From contig CAJQQM010000013.1 of NCBI GenBank assembly GCA_905480485.1, positions 1-60,948 on the forward strand: 60,948 nucleotides of DNA. Direction: 5' to 3'. Below, piece after piece: positions 1 through 60,948 of the stretch. The first letter of the stretch is position 1; every line of letters begins with the position of its first letter. This stretch comes from an uncultured Aureispira sp. GTDB lineage: Bacteria > Bacteroidota > Bacteroidia > Chitinophagales > Saprospiraceae. A program made the translations under genes and the position numbers. The notes under the pieces are model-generated. The model saw only the letters and a program-made list of their open reading frames with translations, did no database searches and was not told the origin of the DNA.

Positions 1-13
1 AGTTCCAGCCAAA

Positions 14-382
14 ATGGAAAAGCAAATTTTGGAATTACTGTCTAATATATGTGTGGCAATACAACCACAAGGTATATTAGTGTTGAATCCCGGCTACGAT
101 GCTGTTCGTATGCTATATAGCATTGAAGCATCCCAAAAGAATGCTGTTACTATCAAAGGTATTCCCCTGCATGCAGCCTCCGAAAAAGAATTTGAAATAA
201 GCTGGGATGGCAAAAATATGCTTCTCAAGGGGTTTGGAGATAAAGACGCTGATATTATTTTGTATTTGCAAGCTGTTGAACAAGCCCAAGACTGGCCCAA
301 AAAAGCTTACGATGCTTTGAAGATATACGCCACAGCAGGTGAATTAGAGTATATGGGCGATGCATTTAATCGTTCTTTTTAG
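14..382 (+). CDS. Hypothetical small soluble protein (possibly 5'-truncated)
   Basis: A 122-residue product with no signal peptide, membrane segment or motif I can assign. It is moderately acidic with alternating hydrophobic stretches, which suggests a compact alpha/beta cytosolic domain. The reading frame stays open to the left edge of the window (Val-Pro-Ala-Lys would precede the Met), so the true start may lie upstream and the gene may be cut by the window. It ends 28 bases before ung on the same strand and may be cotranscribed with it. The function is unknown. Confidence 0.6.
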   Translation: MEKQILELLSNICVAIQPQGILVLNPGYDAVRMLYSIEASQKNAVTIKGIPLHAASEKEFEISWDGKNMLLKGFGDKDADIILYLQAVEQAQDWPKKAYDALKIYATAGELEYMGDAFNRSF

Positions 383-410
383 TCAACTTAAGCGATCAAG
401 TTAAAGGTCT

Positions 411-1094
411 ATGCGCTATCAAGTACCTTTTTTTAACAACCAATGGGACGAGCTTTTATCGGAGCAATTACCCCAAAAGTATTTTCAAAATATTATTGAT
501 TGTCTGAACAAAAGTTTGGATGAAAGCCTACAAATTTACCCACCAATAAACCAAACTTTTGCCGCATTAGAAGGCCTAAGACCAGCTGCTATTAAAGTTG
601 TTCTCTTGGGTCAAGACCCTTATCATGGGCCCGGACAAGCGCAGGGTTTGTCGTTTTCTGTTCCGAAAGATCAAAAAATTCCAGCTTCTTTGAGAAATGT
701 GTATAAAGAACTGAATCAGACGATTCCTTCCTTTAAACTACCCAATCACGGCAATCTACAACCTTGGTTTCATCAAGGTGTTTTATTACTCAATTCAATT
801 CTTACGGTCGAACATAAAAAAGCTGCTTCACATCGTAAAATTGGTTGGGAATTATTTACAGATGCAGTCATTCGCATCCTATCGAAAGAATATTCTGGTA
901 TTGTGTTTATGTTATGGGGCAAATATGCACAAAAAAAAGAAAGTCTGATTGCATCTAATAAGCACTTAGTATTGAAGGCTGCACATCCGTCTCCCTTGGC
1001 CAGAAACGCCTTTTTGGGTTGCAATCACTTTCGATTGGCCAATAACTTTTTAGAAGATAAGGGCCAAATACCTATAAATTGGAATTTAGATTGA
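411..1094 (+). CDS. ung: Uracil-DNA glycosylase (family 1)
   Basis: This enzyme removes uracil from DNA, the first step of base-excision repair, and acts in the cytoplasm. The 227-residue length is normal for the family. The water-activating loop GQDPYHGPGQAQGLSFSV lies near residues 67-84 with catalytic Asp69, and the DNA-intercalating HPSPLA motif with its catalytic His lies near residue 192. The upstream gene ends 28 bases before it. It ends at a TGA codon one base before the end of a minus-strand lipoprotein gene, so no separate terminator fits between them. This TGA, used as a genuine stop, also argues that the organism does not read TGA as Trp. Identification is secure. Confidence 0.97.
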   Translation: MRYQVPFFNNQWDELLSEQLPQKYFQNIIDCLNKSLDESLQIYPPINQTFAALEGLRPAAIKVVLLGQDPYHGPGQAQGLSFSVPKDQKIPASLRNVYKELNQTIPSFKLPNHGNLQPWFHQGVLLLNSILTVEHKKAASHRKIGWELFTDAVIRILSKEYSGIVFMLWGKYAQKKESLIASNKHLVLKAAHPSPLARNAFLGCNHFRLANNFLEDKGQIPINWNLD

Positions 1095-1095
1095 A

Positions 1096-1575
1096 TTAAT
1101 CGACGTGGTCGAGTATCAAAAAATACTCTGTGTGGGTGCCACCTCCTTTTCCAGCACCGCTAATTTTATCGACCGTACCGTAGTATAGGTGTTCTTGTTC
1201 ATCTTCAGGAACATCTATGCCCGAATAGTAGACAACTGTTTGTTCACCATCGTTAAAATCTATTGTTTGGTGTTTTTCGGGTGCACCGAACGGAGGAGGG
1301 TCTTTCATCATGTGTTGCATTGGCTGCTGCGTAATGCGACCTTTAAGCCATATTTTTTGACCCTGATAATCTTCCATATACATATCTTGGTCTAATTCAG
1401 AGTAAGCAGATTTGTCCAACGCATCAGACTTTATTTCGGTGGATTCAGTAACTGATTCTGTCTTAACAGCGGTGTTAGCTGACGGATCGTCTTGTTTGGT
1501 CTCAGATGTGGGAGTACAAGAAAACAAAAAAAATAGTACAAGCGATAGAAATAGAAATTGCTGAAAGAGGTTCAT
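1096..1575 (-). CDS. Putative lipoprotein, hypothetical
   Basis: I chose the ATG at 1575 rather than the longer frame that opens at 1629, because a lipoprotein signal peptide starts there (MNLFQQFLFLSLVLFFLFSC) and the extra 18 residues are not signal-like. Cleavage before the Cys of the LFSC lipobox would leave a mature protein with a Ser/Thr/Asp/Glu-rich linker of about 40 residues and a C-terminal domain of about 100. That domain begins with a segment resembling OB-fold/NfeD-like small domains (GQKIWLKGRITQQP), but I cannot name the family. It probably sits in the periplasm or at the membrane surface. It is tail-to-tail with ung, one base apart. Confidence 0.75.
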   Translation of the reverse strand: MNLFQQFLFLSLVLFFLFSCTPTSETKQDDPSANTAVKTESVTESTEIKSDALDKSAYSELDQDMYMEDYQGQKIWLKGRITQQPMQHMMKDPPPFGAPEKHQTIDFNDGEQTVVYYSGIDVPEDEQEHLYYGTVDKISGAGKGGGTHTEYFLILDHVD

Positions 1576-1707
1576 TATAGTATTTTTGGAGTAAAATGAA
1601 TTGAATCTAGCCCGAAGGGTATCTGTCATTAAAAGTATCTATTTTTTCTTTAAAAATAACAAAGCAGGGGTTGTTTTTCACAAAATGTAAGTTCCTGGCA
1701 TTATTAT

Positions 1708-1738
1708 TTTTATAAATGGCTATAAATTACTATCTTCG
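1708..1738 (+). promoter_or_regulatory. Probable rpsF operon promoter (near-consensus -7 box)
   Basis: TATCTTCG at 1731-1738 differs by one base from the Bacteroidota -7 consensus TAnnTTTG and lies 50 bases before rpsF. A T-rich block about 20 bases upstream takes the place of the usual TTTG. No CCG-bulge structure typical of an S6:S18 autoregulatory leader is apparent in the short leader. Confidence 0.45.
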
Positions 1739-1788
1739 CATTCGTTTTAAATTAAACAACATTTAATCATTTAAATTTTATTATTGTT

Positions 1789-2211
1789 ATGAGACAATAT
1801 GAAACTACCTTCATCATCGATCCCACGCTGTCAGGTGATGAAATTGGACAGACGGCTCAAATGTATGTTGATTTCCTCAAAAAAGAAGGATGTGAAATCA
1901 TACATTTAGACGAAAAAGGAATTATGCAATTAGCATATCCTATTAACAAAAGAACATCAGGTGCTTATTTTTGGCTAGAATACAAAGCTGCTATCGGGTC
2001 TGATGCAATTAGTCAAATGGAATTAGCGTTTCGTCGTGATGACAACGTTTTGAGGTATCTTACTGTCAAAGTTGACAAAAATCGCGCTCAGTACAACATC
2101 GATAAAAGAGCTGGTAAATTTGCTAAGAAAGCAGAAACAACTGAAGAGACTACTGAGAACTCAGAAAACAAAACTACTAAACCAAGCAAAGAAGCGAAGG
2201 TTGAGGGTTAG
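1789..2211 (+). CDS. rpsF: 30S ribosomal protein S6
   Basis: S6 binds the central domain of 16S rRNA as a heterodimer with S18, which is encoded by the next gene. The start MRQYETTFIIDPTLS and the core Y-P-I-N-K (residues about 50-55) and R-x-D-x-x-L-R-Y-L segments are characteristic. At 140 residues it carries a C-terminal tail of about 30 residues rich in Lys, Glu and Thr, as is common in Bacteroidota. It is the first gene of the conserved rpsF-rpsR-rplI operon, with 39 bases to rpsR. Confidence 0.97.
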   Translation: MRQYETTFIIDPTLSGDEIGQTAQMYVDFLKKEGCEIIHLDEKGIMQLAYPINKRTSGAYFWLEYKAAIGSDAISQMELAFRRDDNVLRYLTVKVDKNRAQYNIDKRAGKFAKKAETTEETTENSENKTTKPSKEAKVEG

Positions 2212-2250
2212 TATTCATCCATTTTTAAAATTAATGAAAAGCTATAAATC

Positions 2251-2517
2251 ATGGCAACTAGAGAAGATATAAAATTTTTAAGCAATCCTAAAATTGGCCA
2301 AAAGCGCAACAAATATTGCCGTTTTCGTCGATTCGGGATTAAATCAATTGATTACACGGATGTAGATTTTTTAATGAATTTCATCAACGACCAAGGTAAG
2401 ATTTTACCACGTCGTTTGACGGGGAATTCTTTGAAATATCAAAGAAAAGTTGCGACTGCGGTCAAACGTGCACGCCATTTAGCCCTATTGCCTTATGTTG
2501 CGGACAACATGAAGTAA
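2251..2517 (+). CDS. rpsR: 30S ribosomal protein S18
   Basis: A small basic ribosomal protein of 88 residues that pairs with S6 on the platform of the small subunit. The core Y-C-R-F-R followed by I-D-Y-T-D-V-D-F-L and the R-R-L-T-G-N motif are family signatures. The sequence between rpsF and rpsR is AT-rich and holds no terminator, consistent with one transcript. Confidence 0.97.
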
Positions 2518-2564
2518 TCCATCCATTCACATTATTTAAAAATCTTGATAACATTTAATATATC

Positions 2565-3029
2565 ATGGAAATTATATTATTAAAAGATGTTGAGCATGTT
2601 GGAATGGCAAAGTCTTTAGTTAAAGTCAAAGCCGGACATGCCCGTAACTATTTAATCCCTCAAGGATTAGCCATCGTTGCTAATAAAGCCAACAAAAACA
2701 GCTTGATGCAAGAAATTTCTTTGCAAAAAGAACGTGCAGCTAAATTGCTCGAAGAAGCCAAAGCTTTGGCTGAATCAATGGCTTCTAAAACCATTAAGGT
2801 AGCTGCTAAAGCGGGTACTTCCGGCAAAATTTTTGGATCGGTTTCGACGATACAGTTAGCGAAGACGATCAACGAAGCGTTCAATATTGACATCAACAGA
2901 AAGCATATCAAATTGCCAGAAGATGTTAAAATGCTTGGTACGTACACAGCCACTGTTCATCTTCACAAAGAAGTTTTGGCTTCTGTGAAATTTGAAGTTT
3001 ACGACGATAAGAATGATAATGCGGAATAG
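2565..3029 (+). CDS. rplI: 50S ribosomal protein L9
   Basis: L9 bridges the base of the L1 stalk through an N-terminal and a C-terminal RNA-binding domain joined by a long helix. The signature G-x-A-R-N-Y-L-I-P-Q-G-L-A lies near residues 24-37. The helical linker follows at about 45-75, and the second domain contains the G-K-I-F-G-S-V motif. The 154-residue length is standard. It is the last gene of the ribosomal operon and is followed by a strong hairpin terminator. Confidence 0.97.
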   Translation: MEIILLKDVEHVGMAKSLVKVKAGHARNYLIPQGLAIVANKANKNSLMQEISLQKERAAKLLEEAKALAESMASKTIKVAAKAGTSGKIFGSVSTIQLAKTINEAFNIDINRKHIKLPEDVKMLGTYTATVHLHKEVLASVKFEVYDDKNDNAE

Positions 3030-3066
3030 GTTTTAGTATAAGCATAGCTTGTACACCGATTCTTTC

Positions 3067-3100
3067 AAAGTCCTTTCTCTTCAAGAGAAAGGACTTTTTT
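3067..3100 (+). terminator. Rho-independent terminator of the rpsF-rpsR-rplI operon
   Basis: A perfect 12-bp inverted repeat (AAGTCCTTTCTC at 3068-3079 with GAGAAAGGACTT at 3085-3096) encloses a 5-base loop and runs into a T tract. It lies between rplI and the convergent receptor gene. Confidence 0.88.
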
Positions 3101-3106
3101 AATGGG

Positions 3107-5620
3107 TTAAAAATGCCCTCTAAGCGTTACAATAACATTAATACCCGGTGCAGAAACTCCCGAACTATAAGGGCGATAGTGCCAATCTAATAAATTTTCG
3201 ACGGCTAAATTGATCGAAAACTTTGGATGTAATTTGAGGCTTGCATAAATATTGAAGGTAAACCAAGCCGGTGTACCTTCAGGCAAGGCTTTATCTAAAT
3301 TTTCTGAACTATTGTCCGAATAATTAGCTAGGCCTTTAGGGCCATTAAAACGGACATTAAAACGAGTTTGGAAAAGTTTACGTTTGTAAGCCAAATCAAA
3401 TTGCCCGTACAAAGGGGGGATATGCGCAAGTGGTTTGTTGACGGAAGCAGAAATGATTTCGCGACCGCGGATATAATTGATACCCATTTTAAGGAAAATC
3501 GCCTCACTGAATTCTATTTTTAGATTGGTACTAAAGCCCCATATAAAGGCTTGGCCTGCATTGCTGTTGGTAAATATTTGACGATAAGAACCATCGTAAT
3601 ACATCGTATCGGCATTGTTTAAACTGCCGGGTTGTTGCAAAATCGCATTGAATAGATGTGTGTAGAAAAAAGTTGAACTCAGCTGAACCTGCTTTTTAAA
3701 TTGCTTGGCGAGGGTTGCCTCAAAATTCAGGGCTTGTTCTGGTTTAATATTAGGATTAGGAATCGTTATGTTGTCTCCCTTAACGCGTATTTTACCAAAA
3801 TCATCAATATTAGGTGTCCGATAAGAAGAAGAAATAGCTGTATTGAATCTAAATTGTTGACCTAGGTCGGATGCTAGGGCAATACTTCCGGTCAGGGCGT
3901 GGTTGCTAGCGCTAATATTTTTGTATGGAAGACTGTAAAGTATGCTGTCTTCAAAATTAGCCGAAAGATTGGAATAAGCATACCGCATACCGGCTATTAT
4001 GTTGGCTTTTTTACTAATTTTATGTTTGTAACTTATATAGGCGCCAAAGGTGGACATATTGCTACCTCCATCAGGATAGCGTGTTCCAATACCACGGTTC
4101 GAAATACTGCCCGTTTCTATATTTTGTGTTTCTACCAGTGACAAAACTATGTTGTGGGTACCTTCTATGCCATATAAAAGTTTGGATTGTCTTGCCTTTT
4201 TTTTGCCAAATTTTTTGATAAAATCGGCATTCAGCGTCATTACATATACATTTTCTTGTTGTATCCGGCGCAAGGGGTCGTTAAACTTGCGGGTAATTCT
4301 GTCTTCATCAATTTTTTGAAATGCTGCTGTGATATTAGCATGGTTGAATAATAACAAACTGTCTTGATCAATTTTGGTGGTAAAAGCGGTAAAAAAACGT
4401 TGTTGAGGTCCATAAAACCATTCGGCATATTTAAAGGTTTGCTCTGTAATTTGTCCATTAGAGATGGTAACATCTCCGTCGGTCAACTGATCGTAACGCG
4501 GAATATTAGAAGTAGTAGAATATTGAAGATTGAATAAAAATTCTAAGCCTTTCTTGGGTACAAATCGAAGTTTCTGAATAGCATCGAGTTGATTGTACCG
4601 TGTCCCAACCTGTACATTAGGGTTTTCGTTGGCCGTAACCAAATCAGTGCTGTCGTTTCGGGTAGCATAAAAATAGCGATTAAACGCTAATTTCATATTC
4701 GGGCTGCTTTTTAGACGGCCTGCTCTTAAATCTTGAAAAGCGGCATAGGTAATACTTGTAAAGGAGGCTAATTTATCGTTGCCTACATTTAAGTCAGCGT
4801 GGACCGTTCCCTCTAAATTGGCGGTAGAAAAACGAGCATAAACATTGGCATCAAGGGGTTTGATATCCTTAGACCTAAGTTTGGGCGTTTTGGTATAATA
4901 GTGAACAACTCCCCCCAAAGCATCACTACCGTACATCACCGAACCAGGGCCGTGGTGTATTTCAATGGTTTCTAAAGCTGCATTATCGATGCTTATGGCA
5001 TTTTGTAGATGACCACTGCGGTAAATGGCATTGTTCATCCGTACTCCATCTACAACCAACAATACTTTGTTGGCTTCAAAACCTCTTATGATAGGACTGC
5101 CGCCACCCATTTGACTTTTTTGGAGAAATACCTCCCCACTTTGCATGAGGGCATCGGCGGATGTTTGCGGATTAAGCAATGCAATTTCTTTACGATTGAT
5201 TACGGTAACTTTGTTTGGGACTTCAGATAAGGGGATTTTTTCGTTCGTGGTGCCTTTGCCGCTTACTTCTATCATAGTGAGGAAGCCTTGCTGCATGATG
5301 ATTTTACCTTTATTAGCCCGAATCAAATGGATGTTTATTAATTGTTCACGGTATTGTATGCTGCTAATCATTATAGAGGCAGAAAAGGGAACATCTTTGA
5401 AGTATATTTCTCCATCGATAGAACTAAATTGGATACTTGAACTGTCGACTTGTCCTGTTTGGTCTACTATATAGGCTGCAGCACCTATTACCACAAAACC
5501 ATCCTCATCGCTTATTCGAAGGGTATCTGTGTACTGCGCCAGGCTTGTAAAACTAAAGCACAAAATGCAAAGGGCTAAACCGTAATTTAATAAACGAAAT
5601 GTTTTTGAATATAATTGCAT
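3107..5620 (-). CDS. TonB-dependent outer-membrane receptor with N-terminal carboxypeptidase-like domain
   Basis: An outer-membrane transporter energised by TonB-ExbBD. It has a signal peptide (residues 1-28, cleaved after SLA), a short beta-sandwich resembling carboxypeptidase regulatory domains (about 30-110), a plug domain (about 125-245) and a 22-strand-type barrel to the C terminus, ending in the aromatic residue Phe after VTLRGH. The plug has PIIRGFEANKVLLVVDGVRM and the HHGPGSVMYGSDALGGVV stretch. These resemble the subfamily often annotated as heme or hemoglobin receptors, but no heme-specific His pair can be confirmed, so the substrate is open. The 837-residue length is typical. The gene starts 39 bases after the histidine kinase gene and may be cotranscribed with it. 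Confidence 0.93.
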   Translation of the reverse strand: MQLYSKTFRLLNYGLALCILCFSFTSLAQYTDTLRISDEDGFVVIGAAAYIVDQTGQVDSSSIQFSSIDGEIYFKDVPFSASIMISSIQYREQLINIHLIRANKGKIIMQQGFLTMIEVSGKGTTNEKIPLSEVPNKVTVINRKEIALLNPQTSADALMQSGEVFLQKSQMGGGSPIIRGFEANKVLLVVDGVRMNNAIYRSGHLQNAISIDNAALETIEIHHGPGSVMYGSDALGGVVHYYTKTPKLRSKDIKPLDANVYARFSTANLEGTVHADLNVGNDKLASFTSITYAAFQDLRAGRLKSSPNMKLAFNRYFYATRNDSTDLVTANENPNVQVGTRYNQLDAIQKLRFVPKKGLEFLFNLQYSTTSNIPRYDQLTDGDVTISNGQITEQTFKYAEWFYGPQQRFFTAFTTKIDQDSLLLFNHANITAAFQKIDEDRITRKFNDPLRRIQQENVYVMTLNADFIKKFGKKKARQSKLLYGIEGTHNIVLSLVETQNIETGSISNRGIGTRYPDGGSNMSTFGAYISYKHKISKKANIIAGMRYAYSNLSANFEDSILYSLPYKNISASNHALTGSIALASDLGQQFRFNTAISSSYRTPNIDDFGKIRVKGDNITIPNPNIKPEQALNFEATLAKQFKKQVQLSSTFFYTHLFNAILQQPGSLNNADTMYYDGSYRQIFTNSNAGQAFIWGFSTNLKIEFSEAIFLKMGINYIRGREIISASVNKPLAHIPPLYGQFDLAYKRKLFQTRFNVRFNGPKGLANYSDNSSENLDKALPEGTPAWFTFNIYASLKLHPKFSINLAVENLLDWHYRPYSSGVSAPGINVIVTLRGHF

Positions 5621-5659
5621 GTATAGAATAGCGTCGTAATGTGAATGAAAGCCTGTGTT

Positions 5660-6844
5660 TTAGAGAACAGGTAGTTGGATTCTAAAAGTAGTTCCCTCGT
5701 CTACCACCGATTTGTGTACAAAAATTTTACCATTGTGGTATTTTTCGATAATTCTTTTGCAAAGGGATAGTCCCAAGCCCCAACCTCTTTTTTTGGTTGA
5801 ATAGCCTGGTAGAAAGACCGATTTAAATTTATTTTTGGGAATGCCTTTGCCACTGTCGCTAATATCTATAACGATATAGGATTCGAGTTGCAGCACGGAT
5901 GCTTTTATGGTCCCCTTGCCTTGCATAGAATCTAGGGCATTTTTAAGAAGGTTTTCAATTACCCAATCAAATAATAACGGATTAATCTTGGCTTCAAGAT
6001 ATTGCTTATCCATGTTTGCAGGAAAGTCAAAAACTATTTTTCTAGAAGCTCGTTGCGCCACGTATTGATAATGTTTGGCTAAGTTTTTATATATATTATG
6101 GGGCTCTAATTTGGGAATTGTCCCAATTTTCGAAAATCGGTCGGCTACTAATTTCAACAATTCAACATCAATATTCATTTCTTCACACATCATGTTGATT
6201 TGTTCATCCTCAGGGTACATGAGTTTGAAATTCTCTATCCATCCCATTAATGAGGTAATCGGGGTACCTAGTTGATGCGCCGTTTCTTTGGCCATGCCCA
6301 CCCAAACACGTTCTTGTTCTGCTTGTTTGTTAAAACTGAACGTAAAAAAAGAGATTAAAATGAGCATCCCTAAAATAGCAAACTGAAAATAAGGGAACCA
6401 TTCAAGGCTTGTAATTAAGGAAGATTGACGATAGAAAATATAATTTTTGATGTTTTCATCACCAATTTCAATAGGAACTTGTTTTTGTCTTAATTGCTCG
6501 ATTTCTTTTTTGAAAAATGAGCTATCGATAATGATATCTTTGTTGTTGTAATTACGGGCATCTAAAATTCGATAATATTCGTCGCACAGTATTACAGGGA
6601 TGTAACTGTTTTTCTCTTCAATCATAGAATGAAGGGTAAAATCGCAGTATTCATATTCAATATCGGTTGCCTCAACAAACTTTTTTTGGGCATCTGCCCA
6701 AAGCTGTATATTCTTTTGTTCGTCTAGTTTGAGCTGATTGGCTACCGTATTGGTATAAGAAATCGATGCAGCAACTACCAATAGAGAAATGATAATTAGC
6801 AAATAACGCCATCTAGTTCTTTCGTATAATCGTATGCCTCGCAT
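5660..6844 (-). CDS. Membrane sensor histidine kinase (orphan)
   Basis: A 394-residue inner-membrane kinase. TM1 spans about residues 13-33, the periplasmic sensor domain about 35-148 and TM2 about 149-171. The dimerisation/phosphoacceptor helix carries AKETAHQLGTPITSLMGW with His190, and the catalytic ATPase domain has the N box (NLLKNALDSM), the G1 box (DSGKGIP) and the G2 box (GWGLGLSL). There is no HAMP or PAS domain. All catalytic motifs are present, so it should be active. No response regulator gene adjoins it. The next gene downstream on the same strand is a TonB-dependent receptor 39 bases away, which suggests but does not prove a regulatory link to uptake. Confidence 0.93.
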   Translation of the reverse strand: MRGIRLYERTRWRYLLIIISLLVVAASISYTNTVANQLKLDEQKNIQLWADAQKKFVEATDIEYEYCDFTLHSMIEEKNSYIPVILCDEYYRILDARNYNNKDIIIDSSFFKKEIEQLRQKQVPIEIGDENIKNYIFYRQSSLITSLEWFPYFQFAILGMLILISFFTFSFNKQAEQERVWVGMAKETAHQLGTPITSLMGWIENFKLMYPEDEQINMMCEEMNIDVELLKLVADRFSKIGTIPKLEPHNIYKNLAKHYQYVAQRASRKIVFDFPANMDKQYLEAKINPLLFDWVIENLLKNALDSMQGKGTIKASVLQLESYIVIDISDSGKGIPKNKFKSVFLPGYSTKKRGWGLGLSLCKRIIEKYHNGKIFVHKSVVDEGTTFRIQLPVL

Positions 6845-6933
6845 GCAAATAGGTTTGGGAATTGCGCATTAAGTGGATAGCTTGATGGTATAAATAAAAC
6901 AGTCAAAAAAGTTGTCTTTTGCCTCCTTAAACA

Positions 6934-6941
6934 CAAAGTTA
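6934..6941 (-). promoter_or_regulatory. Possible -7 box of the histidine kinase gene
   Basis: On the minus strand the sequence reads TAACTTTG, an exact match to TAnnTTTG, about 90 bases upstream of the kinase ATG. I see no good TTTG element upstream of it, so this is a partial promoter match. Confidence 0.4.
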
Positions 6942-7025
6942 ATATTATTATCGAGGTGAAAAAAAAAAATAGGAACTAAGCCATCAATTAAAAGGTTAAT
7001 GGTTTGGACTTCAAAAGGACGAATC

Positions 7026-7057
7026 ATTGTAATAATTTTGTTTTTTGTTTATCTTTG
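7026..7057 (+). promoter_or_regulatory. yidC promoter (TTG / TATCTTTG)
   Basis: TATCTTTG at 7050-7057 exactly matches the Bacteroidota -7 box TAnnTTTG. A TTG at 7027-7029 lies 20 bases upstream, where the -33 element is expected. The yidC ATG follows about 58 bases downstream. Confidence 0.6.
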
Positions 7058-7115
7058 CCCTCATTAGGCCAAGGCTTAACTTTAGTAACGCACAAACACC
7101 AGGAAAGCTTACACA

Positions 7116-9059
7116 ATGAAATCAAACAATTCGACATTTACAGGAATTATGTTGTTGGTATTACTCTACCTTACTTATAATATAATGACCGCCCCAACGA
7201 AAGAAGAGTTGGAACAACAAGAAAAAGAAAAGCAAGCTCAACTAGATCTTTTAAACCAAAAAGATAGCCTAAGCCTGTTAGAGCAAAACAAGCAAAAAAG
7301 TTTGTTAGATAGCATTGCGAATGATTCTTCCCTCACAGAAGCTCAAAAAGATAGCTTATCCGCTCTGACGCTCAAAAACAATCAGTCAGAACTTTTCGGG
7401 CCATTTGGGTCTGCTGCCCAGGGTCAAACCGGTGTTTCCACCTTAGAAAATGATCAATTCAAAATCTTTTTTAGTCGCAAAGGAGGACATATCTCCAAAG
7501 TAGAAATTAAGGGGTTTTTGCAGTACAATCAAAAAACCGAAGACCCTTATGATAAAGAACCTTTAGTGTTGATGGACGATGCCCGCAACAAATTTGAATA
7601 TTATATTCCAATGACCGGGACTCCTAAGGGCGATATTTCTACAGCTGATTTGTATTTCGAACCAACGTTAAACGACAATACACTAAGCTTAAGAGCCTAT
7701 TCGGATGACAAAAGTAAATATATCGAGCAAAAGTATATTATTGCCGACAACTATGCCATAGAATACCAACTAAATCTAAAGGGGATCAACACCTTGATGC
7801 CAAGAGACAAAAAACTCGTCTTGCGCTGGGACAACTTTTTGAGAAAAATAGAAAAAAACCCCTATTATGAAGCGACGATGAGTACGGTTTATTACAAGAG
7901 CACGGATGATGATTTTGATTATTGTGACTGTCGAACTTCTGACAAAGAAGATTTAGAAAATCCAGTAGATTGGATTTCGCAATCACAACAGTTTTTTAAT
8001 AGTAGTTTATTTTCCAAAGAAGGGACTAAATTTAGTAATGCTAGTTTGATTACTAAAGTGGTAGACGAATCAGAAGATCATCTGAAAGAACTGTATTCAA
8101 TGGTCACCTTTGAAACAAAAGATAGTGATTTGGCTTCTTATGATATGCAATTTTATATCGGTCCGAATGATTATGATGAATTGGCATCGATGGGTAATTC
8201 TTTTGAACGGATTATTCCGTTTGGCTGGAGTATTTTTGGATTTATTAGCCGCTCTGTTATTCGCCCTATTTTTAATTTCTTTGCGTTATTTGTATCGAGT
8301 TATGGTCTAATTATTATCCTGCTCACTTTCTTGATTCGTTTGGCATTGTTCCCACTTCAATACAAAATGATTCTGAATGGGGTGAAAATGAGTGTTATTA
8401 AACCAGAAATGGAGGTAATGCGCAAAAAACACAAAGACGATCAGGCAGGCATGCAAGCTGCTCAAATGAAAATGTATCAGGAATATGGATTGAATCCTCT
8501 AGGTGGTTGCTTGCCGATGCTTCTGACGATGCCTATATGGATTGCCCTATATCGTTTCTTTCCCGCTTCAATTGATTTTAGGCAACAGTCTTTTTTGTGG
8601 GCAGACGATTTAGTAAGTTATGATTCTATTTTTGATTTTGGATATATTCCTTTCATCTATAATATATATGGCGATCATGTTAGTTTGTTTACGCTGTTGT
8701 GGATGATCTCTATGTTTGCCTTCTTGTGGTATAATTCCAAACACATGGATATGACCGCTAGTGCTGGCCCGAACATGAAAATGATGAAAATAATGCAGTA
8801 TTCTTTTCCTGTTCTATTCTTCTTTGCCCTAAATAGTTGGGCTGCAGGTTTGACAGCATATATGTTGTTTTCTAATCTTCTTAATATATCTCAAACCTTT
8901 ATTACCAAAAATATTTTGATTGATAAAGACAAATTGAGGGCCGGGATGCTTGATAATAAAAAGAATTTTAAAGCCAAACCTCAAACAGGGTTTATGGCTA
9001 AATATCAACAGATACTCAAAGAACAGCAAGCACAAGAAAAGAAGAAGAAAAATAAATAA
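7116..9059 (+). CDS. yidC: Membrane protein insertase YidC
   Basis: YidC inserts and folds inner-membrane proteins, alone or with SecYEG. At 647 residues it has the architecture of Gram-negative YidC. It has an N-terminal TM segment (about 9-26), a charged coiled linker rich in Gln, Lys and Ser (about 30-90), and a large periplasmic beta domain (to about 365). The conserved five-TM core at the C terminus (about 375-610) includes the R-L-A-L-F-P-L-Q-Y-K start of the hydrophilic-groove region and the N-P-L-G-G-C-L-P segment. The C-terminal tail is Lys-rich. The gene is monocistronic, with its own promoter and a strong terminator. Confidence 0.97.
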   Translation: MKSNNSTFTGIMLLVLLYLTYNIMTAPTKEELEQQEKEKQAQLDLLNQKDSLSLLEQNKQKSLLDSIANDSSLTEAQKDSLSALTLKNNQSELFGPFGSAAQGQTGVSTLENDQFKIFFSRKGGHISKVEIKGFLQYNQKTEDPYDKEPLVLMDDARNKFEYYIPMTGTPKGDISTADLYFEPTLNDNTLSLRAYSDDKSKYIEQKYIIADNYAIEYQLNLKGINTLMPRDKKLVLRWDNFLRKIEKNPYYEATMSTVYYKSTDDDFDYCDCRTSDKEDLENPVDWISQSQQFFNSSLFSKEGTKFSNASLITKVVDESEDHLKELYSMVTFETKDSDLASYDMQFYIGPNDYDELASMGNSFERIIPFGWSIFGFISRSVIRPIFNFFALFVSSYGLIIILLTFLIRLALFPLQYKMILNGVKMSVIKPEMEVMRKKHKDDQAGMQAAQMKMYQEYGLNPLGGCLPMLLTMPIWIALYRFFPASIDFRQQSFLWADDLVSYDSIFDFGYIPFIYNIYGDHVSLFTLLWMISMFAFLWYNSKHMDMTASAGPNMKMMKIMQYSFPVLFFFALNSWAAGLTAYMLFSNLLNISQTFITKNILIDKDKLRAGMLDNKKNFKAKPQTGFMAKYQQILKEQQAQEKKKKNK

Positions 9060-9061
9060 GT

Positions 9062-9095
9062 AAAAAGGCCCGAAGCATTGCTTCGGGCCTTTTTT
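9062..9095. terminator. Bidirectional terminator between yidC and the polyamine fusion gene
   Basis: A 10-bp GC-rich perfect inverted repeat (GGCCCGAAGC / GCTTCGGGCC) is flanked by five A on the left and a T run on the right, so it can end transcripts arriving from both strands. The two genes are convergent. Confidence 0.9.
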
Positions 9096-9110
9096 GTAAG
9101 CGGTTTTTAG

Positions 9111-10400
9111 TTATTTCGTTCGTATCATGTCGCGCACAAACGGTGGTAGGGCATAGGCTGCAAAATGCATTTCAGGACTATAATATTGCAAATGTTGTTG
9201 CTGCGAAAAGATTGCGGCTTCGCTTATGTCAAAGTTAGCATAGTTTAGTTCAGTTTCTTTTTGGGCCGTTATAAAGCTCCACATACCCGTAGGATAGGTA
9301 CTTATATAGGCAAGATAACAGCGCGTAGAGGCAGCCCCAAAAATTGCCTCGGTACACTTGTTTAGGTCAATGAATGCAGAAGTATTGAATAAAGGTCCTT
9401 CACTTTGTAAATTTAAAACGCCTCCTTGTTTGAGTACCCTATAACAGTCTTGATAAAAATCAGGACTGAATAAACCTTTAGCGGGGCCTTCAGGGTCGCT
9501 TCCGTCAATAATAATTAAATCGAAAGAGGCATCGGCACAATTAGCCATAAATGAGATACCGTCTTCGATGCGTAATTCTAGTTTCGGGTTGTCAAATTCA
9601 CAGGATAACTGCGGAAGGTGAAGTTTTGAGGCCTCCACTACTTTTTTGTCGATCTCTACCATGACAACATCCTCTATTCCTTTATGTCTAAACAATTCTC
9701 TGACGGTACCACCGTCTCCTCCGCCTATTACAAGGGCACGTTGTACCTTACCGTGAATAAACATCGGTACATGAACAATCATTTCGTGGTAGACAAATTC
9801 ATCCTTTTCGGTACACATGACCATATCATCAATCAAGAGTGTTTTGCCGTAGGCATAACTTTCTAAGACCCTTACCCGTTGATAAGGTGATTGTTCATCA
9901 TAGAGTAACTGACCGCTATGACGTAAGGATAAAGCAATATTTTCGTCCTTGTCGGTAAACCATACATTTCGTTTAAATTGCGGTTGGTTTTGTAATGCAG
10001 ATTCTTTTCTATCGGCGCTAAGATATTCAATGTCGATTCTTTCAAGCATTGCTTTTTGCCCTCTTTTTAGTTCCATACAGGATCCATGTGCCGCCTGAAG
10101 GGCTTCTTTTAGAAAATCATAGGCCACCCAAGGGTCTACTTCGGTGCCACAGGTAAAGATGTCTACTGCTGCATATTGATATTCGGGCCAAGCATGCACG
10201 GCCAAATGGCTTTCTTGAATCACCACAACCCCAGAAACTCCATAAGGAGAAAAGTGGTGAAAGGTAGAGTTAATAACGGTAGCGTGCGCTTTTTTTGCGG
10301 CGTCTACCATCGATTTTTCTAATCGAATTACATCATTTAGCATACTTGGCGAACAGCCGAATAGTTCGACCAAAATATGCCGTCCTAGCGAATCGTGCAT
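9111..10400 (-). CDS. S-adenosylmethionine decarboxylase-spermidine synthase fusion
   Basis: Two enzymes of polyamine synthesis lie in one 429-residue chain. Residues 1-125 are a class 1B, SpeH-type AdoMet decarboxylase. It has the self-cleavage site E63-S64 that yields the pyruvoyl group, in [11 protein letters not shown], with His69 and Cys84 at the positions of the known processing and catalytic residues. Residues about 145-429 are a spermidine synthase, with the AdoMet-site motif [11 protein letters not shown] and the [13 protein letters not shown] loop. The fusion would supply decarboxylated AdoMet directly to aminopropyl transfer onto putrescine. Some AdoMet-decarboxylase homologues next to or fused with such synthases are known to have become ornithine or arginine decarboxylases, so the first activity needs proof. 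It starts 26 bases after a sugar transferase gene and is probably cotranscribed with it. Confidence 0.93.
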
Positions 10401-10426
10401 TGTATTGAATGGTTAGTTATAGCGCC

Positions 10427-11860
10427 TTATTTGCCACTTCCTTTGAGGATGACTAATACGGTATGAATTAAGATCTTGAGGTCGAGTTTAAGGGTTAGGT
10501 TTTCGATATAAATCAAATCCAATTTCAACCGTTCGACCATTTCGTCTACATTAGAGGCATATCCGTATTGAACTTGTCCCCACGAGGTTATTCCAGGGCG
10601 CACCTTGTGCAACTTGTGCACATTTGGAGCTTTTTTGGCAATCTGATTTATAAAAAAACGACGTTCGGGACGAGGACCGACCAACGACATGTCTCCTTTG
10701 AGGACGTTCCAAAACTGAGGAATTTCATCCAAACGATATTTTCGCATTTTAATGCCCCAGTTTGTTATACGACTATCTCCTGTACTTGATAATTGTGGCC
10801 CGCCCTTTTCTGCATCTAAATACATCGACCTAAATTTATAAATCGTAAAGGGGCGACCGTATTTACCAATCCGTTCTTGTTTGTAAAAAACAGGACCTTT
10901 TGAAGAAATTTTGACTCGAATAGCAATAAACAAATACAGGGGACTACACAAGATCAACACCAAAAAAGAAGTACTTAAATCCATCATACGTTTGATGATG
11001 CGTAGCCAAATTGGAATGAAATGGGTTTTTATTTCTAGCAATCCTGCACCACGCACACTTGGCATATTTACTTTGCCCAACAAAATGCCACGCATATCGG
11101 GAATGGCGCGAACTAAGATTTTGTTGCTGTGCCGGTCTAAGGTGCTGATTAGTTTGTTCAGCTTGGTATGTTCTGATTTGTGTAGGGCCAAAATAACCTC
11201 CTCAATATTCAAATCGTACAATAATTGATGTAGCTGCTGTAAATCCCCTAGAGCATTCAATTCATTTTCGAGCGGAAAATCATGTTTGCCAGGAATCCGT
11301 ATATATCCCAATATATTGTAGCCCAACTGTCTTTTTCTGTTTATGATATCATGATAGATAGGGCTTATGTTTTCGTGGCTGCCTATGATTAAGGTATTGA
11401 AACTAAATTTACCATTTTGAATACGATAGCTTGCAATGCTCAAAAAGAGCATTCTACTAAAAACAGTACATCCAAATTGAATTGCCCAAAGGCTGGCAAA
11501 AGCCAAATAATAGCCTTTGTATCCTCCCATATAATTGACTAAGTCGTCTAGGAGGATGGTAAAAAACAAAAGAAATACTCCAAAAAAAGTGGCAAAGAAT
11601 GTACGGGCTATTTCTGCAAGACGCGACATACGATACACATTGCGATAGCTGTCAAAAATGATGTGCACCATAATCCATATTACAGGTACCACTAACATAC
11701 TGTAACGAAAACTATCGTTGTCGAATATTTCATAGCTGAGGGGGCGTGCTTCAAGAATGGTTCTTCGAAACAAAATAAAGATAAACCAAGAAAGCGATGC
11801 AATCAGGTAATCGATAAAAAGATAGAATAAAACTCCCTTAGGAAGCCTCCAAGATTTCAT
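10427..11860 (-). CDS. Polyprenyl-phosphate sugar-1-phosphate transferase (exopolysaccharide initiation)
   Basis: Transfers a sugar phosphate from a nucleotide sugar to undecaprenyl phosphate, the first membrane step of exopolysaccharide, capsule or O-unit synthesis. At 477 residues it is a full-length WcaJ/WbaP-type enzyme. It has four N-terminal TM helices (about 8-130), a Rossmann-like cytoplasmic domain (about 145-270), a re-entrant helix (about 290-312), and the catalytic bacterial sugar transferase domain. The latter shows GPVFYKQERIG, FTIYKFRSM, the essential D-E-I-P-Q-F-W-N-V and GDMSLVGPRPE. No other glycan genes lie nearby, so this is a stand-alone locus. Confidence 0.94.
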   Translation of the reverse strand: MKSWRLPKGVLFYLFIDYLIASLSWFIFILFRRTILEARPLSYEIFDNDSFRYSMLVVPVIWIMVHIIFDSYRNVYRMSRLAEIARTFFATFFGVFLLFFTILLDDLVNYMGGYKGYYLAFASLWAIQFGCTVFSRMLFLSIASYRIQNGKFSFNTLIIGSHENISPIYHDIINRKRQLGYNILGYIRIPGKHDFPLENELNALGDLQQLHQLLYDLNIEEVILALHKSEHTKLNKLISTLDRHSNKILVRAIPDMRGILLGKVNMPSVRGAGLLEIKTHFIPIWLRIIKRMMDLSTSFLVLILCSPLYLFIAIRVKISSKGPVFYKQERIGKYGRPFTIYKFRSMYLDAEKGGPQLSSTGDSRITNWGIKMRKYRLDEIPQFWNVLKGDMSLVGPRPERRFFINQIAKKAPNVHKLHKVRPGITSWGQVQYGYASNVDEMVERLKLDLIYIENLTLKLDLKILIHTVLVILKGSGK

Positions 11861-11949
11861 TTATTGGTTAAATTTTGTTTCAGACAGAAGCAGGGTAAAG
11901 TTACAAAAATTACGCTAAGATGAATGGATTACGCCTTTATTTTATAGAT

Positions 11950-12834
11950 TTAGAAATGCAGTAATTTGATATTATCCAGATAAATAAGTGGTTGTTCGGT
12001 ATCCGGATATTTGAGTGCCCGCAAAACAACTGCAAATTCATTAGCTGCCGAACTATATACCTCGTCGGTCAGATTAAAATAAATCTTTTTCCAACTATCG
12101 TTGGCATTTCCTCCGCCTTTGTAAATAAATTCGCTCGACCCACTCGGGTAATAAGCAATAACACCTATCTGAAAGGGCGTGTTTGTTTTGTAATTGAGTT
12201 CTAGATAGACAGGAAATGCTGTACCTGTAGGTTGTAAATTGTAGTAGTGTGTCGATGTTGCAACCGTACAATCAAGGTTGGCAGAGTCGAGTACAATCAG
12301 ACCAGAATAATTTCCTTCAAAAACGTCTTGGTTTTGGTGAATCAACTCTGTGTTAGAATTGCCATCTTGGTCGTCGGTAAAAAGTAATTGGTTGGGATTT
12401 TCAAAATCTTCTAGAACAAGGATGGTTGCACTTGTATCGTAGCGCAAAACAGGCCGAAAAGTATCAATTTTGCCAGCTTCTAGTGTTTTGACCTCGAGAT
12501 ACGGTTCGTAAAATGGATAAATGATACGCGTGTTGCCAATGCCATTTTCTTTGATGCCTGCAGAAATTCTTAAGGCGTTGTTGCTTACATTAGGGTCGAG
12601 TATCACCGGAAAGGTAGCCCCTAGATTATTGGCCCCTAAAAGCTGTCCGTCTACACTAGGCCATGCATCTGTAATCGCCGATGAAGAACTACCTTGACCC
12701 AAGCTTGTGTCGGCTTCAAAAAAAATATTCTCAATGTGTATATAGGCTGGAATTGATGGAGAATTATCTTTAATACAAGCCGTAAAAAAGATAGAAAGAA
12801 CTAAAATAAAAAACCAACTAGGATGAATAAGCAT
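11950..12834 (-). CDS. Putative lipoprotein, hypothetical
   Basis: A 294-residue protein with a lipoprotein signal (LVLSIFFTAC, Cys20), which makes it a likely envelope lipoprotein. The mature part is Ser-, Asn- and Asp-rich and predominantly beta. The C-terminal half (about 140-294) looks like a jelly-roll or carbohydrate-binding-like sandwich, ending in IYLDNIKLLHF as many Bacteroidota concanavalin-like domains do. I cannot name a family. It lies 82 bases downstream of the outer-membrane barrel gene on the same strand, so it may be the third member of a TPR-barrel-lipoprotein unit. Confidence 0.75.
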   Translation of the reverse strand: MLIHPSWFFILVLSIFFTACIKDNSPSIPAYIHIENIFFEADTSLGQGSSSSAITDAWPSVDGQLLGANNLGATFPVILDPNVSNNALRISAGIKENGIGNTRIIYPFYEPYLEVKTLEAGKIDTFRPVLRYDTSATILVLEDFENPNQLLFTDDQDGNSNTELIHQNQDVFEGNYSGLIVLDSANLDCTVATSTHYYNLQPTGTAFPVYLELNYKTNTPFQIGVIAYYPSGSSEFIYKGGGNANDSWKKIYFNLTDEVYSSAANEFAVVLRALKYPDTEQPLIYLDNIKLLHF

Positions 12835-12916
12835 AATTTTATCTGAATTTTTTAGACAGTTGGGATTGCTTGCGTATGATCAATAAATTAAGGACCAAAA
12901 ATAATGCCTTTTTGTG

Positions 12917-14626
12917 TTAAAATTTAACTTCTAGCCCCAACATACCATTAAAACCAACCTGACGATACAAATACCATCGTTGATTTTGATTGTGTATGAT
13001 ATTGTTTAAATCGGCGAAAACAGCAATGTTTTTAGTCGCTTGGTATCGAACATTAAAACTGAAGTCGTACAAACCTTGTAATAATTTGGTTTCTGAATTC
13101 TCATTCAGATAAGGAATGCCTGCATTGACAAATAATTCTCCTCTGAACGAAAGATAGTTACTCACTTTTCTGTCTTTGCTTTTAGTTGTTTGCTTGCCTT
13201 TTGGACTTAAGTACAAATCGTATTGCACAAAAAAGTTGCTTTCGAAAGTAGGTAAATGAAAGGCTTTTTCAAACTGCCGTGTTTGGTAAATATTGTAGCC
13301 GATTGTTCCGCCGATTAGTAGGTTTTTGATAAGTCTGAAATCAAGATTTCCTCGAACGAAAATAATATTACAGGTATCATAAACGGGCCTGAAACGCGAA
13401 AACTGACTTAGACTATCGCGATCATTCATAAAGAAAGGAAGGTCTTGAGTTAGGGTATATCCGGCACGAATATCATAGGTGATTTTTTTGACAGAACCTC
13501 TTGCCCCACCAAAAAATTCGAGGTAATTACTATGACGTATATCTGGATTAGAAACAAGAAAAGGATTGTATCGACTTAAGGAACGGAAATTGTTTTGTCG
13601 TACTTGCCCGTTTGCCCCCGCATAAATTGTGGCAACGCCTTTAGCTAGGGCATAGGACAATTCTACATCGGGATGAATAAAAAACCGACGATTGTTGACA
13701 CCTAAATTGACGCCTAAGCGTGCCTTGAAAGCACCCGCATTTACTGTAAAAGTAGGGTGAAAATAAAAAAGTAACAGGTTTTTGCTACTTGTAGTGGTTA
13801 CACTATCAATCGTGACTGGCAAATCTTTGAAGGATAGGTAGTTTAGTCCGATATCTAGGACCAAAGGATGTTTTTCTTTGCTTTTACCAAACCATTTTTC
13901 GAGGCTAAAACTCGGCGTAATACTAAATTCTGAAGAACCAAAGTTGTCGCTGTAAACATAAAAATCAACATCTCCTCGGTAGTTGAGGTCTATTTTAGCC
14001 ACCTTAGCATTAAAAAGATGGACATTTCCTTGAATATCTAAGAATCGCTGACGCATGCTATCGTCGCTAATCGAGATAGATTCAAGGGAGTCTAAAAAGC
14101 CGTAAAATCGATTGGTATTGTAGTTGATTTCAAATCTACCGCCTACGGCTAACGATTTTTTGGTAAAATATGTACCATTAACATCAAATTGAGTTTTGCT
14201 AAAACTTTGGTTGGGGAAATAGCCTTGAATAATAGAATGATGTGCAGCATGAACATCCAATTTAAAGGCATCAAATAATGCATTGTACGATATTTCAGCA
14301 AGCGGAGATAAAGGGTAGCCTATGGCAGCTTTTGCATAAAAACTATAGGCTTTTTCTTGTTTGGCTTTAGGCATAGCAAGTGGCCGAATCACCGGTGCAG
14401 GATATTGTAGACTGAGTAAGTGTGCGGGTACTAAGTATTGCTGATTTTTATTAGAATTGCTGTCGAGTTGAGGCAAATGTGGTTTGCTCTCAAACTTCTT
14501 GCTCTTTGCTAGTTTGGCTCGAAACGGTTTTAATAATTCAGTTTCGTTATTGCCTGTTATTTGCGCTTGAATAGTTGTACTTGTACAAGCGATGAATATC
14601 AATAATATTATGCAAAATATTTTCAT
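12917..14626 (-). CDS. Outer-membrane beta-barrel protein (TonB-dependent-receptor-like, no plug)
   Basis: A 569-residue exported protein with a signal peptide (residues 1-22, cleaved after IQA) and a short Pro/Lys-rich periplasmic linker (about 30-95). From about residue 100 to the C terminus there are repeated amphipathic beta strands typical of a large porin-like barrel, ending in GLEVKF with terminal Phe as BAM substrates do. I see no TonB plug domain, so it is not a standard receptor. It lies 40 bases downstream of a giant TPR protein gene, a pairing seen widely in Bacteroidota. The partner role is unknown to me. Confidence 0.8.
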   Translation of the reverse strand: MKIFCIILLIFIACTSTTIQAQITGNNETELLKPFRAKLAKSKKFESKPHLPQLDSNSNKNQQYLVPAHLLSLQYPAPVIRPLAMPKAKQEKAYSFYAKAAIGYPLSPLAEISYNALFDAFKLDVHAAHHSIIQGYFPNQSFSKTQFDVNGTYFTKKSLAVGGRFEINYNTNRFYGFLDSLESISISDDSMRQRFLDIQGNVHLFNAKVAKIDLNYRGDVDFYVYSDNFGSSEFSITPSFSLEKWFGKSKEKHPLVLDIGLNYLSFKDLPVTIDSVTTTSSKNLLLFYFHPTFTVNAGAFKARLGVNLGVNNRRFFIHPDVELSYALAKGVATIYAGANGQVRQNNFRSLSRYNPFLVSNPDIRHSNYLEFFGGARGSVKKITYDIRAGYTLTQDLPFFMNDRDSLSQFSRFRPVYDTCNIIFVRGNLDFRLIKNLLIGGTIGYNIYQTRQFEKAFHLPTFESNFFVQYDLYLSPKGKQTTKSKDRKVSNYLSFRGELFVNAGIPYLNENSETKLLQGLYDFSFNVRYQATKNIAVFADLNNIIHNQNQRWYLYRQVGFNGMLGLEVKF

Positions 14627-14666
14627 AATGCGTTGTTTAAATAAGGAAAAAGGAGCTTTAAATTGA

Positions 14667-17600
14667 TTAGTTCTCCTCTATCATTTCCATTTCATCATTT
14701 GGATTTTCTCTTTTAAGTTTACTTTTATTGGCTTCTGCCTCTTTCACTAGTTTTAGTTTTTGACTGGCTTCATCCATCAATTCCTGATCACCCTTGTAAT
14801 TGTCAACAATTGACTGCAATGTCGCTTTTGCCTGAAATAAGTTGCCTTTTTCGGCATAGATATCAGCTAGTAGAATAAAACTCTTAACAAGCCAATAAGG
14901 ATGTGCCGGTATTTCTTTGTTGTTTTGGAAACAAAGGTCCATCGCTTTGTCTAAATCTCGATTTTCGTAGGCAATATAAGCCCTCCAATACCTAGATTCA
15001 GCCGATCGAACATCGTCTCCGCTCAATTCGATGTTTTTGTTAAAGGCTGTAAGTGCAGCAGCGTATTGTTGTTGAGCTAATCTCGACTTGCCAATAAAAT
15101 AGTTAGCTTCTGCATGGTCCTGAGTTGTGGCTCGTTCATTGTTCATGAAGCGTTCTGCAATAGTAGGGAGACTATCTAACTGACCGGCATAAAAACTAGA
15201 GCGCATCCCAAATTGTTGCGATTCAAAAAGCATATCGGCAGAAGAGGCTACTTTTTCTAATCGTAAGTAAAAACGCAGGGCCTCTCCAAAATTTTGCGTA
15301 CTAAAATAACAAATATTAGCGGCCCTGTGATTGGCAATTTCAGCAAAGCTTTGGTTGCCATTGTCGGATATGTATGCGTAATCTAATAAAGCTTCTTCGT
15401 AACGTTTTAAGTCAAAAAATGACTCGCCTCTATTAAAATGCGCCTGCAAACTGTGAATTCCTGTCGGGAATTTGGTCAGGTAACTGCTGTACGAAGCTAC
15501 GGCTAATTCCCAATCGCCGTTATCGAATTGACGTTGTGCAGATTGATACATTAAGGAATCTTTTTCTAATTCATCAATTTCAAAGCCTTGTACCGAATTG
15601 ATAAATTGAAAGTAGCCATCCGGGTTGCCACTTTCGATGTATATTTCTTTGAGTGCTGCTAAGGCATCGCTGCCTTCCTCGCTTTGTGGATACGAACGAA
15701 AAACCTCTTCGTAGTATTGCAAGGCTTTGGCGTTGTTGTTTTGGGCATAGGCTATTAATCCAAGTTTCAACATCGCTTTATTAGCGGTGCTTGAATTGGG
15801 ATATTTGCGGATCAATTGTTCAAAGGCAAAACTAGCATTATCTTTATCGTTTTTAATTAAATAGGCATTCCCCTTAGCATAAAGGGCATCATCTGCATAC
15901 AGCGAACTTGGAAAATTATTGATAATTTTGTCGAGTAAAGCAATTTGCAGGGCCGATTTATTTTGAATATTGTGAATTAGACTCAACTGAAACATGGCAT
16001 AATCTTGATTGGGGTATTTTTTGTTGATTATGGTGTTGTAATATCCTTTTGCTCGACTAAAATCACGAAGGTATAGAAGACAATCCCCTGAACGAATTAA
16101 CGCATCGGGATACACAAAATCTGTAACGTAAGCATCGTTTATATTGGAGATTCTAGGTTTGATGTATGAAACAGATTGTCCAAAATAGCGGGCTGCGTTT
16201 CCAAAATCACCTTTTTTGAGGTAGCCATATCCCAATCCATAATTAGAGACAGCCAAAGTAGAATTAGCAGGAAGCTGCTGCTGTGTTTTGGCCAATAAAT
16301 TAAATTTGAAGTACTCGCTTATAGAGGCATCGTATTTGGCTAGTTTGAATAAACCTTCTGCTTTCCAGAAATGCGATAGGGCAATAGTTTCTTGGTGAAT
16401 ACCTATATTAATTGACTCATTGAATAATTGAATGGCTTTGCTGTAAGCAGCATTACTGTACCACTGTACGCCTCTAAAATAAGCTATTTTCTGATGCGTT
16501 TCTTTCAGTGTTTGTGTTTTGGTTTTCATGTTGCGCAACAAATCGAGCGCCACATCATAATCGCGGGTATTGATCAATACTTTTGCCAACAAATTTTGTG
16601 CTTCGTTGTAATAAGCCGAACTTTTGTCGTTGAAATACTCTAGGGCTAGCACTGCATCACTGTCAAAGCCTTGTTCAAAAGATAATTTGGCATAATTAAT
16701 CATAGCATCCTCTTTCAAGTCTTGATCAAAATCTAGTTGACTTGCTTTTTGAAATGCTTGTCGGGCGGCCGATTTATTGTTGGTTTTGAGCAAACAATCG
16801 GCCATACTATAGAGGGCCGATTGACCCATTTGGTTGTTCAAATCATTGAGTTGTCCAAAGTTTTCGAGCGCCTTGTCAAATTTACCTACTTTGTATTGTG
16901 TAAAGCCCAATTGGTACAAGGCTTCTTTGCTAACCCTATTGCTTTTGGCTACATAGGTTTCGAGATAGGGTAAGGCCTTGGTATAATTAGCTGTTTCAAA
17001 ATAGGATTGACCCAATAATTGGGCTATTTGTTGCGCCTCACGTAGGTCTTTTTTGTCGACCAAAGGTTGGCCGTATGCAATAAGTTGTTGGTATTGTTTT
17101 TTGGCAAAATATATTTGACAAATATAAGAAGGGACTATTTTTTGATACCGAGAAGAGGCCTGTACTTTCTGAAAACTGCTAAGGGCGTCTACGTAGTTTT
17201 TGTCAAAAAATTTGATAATGCCATAATAATAATTGGCCGGGTAATAATAAATGGTTTTGGCTTCTTTGATTTGAAAAAACAAAGCTTCTGCTTGCTTAAA
17301 TTTTTTCTTGACGAAGTAACAATACGCCAATTTAAATTTATGTTCTATGATTTCTGTATTCGTTAAATCAAGGTAACTTATCTTGCTGAGGAATTTGATG
17401 GCTAGGGTATAATTTCGTTGATCATAGTAGTAGTTGCCCATCGCCAATCTCGCTTTATTGGCCACCGAAGAAGGTTCATTTTTTTCGATGAAGTAAATAA
17501 GCCGTTTTTGAGCATCTTTTTGTTGTGTATAGAGTGCGGCAAGACCAGCGTGCAATTCGGATGATAAAATAAAAAATGGGACATCCGTATCTTGAAAAAG

Positions 17601-17786
17601 GTCTTTTTGAGCTACAACTTTGTCTAATTCTTGCAGGGCTGCAGCATATAGTTTTTGCTGATAAAAATGCATCCCTTTTTTGTAGGTCTTTTGGTAGTCG
17701 CGGTACAAGGCCGATTCCTGCGCCCAGGAAAAAAGGCTTATACTACATAAAGCTAGGCATAAAATCCAGTTAGTTATCGTACGCAT
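14667..17786 (-). CDS. Giant exported tetratricopeptide-repeat protein
   Basis: A product of about 1039 residues made almost entirely of TPR helical pairs, with motifs such as ALYQLGFTQYKVGKFDKALE repeated along the chain. I chose the ATG at 17786 because the signal peptide (MRTITNWILCLALCSISLFSWA) begins there, rather than the longer frame starting at 17813. The last 40 residues are highly charged. TPR proteins of this size in the periplasm usually scaffold envelope complexes. The outer-membrane barrel gene 40 bases downstream is the obvious candidate partner. A -7-like TATATTTG on the minus strand at 17897-17890 may be its promoter. Confidence 0.85.
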   Translation of the reverse strand: MRTITNWILCLALCSISLFSWAQESALYRDYQKTYKKGMHFYQQKLYAAALQELDKVVAQKDLFQDTDVPFFILSSELHAGLAALYTQQKDAQKRLIYFIEKNEPSSVANKARLAMGNYYYDQRNYTLAIKFLSKISYLDLTNTEIIEHKFKLAYCYFVKKKFKQAEALFFQIKEAKTIYYYPANYYYGIIKFFDKNYVDALSSFQKVQASSRYQKIVPSYICQIYFAKKQYQQLIAYGQPLVDKKDLREAQQIAQLLGQSYFETANYTKALPYLETYVAKSNRVSKEALYQLGFTQYKVGKFDKALENFGQLNDLNNQMGQSALYSMADCLLKTNNKSAARQAFQKASQLDFDQDLKEDAMINYAKLSFEQGFDSDAVLALEYFNDKSSAYYNEAQNLLAKVLINTRDYDVALDLLRNMKTKTQTLKETHQKIAYFRGVQWYSNAAYSKAIQLFNESINIGIHQETIALSHFWKAEGLFKLAKYDASISEYFKFNLLAKTQQQLPANSTLAVSNYGLGYGYLKKGDFGNAARYFGQSVSYIKPRISNINDAYVTDFVYPDALIRSGDCLLYLRDFSRAKGYYNTIINKKYPNQDYAMFQLSLIHNIQNKSALQIALLDKIINNFPSSLYADDALYAKGNAYLIKNDKDNASFAFEQLIRKYPNSSTANKAMLKLGLIAYAQNNNAKALQYYEEVFRSYPQSEEGSDALAALKEIYIESGNPDGYFQFINSVQGFEIDELEKDSLMYQSAQRQFDNGDWELAVASYSSYLTKFPTGIHSLQAHFNRGESFFDLKRYEEALLDYAYISDNGNQSFAEIANHRAANICYFSTQNFGEALRFYLRLEKVASSADMLFESQQFGMRSSFYAGQLDSLPTIAERFMNNERATTQDHAEANYFIGKSRLAQQQYAAALTAFNKNIELSGDDVRSAESRYWRAYIAYENRDLDKAMDLCFQNNKEIPAHPYWLVKSFILLADIYAEKGNLFQAKATLQSIVDNYKGDQELMDEASQKLKLVKEAEANKSKLKRENPNDEMEMIEEN

Positions 17787-18087
17787 TGGAGTTTCTTTTA
17801 GACTAAAAAACAAATTCTGAATTTGATTCTGAGCAATCTAAAGACAAGTATTGTAATGCTTGTCAAAGCTGCTTATTTCATTGTATCAACAAATATACTA
17901 ATATCTGTAGCATCTGTTAATTTTAATGTAAAGAATATAATTATACGCAAAATCAAACCAGACTATTGCTACTTTAACAAAAATTAATAGAGTTTTTGGA
18001 CCTTGGGGCTAGAGTTTAGTATCTTGAGTTTCAATATTCGTATTTTTACATCTATTAAGTGTATCCTTATATATATAGATTGCCTTT
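17787..18087. other. Divergent intergenic region
   Basis: About 300 bases between the TPR protein gene (minus) and the PLC-like gene (plus). The only recognisable elements are a minus-strand TATATTTG at 17890-17897 and a weaker plus-strand TATCTTG near 18021. The sequence is AT-rich with no RNA gene or repeat that I can see. Confidence 0.5.
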
Positions 18088-18936
18088 ATGATTTGCCAGA
18101 TTCAGCACTTGTACATTGTCTTTGTATTCATTTTGTTTTTAACACCAAGGGGGTTAAGGGCTCAATTAGCCGATCCTATAACTGTTGCTCATGCACACAA
18201 TGATTATGAAAAGGCTAGGCAACCTTTGTATGCCGCACTGCGCAGTGGCTTTGTAAGCATTGAAGTCGATGTTTTCCCGCATCGTTCCGGGCAATTAAAA
18301 GTGGCACATATCCCTCTTTTTTTGTCGGCGGCAAACAATTTAGAAACACTTTATTTTAAGCCTCTTCAAGCTTGGTTAGATCAGCATAAAAAGATCTTTA
18401 AACGGCCGGAGCAATCGTTGACTTTTATGATAGATATCAAGCAATCCCCCGAGCAAAGCTATGCGCTTCTACGTCAGCTTTGTACCCGATATGCCGATAT
18501 AATTGAACACTATATACCCGCTCAAGACTCGCTTGTTGCGGGGCCACTAAAAATTATTCTTTCTGGGCGCAAACCCTATCAGGCAGTGTTGCAAGATTCT
18601 ATACAATATATGGGCTTAGATGGCAGTCCCGAAAGCTTGCAAGACTCGCTGTTTAGCGCTTGGCTAATGCCGCGTATTTCGATGCCTTACCATCGTTTTA
18701 TGTCTTGGAAAGGACATCGGCCTATACGGCCTGCAGAACTCCAAAAACTAAAAGATTTTATAGGGAAAGTACATAAATATGATAGAAAATTACGATTTTG
18801 GGCCTTGCCTGAAAACAATAAAATCTGGAAATTATTATTAGATGAAGGGATAGATTGGATTCAGGTAGATCATCTGCCCCGTTTTCAAAAATTTTACAAA
18901 CAGTATAAGGATTCAATAAAACACAAACATCATTAG
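18088..18936 (+). CDS. Exported PLC-like / glycerophosphodiesterase-fold protein
   Basis: A 282-residue exported protein with a signal peptide (residues 1-26). The mature N terminus DPITVAHAHNDYEKARQPL is followed by a region ending in IEVDVFPHRSGQLKVAH. This arrangement of His, Asn-Asp, Glu-x-Asp and a second His matches the metal and catalytic loops of PI-PLC-like and GDPD-like TIM barrels, and in particular the AIM6-like family. The likely activity is hydrolysis of a phosphodiester, in the periplasm or outside the cell, but the substrate cannot be predicted. The next gene starts 3 bases after its stop, so the two form one operon. Confidence 0.8.
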   Translation: MICQIQHLYIVFVFILFLTPRGLRAQLADPITVAHAHNDYEKARQPLYAALRSGFVSIEVDVFPHRSGQLKVAHIPLFLSAANNLETLYFKPLQAWLDQHKKIFKRPEQSLTFMIDIKQSPEQSYALLRQLCTRYADIIEHYIPAQDSLVAGPLKIILSGRKPYQAVLQDSIQYMGLDGSPESLQDSLFSAWLMPRISMPYHRFMSWKGHRPIRPAELQKLKDFIGKVHKYDRKLRFWALPENNKIWKLLLDEGIDWIQVDHLPRFQKFYKQYKDSIKHKHH

Positions 18937-18939
18937 ACT

Positions 18940-19836
18940 ATGAAGTACTGGGGTTTAGCGTTCGTTTTGCTTTGGATAACACAAGTATCAATCGCTCAGG
19001 ACAAAAATGCAATCAAAGAATGTGTCGACTTATTTTATACAGCAATGGAGGCCAAAGATACTGTGGTGCTCGAGCGTATTATGCATCCCGATTGTCAGGT
19101 TTTTTCTACCCTTAATAAAGGGGGACAATCTAGGGTTGAAATGTTGCGAAAGGCCTCTCTTTTAGGATTTATGAAACGCGCTATTGACAAAAATTATATC
19201 TACAAACAAAAATTATGGACCTACGATATCCAAATAGAAGCTAATTTAGCGACTCTTCGTGCTGAATACACACTTTTTACGGGCAAGGTTCCAAAAGTCA
19301 GTCATTGTGGCGTTACCTTGTTTACTTTATTCAGAAAGGCCCCTTTTAATTGGGTCATTTTAAACATCTCTGATACAAGGCACCGTGATAATTGTTTGGA
19401 ATCGGCCACGGTAAAAGTACAAGAACAATTGGTAGATAGTTTGTTGGACGATTGGCATCAGGCTGCCGAGCTTACCTCTATCGATGCTTATTTAGCTTTG
19501 TTTTCAGAAAGTGCCCTTTATTGTCGAGCGGATGCAGGTCAGCGTTACGACAAAAAAGGCCTCGCAAAATATTTATCACTAACGTTTAAACAAGAGGAGA
19601 ACAAACAGTTTCAGCCCCTACAACGACAAATCTATTTTAGTCCTAATGCCCGCATGCTTTGGTTCGAAGAACATTTGGATACAAAAGAAGGACCCTTTAG
19701 GGCTACCGGGATTATGCAAGTAGATGCTGGCAAATGGAAACTAGAATATTATGCATTGTCTAGGTTGCTTCCGCCTTCATTGGTCCCGAAATTGACTAAA
19801 TTAGTCGAAAAATCACTACAGAAATCAAAGAATTAA
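18940..19836 (+). CDS. Exported protein with two NTF2-like (SnoaL-type) domains
   Basis: A 298-residue exported protein with a signal peptide (residues 1-19, ending SIA). Two domains of the NTF2 cone fold follow in tandem. The first (about 22-150) begins AIKECVDLFYTAMEAKDTVV, as in putative lumazine-binding/SnoaL-like proteins. The second (about 160-290) has DDWHQAAELTSIDAYLALF and resembles SnoaL_3. NTF2 domains bind small hydrophobic molecules or catalyse isomerisation and hydrolysis, and no catalytic residues can be assigned here. Being 3 bases from the PLC-like gene, it may act on the same product. Confidence 0.78.
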   Translation: MKYWGLAFVLLWITQVSIAQDKNAIKECVDLFYTAMEAKDTVVLERIMHPDCQVFSTLNKGGQSRVEMLRKASLLGFMKRAIDKNYIYKQKLWTYDIQIEANLATLRAEYTLFTGKVPKVSHCGVTLFTLFRKAPFNWVILNISDTRHRDNCLESATVKVQEQLVDSLLDDWHQAAELTSIDAYLALFSESALYCRADAGQRYDKKGLAKYLSLTFKQEENKQFQPLQRQIYFSPNARMLWFEEHLDTKEGPFRATGIMQVDAGKWKLEYYALSRLLPPSLVPKLTKLVEKSLQKSKN

Positions 19837-19995
19837 TTGCTATATTGAACGTATTTGTTGCTGCTAGCATTAGTTTTAATAATTGGCATAATTTTTTGTC
19901 TTGTTCAATACATATAACATTTATTTTATCACCATTAACAAAAGCTCTTTAAGGTCATATCAAAAGCGCTTTTTAATTTATCAAATATATATTTT

Positions 19996-20694
19996 ATGAA
20001 AAATACCCTTCAATTATTAGCAAGTTTTTGCTTGGTTGCATTTATGGTAAGCCCTGCATTAGCCCAAAAAAGTAAAAATATAAAATCTATAAACGAAGCG
20101 CATGTTGTATACAAAATGTCGGCCGAAGGAGGAATGGCTGCTGCACTCGAAGGTTCAACAATGAACATTTATTTTAAACCGGATCGTGTAAAATTATTGG
20201 CAAACTTGATGAGTGGCTTGGTGCAAATGGATATACGTATCGATAATAAAGCTAAAAAAGGCGTTATGTTGATGGATATGATGGGTCAGAAAAAAGTAGT
20301 TGAAATGGCTTCTGAAGATCTTAACAAGCCCAAAACGAATACTAAGCCATCAGAGGAGGATATTAAATACCTGAATAAGTACAAAAAAATAGCAGGCTAC
20401 AAATGTCAGGAAGTACAAATTAATATGCAAGGTATGGACGAGCCTGCAACTGTTTACATAACTGAAAAAATTCAACCCCAAAATATGGGAGAGGTTAGTA
20501 TGATGCAATTTACAGGCCTTAAAGGGTTTCCTTTGATGTGGAAAATTGAACAACAAGGCATGGAAATTACCATGGAAGCAGTAGAGGTTTCTACTACAAA
20601 ATTACCTAAAGATGCCTTTGATATGAGTATTCCTGAGGGCTATGAGAAAATGGAAATGGACGACCTCAAAAATATGGGTGGGTTTGGATTGTAA
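19996..20694 (+). CDS. Exported DUF4412-like protein, paralogue 1 of 3
   Basis: A 232-residue protein with a signal peptide (residues 1-23, cleaved after ALA) and an unusually Met- and Lys-rich mature sequence. The features shared with the two following genes are IAGYKCQE around residue 132, a GFPLMW motif, and an I-P-E-G-Y-E-K segment near the C terminus. The fold is probably a beta-rich lipoprotein-carrier-like sandwich, as in DUF4412 proteins. The role is unknown. It has its own hairpin downstream, so each paralogue seems to be a separate transcription unit. Confidence 0.75.
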   Translation: MKNTLQLLASFCLVAFMVSPALAQKSKNIKSINEAHVVYKMSAEGGMAAALEGSTMNIYFKPDRVKLLANLMSGLVQMDIRIDNKAKKGVMLMDMMGQKKVVEMASEDLNKPKTNTKPSEEDIKYLNKYKKIAGYKCQEVQINMQGMDEPATVYITEKIQPQNMGEVSMMQFTGLKGFPLMWKIEQQGMEITMEAVEVSTTKLPKDAFDMSIPEGYEKMEMDDLKNMGGFGL

Positions 20695-20711
20695 TTTGTA
20701 GTATTAACGAC

Positions 20712-20748
20712 AGGGCCACAGGAATACACAGTACTCTTGTGACCCTTT
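20712..20748 (+). terminator. Probable terminator of DUF4412-like paralogue 1
   Basis: An imperfect hairpin with GGG and CACAGG arms pairing to CTTGTG and CCC, closed by a loop of about 11 bases and followed by four T. It fits a weak intrinsic terminator. Confidence 0.4.
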
Positions 20749-20761
20749 TAATATCTAGCGT

Positions 20762-21457
20762 ATGTTTCGTATGTGTTTTTGTCTCTTCATTTCGTTGCGT
20801 TTGTTTTCAACTGTATCTGCCCAAAGTCAGGTGCATGATTTTTATGTCAACTATTCGGTAGATATAGACAGTGATCAAAGTATGATTTCTCTGTTAAGTA
20901 TCGGTACTTCTGTTGAAGTAGCTTTCAAAGGTGCTTTTTCTAAAACAAATATCCGTTTGGCTGGTGGCAGTAACAAAATATCGATGGTTGCCGACAACAA
21001 TGCAGCAATTGCAACCGTTTTGCTCGATATTGTAGAAGGGAAAAAAGCCTTTCAAATGGATGCTAGCAAACGTACTGAAATGGAAACGGCGCTTCAAAAA
21101 ATTGGGGAGAACCCGATGCGTTACACCGATTCTTACAAAAATATTGCAGGTTATGATTGTCAAAAAGTTTTTATGAAACATTTGGCATCGGGCGCCAATA
21201 TAATTGTATATCTGAGTCAGCAATTGGCCCCCAAACAAGATGCCGTTTTTCAGGCATTTTACAAACAAATGAAAGGTTTTCCTCTAGGTGTAGTTGTTCG
21301 CAAAGACGCCACCACCGTACGTATTATGGCTACTGAAGTGCAAACAAAACTTGGTTCTACGAATGTATTTAGTACGAAGATTCCCGAAGGCTACGAAAAA
21401 ACCACGCTAGAAGCAATTAGGGACGCAGCAGAAAAAAAATATAGCCCAACCAAATAA
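20762..21457 (+). CDS. Exported DUF4412-like protein, paralogue 2 of 3
   Basis: A 231-residue exported protein with a signal peptide (residues 1-20, ending VSA). It shares with paralogue 1 the segments IAGYDCQKV, MKGFPLGV and IPEGYEKT in the same order and spacing, but is otherwise strongly diverged. It lies 67 bases from paralogue 1. The single internal Cys is conserved in all three copies. Function unknown. Divergence between the copies indicates an old duplication. Confidence 0.75.
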   Translation: MFRMCFCLFISLRLFSTVSAQSQVHDFYVNYSVDIDSDQSMISLLSIGTSVEVAFKGAFSKTNIRLAGGSNKISMVADNNAAIATVLLDIVEGKKAFQMDASKRTEMETALQKIGENPMRYTDSYKNIAGYDCQKVFMKHLASGANIIVYLSQQLAPKQDAVFQAFYKQMKGFPLGVVVRKDATTVRIMATEVQTKLGSTNVFSTKIPEGYEKTTLEAIRDAAEKKYSPTK

Positions 21458-21644
21458 AATCTTAGGTTTTTAGCGTTTAACCAAACATTTTTCTATTTAA
21501 ACAGTATACTATATGTAAATTTAATGTTAACTTAAGCTAACATTTAGTTTACATTACAGTTTGTGTGCCGTCTCAAACTACTTTGTCTGCATAGACTTAC
21601 AGTAGTTAAATAACCGCGCACCTATACTGTTCGAATCGTACTTT

Positions 21645-21652
21645 TACGTTTG
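21645..21652 (+). promoter_or_regulatory. -7 box of DUF4412-like paralogue 3
   Basis: TACGTTTG matches TAnnTTTG exactly, 17 bases before the start codon, which would give a leader of only about 10 bases. No good TTTG lies about 20 bases upstream. Confidence 0.45.
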
Positions 21653-21669
21653 CCACCTAAAAACAACGC

Positions 21670-22407
21670 ATGAGAAAAATAACGCTATCAATATTTCTGC
21701 TTACTTTTTTATTTAGCACTTTGATGTTTGCTCAAAACAAACGAGTAAAGATGCAAGAAGGCAGCATAAGCTATACTATTAAAATGGCTGGAGCGGATGA
21801 AATGGCTCAAATTGTCAATAATTCAGTGATGAATTTGTACCTAAAAAACAAGCACAGCCGTATTGACTTCTCGGTAATGGGGGGCTTGGCCACTTTTCAG
21901 CTTATTGATAATGACCAGGATGACTGGATGACGGTCTTGATGGATATTCCAAGTTTTTACGAAAAGACAGCTATCAACTTAGATGCTGATACAAAGTTTT
22001 TTAGACGTTTTCATCGTGTCAAAACAACCAATCAGTCCCCAACAAAAGGGCTTCAAATTGAGTACTTTAAATCAGTCAGAAAAAGAATTGCCAATTTTCC
22101 GTGCTACAAAGCGGTTGTAAAGCTAAGCAATAAAGAATCGGTTGTTTTGTATCTTACAGATCGAATTAAACCCGAAGAAGCTACTGAACTACAAAAGCCT
22201 TTTGGAGATTTACAAGGGTTTCCTTTAGCTGCAGAAATGTTGGTAGATGGGGTAATGGTGAAGGTAGAAGCGCAGCGGATACAACGTCAAAAAATTCATT
22301 TGGATGCTTTTGAAATTCCAGAAAGCTACAGCCACAAATCGATGGAAGAGTTTTTGGAGGATTTGCAAAAACAAATGGGGGCAGATACTGGCGCTGTGGG
22401 CTTGTAA
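21670..22407 (+). CDS. Exported DUF4412-like protein, paralogue 3 of 3
   Basis: A 245-residue exported protein with a signal peptide (residues 1-21, ending MFA). It aligns with the two upstream genes: IANFPCYKAVV takes the place of IAGYxCQ, and LQGFPLAAEM and IPESYSHKSM follow in the same order. It starts 212 bases after paralogue 2, in a region carrying its own -7 box, so it can be regulated separately. It ends 2 bases before a convergent minus-strand gene. Function unknown. Confidence 0.75.
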   Translation: MRKITLSIFLLTFLFSTLMFAQNKRVKMQEGSISYTIKMAGADEMAQIVNNSVMNLYLKNKHSRIDFSVMGGLATFQLIDNDQDDWMTVLMDIPSFYEKTAINLDADTKFFRRFHRVKTTNQSPTKGLQIEYFKSVRKRIANFPCYKAVVKLSNKESVVLYLTDRIKPEEATELQKPFGDLQGFPLAAEMLVDGVMVKVEAQRIQRQKIHLDAFEIPESYSHKSMEEFLEDLQKQMGADTGAVGL

Positions 22408-22409
22408 GT

Positions 22410-23438
22410 TTATTTGCTACTAAAACTGCTTTGGCCAACCAAACGTCCTTTGTTGTATATTTCTATACGGTAAGTGCCGGCCAAAAAATAACTGTTTGGG
22501 TAGGCATACCACTGCAGACACATCTGGCGAAGCGCTTTGTTATAGTCAAATATTTTTGAACTACTATAAGCTATTTCTACGTCTTCCTGAAATAGACGAA
22601 GTTTTGCCGACCCACGATTGCTGTCAAATAAAACCGTCCCTTTTGGATTGATAATTCGGAGAAAAAATCGATTGGTCCCAGCTTCGCAGATTTCATTGGG
22701 AATAAGGTCAAAACAAACATCTAGGACTTCTGCATTTTTAGCCAGAAGTACTTTTTTTTGTTCGCCATTGCCCTTGATTCTCATTAACTGTGTTTGTATC
22801 CCCTGAACACGCAGTACTGAAGCGGTGTTAATTTTCTGTTGTAAGAGTTGATTCTCGCTTTGCAACAGCGAGTCTTCTGTTTGTAATCTTCTTTTGGTCT
22901 CTAATTCTTGTGTATAAAGTGCATCAAGGATTGCTTTCTCTTTTTTTAGTCGCTTGTTTTCAACCCTAAGTTCTTCTAAGTCTAGGGTTTGGTTGTCTAC
23001 GTAGTTTTGAAGGTTGTTGAGCTCTAACTGCAAATTTTGGAGTTTGCCACGAATGGTTTTTTGGGCCACTTTATCTCTCTTTGCCTGAGCGATGAGTCGT
23101 TTTATTTTGGCATACTGACTTTCTAAGACGGATTCTTTACGCACAATTTGGACATACAAATCTTCATGCTCTTGTTTGTATATAGCAAGGGTGTTTTTGA
23201 GTTCATGGTACAAACTATCCGATACCGTTTGAGCCCTTTTTAAATCTAGTTCTTTTTCTTGAAGTTTGTTTTTGCTCAAAAAGTAGCTGCCGCCAACAAA
23301 TAATAAACTAAGAAACAAAAGTAGACCGATTAATTTTGTTTTTGAGCTAGGCTTTTTCGTTGTAATTTCAACTTGTTCATCGTTAATAGCTGTACTGTCT
23401 TCATTTTCTGAAGAAGAAGCTGTGTGTTCGTCATTCAT
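22410..23438 (-). CDS. Single-pass membrane protein with long coiled coil
   Basis: A 342-residue protein. Residues 1-33 are a cytoplasmic acidic and basic tail, residues about 34-54 a TM helix (LIGLLLFLSLLFVGGSYFL), and residues about 55-225 a continuous Gln/Lys/Glu/Leu coiled coil. The remaining 115 residues form a beta-rich C-terminal domain with ICEAGTNRFFLRI. It is an envelope-spanning architecture, type II in orientation by the positive-inside rule. Homologues are common in Bacteroidota and are sometimes misnamed chromosome-segregation proteins because of the coiled coil. I assign no function. It is followed 2 bases away by the convergent DUF4412-like gene. Confidence 0.75.
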   Translation of the reverse strand: MNDEHTASSSENEDSTAINDEQVEITTKKPSSKTKLIGLLLFLSLLFVGGSYFLSKNKLQEKELDLKRAQTVSDSLYHELKNTLAIYKQEHEDLYVQIVRKESVLESQYAKIKRLIAQAKRDKVAQKTIRGKLQNLQLELNNLQNYVDNQTLDLEELRVENKRLKKEKAILDALYTQELETKRRLQTEDSLLQSENQLLQQKINTASVLRVQGIQTQLMRIKGNGEQKKVLLAKNAEVLDVCFDLIPNEICEAGTNRFFLRIINPKGTVLFDSNRGSAKLRLFQEDVEIAYSSSKIFDYNKALRQMCLQWYAYPNSYFLAGTYRIEIYNKGRLVGQSSFSSK

Positions 23439-23506
23439 CTAAAAATAATAGCTTTTGAAGTAGATGGCCCAAAATAATGAAATCAAACTAAATTTAAACT
23501 AAATTT

Positions 23507-24334
23507 TCATAATATTTGAATTAAGTCGAAGCGTTGCCCGTGGAATAGAACATCATTTCCTTGTACTAAATAGGATACATCAGCTAAGTTCGGATGTTTT
23601 CTTTTGCTTTCTTTGCTAAGGGTATATCGACTTTTGTCGCCTCTGCCAATTGAGTAGACCAAAACGGTTTGGCCTGCAATTGTATACCTACGAACGGTTT
23701 GAGGACTCCACAACCTAAAAAAATCGATTTGATAATCTTTATCGATGTTCTTGAAGTCTGTAAATTTAATTTTGGTGGTGTTTTCTACTTTTTTGAGTGT
23801 TTCGTACGAAAAATGTACTTCTTTAGAGGCTGTTTCGTAGCCATTTTCGGTGCTTTCTACAAAAAATTTAGCTGCTGTAGTATCGATACGGAGTTTCATT
23901 AAGGAACAACTTCGATCGAAGTGACAAATTCCTCTTGATGCAACTATTGCCTCTTCAAATAGCGGTAATTTCTGAGCAACATGAAGAGCCTCTTCAAAAA
24001 TTCCTTGCATCGTTTTGGCGTATGCTTCATCCAATAAGTCGGTACTACCCAAATCTTTTTCTAAGCGTAGGCTGTCTTGTTCAAGGCGCATTAATCGAAC
24101 CGTACCTTTCCACCGCACTTCAATGACTTGATTTCCCTGATTCATTTGATCTCCAAATCGCATCATCTGTTGATCGGGTGTCGACAAGTAGCGATTCATT
24201 TCAACTTCTATCAAAATGATTTGTCCCATACTACTGCCTAAAGGAAACAAACTGTACTGATAGGCAGCGCTGCATGCGTACACATTATGACTAAATAAAA
24301 TAAGGACTAAATGGATTGCAGATACAAATTTCAT
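23507..24334 (-). CDS. Exported hypothetical protein, possibly a lipoprotein
   Basis: I chose the ATG at 24334, where a signal peptide begins (MKFVSAIHLVLILFSHNVYA), rather than the frame opening 54 bases upstream. The first mature residue could be a lipidated Cys (VYAC), but the lipobox is imperfect because it has Tyr at -2. The mature protein of about 255 residues is charged and mixed alpha/beta. It contains a segment with spaced Cys (CHFDRSCS, about residue 150) that may form a disulfide. The C-terminal region has R-R-Y-T-I-A-G-Q-T-V-L-V-Y. No family recognised. It lies on the same strand as the coiled-coil membrane protein 68 bases downstream. Confidence 0.65.
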   Translation of the reverse strand: MKFVSAIHLVLILFSHNVYACSAAYQYSLFPLGSSMGQIILIEVEMNRYLSTPDQQMMRFGDQMNQGNQVIEVRWKGTVRLMRLEQDSLRLEKDLGSTDLLDEAYAKTMQGIFEEALHVAQKLPLFEEAIVASRGICHFDRSCSLMKLRIDTTAAKFFVESTENGYETASKEVHFSYETLKKVENTTKIKFTDFKNIDKDYQIDFFRLWSPQTVRRYTIAGQTVLVYSIGRGDKSRYTLSKESKRKHPNLADVSYLVQGNDVLFHGQRFDLIQIL

Positions 24335-24555
24335 GATGGTGTATTTGATACGCCTAGGGCATTTGAGGGGTTCATTGCTATCGTTCATGCAGCATAATAT
24401 CCCTAGGTTGCTAATTTACAATTTTTTGAACTTCTTTTTACAATCCCCTATTTTTTATACTTAATTATGGCTATTTTTTAATTAAAAAAGTAGATATTTG
24501 AGCTACCAAAAATCAATACCTAGCTTTTTTTAATTTCATTAAATTACTATTAGGA

Positions 24556-25539
24556 ATGCCAGTAGATAAAATCTTGGTCATCGGTTCGGAAGGACAAATT
24601 GGTACGGTGTTGAGTCATGCCTTGCGTCAAATACACGGAATTGCCCATGTCGTCACTTCAGATATCAATCCTCCTCGCAACAGTGTGATTGGTTATTTTG
24701 AGAAATTGAATATTTTGGACGGTGCAAAACTGCACGAAATAGTCAAAAAGCATAAAATTACCCAAATATATCATTTGGCAGCCCTTCTTTCAGCTAAGGG
24801 AGAACAAAATCCTCGCCAAACATGGGATGTTAACATGAACGGTTTGTTTAATGTTTTGGAAGTTGCACGACAAGAAAAAATAGACAAAGTATTTTTTCCA
24901 AGTTCTATAGCGGTTTTTGGTGGTTTAAGTTCCAAAATTAATACGCCACAACACGGTATTCTTCAACCCCAAACGATGTATGGTATTACCAAAGAAGTTG
25001 GAGAACATTTGGCTGAATACTATTTCAATAAATTTGGATTAGATGTTCGTTCTATTCGCTATCCTGGTTTAATCAGTTATCAGTCTTTGCCTGGAGGCGG
25101 GACCACTGATTATGCAGTGGATATATTCCACAAAGCTGTCAAAAATGAGGATTTTAGTTGTTTTCTCAAAAAAGACACTTATTTGCCTATGATGTATATG
25201 CCCGATGCCATCCGCGCCACTATAGAGTTGATGCAAGCACCGGTTGAAAATCTTAGTATGCATTACGGATACAACATACATGCTATGCGTTTTTCTCCTG
25301 AACAACTGCTAGCAGAAATTCACAAATATTTACCCGAATTTCAAGTAAGTTATCAACCTGATTATCGTCAGGATATTGCTGCATCTTGGGTAGAATCGAT
25401 GGATGATTCAGCCGCCCGAACCGATTGGGGATGGCAAGAACGCTTTGATTTGGCAGCGATGTGTAAAGATATGATTTCCAATCTCCAAAAAATTAAGCAT
25501 AACGGGGCATCGGAATACGACGAAAAAATGTTTTTATAA
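24556..25539 (+). CDS. L-threonine 3-dehydrogenase, SDR (epimerase-like) type
   Basis: Oxidises L-threonine to 2-amino-3-ketobutyrate with NAD+. The 327-residue protein is an extended SDR, not a zinc alcohol dehydrogenase. It has the glycine motif GSEGQIGTVL (about residues 10-19), an active-site Y-G-I-T-K (about 142-146) and a preceding Ser-rich strand (FFPSSIAVFGG), as in UDP-galactose-epimerase-like TDH. The function is strongly supported by the next gene, kbl, 23 bases downstream, which cleaves the unstable product. The pair makes glycine and acetyl-CoA. The leader is AT-rich with no clear promoter box. Confidence 0.92.
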   Translation: MPVDKILVIGSEGQIGTVLSHALRQIHGIAHVVTSDINPPRNSVIGYFEKLNILDGAKLHEIVKKHKITQIYHLAALLSAKGEQNPRQTWDVNMNGLFNVLEVARQEKIDKVFFPSSIAVFGGLSSKINTPQHGILQPQTMYGITKEVGEHLAEYYFNKFGLDVRSIRYPGLISYQSLPGGGTTDYAVDIFHKAVKNEDFSCFLKKDTYLPMMYMPDAIRATIELMQAPVENLSMHYGYNIHAMRFSPEQLLAEIHKYLPEFQVSYQPDYRQDIAASWVESMDDSAARTDWGWQERFDLAAMCKDMISNLQKIKHNGASEYDEKMFL

Positions 25540-25562
25540 TTAACGAATAGATTGAATCAAAT

Positions 25563-26759
25563 ATGTATAATACAGTAAAGTCAAGTCTTCAGGGAGAATT
25601 AAAGGATATTAAAGATGCAGGACTCTATAAAGAAGAACGCATCATTACCTCTCCACAAGCTGCAGATATTCAAACCGAGGCAGCTGGGTCGGTTATCAAT
25701 TTTTGTGCGAATAACTACCTAGGTTTATCCTCTCACCCCGAAGTTATACAAGCAGCAAAAGATGCTATTGATAGCCACGGCTATGGTTTGTCTTCGGTGC
25801 GTTTTATTTGTGGAACACAAGATATTCACAAAACACTTGAACACAAGCTTTCAGCGTTTTTAGGTATGGAAGATACCATTTTGTATGCTGCAGCTTTTGA
25901 CGCTAATGGGGGAGTCTTTGAACCAATTCTGCACAAAGAAGATGCAATTATCTCAGATGAATTAAATCATGCCTCTATAATTGATGGAATTCGTTTGTGC
26001 AAAGCGGCTAGATTTCGCTATAAGCACAATAATATGGAAGATTTAGAACAGCAATTGCAAGCATCGCAGTCTGCACGTCGTCGATTAATTGTCACGGACG
26101 GTTCATTTTCTATGGACGGGACAATTGCGCAACTCCACAAAATTTGTGATTTGGCGGATAAATACGACGCCATGGTGATGATAGACGAATGCCATTCTAC
26201 TGGGTTTTTGGGCAAGACGGGCAGAGGAGTGCACGAATACAGAGAAGTGATGGGGCGTGTCGATATCATCACAGGTACACTCGGTAAAGCGCTTGGTGGT
26301 GCCTCCGGAGGGTTTACAGCCGCCCGCAAAGAAATTGTAGATATGTTACGTCAACGCTCAAGACCCTATCTTTTCTCCAATACGGTGGCACCCTCTATTG
26401 TTGGTGCCTCTATCAAGGTATTAGACTTATTAACGGCTAGTACAGCTTTGCGTGATAAGTTAGAACACAATACAAAATATTTCCGTGATGCGATGACAGC
26501 CGCTGGCTTTGATATTGTTGCAGGCGATCATCCTATTGTTCCTATAATGTTGTACGATGCTGTTTTGTCACAACAAATGGCATCTAAGTTATTAGAGGAA
26601 GGAATTTATGTAATTGGATTTTATTATCCGGTAGTGCCTAAAGATAAAGCCCGAATTCGAGTACAGCTTTCTGCGGCACACGAAAAGGAACACTTAGACA
26701 AAGCTATTGCGGCGTTTACCAAAGTAGGTAAGGCCTTAGGGGTTTTGAAAATGGCTTAA
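25563..26759 (+). CDS. kbl: 2-amino-3-ketobutyrate coenzyme A ligase (glycine C-acetyltransferase)
   Basis: A PLP enzyme that splits 2-amino-3-ketobutyrate with CoA into glycine and acetyl-CoA. The 398 residues match the family length. Visible motifs are [14 protein letters not shown] near the N terminus, [18 protein letters not shown] (about 204-221), and the PLP lysine Lys242 in [13 protein letters not shown]. It follows the SDR threonine dehydrogenase by 23 bases and ends at a strong terminator, so tdh-kbl is a two-gene operon for threonine catabolism. Confidence 0.96.
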
Positions 26760-26770
26760 TCAATTGATTC

Positions 26771-26804
26771 AAAAAAAAACCGCTGCTTGCAGCGGTTTTT
26801 TTTT
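26771..26804. terminator. Bidirectional terminator between kbl and the T9SS mosaic protein
   Basis: A 7-bp perfect stem (CCGCTGC / GCAGCGG, closing on a short CTTG-type loop) lies between a run of nine A and a run of nine T. It serves both convergent genes. Confidence 0.9.
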
Positions 26805-29352
26805 ACTCTTGTATAATCAAACGTGTTTTTTGCAAGCCTCTGTCACTTTGTATTTCTAATAAATAAACTCCTGAGGGATATTTTTGAACGGATAAGTCTA
26901 CAGATTTGCAGGGTGTTAGTGTTTTTTGCTGAAGAATACGTCCATCAATAGCATAAAGCGTGTACGATTGAAGAAAGCTATCTTGGGTTCTAAGGTGTAC
27001 TGTTTTTTGGGCGGGGTTCGGGAAACAACGAACAGCTGATTGTTCTTCTACCAAGCTATTAAGGTTAAGAAGACTTATTTCTACAGTTGCTGTTTGTGGA
27101 TTGCTTCCTACTTCATTATTATCTTGATCGATAATTCGAATGTTTCGAATACTTACAGGAATGACAAGTGTATTGCCAGGGTTGTTCACTTTTCCTATCC
27201 ATACATCGTCTTTAATTGTAAAATCGACACTTCCTATTCTACCAAATCCTGGTATACTTTGCTGGTCTTTTCTGCTGACAGCTACCTCGATAGCGCCATC
27301 AGATCCAAAATTGCGTTGTATATCCATCAAGTCATTGCCAAGCCATGAATTGTTAAACAACACATCAACTGAGCTAGTATCCACTAAAGTGGTATCGTAT
27401 TCAATCGTAAAGGCAAGTCCATAGACATTGCTTAAGTTGTTGATACTATCTCCTAAAATTATATCCAACTGTACACTATCTCCTAGTGCTGCCGAAGTCG
27501 ATTCTACATAAAAAGGGGTGGGTCCCCACAAGGAAGTATTTGCTGATTTCAGATACCTTTGACCATAATTTTGCACGATGATTAATTGATCCAAACTGTC
27601 GATACGGCCACTACCGTCACAATCAATGTGTTTGTGGTTAGACAATCCCGCAATCGGATTGATTTGCCAATCGAAGGCATTAATAGGGGCCCAGTTGTTA
27701 TTGCTAATATTTCTTGGAATCCCTTGTTCGTTGTACGCTAATCCAATTGCTAGTAAATCAAAATTATTAGCAACGCCATTGTCATCGGCATCCCCAGGCC
27801 ATACACAGCCTATTGTTCCAACACTAACAATCCGACTTATACTATTGCCGTTAGCGTCGCTGATTGTAACTATATAGTTGCCTGGGCACAAATTATTTTG
27901 AATAGGACCTTGCAGCGTACTATCATTCCAAGTATAAAGATAGGGTAGTGTGCCGCCACTAGTATTTAAAATGATTTGGCCATTACAAACATTGCTTGCA
28001 CTATCGCAAAAAGTCGCACTGCTAACATTAGCGTTCAAGGTCAAACTATCCTGACAAATACCATTATTGAAATTAAATATTCCGTATTCATATTGTGCAA
28101 TACAAGCATTCGCATAAGTAAGCCCGTTGCAGCCACAAACAGGACTAAGAATAGTCGGACAACTAAAGCTACTGTCAATTAGGTTTGCATCATAACAAGG
28201 CGAAGAACCACTGTTGCAATCTATACTTATAGATTGTTCATACAAGTTACCGTTAGCATCGATAACGGTAACGCTGTATTGTGTGTAGGGGCAAAGGCCT
28301 GTAATTGTAGGACCCGCTGTGTATTGGTTATTCCATAAATAAGAGTAAGGTGGGACGGCGGTATTTTGTCCATTGTTGAAAGTAATGCTGTTTATTTGAT
28401 AAAGGCCGTCGCAAACATTGCAGCTACTACTATTAATAGCCGCTCCATTGATACTGTAATCTAAATAAGCTGAATTGCACCGGTACAGACTATCTTGAAC
28501 TTGAATAATTACCGGACAGGAATTGGTTTGGTTGTTGATTAGGTCCGTGGTTAGTAGCTGAACGACAGAATATCCTAAGTGACTGCAGTCGAGTTGTAAT
28601 TGTTGCTGAAATTGTCCTTGATTATCAATTATAAAGGCCGCTGTAGTGTCCGGGTTTATTAAATTTGAACTTAAATCTTGTGGTAAAACACGTGCTTGTC
28701 CGTTGAGATCGAGGTGCAGCGTCAACGATTGATTGCAAGTAGTAATTGGGCTTGTATAATTAGTGCAGCCAACCTCAAAACTAATGCTTTGAGTAGCACC
28801 AAGCGAATCGGTGGCTAATACAAAATAGTTGCCAGGACAGAGTCCGTTTTGGAAAGATAGTGTAGTGTTGCTATCGACAAAACCGTTACTCCATTCAAAG
28901 GTAAAATTACTGTTAGGATTGATGATGTTCAACACTGCTGTTCCATTGCAATTAGGACAATTAGAAGCATCATTTAATGAATCAATACTAATAAAACTGT
29001 TAGAGACGCTTGGACTCGAAAAACAGGCATTAAAAAAGCTTAATGTATAGACTGCTTGATTGCCATCGATACAGCTAGCCGTATAAAATGAATCTGGGAG
29101 GTTGGATAAATCAAAACTTTCTAATGCCAGGGCATTGTTGTTTTGGTATTGTTGCCCGACACTAAATAAATAGGGTGGATAATTACTTAGAATATTGTTA
29201 TTGGTGTCGGTCAACGATAAAAACAAGGTGCAATTGCTATCAATCAAAAAGTTTAGGTTTTGATTTTGCGCTTTGGTAAGGGTCGGAGTACTAACAATTA
29301 ATACAAAGGCGATGCTTAGGGCCTTATAAAAAGCAATCCATTGATTGTTCAT
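26803..29352 (-). CDS. T9SS-exported mosaic surface protein with SprB-like, Kazal-like, dockerin-like and cohesin-like parts
   Basis: An 849-residue secreted protein. In order it shows a signal peptide (1-29), three SprB-like repeats (about 130-196, 300-380 and 440-516, each ending in a C-P-G-N-Y or C-P-Y-T-Q-Y turn and a D-x-x-G or D-A-N-G strand), and a Kazal-like module (398-433) with CPTILSPVCGCNGLTYANAC. Two EF-hand-type calcium loops follow, DADDNGVANNFD and DCDGSGRIDSLD, arranged as in dockerin (about 519-600). After them come a beta-sandwich that looks cohesin-like (about 610-762) and the T9SS type A sorting domain (about 770-849, starting FPNPAQ). The tail directs export through the outer membrane. 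The likely role is cell-surface binding; enzymatic activity is not evident. Confidence 0.85.
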   Translation of the reverse strand: MNNQWIAFYKALSIAFVLIVSTPTLTKAQNQNLNFLIDSNCTLFLSLTDTNNNILSNYPPYLFSVGQQYQNNNALALESFDLSNLPDSFYTASCIDGNQAVYTLSFFNACFSSPSVSNSFISIDSLNDASNCPNCNGTAVLNIINPNSNFTFEWSNGFVDSNTTLSFQNGLCPGNYFVLATDSLGATQSISFEVGCTNYTSPITTCNQSLTLHLDLNGQARVLPQDLSSNLINPDTTAAFIIDNQGQFQQQLQLDCSHLGYSVVQLLTTDLINNQTNSCPVIIQVQDSLYRCNSAYLDYSINGAAINSSSCNVCDGLYQINSITFNNGQNTAVPPYSYLWNNQYTAGPTITGLCPYTQYSVTVIDANGNLYEQSISIDCNSGSSPCYDANLIDSSFSCPTILSPVCGCNGLTYANACIAQYEYGIFNFNNGICQDSLTLNANVSSATFCDSASNVCNGQIILNTSGGTLPYLYTWNDSTLQGPIQNNLCPGNYIVTISDANGNSISRIVSVGTIGCVWPGDADDNGVANNFDLLAIGLAYNEQGIPRNISNNNWAPINAFDWQINPIAGLSNHKHIDCDGSGRIDSLDQLIIVQNYGQRYLKSANTSLWGPTPFYVESTSAALGDSVQLDIILGDSINNLSNVYGLAFTIEYDTTLVDTSSVDVLFNNSWLGNDLMDIQRNFGSDGAIEVAVSRKDQQSIPGFGRIGSVDFTIKDDVWIGKVNNPGNTLVIPVSIRNIRIIDQDNNEVGSNPQTATVEISLLNLNSLVEEQSAVRCFPNPAQKTVHLRTQDSFLQSYTLYAIDGRILQQKTLTPCKSVDLSVQKYPSGVYLLEIQSDRGLQKTRLIIQE

Positions 29353-29814
29353 GTTAATTTTTTTTGATTTGAGCTAATATTGTCAGTATGTTTTAGATCT
29401 AAATAGTTGATGTGGATTTCGATATTACAAAAATCAATTAATTATTTTTATATTCACAATACAAAATTTATAAATTATTTTATAATTGCAAAATAATAAT
29501 ATTTGTATTTAATTTCTTATCAAAAGTTTAATATTAAATTTAGTATATTTAATTATAAGTACAATTAAGTTAATCAGAAGCATATTCTTGAATAATATTG
29601 CCTGAATCTGGCGTAAAAAGCAGCAAAAAATTAAACATTTCATTTTAATTGTTGGGGTTTCTTTGTTGCCTTCATACTAGTTGATTTTAGCAAGCTAAAG
29701 GCAATTTAACGCTGCCGTCTTTCGATTAATGTATCTACAATATGCAAGATAAATGGTTAGCGTTTAATTTATACAGAACGCAGCTTATTTAACTAGTATT
29801 AAATTTAAATTAGT
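29353..29814. other. AT-rich divergent intergenic region
   Basis: About 460 very AT-rich bases between the T9SS mosaic gene (minus) and a plus-strand gene of unknown function. No exact TAnnTTTG box on either strand, no tRNA or structured RNA and no repeat was recognised. The last 250 bases are less AT-rich and could be a long leader. Confidence 0.5.
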
Positions 29815-31275
29815 ATGCAACGTTCAAAACTTATTACCTTATTAAAGCATCTAGATAGTCGAGAATGTACCCGTTTTGTCGATTATGTGCATTCTCCATT
29901 TTACAACAAACACCGTGAAGTAAAGGAATTAAGTGTTTATCTTTTAAAATACCTTAAAGACCCCAAAAAGCAACACCGTTTGGATAAACAAAAGATTTTG
30001 AAATTCCTTTATCCGACGGGTAATCCTCAACTTAGTCAACTGCATGCTGTAGCGAACAAGTTGTTGACTTTATTGCAAGATTTTTTGGTCGTAACGGCTC
30101 AAGAAGTAAAAAAGAATACACATTATATTCGAGTCTTAGCAGAATTAAGAAAGCGTAAACAATATAAAGATTACGAGGCTATTTTAAGAAAAATATACAG
30201 CAAAAACGTAGATGTATACGAAGTTTCTGAGGATTTATTTTGGGAAAAATTTAATTATCATCGCGAATTAGATACCAATTTTATTACGAAAGGAGGTCGA
30301 AGCTATAACGAAAATTTACAACTAAAAAATGATTATTTAGAGTTGTTTTTTATCGCTAAAAAATTAAAAATAGCCTGTGATATGCTTAACAGAAACCGCA
30401 TTTTAGGGTCTGATTATAAAATAAGATTAATCGATGAATTATTTGTATACCTAAACCAAACAGATATTCGCTACAAAGAAGAACCAATCATTCAGATTTA
30501 CAGCGCTATCTTGAATATGCTATTAAAAAAAGATGATGATATAGAATATCAAAAAGTAAAAGAGCTTTTGTCCCTCAATAGTGCTATTTTTTCGAGCAAT
30601 GAAATAAAAACGATTTATGATTATCTTGAAAATTATTGTATCCTTCAGTACAAAAAAAACACGGCGGATGATCGCTACCTAAGGGAAATGCTTAATATTT
30701 ATAAATATTTGGTTCAACATCAAATCAATTATATTGATGGTTTTTTGCCGGAGTCGGATTATAAGAACATAGGTACTACCGCTATAAATTTAAATGATTT
30801 TGAATGGGCTAAATCATTTATTGAAGACTATCAAAGCCATATACAGAGTAGCAATCGAAACAGCGTTTATGCTTATTTGATGGCATTTTTAAATTATGCT
30901 ATTAAAGATTATGAAGCCTCTTTGGTATTTTTGCAAGATGTAAATTTTACACATTGGACCTATCATTGCGGGGCCAAACTTCTACAAATGCGCATTTATT
31001 ACGAAACACAAGCCTACGAATCTTTATTGTCTTTGGCCGATGCTTTTCGCAATTATCTCAAGCGCAATCAGCATATGATAGAAAAACACCAATTACCTTA
31101 TCTTAATTTTATTAAAGTTACGCGTAAACTAACTCGATTGGTCGAATTAGCCGATTATGTCAGTGCTTCTAAATACAAAATAGAATACGATAAACTCTAT
31201 GCAATTTATGCAGCATCATCCACCTTAGCAAGCAAACAATGGTTGCAAGAGGTAATACAAGGGTTAGAACCTTAA
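29815..31275 (+). CDS. Helical protein of unknown function (about 490 residues)
   Basis: A 486-residue protein with no signal peptide or TM segment, rich in Lys, Tyr, Leu and Asn. The whole chain looks alpha-helical, in helical pairs that resemble degenerate TPR repeats, without a clean TPR consensus. The N-terminal segment L-D-S-R-E-C-T-R-F-V-D-Y-V-H-S-P-F-Y-N is distinctive and could serve as a family signature. I recognise no named family. It ends one base before a convergent response regulator gene and follows a 460-base leader region. Confidence 0.75.
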   Translation: MQRSKLITLLKHLDSRECTRFVDYVHSPFYNKHREVKELSVYLLKYLKDPKKQHRLDKQKILKFLYPTGNPQLSQLHAVANKLLTLLQDFLVVTAQEVKKNTHYIRVLAELRKRKQYKDYEAILRKIYSKNVDVYEVSEDLFWEKFNYHRELDTNFITKGGRSYNENLQLKNDYLELFFIAKKLKIACDMLNRNRILGSDYKIRLIDELFVYLNQTDIRYKEEPIIQIYSAILNMLLKKDDDIEYQKVKELLSLNSAIFSSNEIKTIYDYLENYCILQYKKNTADDRYLREMLNIYKYLVQHQINYIDGFLPESDYKNIGTTAINLNDFEWAKSFIEDYQSHIQSSNRNSVYAYLMAFLNYAIKDYEASLVFLQDVNFTHWTYHCGAKLLQMRIYYETQAYESLLSLADAFRNYLKRNQHMIEKHQLPYLNFIKVTRKLTRLVELADYVSASKYKIEYDKLYAIYAASSTLASKQWLQEVIQGLEP

Positions 31276-31276
31276 T

Positions 31277-32206
31277 TTAATCACGCGTTTGTACACCATT
31301 GTCGATGCTGTCAATAACCCACATGATAATGTCAAGCAATCCATTAATAAAGGTACGGACGGTATAAATGGTAATTGGGTAATTATAATATTCGCTCGAT
31401 TCCGGTGCTTTGTGATTGATAGCAATGCTTTGTGTGCTATAAATTACATAAGTTAAAAAAGAAATGTGCAAAGGTGCTAGTTTTTTGTTTTTGATGTGGT
31501 CAATTAGGTCTTTACCACGGCTTGGGGTATCTTTTCCCTGACCAAACATAATAGGATCAATTTTTAGGCATTCACGACAATATACATTGAGAATTGATTC
31601 TTCTAGACGGCGTATAAAACTCAGTCGGTTCATCAAGTTTTCACGGCTATTAGAGCGCATGGGCTGCAGTATGCTCAACAAAAATGCATTGTCCTCATCG
31701 TCGAGGTATTGTTCTGCAAAATCAAATACAGCGGGATGTTGTAATTTTATTTGTGTACTCTCTTTTTGATTGATTTGTAGATGCAGGTAATCGAACATTG
31801 CTTCCATAATCGAATCATCGGTTGAGGTTTTCTTTTTGTCAAACAAAGTTGCACGGCCCCTCAGGCTTGGTTCGAGTTGCACATGCCAAGCGGTATGCAC
31901 ACAAAATGGGAGGGGGCGCTTGTGCAGTATTTCTAACTCTTTCAATTTCATAATCGATTCGTGCACAAAATTCTCAGCTTCTGTACCTTTAGGCTGTTCT
32001 TTATTCATGGGGGCTTTGCCGTCTAAAATTACAGCTTGGTATTTTTGATTGCTTTCCAATTCTTTAAAACCATCTTTGAAATTGGTCGCACAGGTAATGA
32101 TAACGTGGTACCGTCGAGCTCTATTTTTGATAGACGCCGAAAGTGCTTCATCGTCGTCAATCATCAATACCTGTATCGGTCGTCGGCGATTTTTATTTTT
32201 AGACAT
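31277..32206 (-). CDS. Atypical response regulator with C-terminal helical domain
   Basis: A 309-residue cytosolic protein. Residues about 10-125 form a CheY-like receiver with the acidic triad D17-D18-D19, a phosphoacceptor candidate Asp62 (AVILDGKA), a Thr in FCVHTAWH and a Lys in LFDKKK. The receiver is therefore complete enough to be phosphorylated. The loop after Asp62 is longer than usual (PMNKEQPKGTEAENF). The C-terminal region of about 180 residues is helical and has no recognised DNA-binding or enzymatic domain. No kinase gene is adjacent. It may act by protein-protein contacts. Confidence 0.8.
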   Translation of the reverse strand: MSKNKNRRRPIQVLMIDDDEALSASIKNRARRYHVIITCATNFKDGFKELESNQKYQAVILDGKAPMNKEQPKGTEAENFVHESIMKLKELEILHKRPLPFCVHTAWHVQLEPSLRGRATLFDKKKTSTDDSIMEAMFDYLHLQINQKESTQIKLQHPAVFDFAEQYLDDEDNAFLLSILQPMRSNSRENLMNRLSFIRRLEESILNVYCRECLKIDPIMFGQGKDTPSRGKDLIDHIKNKKLAPLHISFLTYVIYSTQSIAINHKAPESSEYYNYPITIYTVRTFINGLLDIIMWVIDSIDNGVQTRD

Positions 32207-32431
32207 ACTCCTTTTTTTTCTAATGATACAAAAAAATCATCATAACCAAATAGACGTAGAACTGATTTATTTCTTTTTCAATAGCTATTTTTAATAAAAA
32301 ACAGGGGCCCGCATCTGTTGTATTAGGGTATAGATGTCTATTTTATTTATTTTTGCGTTTTGTTATTTGGGAATAGTTGTTAATTTTGAAGGGTCAAATG
32401 ATTACCTTTTGTGCTACACTTAATTTTATTC

Positions 32432-32971
32432 ATGAAAAAAGCTTTGTTTTTAGATCGGGATGGCGTCATTAATCAACGAATTGTTGGTGCCTATGTTCGA
32501 AATATGCAAGAATTTCGATTTTTGGATGGTGTTTTGGATGCTTTAGCTATTTTGGCACGAAAATTTGATTATTGTTTTGTAGTAACGAATCAGCAAGGGG
32601 TTGCGAAAGGCCTAATGCATGAAACAGATTTGATTCAATTGCATGCACAAATGTTGCAAACTATTCATCAACATGGCGGTAGCATCGACAAGGCCTATTA
32701 TTGTACCTTGCACGAACGAGATAATCCTCCTTGTCGCAAGCCTAATACGGGTATGGGACTGCAAGCTAAGACGGATTTCCCTTCGGTTCATTTCGAACAT
32801 TCTGTGATGGTGGGTGATTCGATGTCTGACATTGAATTTGGATTAAATTTAGGGATGCAAACGGTTTTGATTGAAACAAAGAAGGACATTGATGTAGCTG
32901 CATTAGAACGGCTTAATTCCAAAATAGACCATCGTTTTGCTTCTTTATTAGAATACGCACAAACTTTATAA
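32432..32971 (+). CDS. gmhB: HAD-superfamily phosphatase, GmhB/HisB-N type
   Basis: A 179-residue HAD-IIIA phosphatase. I chose the ATG at 32432, which directly precedes the catalytic strand MKKALFLDRDGVIN, rather than the GTG 21 bases upstream. Motif 1 is DRDGVIN, motif 2 is VTNQQGVAKG, and motifs 3 and 4 are CRKPNTGMG and MVGDSMSDIEFG. The family member GmhB dephosphorylates heptose 1,7-bisphosphate for LPS core synthesis. The zinc loop of classical GmhB has Cys-His-Cys-Cys. Here I count only C-T-L-H and one Cys before RKP, so the loop may not bind zinc. Other heptose genes are absent from the window, so the substrate is uncertain. Confidence 0.82.
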   Translation: MKKALFLDRDGVINQRIVGAYVRNMQEFRFLDGVLDALAILARKFDYCFVVTNQQGVAKGLMHETDLIQLHAQMLQTIHQHGGSIDKAYYCTLHERDNPPCRKPNTGMGLQAKTDFPSVHFEHSVMVGDSMSDIEFGLNLGMQTVLIETKKDIDVAALERLNSKIDHRFASLLEYAQTL

Positions 32972-32981
32972 ACTTATTTTT

Positions 32982-33824
32982 TTGAAACCATTTATTTACA
33001 TACTGTTTGTACTGTTATCCTACGTTGAGGGGCTGTGGGGTCAAAACAAAACGACGCTACCTTCTACCTACGAACCTTTGTGCTTTTTCACCATTAAGCA
33101 AGCTAATTTTTCGGCCTTTACCGAAATCGCTGAAGCCCTCGAAAAGAAAGATTATTTTCCAGTATTTCAGCGTATTAAGCAAATGCGTAATCAACTCAAA
33201 AAATTCAAACCCGAACAGGTCGACCGTGGCTTTGAATTGTGGTATATTGGTAATTATTCGGACTTCAACGAACAAGCAAATGTTGCTAAAGTCAGTACGT
33301 TAAATTTGCTCAAAAATTATGAGAACAGACTTCGGCTAGACCAAGCGCTGTATTATGAACACCGGCATTTTTTAGAATTGTATTTGGCTTATGCTACCGA
33401 AGCATTTTATCCTGAGTATTGGTTTATGTCGCAAGAACGCTATTTTTCAAAAAAAGCGGTGCAACGTCTTATCGATAACAATCAAGACGGTGACAAGCTA
33501 TTTCAATATTCTAGTTTTTATGCGCAGTTTGAACCCTTGAATGCTTTGTCGGAAAACGAACATCAAGCCACAGCAGATTACCTTGATTTGGATAAAAAAA
33601 CAGCCCAAAAAAGCAATTTTATTCCCTATAGTTATTGGTCTATCAATCCTAAGAATGCACAGTTTTTATTAAATAATTTTAAGTGGAACGACAGTAGTTT
33701 GGATATTGATGTGAATCGAGAAATAAGAGCTATCGTCCAATTTTTGGAAGCAGCTCAAAAACAAGAAATTTTCTTGGTAGCTCGATTTAATATGTTACAA
33801 CTGCCTGCGCTTAAAAGAAAGTAA
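32982..33824 (+). CDS. Exported hypothetical protein with TTG start
   Basis: A 280-residue exported protein that starts 11 bases after the HAD phosphatase stop. The start is TTG: the hydrophobic signal (KPFIYILFVLLSYVEGLWGQ) begins immediately after it, and no in-frame ATG lies upstream before a stop. The mature protein is helical, rich in Phe, Tyr, Gln and Lys, and has no recognised family. The tight spacing suggests cotranscription with the HAD phosphatase. Confidence 0.72.
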   Translation: MKPFIYILFVLLSYVEGLWGQNKTTLPSTYEPLCFFTIKQANFSAFTEIAEALEKKDYFPVFQRIKQMRNQLKKFKPEQVDRGFELWYIGNYSDFNEQANVAKVSTLNLLKNYENRLRLDQALYYEHRHFLELYLAYATEAFYPEYWFMSQERYFSKKAVQRLIDNNQDGDKLFQYSSFYAQFEPLNALSENEHQATADYLDLDKKTAQKSNFIPYSYWSINPKNAQFLLNNFKWNDSSLDIDVNREIRAIVQFLEAAQKQEIFLVARFNMLQLPALKRK

Positions 33825-33969
33825 TAACCCTTGCTTAAAGAAAATGTATACCCAAGACAATAACATTATTTTAACGAGAAATGTGTCTAAATTTATGCTT
33901 ATTAAGCTTACCTTGTAAGCGTTTTGTACCCACAATTGATTAGTGAATTAAACTATTAAAATTAGAACA

Positions 33970-35418
33970 ATGCGACAGTTTTCCATTCTTTTTTCTACGT
34001 TATTTTTGCTTTCGGCATTCAATAACAATGCCACTGCCCAAGAAGGCTACAAAATTACCGTACACATAGACGGTTATCAAAATGACACTTGTATTTTGGG
34101 GTACCGCCTGGGCAAACAAACCTTTGTAAAAGATACGCTCTCAAAAAAGAATAAGAAAGGAGATTTTGTTTTTGAAGGAGATGAAAATCTCAAAGGAGGT
34201 ATCTACTTAATCCTGACTAAGCCCGACAACAAATACCTAGAGTTTTTGGTGCCGAATGATGTCGACCAAAAGAATATGCGTATAAGCACGCGCTTGGATG
34301 CCTCTAATGACTTAAGTAAAAACCTGCAAATTGAGGGTTCACCCGATAATGCTCAATTTTTGAAATACCTTAAGTTTCTGGCCGATGTACGTGCTAGTGA
34401 CAACAAGCTAGCCGAAAAGATCGATAAAGAGGAAAGTGATACAGAAAAGAAAAATATCAATCTTGAGCGAGAAAAATTAGGCAAAAAAGTAAAAGAGTAT
34501 CAACTCAAAATGATCAGTGATTATCCAGATTACCTTTCTTCTTCTTTAATTGCTGCATCCCTTCAGCCCGAAGTTCCACAAGGTTTGTCTAGGGCAGACG
34601 GATATTATTATTATCGCAATCATTACTGGGATAACTTTAATTGGGGGGATGCCCGCCTCATTCGGACGCCAATTTTTAAAAGCAAACTTGAATATTGGAC
34701 CGATAAACTTTCGATTCAAATGCCCGATTCTGTTATCGCTAGCATCGATTACATTATGCAAGCAATACAAAAAGCCGGCAATAAGGATGTCTTTCAGTAT
34801 GTTGCAGCTGAAATGTTGAATAAGTATGCCAAAACCAAAGTAATTTGCATGGATGCTGTCTATGTTTTCTTGGGCGAAAAATACTATTGTTCCGGGCAGG
34901 CCGATTGGGTTGATTCTGCTCAACTCGTCAAGATTTGTGAAAATGTGAAATCTTTAAAACCCTTGCGTTGTGGATTGTATGCACCGAATATACGCCTCAA
35001 AAAAATGGACGGTACGCCTATCAATTTATTCGAAGTGAAAGCCAAGTTTACGGCGCTGTATTTTTGGGACCCTGATTGTGGAAACTGTTCTAAAACAACC
35101 GATAAGTTAGTGCCCGTGTACAACAAATGGAAAGATAAAGGCTTTGAGGTTTTTGGGGTTTGTAGCAAAAGTTGGAAAGAAATTGATAAATGCAAGAAGA
35201 AAGTAGAGGATAAGGCCATGGATTTTATCAACACTTCTGACGAGGCTTATCCCTTGGCTGTTGCCAAAAAAATCTACGATATCAAAGTTAATCCATTTTT
35301 GATTTTACTCGATGAGGATAAAAAAATTATGTTTAAACGCATCGACCCTAACCAATTGGATGATATTCTAAAAAGAGAGTTTGGAGAAGACCAAGGGTCT
35401 ACACAAGAAAAACCTTAA
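33970..35418 (+). CDS. Exported thioredoxin-fold protein, tandem paralogue A
   Basis: A 482-residue exported protein with a signal peptide (1-23, ending ATA). The N-terminal beta domain (about 27-125) resembles the DUF4369 domain of Bacteroidota TlpA-like proteins, with V-H-I-D-G-Y-Q-N-D-T-C-I-L-G-Y. The middle part (about 125-335) is helical and charged and resembles DUF5106. The last 145 residues are a TlpA/ResA-like thioredoxin fold with the redox pair C370-G-N-C373 in F-W-D-P-D-C-G-N-C-S-K. Several further Cys are conserved in its neighbour. It is probably a periplasmic thiol-disulfide oxidoreductase; whether it reduces or forms disulfides is unknown. Confidence 0.85.
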   Translation: MRQFSILFSTLFLLSAFNNNATAQEGYKITVHIDGYQNDTCILGYRLGKQTFVKDTLSKKNKKGDFVFEGDENLKGGIYLILTKPDNKYLEFLVPNDVDQKNMRISTRLDASNDLSKNLQIEGSPDNAQFLKYLKFLADVRASDNKLAEKIDKEESDTEKKNINLEREKLGKKVKEYQLKMISDYPDYLSSSLIAASLQPEVPQGLSRADGYYYYRNHYWDNFNWGDARLIRTPIFKSKLEYWTDKLSIQMPDSVIASIDYIMQAIQKAGNKDVFQYVAAEMLNKYAKTKVICMDAVYVFLGEKYYCSGQADWVDSAQLVKICENVKSLKPLRCGLYAPNIRLKKMDGTPINLFEVKAKFTALYFWDPDCGNCSKTTDKLVPVYNKWKDKGFEVFGVCSKSWKEIDKCKKKVEDKAMDFINTSDEAYPLAVAKKIYDIKVNPFLILLDEDKKIMFKRIDPNQLDDILKREFGEDQGSTQEKP

Positions 35419-35444
35419 GTTTAATTTTTTGACCTATTCCTTTA

Positions 35445-36905
35445 ATGATGTTGATAAAGATTATAGTGGCCGGCATTCTTGCCTGTATGTTTTGCCTAGA
35501 TGTTTCGGCACAATACAAAATTACCGTTTCGATCGATGGTTATCAGAACGATACCTGTATCCTAGGATATCAAGTAGGCGGAACGACTTATGTATCGAAT
35601 GCAGTTTATGAAAGAAACCAAAAAGGTGCTTTTGTATTTGAGGGAGAAACTACCTTGCTTGGAGGTTTGTATTCGGTATTAATCAAGCCTGACAATAAAT
35701 ATTTTCAGTTTATTATTTCGTCGGACGAAGCCCAAAAGGACCTAATCCTAAAGACCAAAATCACGGATAATGCTGCAGTAGAATTAACGGCTAATTTAAA
35801 GGTCGAAAACTCTAAAGATAATGAAGTATTTATGGCTTTTAAGTCTTTTCTAGGTCAGATGCGCCAAAAATCACAAAGTTTAGGCCGCCGTCGTAGTTCT
35901 GCTGAAGCCCAAAATGATACTGCTTTAATCCGTCAGCTTAGCGCTAAGTTTCTTGCACTAGATCAAGAAGTTGCTAGTTATCAAGATCAACTATTATTGG
36001 ATTATCCCGATTTATTAAGCCCTAAAATTATCAATGGTTCACGGCCACCTGTAGTGCCCGATACGATCAAAGACCGGGCGGCTGTTTTTAATTATTACAA
36101 AGCTCATTTTTGGGATAATTTTGATTGGTCAGATGCTCGACTTATTCGAACGCCTATCCTTAAGCAAAAAATGGATACCTACCTAGAGAAACTGACAATG
36201 CAAACGCTTGATTCGGTGGCTGCAGCTTGTGTTTATATGATAGACCAGTCTCTCAAGTACAAAAGCAAAGAAATGTTTCAGTATGTTGCAGTACAATTAC
36301 TCAATCAGTACGCCAAGCAAGAGGTCATTTGTATGGATGGAGTGTACGTAACGATTGCTCAAAAATACTACTGTTCCGGTTTGGCCTATTGGCTGGATTC
36401 GGCCAAAACAGCAAGTATTTGCGCGGACGCGCAACGTATGGCCCCCTTACGCTGTGGCAAAAATGCCCCGGAAGCAAGGCTTAAGAACATCAATGATTCC
36501 TCATATGTGAGTCTTTACAGCATTCGCAAGCCTTTTGTGGCGGTCTATTTTTGGGACCCTACCTGTGGCAACTGCTCCAAAATGTCTAAAAAGTTAGTGC
36601 CGGTGTACAACAAGTGGAAAGACAAAGGATTCGAAATATATGGGGTGTGTAGCAAGCCCTGGAAAGAAGTAGAAATGTGTCGCAAAAAGGTAGAAGACGC
36701 CTCGATAGAATGGCTAAATACCACCGATGACCCTTATCCCTTGGCTTGGGTCAAAAAATATTATGATTTAAGATCGAATCCTTATCTTTATTTACTCAAT
36801 GAAGATAAAGAAATTATATATAAAAGGCTTTCGGCAGATCAATTGGATGGGATTTTAGAAAGAGAATTTAATCGGCTAGAACAATTGAAAAACAAAAATA
36901 AATAA
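35445..36905 (+). CDS. Exported thioredoxin-fold protein, tandem paralogue B
   Basis: A 486-residue paralogue of the upstream gene, 26 bases away, so they are surely cotranscribed. It has a signal peptide (1-22, ending VSA), the same N-terminal DGYQNDTCILGYQ domain, the charged helical middle region and the thioredoxin fold with F-W-D-P-T-C-G-N-C-S-K. Long blocks are identical to paralogue A, for example VPVYNKWKDKGFE and KKVED, which marks a rather recent duplication. About nine Cys, including the redox pair, are kept in both copies. It is probably a periplasmic thiol oxidoreductase. Confidence 0.85.
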   Translation: MMLIKIIVAGILACMFCLDVSAQYKITVSIDGYQNDTCILGYQVGGTTYVSNAVYERNQKGAFVFEGETTLLGGLYSVLIKPDNKYFQFIISSDEAQKDLILKTKITDNAAVELTANLKVENSKDNEVFMAFKSFLGQMRQKSQSLGRRRSSAEAQNDTALIRQLSAKFLALDQEVASYQDQLLLDYPDLLSPKIINGSRPPVVPDTIKDRAAVFNYYKAHFWDNFDWSDARLIRTPILKQKMDTYLEKLTMQTLDSVAAACVYMIDQSLKYKSKEMFQYVAVQLLNQYAKQEVICMDGVYVTIAQKYYCSGLAYWLDSAKTASICADAQRMAPLRCGKNAPEARLKNINDSSYVSLYSIRKPFVAVYFWDPTCGNCSKMSKKLVPVYNKWKDKGFEIYGVCSKPWKEVEMCRKKVEDASIEWLNTTDDPYPLAWVKKYYDLRSNPYLYLLNEDKEIIYKRLSADQLDGILEREFNRLEQLKNKNK

Positions 36906-36931
36906 GTATAATTGTAGCAAAACTAAGGTGC

Positions 36932-37540
36932 ATGAAACAATTATTCTTTTTTTTATTCCTGTTCGTAATTTGTGGCTGTAAGCCCTCTACCGAACCAGCT
37001 TCATCTAGCCAAGTATCTTCTATCAATTGAACCCTTTACCTGATACGTCATGCCAAATCGAGTCATGCAGATACTATATTAAGCGATTTTGATCGTCCTT
37101 TGATTAAAAAAGGAAAAATGGCATCAAAGGTAATGGGGCAGCAACTTATGCATCGAGGAATTCTACTCGACAAAATGCTAATTAGTCCTGCTAAGCGCTG
37201 CAAATCAACCGCCAAACGAATCGCCAAAGCCCTTAGTTTCGAAAAAGACAGTATTGTTAAAGATACTAGCTTGTATAAGTGTAAAACACAACAATTAATC
37301 ACGACCATTCGGCAATTGCCCCCTCAGTATAAATCAGTAGCGATTGTGGCACACAACCCCTCTCTTATTCAAACTGCCAATCATTTTCAGAAAGACACCA
37401 TTTTTACCGCTGTCCCTACAGCTGGGATAATCGCCTTAGAATTTAAGGCTGATAGTTGGCAAAATTTAGGACATAAACAAGGTGTTTTTTTGTTTTTTGA
37501 CTATCCGAAACGTCATAAAAATCAATTAGATGATTTTTGA
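36932..37540 (+). pseudogene. SixA-like histidine phosphatase lipoprotein, interrupted by an in-frame TGA
   Basis: A single reading frame holds a lipoprotein signal (MKQLFFFLFLFVICGC, then a Ser-rich linker) that stops at TGA 37028-37030. It is followed at once, in the same frame, by the phosphatase core T-L-Y-L-I-R-H-A-K-S-S-H-A-D. The core runs to 37540 and includes the second catalytic His in VAIVAHNPSLI. Without the TGA it would be a 202-residue SixA/RHG-type lipoprotein. No ATG, GTG or TTG lies between the TGA and the catalytic RHA motif. The first downstream ATG (37100) would lose that motif. Possible explanations are a recent nonsense mutation, a sequencing error or read-through. The flanking Cys-rich thiol genes and aminopeptidase P are intact. 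Confidence 0.72.
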
Positions 37541-37596
37541 CGCTTTCATAGGGCTCAATTTATTGCATCATTCTATTACTAAATTTTCGTATATAC

Positions 37597-38892
37597 ATGA
37601 AATATTCAGCCATCAATTCAACATTATTCTCCGAAAATCGGCGACGTTTTATCGCGCAAATGAAACCTAATTCAATAGCCATTTTTCATTCTAACGATCG
37701 GATGTCTAGAAATGGAGATTGTCATCATGCTTACCGTCAACATTCTGATTTATTTTATCTTTGTGGACTTGACCAAGAAGAAGTCGTTTTGGTGCTTTAT
37801 CCAAATTGTCCGAAGGGAAATAATTTTCAAGAGATTATATTTACCAAACAAACCAACGAACACATCGCTGTTTGGGAGGGGTACAAATATACCAAAGAAG
37901 ACGCTGCGGCAACATCAGGAGTTGATTCGGTGTATTGGCTAAACGAGCAGCAACCACTGCTTAATGAATTGATTTTATTAGCCGACACGATCTATGTAAA
38001 CAGCAACGAAAATGATCGGGCAGACGAGGATTATCCATCAAGAGATGTTCGTTATGCACTACAAATGAAACAGCAATATCCCGGTCATGGATTCGAGCGA
38101 TCTCAAAAAATTATGAAATCGTTGCGCATGATTAAATCGGATATTGAAATTGCCTTGATGCAAAAAGCTTGTGATATCACGAATGTGGCATTTCGTAAAG
38201 TATTAGCGACCACCAAAGCTGCTATGATGGAATATGAAGTCGAGGCTCATATTATTTACGAATTTATGCGTCAAGGAGCTAGTGGGCATGCTTACACTCC
38301 AATTGTTGCCGGTGGTGGGAATGCTTGTGTTTTGCATTATATCAGTAATAACGCGCCGCTTGTTCAGGGTGATTTATTGCTGATGGATTTTGGGGCAGAA
38401 TATGCCAATTATGCAGCAGATTTGAGCCGAACTATTCCGGTGAGTGGTCAGTTTAGCCCAAGGCAAAAAGCGGTTTATCAAGCCGTTTTGAATGTAAAAA
38501 AGGCTGCTGAAATGCTTTTAGTACCTGGCAATAATTTAGCAGATTATCACAAAGAAGTAGGGAAGTTGATGGAAGTAGAACTGATTGGACTCGGCTTGTT
38601 GAATGCAGATGAGGTGCGTAAACAAGATTCCGCTAAACCTTTGTATAAGCAATACTTTATGCATGGTACTTCTCATCATTTGGGCTTGGATGTGCACGAT
38701 TTGTGTGACCGATACAGCCCGCTTGCAGAAGGAATGGTCTTTACCTGTGAACCCGGCATTTATATTCCTGAAGAACAAATTGGGGTCCGGTTAGAAGATG
38801 ATTTAGTCGTTCGTTCGGGGCAGGCATTAAACCTTATGAGGGATATACCCATCGAAGTAGATGAAATAGAAACCTTGATGCAAGCTCGATAA
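37597..38892 (+). CDS. Xaa-Pro aminopeptidase (aminopeptidase P), M24 family
   Basis: A 431-residue cytosolic dimetal peptidase that removes the N-terminal residue before proline. The N-terminal AMP_N domain (about 1-140) contains HAYRQHSDLFYLCGL. The C-terminal pita-bread domain has the metal ligands Asp in LLLMDFGAEY and Asp in AADLSRT, His in GTSHHLGLDVHD, Glu in CEPGIYIP and Glu in GVRLEDD. Length and order match bacterial aminopeptidase P. It sits 56 bases after the broken phosphatase gene and ends before a convergent TPR gene. Confidence 0.95.
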   Translation: MKYSAINSTLFSENRRRFIAQMKPNSIAIFHSNDRMSRNGDCHHAYRQHSDLFYLCGLDQEEVVLVLYPNCPKGNNFQEIIFTKQTNEHIAVWEGYKYTKEDAAATSGVDSVYWLNEQQPLLNELILLADTIYVNSNENDRADEDYPSRDVRYALQMKQQYPGHGFERSQKIMKSLRMIKSDIEIALMQKACDITNVAFRKVLATTKAAMMEYEVEAHIIYEFMRQGASGHAYTPIVAGGGNACVLHYISNNAPLVQGDLLLMDFGAEYANYAADLSRTIPVSGQFSPRQKAVYQAVLNVKKAAEMLLVPGNNLADYHKEVGKLMEVELIGLGLLNADEVRKQDSAKPLYKQYFMHGTSHHLGLDVHDLCDRYSPLAEGMVFTCEPGIYIPEEQIGVRLEDDLVVRSGQALNLMRDIPIEVDEIETLMQAR

Positions 38893-38945
38893 CCAATAAT
38901 AAGTACCAATTTTATAATGCCTTTCAGCTTGTTTTAGCGGTTGTT

Positions 38946-40151
38946 CTATTGCTCGTTTAGAATCAGTTGACAGGCTTTATCGAAGCGTGCGCGGTCTTCT
39001 GTATTGAGTTTGTAAAATCTCCACTGTTCTTCTTGACGAATATCTTTGTAACAGAATTCATTGAGGTATTCTAAGTAGCTTTCAGCGGCCTCTTTTTCGT
39101 CAACATCAAGCATCAAAAACGTGATGTACTTGACCAAATAATGTGGGTCGTCCATGTAGACAGAAAAAGCACGTTTCCATAATTTTGTAGCTTCCTTAGG
39201 TTGATTAAAAACAGCTGCACCGTGCAACTCAGCAAGTGCTGCCAAGGCATAAAAATCATTGGGATTGTATTCTAAAATCTCTTCGTATAAAGTTTTGGCT
39301 GTTTTGGGGTCATAAAGTTGGTTTTTGCAGGTATAGGCCCTTGCTGATAAGGCTTCGTAGTAATAGCTGTTTCCTTGGGTATATTTTTGTAAGTTAGTAT
39401 AGGCTTGTTGCACGCGTTGAAGGTCGGGCAGGTAGGTACTCAAAACCTGTTGAAGCAAAATAATTGAATCCTTAATTGGGGCATCTGCTTTTTGATGTAA
39501 ATAGGCGAGGCCTGCTGTTGGGTTTTGAAAAAAGTCATTTTGCAGCAAAGCAACACCGGTCAAGGCTTCTTCGTGACAAGGGTCTATTTGCAACATCTTT
39601 TCAAAATAAAATTGAGCTTTAGCGGCATCAAGTAGGTCATGATAATAAAAATTGGCCGTTAAGAATAAATTATTAAGATTAGTAGGGGCGTGGCTTATCA
39701 GCATTTCCATGTATTTAGCGGCCCAATCCATTTTCTTGCGGTAATAGTTGCAAATACATTGTGCTAAATGATAGTAACGCTGTACATAAATTTTTTGGTT
39801 TAGGATAGATTTCATAAAGTAGATACGCTCCGGTTCGTGTTGTTCGAACAAATGCCAATGACTCTCAAGCGTCGATTTATCGTACAAATCATAAGCAATT
39901 TCAAATAATTCAAAACTTGTATCCCAGTGTTCTATCTGTGGATTAGAACAAAACTGAACGAGGCAATCATAAGCCTTTTGTCGTAGGTCTGTATCCTCGT
40001 GCAAGTAGGCAATTAGAACAATTTCGTTTTGCAGTGCTTGGGGCAATGAATTTCGTTGCTTGCTAAGTAGCAACCCTAGTTGAATACTTTTGAATTGACT
40101 ACTTTGTAGCAATGAAATTAAATTGGAATCAGGATTGGACAATTTAGACAT
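38946..40151 (-). CDS. Tetratricopeptide-repeat protein, cytosolic
   Basis: A 401-residue protein without a signal peptide, composed of helical repeats. Clear TPR units lie from about residue 165 to 330, with motifs such as LYEEILEYNPNDFYALAALAELHG, and degenerate helical pairs lie before them. It is probably an adaptor for protein complexes. It is convergent with aminopeptidase P, 53 bases away, and divergent from the LVIVD lipoprotein genes. No partner is indicated. Confidence 0.8.
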   Translation of the reverse strand: MSKLSNPDSNLISLLQSSQFKSIQLGLLLSKQRNSLPQALQNEIVLIAYLHEDTDLRQKAYDCLVQFCSNPQIEHWDTSFELFEIAYDLYDKSTLESHWHLFEQHEPERIYFMKSILNQKIYVQRYYHLAQCICNYYRKKMDWAAKYMEMLISHAPTNLNNLFLTANFYYHDLLDAAKAQFYFEKMLQIDPCHEEALTGVALLQNDFFQNPTAGLAYLHQKADAPIKDSIILLQQVLSTYLPDLQRVQQAYTNLQKYTQGNSYYYEALSARAYTCKNQLYDPKTAKTLYEEILEYNPNDFYALAALAELHGAAVFNQPKEATKLWKRAFSVYMDDPHYLVKYITFLMLDVDEKEAAESYLEYLNEFCYKDIRQEEQWRFYKLNTEDRARFDKACQLILNEQ

Positions 40152-40348
40152 ACCGTAAAAAAATATGGGCGTAGTTAGATAAAGGCAAGATACACAATCG
40201 CTATTAGAATGTTAGATAGTCTATGAAAATTTTTGAGCGATAAATGGGTTGGTGTTAATGTTATATTTCATTTAAAAATTGAAATAGAATCGAATCTCTA
40301 ATGGCTTTTTAGTATATTTATCTTATTACCTAATCAATCGTATTTATT

Positions 40349-41533
40349 ATGAAAAAATTGGTTTTTGCGAACTTAATATTTAGTCTTATTGTGTTGTGCG
40401 TGGCTTGTAGCCACCCTAATGAAGATAATACGATTAATTATTTGTCCAAACAGGAATTAAGACAAAATGCAGTTAGCTTGCAGCGGGCCCAAAATATGGT
40501 CAATCCTGGCAAAATATACATACAGGAGGATATGCTATTGGTCAATGAAATGGGTAAGGGGATTCATCTAATTTATAATCAGAACCCTACTAAGCCACAA
40601 AAGCTAGGTTTTGTCAAAATACCTGGAAACATCGATATGGCGATGAAAGGGTCGATATTATTTGCCGATAATTACATGGATTTATTAGCGATTAATACAA
40701 CGACAGGCGCGGTAAAACGGGTCAAAAATGCCTTCAAAAACTTTGAAAAAGAACGTCGTGCACAATTAGCAGCCCTCAATAATGGTTTTGAATCGATGGG
40801 CATGCGCGGCACACAATTCCAGGCTGTTTCTCATGGAACCGCAACCTCAGGGGGCAATCCTGTTGGCGTTGCAGGGTCGATGGCTCGATTTGCTATTGTT
40901 GAAAATACCCTATACGTCTTGGATGGTAATAATTTGATTGTGTACGATATAACCGATGCAAGTAATCCGCAAGAGGTGAAAGAGATTCCGTTAGATTTTT
41001 CAGTAGAAACAATATTTCCGCACGAAGGACAACTCTTTATAGGTGGTACTGAAGGTATGTATATTTACGACAAAACGGATCCGCACAATCCACAGTTTTT
41101 GAGTAAATTTGAGCACGCTGTCGCTTGTGACCCCGTGGTAGTGGACAAAAACTACGCCTACATAACCCTAAGAAGTGGAGGTCCTTGTGACCGAGCCATA
41201 AATCAACTCGAGGTGGTTGATGTGTCTGATCTTAGTCAACCTAGCTTGGTTCAGGCATTCGATATGCATCATCCACATGGATTAGCTGTTTCAGACAATA
41301 ATTTATACCTCTGTGATGGTAATCAAGGGCTTAAAGTATTTAATTTAACGGACAAAAAAAATATATTAGATCATCTCAGCTTCAAAGATCGAGATGTTCG
41401 TAAAGCTTATGATGTATTGCCTAATCCCTATAATAATACATTAATAGTCGTGGGGGCAGATGGTATTTACCAATATGATACCATGGACCCTGAGCAGATT
41501 GAACGTATTAGTTTAATTGAAAAAGATGTTTAA
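40349..41533 (+). CDS. LVIVD-repeat lipoprotein, paralogue A
   Basis: A 394-residue lipoprotein with the signal and lipobox LIVLCVAC (Cys20). The mature part consists of LVIVD-type beta repeats (about 85-390) of roughly 40 residues. They are recognisable as a strand with DxSDLSQPSLV or DITDASNPQEV followed by a strand such as NLYLCDGNQGLKVF, and probably form a beta-propeller on the cell surface. Repeats are separated by a Gly/Ser-rich insert near residues 150-185. No enzymatic motif. The following gene is a paralogue. Confidence 0.82.
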   Translation: MKKLVFANLIFSLIVLCVACSHPNEDNTINYLSKQELRQNAVSLQRAQNMVNPGKIYIQEDMLLVNEMGKGIHLIYNQNPTKPQKLGFVKIPGNIDMAMKGSILFADNYMDLLAINTTTGAVKRVKNAFKNFEKERRAQLAALNNGFESMGMRGTQFQAVSHGTATSGGNPVGVAGSMARFAIVENTLYVLDGNNLIVYDITDASNPQEVKEIPLDFSVETIFPHEGQLFIGGTEGMYIYDKTDPHNPQFLSKFEHAVACDPVVVDKNYAYITLRSGGPCDRAINQLEVVDVSDLSQPSLVQAFDMHHPHGLAVSDNNLYLCDGNQGLKVFNLTDKKNILDHLSFKDRDVRKAYDVLPNPYNNTLIVVGADGIYQYDTMDPEQIERISLIEKDV

Positions 41534-41676
41534 TTAATAAAAAAAATTTACTTTTTGACCTTGATTAATTTGTGCTGAATTCGAGTTTTAGTTGTTAAAG
41601 TAGACTATTTATTTTACTTTTTCTTCTGTCTAAACGTTTACTAAAAGTAACGATTAATTAATAAAACTAAACAACT

Positions 41677-42939
41677 ATGCGTTTTTTATCTCTTGTTACT
41701 GCTGTTTCCTTTCTTTTTTTGCTAAATTCTTGCGTTAAAGATCAATGCAGCAAAGTGATGACTTATATCAAGTATGAACCGGTCTATATTAGTCAAGAAG
41801 CTATTCGAGCTGAACCTGTCATGCAAATTGCTCAGACACTTAAACAGCCCGGTAAAATATACCTCTATGGTTCCACCTTATTAATTAATGAAATTAACGA
41901 AGGAATTCATTTTTATGATAATACAGATCCTTCTAATCCCCTGCCACTTGGCTTTCTTAGCATACCGGGCAATAAAGAGATGGCAGTTGTCGCTAATATA
42001 CTTTATGCCGATAATTACACCGATTTAATAGCGATCGATATTAGTGATGTTCAAAATATCCGTTTCAGAAAAAGAATAGAAAACGTTTATAGCTATTTTG
42101 ATACAGATCCTGATAAAGGATTGGTTGTTCGCTACGAGGAAAAGGAAGTCACAGAAGAGGTTGATTGCAACTTTTTTCCGGATGATCAGAATTTTATAGC
42201 TGCCAATAATAGTATGAATTTTAATAATACAAGTTCTACTGCTTCCGGTGGAGGCGGTTCAAGAGAGCTAGTTGGTGTAGGAGGTTCTATGGCTAGATTT
42301 GCGATCAATGGAGCTAATTTGTATGTAGTAGATCATAGTAATCTTCAAGTTTTCGATCTTAGCACTCCCGACAACCCTGTGAGTGTTTACCAAACTATGA
42401 TCGGGGTGAATATCGAAACCATTTTTCCTTACAGTAATCAGTTATTTATAGGGTCGGCCATTGGAATGTATATATATGATGTCTCTAATCCGCATTTGCC
42501 TGTATTCAGGAGTGTATTTGAACATGCCGAGGTATGTGACCCTGTTTTTGTAGACGGACAGTATGCCTACGTTACATTACGTTCAGGAACAGAATGTAAC
42601 GGTTTCGTCAATCAACTAGATATTCTGGATGTTTCAAATTTGTCGCAGCCGGTCTTGTTGAGTAGTACAACTATGCAAAACCCGCATGGACTAACCGTTT
42701 ATGACAACACCTTGTTTTTGTGCGAGGGGGCATCAGGCCTTAAAGTTTTTGATGTCAACAACAAGATAATAGGACCGCAGCAAAGCCTTTTTAACGATCC
42801 TTCCTTTTTTGCTTTCGATGCCTTAAAAATACCTGGAAAAGATGTTGTTATCGTGGTTGGCGAAGATGGGTTATATCAATACGATACCCAAACACCGAAT
42901 GCGCTTTCATTACTAAGTCGTATTGAGATTCAGCCTTAA
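41677..42939 (+). CDS. LVIVD-repeat lipoprotein, paralogue B
   Basis: A 420-residue paralogue of the upstream gene with a lipobox at LLNSC (Cys19). It shares the central repeat order, including GVGGSMARFAI against GVAGSMARFAI, IETIFPYSNQLFIG against VETIFPHEGQLFIG, and AVVCDP-type segments followed by YAYVTLRSG. It differs by longer inserts near residues 155-205, rich in Asn, Ser and Gly. The shared blocks show tandem duplication. It probably forms a surface propeller with paralogue A; the role is unknown. 142 bases separate the two. Confidence 0.82.
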   Translation: MRFLSLVTAVSFLFLLNSCVKDQCSKVMTYIKYEPVYISQEAIRAEPVMQIAQTLKQPGKIYLYGSTLLINEINEGIHFYDNTDPSNPLPLGFLSIPGNKEMAVVANILYADNYTDLIAIDISDVQNIRFRKRIENVYSYFDTDPDKGLVVRYEEKEVTEEVDCNFFPDDQNFIAANNSMNFNNTSSTASGGGGSRELVGVGGSMARFAINGANLYVVDHSNLQVFDLSTPDNPVSVYQTMIGVNIETIFPYSNQLFIGSAIGMYIYDVSNPHLPVFRSVFEHAEVCDPVFVDGQYAYVTLRSGTECNGFVNQLDILDVSNLSQPVLLSSTTMQNPHGLTVYDNTLFLCEGASGLKVFDVNNKIIGPQQSLFNDPSFFAFDALKIPGKDVVIVVGEDGLYQYDTQTPNALSLLSRIEIQP

Positions 42940-42981
42940 GCAGGATTTGTTCTAATTATTGATTGTTTTAACCTAAAAATA

Positions 42982-43722
42982 ATGCAATTGCTTTTCAAAT
43001 ATAGTTGCTTTATGTTTTTTTTGTGCCTTTCCTTTTGTTTGAAGGCTCAATCGCAACAACAAGATATTGTTTATCTAAAAAATGGTTCGGTTGTCAAAGG
43101 GACTATACTGTTATTTAAACCTCAAGGCCTTCTCAAAATTGAAATTTTGGGCGGTTCAATTTTGGTGTACCCTGTTGCTGATGTACTAAAAATAGCCAAA
43201 GAAACCGTTCCAAATACTAGTGTCAAATTAATCAAACGTCCTAACCATCGTTTTTCTGGTCAAGGTATTACGCATCGGCTTTCTATTGAAAATATGCTTG
43301 GACGCGGTACCTATGGAGTAGTACCTGGATTCGGACATCATTATCAATGTAATTATCATGTTCATCGATTGCTTGGTATAGGGGCAGGGGTAGGGATAAA
43401 TACCTTTATAGACCTTTCCTTTATACCTTTATACGCCAATTTGAAAGGTTATTTTATGAAAACTACAGCCTCCTTGTACTACGACCTTAACATTGGATAT
43501 GGCTTTGTTTTGCCAAGCTATCACTTAAATTCTCAAGGGGGGCTTTATTTGCGCCCTGCACTCGGGGTCCGTTTTCCATCTACTCGTGCTGCCCATTTAT
43601 TTTTAGATTTTGGGTTTAATGTCCAATTTGCAACTGCTGAAACTATGGATTGGAATAACAATATTTCTACCTATAAGTACGTATTTCTCAGGCCTTCATT
43701 ACGTTTTGGTATATCTTTCTAA
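42982..43722 (+). CDS. Exported beta-rich hypothetical protein (outer-membrane barrel-like)
   Basis: A 246-residue protein with a signal peptide (1-21, ending KA). The first 60 mature residues are a small beta domain with repeated short strands (QDIVYLKNGSVVKGTI), similar to an N-terminal plug-like or SH3-like module. The rest is strand-rich with aromatic girdles and ends in a terminal Phe (LRFGISF), as expected for a small outer-membrane barrel. It is 42 bases after LVIVD paralogue B, so it may be cotranscribed. Function unknown. Confidence 0.7.
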   Translation: MQLLFKYSCFMFFLCLSFCLKAQSQQQDIVYLKNGSVVKGTILLFKPQGLLKIEILGGSILVYPVADVLKIAKETVPNTSVKLIKRPNHRFSGQGITHRLSIENMLGRGTYGVVPGFGHHYQCNYHVHRLLGIGAGVGINTFIDLSFIPLYANLKGYFMKTTASLYYDLNIGYGFVLPSYHLNSQGGLYLRPALGVRFPSTRAAHLFLDFGFNVQFATAETMDWNNNISTYKYVFLRPSLRFGISF

Positions 43723-43774
43723 GGGGCCTATGGTTTTGTCAATTCAATTATTTTTATCTTTTTTATTCTAAAAG

Positions 43775-43806
43775 TTTGCAGAACAATAAAAATGCTCTTA
43801 TCTTTG
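43775..43806 (+). promoter_or_regulatory. Promoter of the SRP RNA gene
   Basis: TATCTTTG at 43799-43806 is an exact TAnnTTTG -7 box. TTTG at 43775-43778 is a perfect -33 element with 20 bases between them. The predicted start is about 43811-43813, at the 5' GGAG of the RNA. Confidence 0.85.
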
Positions 43807-43810
43807 AGGC

Positions 43811-43907
43811 CGGAGTTGGAGATATATGGCAAGCTCCTACCAAATCCCCCAGGTGTGAAAGCAAGCAAGGGTAGGTAGTCGTAGCAGCTAGTGTGTTTCT
43901 GCTCCTT
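43811..43907 (+). ncRNA. ffs: Signal recognition particle RNA (4.5S-type)
   Basis: The conserved SRP domain IV is clear: CAGGTGTGAAAGCAAGCA at 43850-43867 aligns base for base with the bacterial core, with a GAAA tetraloop closing a short stem and the conserved CAGG and AGCA internal loop. It is wrapped in a helix of CTACC (43837-43841) with GGTAG (43874-43878) and AGCT with AGCT. The terminal helix is GGAG (43812-43815) with CTCC (43902-43905) plus GAGATATAT (43819-43827) with GTGTGTTTC (43891-43899). A T tract follows at 43906. The RNA binds Ffh and guides membrane-protein translation to YidC/Sec. It lies alone, behind its own promoter. Confidence 0.88.
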
Positions 43908-43947
43908 TTTTTTTGCTATAATTGTGTTTTAATAGCCTATCAACCAT

Positions 43948-43983
43948 AAAAAAGGGCTTTGCAAATATGCAAAGCCCTTTTTT
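43948..43983. terminator. Bidirectional terminator between SRP RNA and the Ycf48-like gene
   Basis: A 10-bp perfect stem (GGGCTTTGCA / TGCAAAGCCC) with an AATA loop lies between A and T runs. It ends the convergent minus-strand gene and any read-through from the plus strand. Confidence 0.85.
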
Positions 43984-43995
43984 ATAGCGCGTATT

Positions 43996-45183
43996 TTATT
44001 TTTTGGAAATTTGATGGGTATATATGATTTTTTTATTAGTTCGAATCTGTAAGAAATAGTTGGCAGCAGTATAAGACGATAGATTTATCCTAAGGGTTGA
44101 ATTATTCACTTTCGTTTGTTGAAGCATTATCCCTTTTGCATTGAAGAGGGTACACATTAAGTTCTTGTGCGGTAGGGGTATTGTTATATCTACATAATCG
44201 CAACTTGGATTTGGGAAAACCTTAACCTTGATATCGAAGGCTAGCTTTGAAACCTTGGTAGCTATTGTTTTTTTTAGTATTACTCCATTACTACCAGCTA
44301 CATATATAGCTTGGTTAGCTACTCCGCTTACAACCGAAAAATAGCTATAGTTAACAATATCATACGACCAAGTAGCCCCGCCATCTATGCTTGTATAGAT
44401 TTGGTTGTCGTAGCCTACCGCATAGCCTTGCATTTCATTCAAAAAATAGATGGAATTAAGGTTGATAGAATTGCTGCTATCTAAGGAGTGCCAACTAAGG
44501 CCACCATTGTTGGTGCCAGCAAATGCGCTTAAATACCAACCGCCTATAAATCCTTTTTGAGCTGTGGTAAAATAAACCGTTTGTATATTACTCCATCCAC
44601 TAATAGGCTGTATTGTGTCCAATGTCCATGTTTGACCTGCATCTACTGTTTTGAGAAAGGACCAGTTATACCCAGTTTGTACCGCATACCCTGTGTCGGG
44701 ATGAGGAAACTGAATACTGCTAATATCATCTGTTGCAGGGGTATTGATTAGTTGCCAATTAAATCCTCCATCGGTCGTCTTAAGTAATATCCCTGCATTA
44801 GCGGCTGCAAATCCGATTTGTGCATCCACAAAGTAAATATCATTAAGTACTACCGTGGGGCTTATTGTAATTGTTGACCAATTTATTCCTCCATCTTGTG
44901 TATGTAACATACTATTTTGTCCTACAACAAATCCATCTAAATTATTTTTAAAATAAACTGATTTAAGGTCAGCCGATGTTGGTACACTAAGGCTAATCCA
45001 TTGTTGTCCCGCATTGACTGTTTTTAGGATAGTCGCTTGCTGTCCTACAGCATAACCTGTATCTATAGAACTAAAGTGAATATCATTTATTGTTTGATTG
45101 GTGCCACTATTGAGTTTCATCCATTGTGCATATCCAGCAGAGTAGAGAAAAAGTGCCATTGTTATTAATAAGAATTTTAACAT
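43996..45183 (-). CDS. Ycf48/BNR-like repeat protein with T9SS sorting domain
   Basis: A 395-residue exported protein. I chose the ATG at 45183, since a signal peptide starts there (MLKFLLITMALFLYSAGYA) and the exact -7 box 45207-45214 lies inside the longer frame. The mature protein has six or seven repeats of about 40-50 residues with the pattern INDIHFSSIDTGYAVGQQATILKT and D/N-G-G-x-x-W, forming a seven-bladed propeller as in Ycf48-like photosystem assembly proteins. The C-terminal 80 residues are a type A T9SS sorting domain (VFPNPSCDYVDI onwards). It is secreted or surface-anchored and probably binds protein or polysaccharide. Confidence 0.85.
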   Translation of the reverse strand: MLKFLLITMALFLYSAGYAQWMKLNSGTNQTINDIHFSSIDTGYAVGQQATILKTVNAGQQWISLSVPTSADLKSVYFKNNLDGFVVGQNSMLHTQDGGINWSTITISPTVVLNDIYFVDAQIGFAAANAGILLKTTDGGFNWQLINTPATDDISSIQFPHPDTGYAVQTGYNWSFLKTVDAGQTWTLDTIQPISGWSNIQTVYFTTAQKGFIGGWYLSAFAGTNNGGLSWHSLDSSNSINLNSIYFLNEMQGYAVGYDNQIYTSIDGGATWSYDIVNYSYFSVVSGVANQAIYVAGSNGVILKKTIATKVSKLAFDIKVKVFPNPSCDYVDITIPLPHKNLMCTLFNAKGIMLQQTKVNNSTLRINLSSYTAANYFLQIRTNKKIIYTHQISKK

Positions 45184-45206
45184 ACATTGTTTTTGTTGGT
45201 TCGCTA

Positions 45207-45214
45207 CAAATGTA
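45207..45214 (-). promoter_or_regulatory. -7 box of the Ycf48-like gene
   Basis: On the minus strand this reads TACATTTG, an exact TAnnTTTG, 24 bases upstream of the ATG. A CAAA (TTTG on the minus strand) lies 25 bases further upstream at 45240-45243, which is slightly longer than optimal spacing. Confidence 0.5.
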
Positions 45215-45384
45215 CAACAAGATTCAGTTCTAGTACCTACAAAAAATAGTTGTTTAGATGCAAAAAATTCAAATTGCCTCAATTTCGTAGGATTTTTAAA
45301 TGGATTAGTATTGAAGCACCTCATTTATAATCGAATCCATCAAGATTTATTGCATTAAAAAGCGTTGGTTTAGAGACTATAATC

Positions 45385-45421
45385 AAAAAAGCACTATGCC
45401 TTAGTAGGCATAGTGCTTTTT
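45385..45421. terminator. Terminator downstream of the large T9SS adhesin gene
   Basis: A 15-bp perfect stem (AAAAAGCACTATGCC / GGCATAGTGCTTTTT) with loop TTAGTA carries A and T runs at its ends. It terminates the minus-strand gene at 45441 and possibly plus-strand read-through. Confidence 0.85.
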
Positions 45422-45440
45422 AATTTGAGGTATTGAGCAG

Positions 45441-48400
45441 TTATTTTTTAATGATTTTTTTATGAATTATATTCGTCCCATGTTCGAATTGAAGCCAATA
45501 AGCACCCGAAGCAAGACGTTCGCCAAGGTCAAGGTTTAGGTTGTGATTTCCAGCTGTCAATATCTGATGTAGACGATAGACCACTTTGCCGATTGAATTG
45601 TAAATGATGATGTTGACATCTTCTTCGATTAGTGCATCAAATTTGACTTCTATATTGGCATCAAAAGGATTTGGAAGCACCCGTAAATTGCCGTAATCAC
45701 CTGCAAAGCTTACTACCTGTGTAATGGTATAGTCAATGTGACCACTCAATTCCTCCATCGCAAGGCGGTAATAATTGTTGCCCATCAAAGGACTTGCATC
45801 TATGAATGAATAGGCAACGGATTGATTAAGGCCTCCCGTAGGATAAACGATACCAATTCGTTCAAATTCGATACCATCAGAACTTCTTTCTATATGAAAA
45901 CCCAACATATTTTCTTCGCGTTCTGTACTCCATCCAACAAGAGCCTTTGTTTGTTCGTGTTTTTTGACACTAAAACTAGTTAGACTAACATCCAAGAAGG
46001 CAGCACGAGAGACATTGATAGCGACACTTCCTCCAGAGAAATTACTAATATTTTCAATTTCGACATAATTTGTTCCATTATTTGCTGTCAACCCATCTTG
46101 TGCGTCGTCAGTTTTGTCTATAATACCGTAAAGGTTGCTCGGGCTGACGACCACTGCAGGGTCATAGACCGTTCCATTGGTTTTGAACCAAAGTGCATCA
46201 CTTAGTCCAATTTCGTTTGGAGCATAGTTATAGGTGTTCATCCAAGCAGTAGCGGCCGAGTTGATAGCTGCTAGTTCCGAATCTTGGTAATAAAAACGAA
46301 CTTTAACAGGATCAACAAGTGTTCCAGAGGTGGTAACGTTCCAATGTCTTCCCATAACAAAATTAGCTTCTTGGTTACTAGGGTCTTCCGCTTTATATAT
46401 GCCTGTATTGAAGTTGTTGGGGTTGCTAGCATCGTTTTGTACATGAATATCAACAGTAGCTGTAAAGTTATTATTTCCTAAATTGTTCGGGTCATGGGCA
46501 ATAGCAAACAATAAATCTTCTGGATTTGTACTGCTGTAATAATAAGTCCAATCAACGCCATTTTCGTTCACAACACAACTAGCATCTGACGTACTTGTAG
46601 ACCCTGCTGCAGCATAACTAGGCTCGGATATAGAAGCATTCACAGCTGTACGATTACTGTTGCAATTGCCATAATAAAGCTCTACTCGACCAATAGACCC
46701 TGAGTTTTCGGTAAACAGAGCTTGTGCATTGCTATTAATTAGATTGGATTGCATGCCTAGTCGTTGTAGGGTGATAGGATTTCCATAAATGTTGCTGGCG
46801 AAAGAGGTAGTTCCATAGGATGTTGCTGCGTTGCTGCCTCGCCCACCTAATACACCAATAACGTCCCCTTTTGTTACCGAAATTTGGCAAGGAATAATAT
46901 TGTCGCCCGGTTCATTAGCAACCCTCAATAAAGAAGTGAAACTATTGCTCGTCGTAGGATAATTTTGAGGACTGTTTCCACTGGAAAATCGTACAATTTC
47001 TACCGATTGATTATCGGTAGATGCATCTGTAGGTACCCGTACGCCCGACAAGACAAAATCACAAGGTGCTGTGAACCAATATCCCCTTGATAATGAACTC
47101 GCAAATACTGAATTGGCAGTACTCATCGCCACTTGCTGACCCCCAAATTGTTCAACCCAATAGGTTTGATTGCTATTGAGTGTGCAATCGTAAGATGTAC
47201 CCGTGTGCACCATATTGCCGCCACTTGCAGCATCATACCAATTCAACAAAGCTCCACTACTTCCGCTAGCGTTAAGAGTGGTTACAGATCCGGCGCAGCT
47301 CGAATTATCTGAGGTTTGAGGGGCATTTTGGTATGGGCTAATTTCAAAACTTATAGCCTGACGCAAACTTTTGCAGGCATTATTATCCGCTTCTTCAACC
47401 CAATAATTAGTGGTACTACTCGGTGTACTACTAAGACTATTGCCGGTTTGAACTAAATTACCGCCTGTTGCAGCATCGTACCAGTTAAGGGTACCTCCAT
47501 TCAAAGAGTTGACCGTTATAGTACCGGATTCGCCTTGGCATAAATAGGCACTTGTTGTTTCTGGGCTATTATTGCGAAGGGCAAGACAAGGGTCGTTAAT
47601 AATACTGATATCATCCAATAGGATATCATTAAAGTAATCGTCTGTAGCACCGCTACTTTCAGCACGAAAACGGAGCCTAACGGTATTACTGTTGTATCCA
47701 AAAGTGGCAAGATCATATCGGTATACTGTCCAGCCTCCATTGTCTTCAGACAAATAGGCTAATTGTCCCCAAGTAGCACCGTCCCAGTATTCAATAAACA
47801 AATCGTTCAGAGTAGATGAATTGGTGTTGTTGCTATACATATAAAATTCTAAATAAGGATCTGATAAAGCACTAATATCTACATCGGGCATTTGAATAAT
47901 AGTACCAACGTCAGTACTCGAAAAGTCAATACAAGCAAAGTTATTGCCGCTGCCAGTAGTGTTATCTAATACATTTTGAACACCCCATCCTGGAGTTCCT
48001 GGAAATTCCCAACCAGAGCCACTCGTGGTAGTTTGTGTCCAGCAAGTTGGTAAACTACCATTTCCAAAATCTTCGGAAAGAGGAGCGGCTAATGTGCTGC
48101 ATAGCGTGGTAAAGGAGGAAGGGCCTGCCCAAGATGAGCTTTGCCCAGAACAATTTGTCTGTACATAGAATTCGTAAGTAGTAGATGCTGCTAAGCCGCC
48201 TAAATTATAGGGACTAGTTACATTATTTATGGTAGTACCGCTTCCTTGACTAAATCCACTAGGACCGTATTCAATGTTGTAGTTGATAGCTGCAGCAGCA
48301 GCGGTCCAGCTAAGAGCGGCCGATGTGGTTGAATTAGCAGTAGCAACCAAATTGGTAGGTGCACTACAAGCAGCAGGACAATTTATGGTGATGCTACCAC

Positions 48401-49163
48401 TTGATGCGGTTGTGTTTTCGTCGTCAAGCATAATGAGATAAGTCACCCCTGCTGTTAGGTTGATGATGTTGGTTGCTGAAGTGGTAATATCGTCTACAAA
48501 AATCCATCCTGTTGAACTACAACTTCCTGTTTTGTAAAACAAATCAACATAATAATTATTGTTGGTTACAACAACAGAATGATTGCCTGAATTGGTGGCC
48601 GTAAATCGGTACAGTACTTCTTCTCCAGGAGTTCCATAAGGTCCGTTAGACCAGCTGCCTGCCGAAGATGCCATGCTAAATGATGTAGAACTGCCACAGC
48701 TAATATTTGCAATAGAGTTGCAAGGGTCTGCCGTAGGGGTGCCGGTACTCACTAAGGTAGCGTTTAGGGTCATACAAGAGCTTTGGCTAGAACAATTATA
48801 TTTGTCAATTAAAACACGTACTGAATTTCCGTTAGAGGTAAAAGTAACTTTTGATTGTGTGCCACAAAAATCATCATTGTACCCGATGTAAGCTCCCGTT
48901 ACATTATCATATATTGTTATTTGAGTATCAAAGTCAGTGTCTCCGCAAGTTTCAAAGCTGTATTGATAGCCAGAAACTAAATTATTGATTAGGCGATACT
49001 CACCGCCGTACAAACAAGAAGACATAGTAACCAAGCTACCAACGGAACTAGGAGCAATTGAACTGCTATATTGCGTATTATCGTTTGGGCACTGTGCATG
49101 GCTTTGGCCGATACTAAATATTAAAAATGCGAATAAGTGGACTGTGTAAATTTTTAGTTTCAT
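45441..49163 (-). CDS. Large T9SS-secreted multidomain adhesin-like protein
   Basis: A 1240-residue secreted protein with a signal peptide (1-23). In order it has two PPC-like beta sandwiches (about 30-135 and 150-265), a fibronectin type III domain (about 265-355), a MAM-like or concanavalin-like domain (about 360-530), and two Ig-like domains with the paired pattern LNWYDAATGG / LLNWYDAASGG (about 535-680). A long beta region follows, and a T9SS type A sorting domain at the C terminus (about 1160-1240, with VLPNPFDANIEV and the terminal HKKIIKK). It has no recognisable catalytic domain, so it is probably a surface adhesin or matrix protein. The terminator at 45385-45421 follows it. Confidence 0.88.
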   Translation of the reverse strand: MKLKIYTVHLFAFLIFSIGQSHAQCPNDNTQYSSSIAPSSVGSLVTMSSCLYGGEYRLINNLVSGYQYSFETCGDTDFDTQITIYDNVTGAYIGYNDDFCGTQSKVTFTSNGNSVRVLIDKYNCSSQSSCMTLNATLVSTGTPTADPCNSIANISCGSSTSFSMASSAGSWSNGPYGTPGEEVLYRFTATNSGNHSVVVTNNNYYVDLFYKTGSCSSTGWIFVDDITTSATNIINLTAGVTYLIMLDDENTTASSGSITINCPAACSAPTNLVATANSTTSAALSWTAAAAAINYNIEYGPSGFSQGSGTTINNVTSPYNLGGLAASTTYEFYVQTNCSGQSSSWAGPSSFTTLCSTLAAPLSEDFGNGSLPTCWTQTTTSGSGWEFPGTPGWGVQNVLDNTTGSGNNFACIDFSSTDVGTIIQMPDVDISALSDPYLEFYMYSNNTNSSTLNDLFIEYWDGATWGQLAYLSEDNGGWTVYRYDLATFGYNSNTVRLRFRAESSGATDDYFNDILLDDISIINDPCLALRNNSPETTSAYLCQGESGTITVNSLNGGTLNWYDAATGGNLVQTGNSLSSTPSSTTNYWVEEADNNACKSLRQAISFEISPYQNAPQTSDNSSCAGSVTTLNASGSSGALLNWYDAASGGNMVHTGTSYDCTLNSNQTYWVEQFGGQQVAMSTANSVFASSLSRGYWFTAPCDFVLSGVRVPTDASTDNQSVEIVRFSSGNSPQNYPTTSNSFTSLLRVANEPGDNIIPCQISVTKGDVIGVLGGRGSNAATSYGTTSFASNIYGNPITLQRLGMQSNLINSNAQALFTENSGSIGRVELYYGNCNSNRTAVNASISEPSYAAAGSTSTSDASCVVNENGVDWTYYYSSTNPEDLLFAIAHDPNNLGNNNFTATVDIHVQNDASNPNNFNTGIYKAEDPSNQEANFVMGRHWNVTTSGTLVDPVKVRFYYQDSELAAINSAATAWMNTYNYAPNEIGLSDALWFKTNGTVYDPAVVVSPSNLYGIIDKTDDAQDGLTANNGTNYVEIENISNFSGGSVAINVSRAAFLDVSLTSFSVKKHEQTKALVGWSTEREENMLGFHIERSSDGIEFERIGIVYPTGGLNQSVAYSFIDASPLMGNNYYRLAMEELSGHIDYTITQVVSFAGDYGNLRVLPNPFDANIEVKFDALIEEDVNIIIYNSIGKVVYRLHQILTAGNHNLNLDLGERLASGAYWLQFEHGTNIIHKKIIKK

Positions 49164-49518
49164 TTTGATTAGGTTTTGACGAGGGAGTAAAATATTAATT
49201 AGATTATATCGAATACTATTCCATTTGTAAAAACTTGATAATCAGTGGTGTTTAGATTTAATGGCGGTAATATTATTCTAATTTATGAATTTATTCCATT
49301 AATTAGACGGCCTCCACAAATTGGTCACCTGAGTTATTTGCCAACAAATAGGCTAAATATTTAGGCTATTCTTCCTCTTTAGAATAATGGTTTTGTTACG
49401 GTAGGGCAATAATTTTAATTTTATTGATTAAATTTATTATCCCGTACGTTGAATATTTTGCTTTTAGGCAAAGTGTTGTATATTTGTTGTCCTGTATTAA
49501 GTAAAATCAAGCGAATTT
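49164..49518. other. Divergent intergenic region holding the M42 peptidase promoter
   Basis: 355 AT-rich bases between the large adhesin gene (minus) and the M42 peptidase (plus). Apart from the plus-strand promoter at 49457-49486, I see no other feature and no strong box on the minus strand for the adhesin. Confidence 0.55.
49457..49486 (+). promoter_or_regulatory. Promoter of the M42 peptidase operon
   Basis: TTTG at 49457-49460 and the exact -7 box TATATTTG at 49479-49486 are separated by 18 bases, close to the consensus spacing of Bacteroidota promoters. The start codon follows 32 bases later. Confidence 0.65.
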
Positions 49519-50601
49519 ATGTCTATCATCACGAAAAAATCTGAGCAGTTTCTAGAAAGCTATTTAAACAATTTTTCTCCTACCGGATTTGAAACTCCTG
49601 GTCAAAAATTGTGGCTTGAGTACATCAAACCTTACATTGATACTTATAAAGTTGACAATTACGGAACCGTTTATGGTATCATCAACCCCGAAGCTAAATA
49701 TAAGGTGGTTATTGAAGCGCATGCAGATGAAATTTCTTGGTTTGTACGCTATATTAGTAAAGAAGGATACATCAAAGTAATACGAAATGGAGGTTCTGAC
49801 CACATCATAGCGCCCTCTAAACGTGTTAACATTCACACTGGAAAAGGAATAGTACGAGGCGTTTTTGGCTGGCCTGCCATTCATACGCGTCGTGGAGAAA
49901 ATTCAAAATTAAGCCCAAAACTCGATAATATTTTTATTGATGTAGGAGCCGATTCAAAAGAAGAGGTACTAGAAATGGGTATACATCCAGGATGTGTGAT
50001 TACCTATCCCGACAAATTTGAAGTACTCAACAATCGATACTATGTAGGTAGAGCACTCGATAATCGTATCGGTGGATTTTGTATTGCTGAAGTAGCACGT
50101 TTGTTGCACGAAAACAAACAAAAACTTCCCTTTGGTTTGTATATTGTCAATGCAGTTCAGGAAGAAGTAGGTTTGAATGGTGCCAAAATGATTACGCAAA
50201 CTATCAAACCAAATGTTGCTATTGTAACTGATGTGTCACACAATACAAGTACGCCCTTGGTTTCGGCAGAAAAACATGGTGATATTCAAGGTGGAAAAGG
50301 TCCTGATCTTACTTTTGGTCCTGCTGTTCACAACAACCTACTAAAATTAATTCGCAAATCTGCCCATGAAAATGAGATTCCTTATCAATTGTCGGCCACT
50401 TCACGTGTCACCGGAACCGATACGGATGCCTTCGCTTATTCAAATGGAGGAGTGCCCTCAGCCTTGATTTCGCTGCCACTAAAGTATATGCATACAACCG
50501 TTGAGATGGCACACAAGAAGGATGTGGAGGGAGTTATTAAGTTGATCTATCATTCCTTATTGAATATTGAAAATAACCACGATTTTAGGTACTTTGTATA
50601 A
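49519..50601 (+). CDS. M42 family metallo-aminopeptidase
   Basis: A 360-residue cytosolic dimetal aminopeptidase of the glutamyl/leucyl aminopeptidase (FrvX/CelM/TET-like) family. Visible ligands are His68 and Asp70 (EAHADEISW), bridging Asp180 (ALDNRIGG), Glu214-Glu215 (VQEEVGLNGA), Asp237 (VTDVSHN) and a C-terminal His324 (KYMHTT). An internal dimerisation or PDZ-like insert lies at about 80-165. The family trims short peptides as large oligomers. It has a matched promoter, and the UbiA-like gene starts 32 bases after its stop. Confidence 0.92.
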   Translation: MSIITKKSEQFLESYLNNFSPTGFETPGQKLWLEYIKPYIDTYKVDNYGTVYGIINPEAKYKVVIEAHADEISWFVRYISKEGYIKVIRNGGSDHIIAPSKRVNIHTGKGIVRGVFGWPAIHTRRGENSKLSPKLDNIFIDVGADSKEEVLEMGIHPGCVITYPDKFEVLNNRYYVGRALDNRIGGFCIAEVARLLHENKQKLPFGLYIVNAVQEEVGLNGAKMITQTIKPNVAIVTDVSHNTSTPLVSAEKHGDIQGGKGPDLTFGPAVHNNLLKLIRKSAHENEIPYQLSATSRVTGTDTDAFAYSNGGVPSALISLPLKYMHTTVEMAHKKDVEGVIKLIYHSLLNIENNHDFRYFV

Positions 50602-50633
50602 TTAAGTTCGTGTACAAGTAGAATACTGTATAC

Positions 50634-51473
50634 ATGATTAAATGCCTAAATATTTTACTGTACAGCAATATATATATTGCTTGTTGTGCGGTGGCTATGA
50701 CATTGCAAACCATTCTACTTTTGCAATTAAATCAGGCATGGCTTTCGCCTTTAGTGGGTTTAGTATTTTGTGCTACGCTAATTGTGTATGCCCTGCATCG
50801 CCTCATAAGCCTAAGCAAAATTTCTTCTAAGCTCGGTGGGACGCGTTTTGAACAAATAGCTTTGTATCAAAACAGTTTGAAGTGGTTGCTGTTTGTTGCC
50901 CTTTTGTTAGCTGCAGCCTTTGCTTATTTTCTTAGTCCTGGAGTACATTTAATTTTAGTGCCTGCTGCTTGTATCTCTTTTGCTTATGTGCTGCCTTTTA
51001 TTGGTACACACAAAAAGAGACTGCGCGATATTGCTTATCTCAAAATTTTTCTGATTGCTTTCGTATGGTCGTTTGTTACGGTGGCCTTGCCAATTATAAA
51101 TGCTGAACAAACCTTTGGTCGACAGGAATTCTTAATGTTGTTGGAACGGTTTCTTTTCATTTTTACGATAACCTTACCTTTTGATATTAGAGATTTAGCA
51201 ATAGATAACAGCAATGCAGTGCGCACGATTCCGACACTTATTGGCACTGCTGCAACCCTAAATCTTGGCTATATCAGCCTTTTTGCTTGGTTAGCCCTTG
51301 TCTTATTTACATATGGTATTACATTATTTGTTCCTTTCTGCCTGACAGCGTCTATTTGCTTTTTCTTGCTTAGAAAATCCACTACCCATCAACACGATTA
51401 TTTTTTTACGGCAGGAGTCGATGGTCTTATGTTGATTCAATTTTTACTAGTTTATGGTTGGCTACTAACCTAA
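50634..51473 (+). CDS. UbiA-superfamily-like integral membrane protein
   Basis: A 279-residue protein of eight predicted TM helices with the topology of UbiA prenyltransferases. The second Asp-rich motif is kept (PFDIRDLAIDNSNAVRTIPTLIG, about residues 183-205). The first, normally N-D-x-x-D-x-x-x-D after TM2, is replaced by Y-A-L-H-R-L-I-S-L-S-K without any Asp. It may therefore have lost prenyl-diphosphate chemistry or use another substrate. It begins 32 bases after the M42 gene and is probably transcribed with it. The assignment is to the fold; no reaction is assigned. Confidence 0.78.
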   Translation: MIKCLNILLYSNIYIACCAVAMTLQTILLLQLNQAWLSPLVGLVFCATLIVYALHRLISLSKISSKLGGTRFEQIALYQNSLKWLLFVALLLAAAFAYFLSPGVHLILVPAACISFAYVLPFIGTHKKRLRDIAYLKIFLIAFVWSFVTVALPIINAEQTFGRQEFLMLLERFLFIFTITLPFDIRDLAIDNSNAVRTIPTLIGTAATLNLGYISLFAWLALVLFTYGITLFVPFCLTASICFFLLRKSTTHQHDYFFTAGVDGLMLIQFLLVYGWLLT

Positions 51474-51614
51474 AATATTTAAAGATTAATAAGGTAATTT
51501 TTGGCTATTTGGTTGTTCTTAAATTTGGTCATTTTTTGTGCTTAAAAATATTTATAAACTTTAAAGTAGAATTTTAAATGTTTACCAATTATTGCGAAAT
51601 GCTAGTAAAAAGGT

Positions 51615-51845
51615 TTGGATGCAGTATATGTAGAATATCAAACTTGTACCGATACCGATAAGGATGGTTTTTATGAGGATACAACGGATAGTAGGCATGA
51701 TTTCACAATCAAAGAAAATATCAACAAAGATGGTTATAGAGTCGGCCTTGAATTCGTAACAGAGGAATCTAAATATAGTAAATGCAAGACAGCTATTGGT
51801 GGCGGAAGATTTAGCTATGAATCTAAGACAATTACCCTTGAATAA
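51615..51845 (+). CDS. Short ORF, possible C-terminal remnant of an exported protein
   Basis: A 76-residue frame with a TTG as its only start and no signal peptide. The sequence T-D-T-D-K-D-G-F-Y-E-D-T resembles a calcium-binding DxDxDG loop, and two Cys (T-C-T and K-C-K) could pair. It looks like the C-terminal end of a longer exported protein whose N-terminal half is gone. A second short frame that begins with an ATG at 51578 overlaps it in a different phase, but I see no convincing frameshift. It is followed by a strong terminator at 51875-51912. It could also be a real small gene, or no gene. Confidence 0.35.
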   Translation: MDAVYVEYQTCTDTDKDGFYEDTTDSRHDFTIKENINKDGYRVGLEFVTEESKYSKCKTAIGGGRFSYESKTITLE

Positions 51846-51874
51846 AATATAGTTAACAAAATTAAACGTTGTAC

Positions 51875-51912
51875 AAAAGGCCTGATGTTTTGAAAAACAT
51901 CAGGCCTTTTTT
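51875..51912. terminator. Terminator downstream of the M42/UbiA-like unit
   Basis: A 16-bp perfect stem (AAAAGGCCTGATGTTT / AAACATCAGGCCTTTT) with a 4-base loop and a T tract. It ends the plus-strand M42-UbiA unit and could also stop minus-strand read-through. Confidence 0.88.
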
Positions 51913-51988
51913 GGGGCGATGAACAAATAGGTCAATCGTCAATGAATTGAATGCTTGGTATAATACACACTAAAGAACCGATTCAACC

Positions 51989-52023
51989 AAAAAAAGGGAT
52001 TCTTATTGTCAAGAGTCCCTTTC
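51989..52023 (-). terminator. Terminator of the SCP2 gene
   Basis: Read on the minus strand, AAAGGGA plus AAGA-type arms pair through one mismatch with a small loop and are followed by seven T. It lies directly after the stop codon side of the SCP2 gene. Confidence 0.65.
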
Positions 52024-52045
52024 ATAAATATGCTAAGTTCAAATT

Positions 52046-52366
52046 TTACATCAAGCCCAAAGGTTTGGCAAATTTGGTCATTTCTGTTAAGTTACTAATT
52101 TTAAGTTTTCCAAACATAACAGCCGTCATTGGATTTTGGTCTCCTTTTATGATATCCATTAACACTTGGTCTGTTGAAGAGATAACACATTTAGGGTCTC
52201 CTTCGAGGCCTTCTACAACATTAAATTTGCCACCTTCAGCTGTAGCAGTAAACTCTCCACCATGGTCTCCAGAAATTTTAAAATGAAAACAAGTATCTCC
52301 TTTACCTTCAAGGGCTTCTGGATTAACTCTTTCGGGAAACCCCATTATAAATTCTTTGGCTGTCAT
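52046..52366 (-). CDS. SCP2 sterol-binding-domain protein
   Basis: A 106-residue single-domain protein of the SCP2/sterol carrier fold. I chose the ATG at 52366 (MTAKEFIMGFPERVNPEAL), since the 26 upstream residues do not fit the domain. The central FHFKISGDHGGEFTATAEGGKFNVVEG is followed by D-P-K-C-V-I-S-S-T-D-Q-V-L-M-D-I, and the GDQNPMTAVMFGKLKISN end is the classical SCP2 C-terminal helix/strand. Such proteins bind lipids or fatty acyl chains in a hydrophobic tunnel, not necessarily sterols. It lies 81 bases downstream of the hydrolase gene. Confidence 0.9.
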   Translation of the reverse strand: MTAKEFIMGFPERVNPEALEGKGDTCFHFKISGDHGGEFTATAEGGKFNVVEGLEGDPKCVISSTDQVLMDIIKGDQNPMTAVMFGKLKISNLTEMTKFAKPLGLM

Positions 52367-52447
52367 AATTAATTTATTTGTATAATTAAATAGTTTGTTA
52401 GTGCAAATTGGTTTCAGATAGTAGAAACACCTAAATATAAACAATCT

Positions 52448-53293
52448 CTATAGTTTTTGCAATATCCATTGGTAAATATATTCCAAGACTTCCATTTTTT
52501 CAGGTTCGTTGTGCAGTTCATGAAATAATCCTTCCCATATTTTCAATTGTACATCTCCGCTGGCTTTTTGCGCAAACTTTTCGGAGGCAAGATGCGAGGT
52601 TAGACCGTCTTTGTCACCGTGTGTAATTAATAAAGGAATATTGATTTTGTTGACCGTACGCAAACTGTTTTCTCCCGAACTTAACATACCAATAGCTGTC
52701 TCAGAAGTGATTTTGCTATGAACCAAAGGGTCTTTACTGTAGGCCTCTACTACCAATTCGTCTCTTGATATTTGCTGCAGGTCCAATTGATTGTTTTGTG
52801 AAAAGCCAGGGTAAATAGAACGCATTATTTTGCCGATAAACAATAAGACAGACGGTGGTTTGAATGCAGGTTCGAGTAGTGGGCCGGTAACAATAGCACC
52901 TTTGAGGCCGCTGTGTTTTTTGTGTAATATATAATCGAGTACAATCCCTCCGCCCATACTGTGTCCGTACAAAAAGACGGGTACGTTAGAATGCCTACGA
53001 CTAGCTTCTGAATGTAGTTTGACAATATCATCAAAAACATATTCATATTTAGCAATATGACCTCTTTTGCCACCCGATTTACCGTGTCCCGAACGATCAC
53101 AAGCTAATACGGCAAAATTATAATGGGTAAAAAATTCAGCTACATGTTGATATCGAGCGGAGTGTTCTCCTAATCCGTGCATCAGTAAAATGATGCCTTT
53201 AAGTGGTTTGTTGTTTTGAGGCTCAGGCCACCATCCTTGTGCGTAAATAGCTGTTTTAGCAGGGTTTTTCCATCCAAATTCGGTATGTTTCAT
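52448..53293 (-). CDS. Monoacylglycerol-lipase/lysophospholipase-like alpha/beta hydrolase
   Basis: A 281-residue cytosolic hydrolase. The oxyanion-hole segment LMHGLGEHSARY (about 34-45), the D-R-S-G-H-G-K-S-G-G segment, the nucleophile elbow GHSMGG (Ser about 113), an acidic residue in THGDKDGL (about 224) and the C-terminal His in GLFHELHNEPE all match the monoglyceride lipase (serine aminopeptidase S33/Hydrolase_4) family. It is expected to cleave acylglycerols or lysophospholipids. It lies just upstream of the SCP2 gene on the same strand, so a shared lipid role is plausible but unproven. Confidence 0.9.
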   Translation of the reverse strand: MKHTEFGWKNPAKTAIYAQGWWPEPQNNKPLKGIILLMHGLGEHSARYQHVAEFFTHYNFAVLACDRSGHGKSGGKRGHIAKYEYVFDDIVKLHSEASRRHSNVPVFLYGHSMGGGIVLDYILHKKHSGLKGAIVTGPLLEPAFKPPSVLLFIGKIMRSIYPGFSQNNQLDLQQISRDELVVEAYSKDPLVHSKITSETAIGMLSSGENSLRTVNKINIPLLITHGDKDGLTSHLASEKFAQKASGDVQLKIWEGLFHELHNEPEKMEVLEYIYQWILQKL

Positions 53294-53420
53294 CGTTTTA
53301 TGTGTGTTGTGAGGCCATGAGATAATAATGTCTAATATAGTTAATTTTGTGCCTATCCAAAATAATTAACAAAAAAAACAGTCCGAAGACTGCTTTAATA
53401 TTATTAGATTTTGCTGTTCC

Positions 53421-55403
53421 CTAAAAAATGGCCTTTATTCTTTTGACTCGTATATGCTTGATGTATCTTGCCCCCTTCGCCTGTAGTATGATTCGATAGC
53501 TACCTCTAGTATCAAGGGCAAGGGGCAGTTCAAATGAATGGGCTTGCTCACCACTAATCTTTTTTAATGTTTTTAGTTCAATAGTTTTGTCCTCTTTGAC
53601 GGTCATCCCATCGGCTATACGGATAATTTCTATACTAATATCTTGTTTTTTGGGCACATTAAACCGAACATCAAGTTTTCGTCTGTTTTTGCTGCTGCTA
53701 AAAACTACAGCATCTACATCAAACTTATCATTGCTTATTTCCTTTAGGTATTCCAAATCTTTAAGTATCCAATTACTAGGATCAAATTCAAGACTTGATA
53801 AAGCTCCTTCTAATTCAATTTCAAAGTTTTGTTCTGCTTTGTTGCACACCAAGGTTTGTTTGCGCAGTCGACCGTCTTGCATCTTGATTTGAACTTGAAT
53901 CGGCATAGTAAAAAAGTTGGGGAGAGAGGTACGTACTTTTTGCTTGACATTCAATTGCAGTTGATTGGCATTTACGGTGTAACTCACTTGGTATACCGGA
54001 AAAAATTCACCTTTAATCCATTGTTCAAAAAAATAACTGTAATCTTGGTCGATATTTTCGCTAGCATAATATTCACATATCTGCTGAAAACGTTTGGTAC
54101 TCAAAAGGTATTTATCTTCTGGATTTTTGAGGCGTTTGCCGGCAACAATCGCACGTAGGGTTTCGAAAAAATACACATCTGACATAATGCCTCTGAGCAT
54201 GTGAATGGCATACATACCTTTCTTATTAAGGCGTTCTTTAGAGTAATCTTCTGCTTTATCCAAAAATAATTTCCCACCGTCAAAATACTCTTTTTCATCT
54301 AGAATGATTTGATAGACTGTCAATCCTCGCTTGTATTCTTGCCACATACCCTCTGCATATGCTGCCAAGGCTTCTGTAATCCAGGCATCTTGCCAATTTT
54401 TGGGACTAATAAAATTGCCAAACCACATTGAAGCCATTTCATGCACTACTTTGTACATATTAGTTGCTTTCATGTCTTCTAACAATACGTTTGATTGAGT
54501 CGGCATTCCGGCAAGGCCCATAGGAATCCCAACTTGTGTAACGTTAAACCCTTCTTTTCGATAAGGGTAGGGCCCAAAAGTATTGGTTAAACATGCCATG
54601 ATTTCGGGGATGCGTCGAATCATTGATTTGGATTTTTTTAGATTTTGGGGCAATACATAAAAATTAAGAGGAAAGGAATAGCCCTTGCCCTTAAAGCTAG
54701 ATTCAGCTTTAACAAAATTAGAAATAGCAATTAGCACATGTTGCGGTGCGATAGGGTAGCGATGCCTCCACAAGTATTGTTTTTGGGCGTCTATTTTCTT
54801 GATACCCTCTAGCATTCCATTGGAGACAGCTATAACTGACATGCTTTTGCGGCTTTGTTCTTTTGTTTTAGGGTCGACAAAAAGCTGTTCTACTTTGCGG
54901 TCATCGATACGAATATCGATGTATACCGAATCGCTTTTGTCTTGCAACGACTCTTTGCAAGGAAACCACAAATAGGCACCTTTGGGATGACAAACACTGG
55001 CAATCACCGGATGTTTTTCGGCACTGTGATGACTGTATACAAGTCCTGTTTGCAAACCGTCGGTGGTTGTTATTGTAGGAGGGATTCCCTCATAATAAAT
55101 TATTAGACGCTGTTTGTCTCCTATATTAAGGCCATTTTCAAGTTCGATATTGAGCTTGTTGCCGGATTGTTCAAAGGACTCGGCGCCTTCTACTTTAGCT
55201 ACTTTATAGGCCTTATGTAATTCTAATTGTACTTTTTTTGAGCCCTCTTTTAGGACCGTAAAATCAAAGATAACTTTTCCTTTGATGTAAGGATTGTCTA
55301 AGGATATCTCGACATCTATATGATAAAAGCCGACATCAATATTGTCGCTAGCTTGAATGGATTGACTGCAAAAAAAGAAAACGATTAATAGATAAAAAAT
55401 CAT
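53421..55403 (-). CDS. M1 family peptidase-like protein with degenerate active site
   Basis: A 660-residue exported protein with a signal peptide (1-19). The N-terminal beta saddle (about 20-230) and the thermolysin-like domain follow the M1 aminopeptidase plan. However, the zinc motif HExxH is H321-E322-M-A-S325, with the second zinc His replaced by Ser. The substrate-binding GxMEN motif is replaced by L-A-G-M-P-T-Q-S, with Pro at the Glu position. The third ligand region keeps Glu344 (WITEALAAYAEG). It is therefore probably catalytically dead, perhaps a binding or scaffold protein. The C-terminal helical region of M1 enzymes is replaced by beta-rich sequence. It is 127 bases upstream of the hydrolase gene. 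Confidence 0.85.
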   Translation of the reverse strand: MIFYLLIVFFFCSQSIQASDNIDVGFYHIDVEISLDNPYIKGKVIFDFTVLKEGSKKVQLELHKAYKVAKVEGAESFEQSGNKLNIELENGLNIGDKQRLIIYYEGIPPTITTTDGLQTGLVYSHHSAEKHPVIASVCHPKGAYLWFPCKESLQDKSDSVYIDIRIDDRKVEQLFVDPKTKEQSRKSMSVIAVSNGMLEGIKKIDAQKQYLWRHRYPIAPQHVLIAISNFVKAESSFKGKGYSFPLNFYVLPQNLKKSKSMIRRIPEIMACLTNTFGPYPYRKEGFNVTQVGIPMGLAGMPTQSNVLLEDMKATNMYKVVHEMASMWFGNFISPKNWQDAWITEALAAYAEGMWQEYKRGLTVYQIILDEKEYFDGGKLFLDKAEDYSKERLNKKGMYAIHMLRGIMSDVYFFETLRAIVAGKRLKNPEDKYLLSTKRFQQICEYYASENIDQDYSYFFEQWIKGEFFPVYQVSYTVNANQLQLNVKQKVRTSLPNFFTMPIQVQIKMQDGRLRKQTLVCNKAEQNFEIELEGALSSLEFDPSNWILKDLEYLKEISNDKFDVDAVVFSSSKNRRKLDVRFNVPKKQDISIEIIRIADGMTVKEDKTIELKTLKKISGEQAHSFELPLALDTRGSYRIILQAKGARYIKHIRVKRIKAIF

Positions 55404-55562
55404 GCTTAGTATATAGTTAATATGATTAATAGAGGTACAAAATAATGTATTTCATTGAATCTTACAATAGCTAAATAGGCAATATTCCAAAACGATGCCA
55501 TTCTATTAATTGGAAGATGCATCTCGTTCAAAAAAGCAAAGGCATACTCAGAAAGCGTCCGT

Positions 55563-56321
55563 TTAATACACAAAAGGAATCAAGGCTTTTCGGTTTTTGG
55601 GATATTGTTCAAATTTTTGTAAATACCACCGGTGGTGTGCTACGGCCCTAGGACCTAAATTAGCAAATGTCCACAAGGCAAAGCTAAACGCCGGCATCGA
55701 CCAAGTTAACAGGGCAAAGCCTACCCATTCCATTATTTCTCCTAACAGATTTGGGCAAGATACCAAGGAGAATAGGCCTCCTTGCGGTATTTTATACCCC
55801 TTCTCTCCGGGTTTTCGCAAATTTAATAATAGGTTATCTGATTGAATATTGATGATCATACCGCTAATAAAAACAACCATTCCTATCCAAAAATTGGCCT
55901 GAAGATGCCAGTCTGTTTGGTATATTTCGGCGTAATTACCCAAAAAGTAACCGTTCAAAAAACCGTTCATAAAATTAAACAGAATGGCAAAAAACATAAT
56001 TAAAATGGGCATCTTTTTTTGATGGTCCCGTTGTCGGAGTGGGTAAATGATACTGCGATTAAAATAATGTACCATCCAAAGACCAAAGAATAAATAGGTC
56101 ATGAAATTTGGGACTGATGAACCGCTTAAGAAAAAATAGGCAAAAAACAATGGTGAAGCTAATTCCATAATAACCCAAGCCAGACGGGCATTAATCATAG
56201 GTCCCCAATTGGTAGAGGTATGTCTGCCAAAAGGCGCTTTTACAAAAAATAACAAGAAAAAAACAAGAACCGCTAGCAGGGTCCAGCTATTTAAAATATA
56301 ATGGTAATAGGTTTCGGACAT
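55563..56321 (-). CDS. Steroid 5-alpha-reductase homologue (integral membrane)
   Basis: A 252-residue, six- to seven-TM protein. The C-terminal third closely follows eukaryotic 5-alpha-reductases (SRD5A/DET2), with S-C-P-N-L-L-G-E-I-M-E-W, N-L-G-P-R-A-V-A-H-H-R-W-Y and Y-P-K-N-R-K-A-L-I-P-F. In these enzymes the Asn, Glu, Tyr and Arg residues here bind NADPH and the substrate's ketone. The predicted reaction is NADPH-dependent reduction of a conjugated C=C of a steroid-like enone. The true substrate in this organism is unknown. It is separated from the M1-like gene by 159 bases. Confidence 0.85.
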   Translation of the reverse strand: MSETYYHYILNSWTLLAVLVFFLLFFVKAPFGRHTSTNWGPMINARLAWVIMELASPLFFAYFFLSGSSVPNFMTYLFFGLWMVHYFNRSIIYPLRQRDHQKKMPILIMFFAILFNFMNGFLNGYFLGNYAEIYQTDWHLQANFWIGMVVFISGMIINIQSDNLLLNLRKPGEKGYKIPQGGLFSLVSCPNLLGEIMEWVGFALLTWSMPAFSFALWTFANLGPRAVAHHRWYLQKFEQYPKNRKALIPFVY

Positions 56322-56357
56322 TTTTTAAGAATTAGGATAGCGTATAATCCTACAATA

Positions 56358-57305
56358 TTAATATTTTTCTATGACGCTACGTACTATTTTGTCATAATAT
56401 CCAGCATAAGGATACCAAGGATAGGCTTCAGGATTGGTAAAACCACGCATCCATGCATCAAAATTATCGGGTAAATAACAAAACCATTTTTGTGGGTCGG
56501 TTTTAATTCCTTTTGATTCACAAAAGGGTAACCAAACGGTTTGGTAAAACTGTGCCAACGATTGGCCTGCCTTGTATTCTAATCGTGCGAATTGCCGAAT
56601 GTACGCTGCTTTGCTACATCGACCGTTTATGACATCATTTTCGATGCGTTCAAATTCTGATGCATTCCGAATATTAAACAATTCAAAAATTAAGCCCGAC
56701 CAGAGTTTTTCGGGATGTTTACTATTGGCTACCCAAATTTTTGCTTCCTGCCGATCAGAGGGATAAGCGTGTACAGCATTTACACCTAAGGGAATCTTGA
56801 ATCGGGGTCCTTCTTGCGATTGCCAATATATTCGAGAACCTATTTCTTTGCCGGCTAACTGCAGGGCGACCCAATGCCAGATACTATCGTTTGGCTGAAC
56901 AATTTCGAGTATTTGAGGCCTATCTTTGGCAATTTTAGCTAATTCAAGATGACCGTAACGAATATCTGACTTGTTCAGAATAGTGGTATTGCGTTCTATC
57001 TGTATGAGTTGATTGTTTTTCCAGGTACCTTTCAAGACGGCACCGTGAGGATAGTACAAAACGCCTCGACCATTTCGTTTGCCGGCCTTCCATTGACCTA
57101 CGTATTTATAGGTGCGCGACCAATAAAAAATTCCCAACCCGTGCATTTTACCTGCCTCAAAATTGCCCAAATAGCGTTGCCCATTAGCCCATTGATAGTC
57201 GCCATAGCCCTGATAACAATTGCCCGACGAACAAAAGCTTTTTTGACAAAGCAATTGTTGACCTCCAAATATGCAAGAAATAAACAGGATTATGAAGCTA
57301 AGCAT
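56358..57305 (-). CDS. MORN-repeat exported protein
   Basis: A 315-residue protein. I chose the ATG at 57305 because a signal peptide starts there (MLSFIILFISCIFGGQQLLC), while the longer frame has 29 non-signal residues before it. Three MORN-type repeats follow (about 28-100), with G-x-G-x-Y-x-W-A-N-G-Q-R-Y-L-G-N-F, M-H-G-L-G-I-F-Y-W and R-N-G-R-G-V-L-Y-Y. A globular C-terminal domain of about 200 residues contains a conserved-looking YLPDNFDAWMRGFTNPEAYPWYPYAGYY. I cannot name the C-terminal domain. It is probably periplasmic. It is divergent from the YbaK gene. Confidence 0.75.
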   Translation of the reverse strand: MLSFIILFISCIFGGQQLLCQKSFCSSGNCYQGYGDYQWANGQRYLGNFEAGKMHGLGIFYWSRTYKYVGQWKAGKRNGRGVLYYPHGAVLKGTWKNNQLIQIERNTTILNKSDIRYGHLELAKIAKDRPQILEIVQPNDSIWHWVALQLAGKEIGSRIYWQSQEGPRFKIPLGVNAVHAYPSDRQEAKIWVANSKHPEKLWSGLIFELFNIRNASEFERIENDVINGRCSKAAYIRQFARLEYKAGQSLAQFYQTVWLPFCESKGIKTDPQKWFCYLPDNFDAWMRGFTNPEAYPWYPYAGYYDKIVRSVIEKY

Positions 57306-57405
57306 AGGGGCTTTGAACGATTTTTTATAAATTAATGTAATTGAATATCGACTTATTGAAGCATGTAAGATAGAAGATGTGCTAAAATACACAAAGTTAA
57401 TGCTT

Positions 57406-57873
57406 ATGAAAAAAACAAATGCTTTAAGATGGCTAGACCTTCACAATATAAACTATACAACAATTTCTTATCAATATAATTCCAACGATTTGAATGTTCT
57501 ACATATTGCCAAGCAAAATAATTTAGATGCTTCTACCTTGTACAAAACCTTAGCCTTGCAAGGGACTCATTCGATTTGCTTAGCGGTAATTAATGCGCAA
57601 GAGCGTTTGTCGCTCAAAAAAATAGCTAGTTTGATGCAGCAGAAAAAAGTAGAAATGATTCCGGCTGCTCACCTCTTAAACAAAATTGGCTATCAACGAG
57701 GTGCCTGTAGTCCGGTGGGTATCAAAAAAACGTGTAAGGTTTATATTTCAACAGAGGCAAAAAAATTAGAAAGTATCTGTGTAAATGCCGGCAAACGAGG
57801 TTTGTTGATGCAAATCAAAGTAGCGGATTTATTAAGGGCGTGTTCAGGGCAGTGGGCCGACATTTGTCTTTGA
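57406..57873 (+). CDS. ybaK: Cys-tRNA(Pro)/aminoacyl-tRNA deacylase YbaK/EbsC
   Basis: A 155-residue trans-editing protein that hydrolyses mischarged aminoacyl-tRNA. I chose the ATG at 57406 (MKKTNALRWLDLHNI), since the GTG 27 bases upstream adds unusual residues. The family pattern is seen in S-T-L-Y-K-T-L-A-L-Q-G (about 44-55), C-L-A-V-I-N-A-Q-E-R-L-S-L-K-K with the catalytic Lys region, and I-G-Y-Q-R-G-A-C-S-P-V-G (about 95-107), which carries the conserved G-x-x-x-P-x-G loop. It is adjacent to the tRNA-His gene on the opposite strand, but no functional link is implied. Confidence 0.9.
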   Translation: MKKTNALRWLDLHNINYTTISYQYNSNDLNVLHIAKQNNLDASTLYKTLALQGTHSICLAVINAQERLSLKKIASLMQQKKVEMIPAAHLLNKIGYQRGACSPVGIKKTCKVYISTEAKKLESICVNAGKRGLLMQIKVADLLRACSGQWADICL

Positions 57874-57883
57874 TGTATAGCCA

Positions 57884-57915
57884 TAAAAAAAGCACTTATC
57901 ACAAGGATAAGTGCT
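57884..57915 (-). terminator. Terminator of the tRNA-His gene
   Basis: On the minus strand, AGCACTTATC and GATAAGTGCT form a 10-bp perfect stem with a 5-base loop, followed by seven T. It lies about 15 bases after the tRNA 3' end. Confidence 0.8.
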
Positions 57916-57928
57916 AATGCTTTCAATG

Positions 57929-58002
57929 GGTGCCTGATGGGGTTCGAACCCACGACCCTCGGTACCACAAACCGATGCTCTAACCAACTGAGCTACAAGC
58001 AC
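57929..58002 (-). tRNA. tRNA-His (anticodon GTG)
   Basis: The minus strand folds as a complete cloverleaf: acceptor GTGCTTG with CAGGCAC, D arm AGCTCAGTTGGTTAGAGC, an anticodon stem ATCGG/CCGAG with loop TTTGTGGTA (anticodon GTG), and a T arm with GTTCGAACCC. A G at -1 faces the discriminator C, the histidine-tRNA identity pair. CCA is not fully encoded and must be added after transcription. Confidence 0.93.
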
Positions 58003-58204
58003 CATTTTTAAAGCGATGTAAATATATAAACTTTGTCATGAATAAAAAAGTTCAACCCACGTTTTTTTTATTTTTTTTTGGATGCCATTGCTTATTTGCT
58101 TAGCAATCAGCTCCGTACTTTTTTTATCTTTTTTATCAAAATATTAAAAGGCAAAATCTCTAGCTTTTTAGTACCTTGTAGGATTACTAAAAAAATGTGC
58201 ATCG

Positions 58205-59068
58205 ATGGAAAATATAAAAACAATTGTAATTAGTGGCGCTAATTCGGGTATCGGAAAAGCTACTGCTTTAGACCTTGCAAAATTAGGGCATCGCCTTCTT
58301 TTGATTTGTCGTTCCGAACAACGAGGTAAAGCGGCTGTAGAATCGATAATACATGATTCTAAAAATAATGCCATCGAATTATTTTTATGCGATTTGTCTA
58401 ATCAAGCATCGATTGCAGCCTGTGGTCAAGCTATTCGTGCCAAATACGATGCTATCGATATACTTATCAACAATGCAGGGGCTATATTTGGACAACATCA
58501 GCTTAACAACAGTGGATTAGAGCAAACCTTTGCCCTCAATCATATGGGTTATTTTTTGTTAACACACGAACTTTTGGGGCTAATTAAACAAGGATCTGGA
58601 AAACGGATTGTAAATGTGGCGTCAATTGCGCACAAGTTTACCCGTAAAATTCCTTGGGGTGATTTACAATTGCAGCACCTAAAATACAAACAAATGAAGG
58701 CCTATTCATTGTCTAAACTATACAATATATATTTTACAAGGGTGTTAGCCGAGCGCCTCAAATCGGATAATATAACGGTCAATTGTTTTCATCCGGGCAC
58801 TATTTACTCTGGCTTTGGCGCATCGGGTAGCGAATTCTTTGCCAAATTAGTGCAAGTGGGTGGGCCCTTGTTGTCTAAACCAAGTTTAGGCGCCAAAACA
58901 GCCGTCTATTTAGCAATATCTCCTAAGGTCGCAACACAAAGTGGGCAGTATTTTGCACATCGTAGAAAAGCACATTCGAGTCGCCTTTCCAAAAACAAAC
59001 AACAAGCAGAGCGATTGTGGGATAGCAGTATGTCTTATGCACAACTTCGGGAATACGGAAAAGTTTAG
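58205..59068 (+). CDS. Short-chain dehydrogenase/reductase (retinol dehydrogenase-like)
   Basis: A 287-residue classical SDR. The cofactor motif is S-G-A-N-S-G-I-G (about 10-17), NNAG is at about 93-96, the catalytic Ser lies in VASIAHKF, and Tyr/Lys in YSLSKLYN (about 177-184). A basic residue following the first strand in C-R-S-E-Q-R-G suggests NADP(H) use. It resembles the retinol dehydrogenase/WWOX-type subfamily, which acts on hydrophobic alcohols. Substrate unknown. It is convergent with the DUF4442 gene, 17 bases away. Confidence 0.92.
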   Translation: MENIKTIVISGANSGIGKATALDLAKLGHRLLLICRSEQRGKAAVESIIHDSKNNAIELFLCDLSNQASIAACGQAIRAKYDAIDILINNAGAIFGQHQLNNSGLEQTFALNHMGYFLLTHELLGLIKQGSGKRIVNVASIAHKFTRKIPWGDLQLQHLKYKQMKAYSLSKLYNIYFTRVLAERLKSDNITVNCFHPGTIYSGFGASGSEFFAKLVQVGGPLLSKPSLGAKTAVYLAISPKVATQSGQYFAHRRKAHSSRLSKNKQQAERLWDSSMSYAQLREYGKV

Positions 59069-59085
59069 CAAAGCTTCGAAGGTCT

Positions 59086-59577
59086 TTACGACTTTAAATT
59101 GTTTTTGGGTATCCAAGCCCATGTCATTGTTGCAGCTATCACTTCGGTCCCTACAGCGTCTTTGATAATTACAGGGATAACAACTGTGCCTTTGTCGTCC
59201 TCTATAATACGTTTTAAGTCAGCTTCGGCCAAGCTAGCATGGGCGGTTTGCTCGCCCTGACTGCGCTTGACATAATCGATATGTAGGGTTTTGAGCAAGG
59301 GTATTTTGTGGTCGGGTAAGTGTATACCCAACATCAATCCGGTGGCTGTCTCGGCCAATAAGGCCGTTGCTGCAGCGTGTATTTGTCCTATATGATTTTG
59401 TACCTTAGAGCGGTTGTGCAGTCGAAGAATCACTTCCTTTGCGTTGAGCTCGATGTATTGTATACCGGCTGTACCTGCAAATTTAACGGCGTTCCCTATG
59501 CTATAATACAGGGCTATTTTTCTTAGAAAAGGAGGTAACTTATCTAAGGTTTTAAGGAGTTTCGATAATTTATTCAT
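59086..59577 (-). CDS. DUF4442 hotdog-fold protein (thioesterase-like)
   Basis: A 163-residue protein of hotdog fold. The stretch from NRSKVQNHIGQIHAAATALLAETATG is the DUF4442 core, with the Asn, His and Glu residues (N-H-x-x-x-x-H) at positions that carry catalysis in related thioesterases. It likely hydrolyses or binds acyl-CoA or related thioesters, but no activity is known to me for this family. The start ATG overlaps the end of the upstream lipoprotein gene by 8 bases, which suggests translational coupling. Confidence 0.85.
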   Translation of the reverse strand: MNKLSKLLKTLDKLPPFLRKIALYYSIGNAVKFAGTAGIQYIELNAKEVILRLHNRSKVQNHIGQIHAAATALLAETATGLMLGIHLPDHKIPLLKTLHIDYVKRSQGEQTAHASLAEADLKRIIEDDKGTVVIPVIIKDAVGTEVIAATMTWAWIPKNNLKS

Positions 59578-60136
59578 AAGGTTTAAAATCTACTTCAATA
59601 TGATATTCTTCTTGGGGCGAAAATCGAACTTTTTGCAACTTTTTTATGCTGTAATTAAGTCCGGGGCTATAGCTTAGGATATGTTGAGTTTCATAAACAG
59701 GATTGCTTACTTTATTCAAAATCAAAATAGAAACTAGGCTTTCTTCCAATAATTCTATGTCTATGAGTTGGGTGTAGAGTGCTTTGTCTTTAGCTTCTAT
59801 GTGAATCAACAAACGACCGTTGTCATAGTAGCTGCTATCGACAGTGTATTGATCCTTGTATTTATCGTCGTTAATAGCACTTTTTTCAAACAACAGTAAT
59901 TCTTTATTCCAGTTGGTAATTTTTTTCTTTTTTTGTTGAAGGCTGTCGTTTTGGTATATTTTTTTGAGCACCATCGGATTGGCTTGTTGCAAACGCTGCG
60001 CTTCCTGATTGAAATAATTCGCTAGGTCAAAAAATGGAGCCTTGACCTGTAGCGAATGCTCAGAATCAGAAGTCTGACAAGCCATGAAGCCTAATAAAAA
60101 ACTAGTATATAGTAGTAGCTGTGCCGTTTTTTTCAT
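59570..60136 (-). CDS. Putative lipoprotein, hypothetical
   Basis: A 188-residue lipoprotein. I chose the ATG at 60136 over the one at 60151, as the signal MKKTAQLLLYTSFLLGFMAC starts there with the lipobox FMAC (Cys20). The mature part is charged and helical at first (about 35-75), then beta-rich, rich in Lys, Gln and Tyr. No family recognised. It overlaps the DUF4442 gene by 8 bases on the same strand. Confidence 0.75.
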   Translation of the reverse strand: MKKTAQLLLYTSFLLGFMACQTSDSEHSLQVKAPFFDLANYFNQEAQRLQQANPMVLKKIYQNDSLQQKKKKITNWNKELLLFEKSAINDDKYKDQYTVDSSYYDNGRLLIHIEAKDKALYTQLIDIELLEESLVSILILNKVSNPVYETQHILSYSPGLNYSIKKLQKVRFSPQEEYHIEVDFKPYE

Positions 60137-60293
60137 TGCTGATACTTTCATTGCTGCAATAATGCTTGACTAATTTATGGTTAATGTTGCTAAGATGAAA
60201 AGCTTTTACAATTTTTGCGGCTTTTTATTTGTAAACTTGCAATTATTTAACGAATTTCTGTTTCAAGCTTCTATATTTTAGTCAATATTACCT

Positions 60294-60948
60294 ATGCAGT
60301 CGTCCGAAAACCAACCTTTTTATGCTACCTTTCCACTCTTATTTAGAGTGCTATTATTATCTGTTCTAATTTTATCCATTAGTTTTCTGTTTCCAGACAA
60401 TATAGATTTTGATTATGATATTCAACAAGGCAAGCGATGGCAAGAAGCCGATTTGATAGCTCCTTTTGATTTTCCCATTCTTAAATCCAAAGAACAATTA
60501 AACGAAGAAAAGTCAGCGATTGAGGCCACATTAGTGCCCTTTTATAGGTGGGATAAGAATTGCCTGAGCAATCAACAGGCGCTATTTGTGCAAGGTTTTA
60601 CCACCAATTATCCATTGCAGGCACAAGCCATTAAGCCCGCAGATTCTCTTTTTAGTCTGCAGCTAGGTCTTGGGCTTATAGAAGCGGTATATAAGCAAAA
60701 ATTAATTCTACCTAAGGGGAATCAAGCCTCTTTTAACCTGGTGTTGTTGGATGCTAACCTTGATTTAGGAACGTTTAATAGTCAAGACTTTTATAGTCCT
60801 CAAACAGCTTTACAGTTTGTAGTGGATACACTAAGCGATTTGAAAAATGAACTCGCTAATTCAGAATGGCTACTCGAATTGCTACAGACGAGTCTAGAAC
60901 GGCCAAATGTACAATATGATAGCGTCTTTAATGCTAAAAGTCTTCTAG
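60294..60948 (+). CDS. 7TM-HD family phosphohydrolase (PgpH-like), N-terminal part
   Basis: The open frame starts at the ATG at 60294 and runs off the window with no stop (218 complete codons). It begins with a cytoplasmic tail, then TM1 (about 21-38, LFRVLLLSVLILSISFLF), and an extracellular domain with D-L-I-A-P-F-D-F-P-I and V-P-F-Y-R-W-D-K-N. These are the signatures of the HDED domain found in front of seven TM helices and a cytoplasmic HD domain. In the family, PgpH cleaves cyclic di-AMP. The HD catalytic domain lies beyond the window, so the activity is inferred. The gene is divergent from a lipoprotein gene. Confidence 0.82.
   Translation, partial: MQSSENQPFYATFPLLFRVLLLSVLILSISFLFPDNIDFDYDIQQGKRWQEADLIAPFDFPILKSKEQLNEEKSAIEATLVPFYRWDKNCLSNQQALFVQGFTTNYPLQAQAIKPADSLFSLQLGLGLIEAVYKQKLILPKGNQASFNLVLLDANLDLGTFNSQDFYSPQTALQFVVDTLSDLKNELANSEWLLELLQTSLERPNVQYDSVFNAKSLL

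Follow-up and report, generated by a model that had tools for sequence, protein, structure and literature searches.

A single in-frame TGA interrupts a lipoprotein-type SixA-like phosphatase gene in a draft genome of an uncultured Aureispira sp.

The window, that is, the whole stretch of 60,948 nucleotides analysed here, carries on its forward strand one frame at 36932-37540 that consists of 32 codons, an in-frame TGA, 169 further codons and a terminal TGA at 37538-37540 (Table 1). The ATG at 36932, the TGA at 37028, the CGT codon of an RHA motif at 37046 and the terminal TGA at 37538 share a common frame. The original prediction described a signal-peptide part and a phosphatase part lying in the same frame, separated by this TGA alone, with the rest of the frame intact; translation bore out both points, the frame being open up to the terminal TGA. 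Its further claim, that no ATG, GTG or TTG lies between the stop and RHA, also holds: the interval contains CTG at 37040 and ATA at 37043, and the first conventional start 3′ of the stop is TTG at 37100, beyond RHA. The base immediately after the premature TGA is A. The signal part, read by eye only, consists of a hydrophobic stretch followed by CGC, which resembles a lipobox, and its acceptor cysteine is presumed to be residue 16. One example of a peptide from the phosphatase domain downstream of the premature stop is DTIFTAVPTAGIIALEFK.

Table 1. Positions in the window of the interrupted gene, its parts and its neighbours
Feature	Position	Strand	Remarks
Thioredoxin-like plus DUF5106 gene, first of tandem pair	33970-35418		Matches in G005 and G006
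Thioredoxin-like plus DUF5106 gene, second of tandem pair, upstream	35445-36905	+	Unbroken; matches in G006 (L103) and G005 (L108)
Lipoprotein-type signal part, truncated ORF	36932-37027	+	32 codons; hydrophobic stretch, then CGC; by eye
Premature in-frame TGA	37028-37030	+	Aligned codon is arginine in the 3 closest orthologues
SixA-like histidine phosphatase domain	37031-37540	+	RHA, SPAKR and HNPS stretches; open to terminal TGA
Aminopeptidase P type gene (AMP_N plus Peptidase_M24), downstream	37597-38892	+	Unbroken; beside the phosphatase gene in G006 (L103) and G003 (L110)

The domain downstream of the stop matched Pfam His_Phos_1 above the cut-off (E 4.1e-8, 33.6 bits against a cut-off of 21.7) and can thus be assigned, by profile, to the histidine phosphatase superfamily. 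Its match to the NCBIfam sixA equivalog model (TIGR00249; E 1.9e-15) reached 57 bits, below the cut-off of 74.5, and the domain is accordingly classed by similarity as SixA-like rather than filed as SixA. The best solved relative was PDB 2rfl_A, which is named a putative SixA (E 1.8e-9). We take the RHA, SPAKR and HNPS stretches to be catalytic. Taken together with the signal part, the gene probably encodes a membrane- or lipid-anchored SixA-like phosphatase. It resembles the SixA phosphohistidine phosphatase (TIGR00249; 2rfl) in superfamily, in the RHA and HNP stretches and in its comparable length, but differs in falling below the equivalog cut-off, in being interrupted by TGA and in having relatives with a lipoprotein-type N-terminus, with which the enzyme would sit outside the cytoplasm, whereas SixA is otherwise known from the cytoplasm. 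Among the literature matches listed, no paper was titled on a lipoprotein SixA. The genome contains two more His_Phos_1 matches, on contigs C125 and C254, the latter in a second SixA-like ORF of 34% identity without a lipoprotein-type N-terminus.

The phosphatase gene lies in a run of genes that is shared with relatives. In G006 the whole run is present on one strand, comprising a HAD-type phosphatase, an unknown gene, the thioredoxin-like pair, the phosphatase gene and the aminopeptidase. In G005 it is kept as far as the phosphatase gene, with no aminopeptidase match on the 11-kb contig, and in G003 the order is kept, with one thioredoxin-like match and about 10 kb between the other genes and the phosphatase gene. 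The phosphatase gene alone among the matched window genes has an internal stop, its matched neighbours being unbroken. The HAD-type phosphatase of the run in the window (32435-32968) matches the polynucleotide kinase 3′ phosphatase family. A tRNA was the sole hit when the window was scanned against Rfam; a plasmid search gave no match, and a promoter and terminator scan returned 2 promoter-like sites, fewer than the shuffle mean of 3.3, and no terminator.

A search for the domain covered 60 genomes including the source genome, of which 54 gave a match and 6 none; these matches mix orthologues with an unanchored paralogue. Elsewhere in the genus, 4 of 8 genomes have a lipoprotein-form gene, uninterrupted in each, with domain identities to the window of about 71-72% (G005), 65% (G006), 63% (G003) and 46% (G002). 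In three further genomes (G004, G007 and G008) a form starting at the domain was the sole one shown, and G001 has a domain-start form split across two contig ends. The post-stop part aligns to the latter portion of lipoprotein-type ORFs that are single and uninterrupted in relatives, and the alignment with the G006 protein crosses the TGA without a break; on these alignments the two-part frame is more than a chance arrangement. An alignment of homologues at the stop had been proposed as a check, and it places a sense codon, arginine, opposite the TGA in the three closest orthologues (L007, L008 and L009; L010 is more distant). Intact orthologues carrying a sense codon there are what would be expected of a recent nonsense pseudogene. 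Absence of the fused arrangement from all relatives had been named as a sign of a decayed pseudogene, and the arrangement was instead found fused in four relatives. When the 32-residue upstream part was used as a query, it matched the source genome alone among the 9 of the genus, and the signal part thus lacks sequence conservation; since L007, L008, L009 and L010 share its layout (a short hydrophobic stretch, a cysteine and a linker), it appears to be conserved in kind. A lipoprotein-like form of a SixA-like phosphatase was also seen in a genome of the same order (L013 in G041).

Broken genes were sought more widely with 568 mechanically called sister ORFs, each 120 codons or longer, taken from parts of G002, G003, G005 and G006, against 1,177,806 of the 4,211,539 bases (28% of the genome). 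The best match had at least 50% identity for 129 of the 568 ORFs, giving 47,207 aligned residues with repeats counted, as some targets were matched by several ORFs (129 ORFs in 113 start bins). Stops were found in 5 of the 129: one in the phosphatase gene and five in each of four others, which were dropped as shadow ORFs because a longer open frame lies on the opposite strand. The phosphatase gene thus remains the sole single-stop break in the sampled 28% (1 of 125), which argues against recoding and poor assembly alike. No frameshift splits were found in the screen at E 1e-20 or better, a threshold at which weaker pieces would be missed.

The age of the lesion was approached through the domain itself. 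In a four-genome comparison, 10 of 166 domain columns have the window as the odd one, compared with 16 for G003, 8 for G006 and 3 for G005; in three neighbouring genes the window is odd in 11 of 178, 20 of 266 and 19 of 473 columns. The domain, by these counts, does not appear to evolve faster than its neighbours, and the lesion therefore looks young. Fixing omega at 1 on the window branch cost 5.8, 6.0 and 3.8 log-likelihood units under three topologies. The test is weak, as synonymous sites are saturated, the window branch reaches or approaches its upper bound and omega rests on its lower bound; with this reservation, the result speaks against long neutrality of the window branch. The frame was constrained for most of its history, and a lesion that arose only towards the very end of the branch would stay invisible to such comparisons.

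The decoding machinery was then compared with what UGA reading would need. In the assembly, which is 96.1 complete, none of 7 selB matches and none of 8 tRNA-Sec matches exceeded the cut-off; the former are presumably other translation GTPases, and the latter are all Ser, Leu, Trp, Gly and Tyr tRNAs. Selenocysteine insertion is therefore unsupported in this incomplete assembly. The window gene shares with that system an in-frame UGA, but differs in that the aligned residue is Arg and not Cys and in that the RNA flanking the stop (37018-37080) shows no excess folding stability over shuffled sequences (z 0.68; stability equalled or exceeded by 154 of 200 shuffles). A suppressor tRNA is likewise unsupported: a UCA anticodon is absent from all 31 tRNA genes identified, in a set that is incomplete (150 of 278 candidates scored, and no tRNA-Ile among the 31). 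A 4-bp stem has been linked to UGA read-through in the part of PMC13092985 consulted. The tRNA-Trp found here has a CCA anticodon and an anticodon stem of five pairs in the minimum-energy fold and four in the centroid, and an altered tRNA-Trp is unsupported. Loss of RF2 is not supported, a prfB match above the cut-off being present (L052, G000:C18); read by eye, this gene retains a CTT TGA C frameshift site, closely preceded by AGGGAGG. Genome-wide recoding of TGA is not supported, given RF2 and the one single-stop case in the screen. The original prediction had called TGA a normal stop in this genome, and this is upheld by the terminal TGA of the phosphatase gene and by the stops of the 533 open frames in 1.18 Mb that reach 250 codons or more, of which 388 are TAA, 105 TAG and 40 TGA.

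A single very recent nonsense substitution is, in our judgement, the probable explanation of the TGA at 37028-37030. The substitution would lie in the linker that joins the lipoprotein signal to the phosphatase domain; ribosomes should stop after 32 residues, so that the gene would be inactivated or nearly so, and the phosphatase part would be made at trace level only, through ordinary TGA leakiness. Direct observation covers the stop, the openness of the rest of the frame and the uninterrupted relatives; we infer that the stop is present in the living cell and abolishes the product. Counted against a recent nonsense substitution are the odd domain columns, which are more numerous in the window (10) than in G006 or G005, though fewer than in G003. 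This reading is also weakened because a consensus error accounts for identical data. A one-base sequencing, consensus or binning error would leave an ordinary gene, intact in the cell, and we consider this possible but rather less likely: the draft nature of the assembly (272 contigs, completeness 96.1) and the presence of just one lesion in an otherwise apparently constrained frame are compatible with it, whereas the screen, which found no other single stops or frameshift splits in 28% of the genome, makes the assembly look accurate and thereby lowers this option without removing it. Of the three options first offered for the stop, a nonsense mutation and a sequencing error both fit, indistinguishably, while regulated read-through is left without positive support.

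Functional read-through, in which a leaky TGA would yield a little, perhaps regulated, full-length lipoprotein, appears very unlikely. Constraint on the domain is still apparent, and the A following the TGA provides a leaky context, but the TGA is absent from all four lipoprotein-form orthologues of the genus, so that the conservation of the stop expected of programmed read-through was not seen in these alignments. RF2, the CCA anticodon and stem of tRNA-Trp, the lack of UCA anticodons among the tRNA genes found and of selB or tRNA-Sec above the cut-off, and the unremarkable fold around the stop likewise speak against it. An argument in the part of PMC7918605 consulted, that in-frame stops may lower expression without creating a pseudogene, is in its favour. 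A more elaborate version, in which the TGA acts as a strain-level switch that cuts the dose of a maintained envelope phosphatase while basal read-through supplies the need, is more improbable still. Hardly any weight can be given to internal restart, that is, reinitiation at CTG 37040 or ATA 37043 to produce an unanchored cytoplasmic phosphatase. The CTG is in frame, the fourth codon past the stop and shortly 5′ of RHA, but CTG starts are rare, the product would be without the TLY residues that most relatives keep here, and C254 already carries a SixA-like ORF that lacks a lipoprotein-type N-terminus. Both read-through and internal restart have little in their favour besides the open, constrained frame.

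In the part of PMC7918605 consulted, short-lived in-frame stops are described as widespread among bacteria, and such stops in constrained genes are already known. The window gene resembles the cases described in that part in having one in-frame stop in a constrained gene with a sense codon in relatives, and differs from them in that its stop is known from one genome, where persistence is not measurable. The significance of the recent nonsense substitution, if it is one, lies mainly in annotation, as an unverified stop, specific to one lineage, in a gene that is intact in relatives. The SixA-like ORF on C254 might soften the loss of the interrupted gene. Mildly notable in its own right is that a SixA-like phosphatase occurs in this genus in a lipoprotein-type form.
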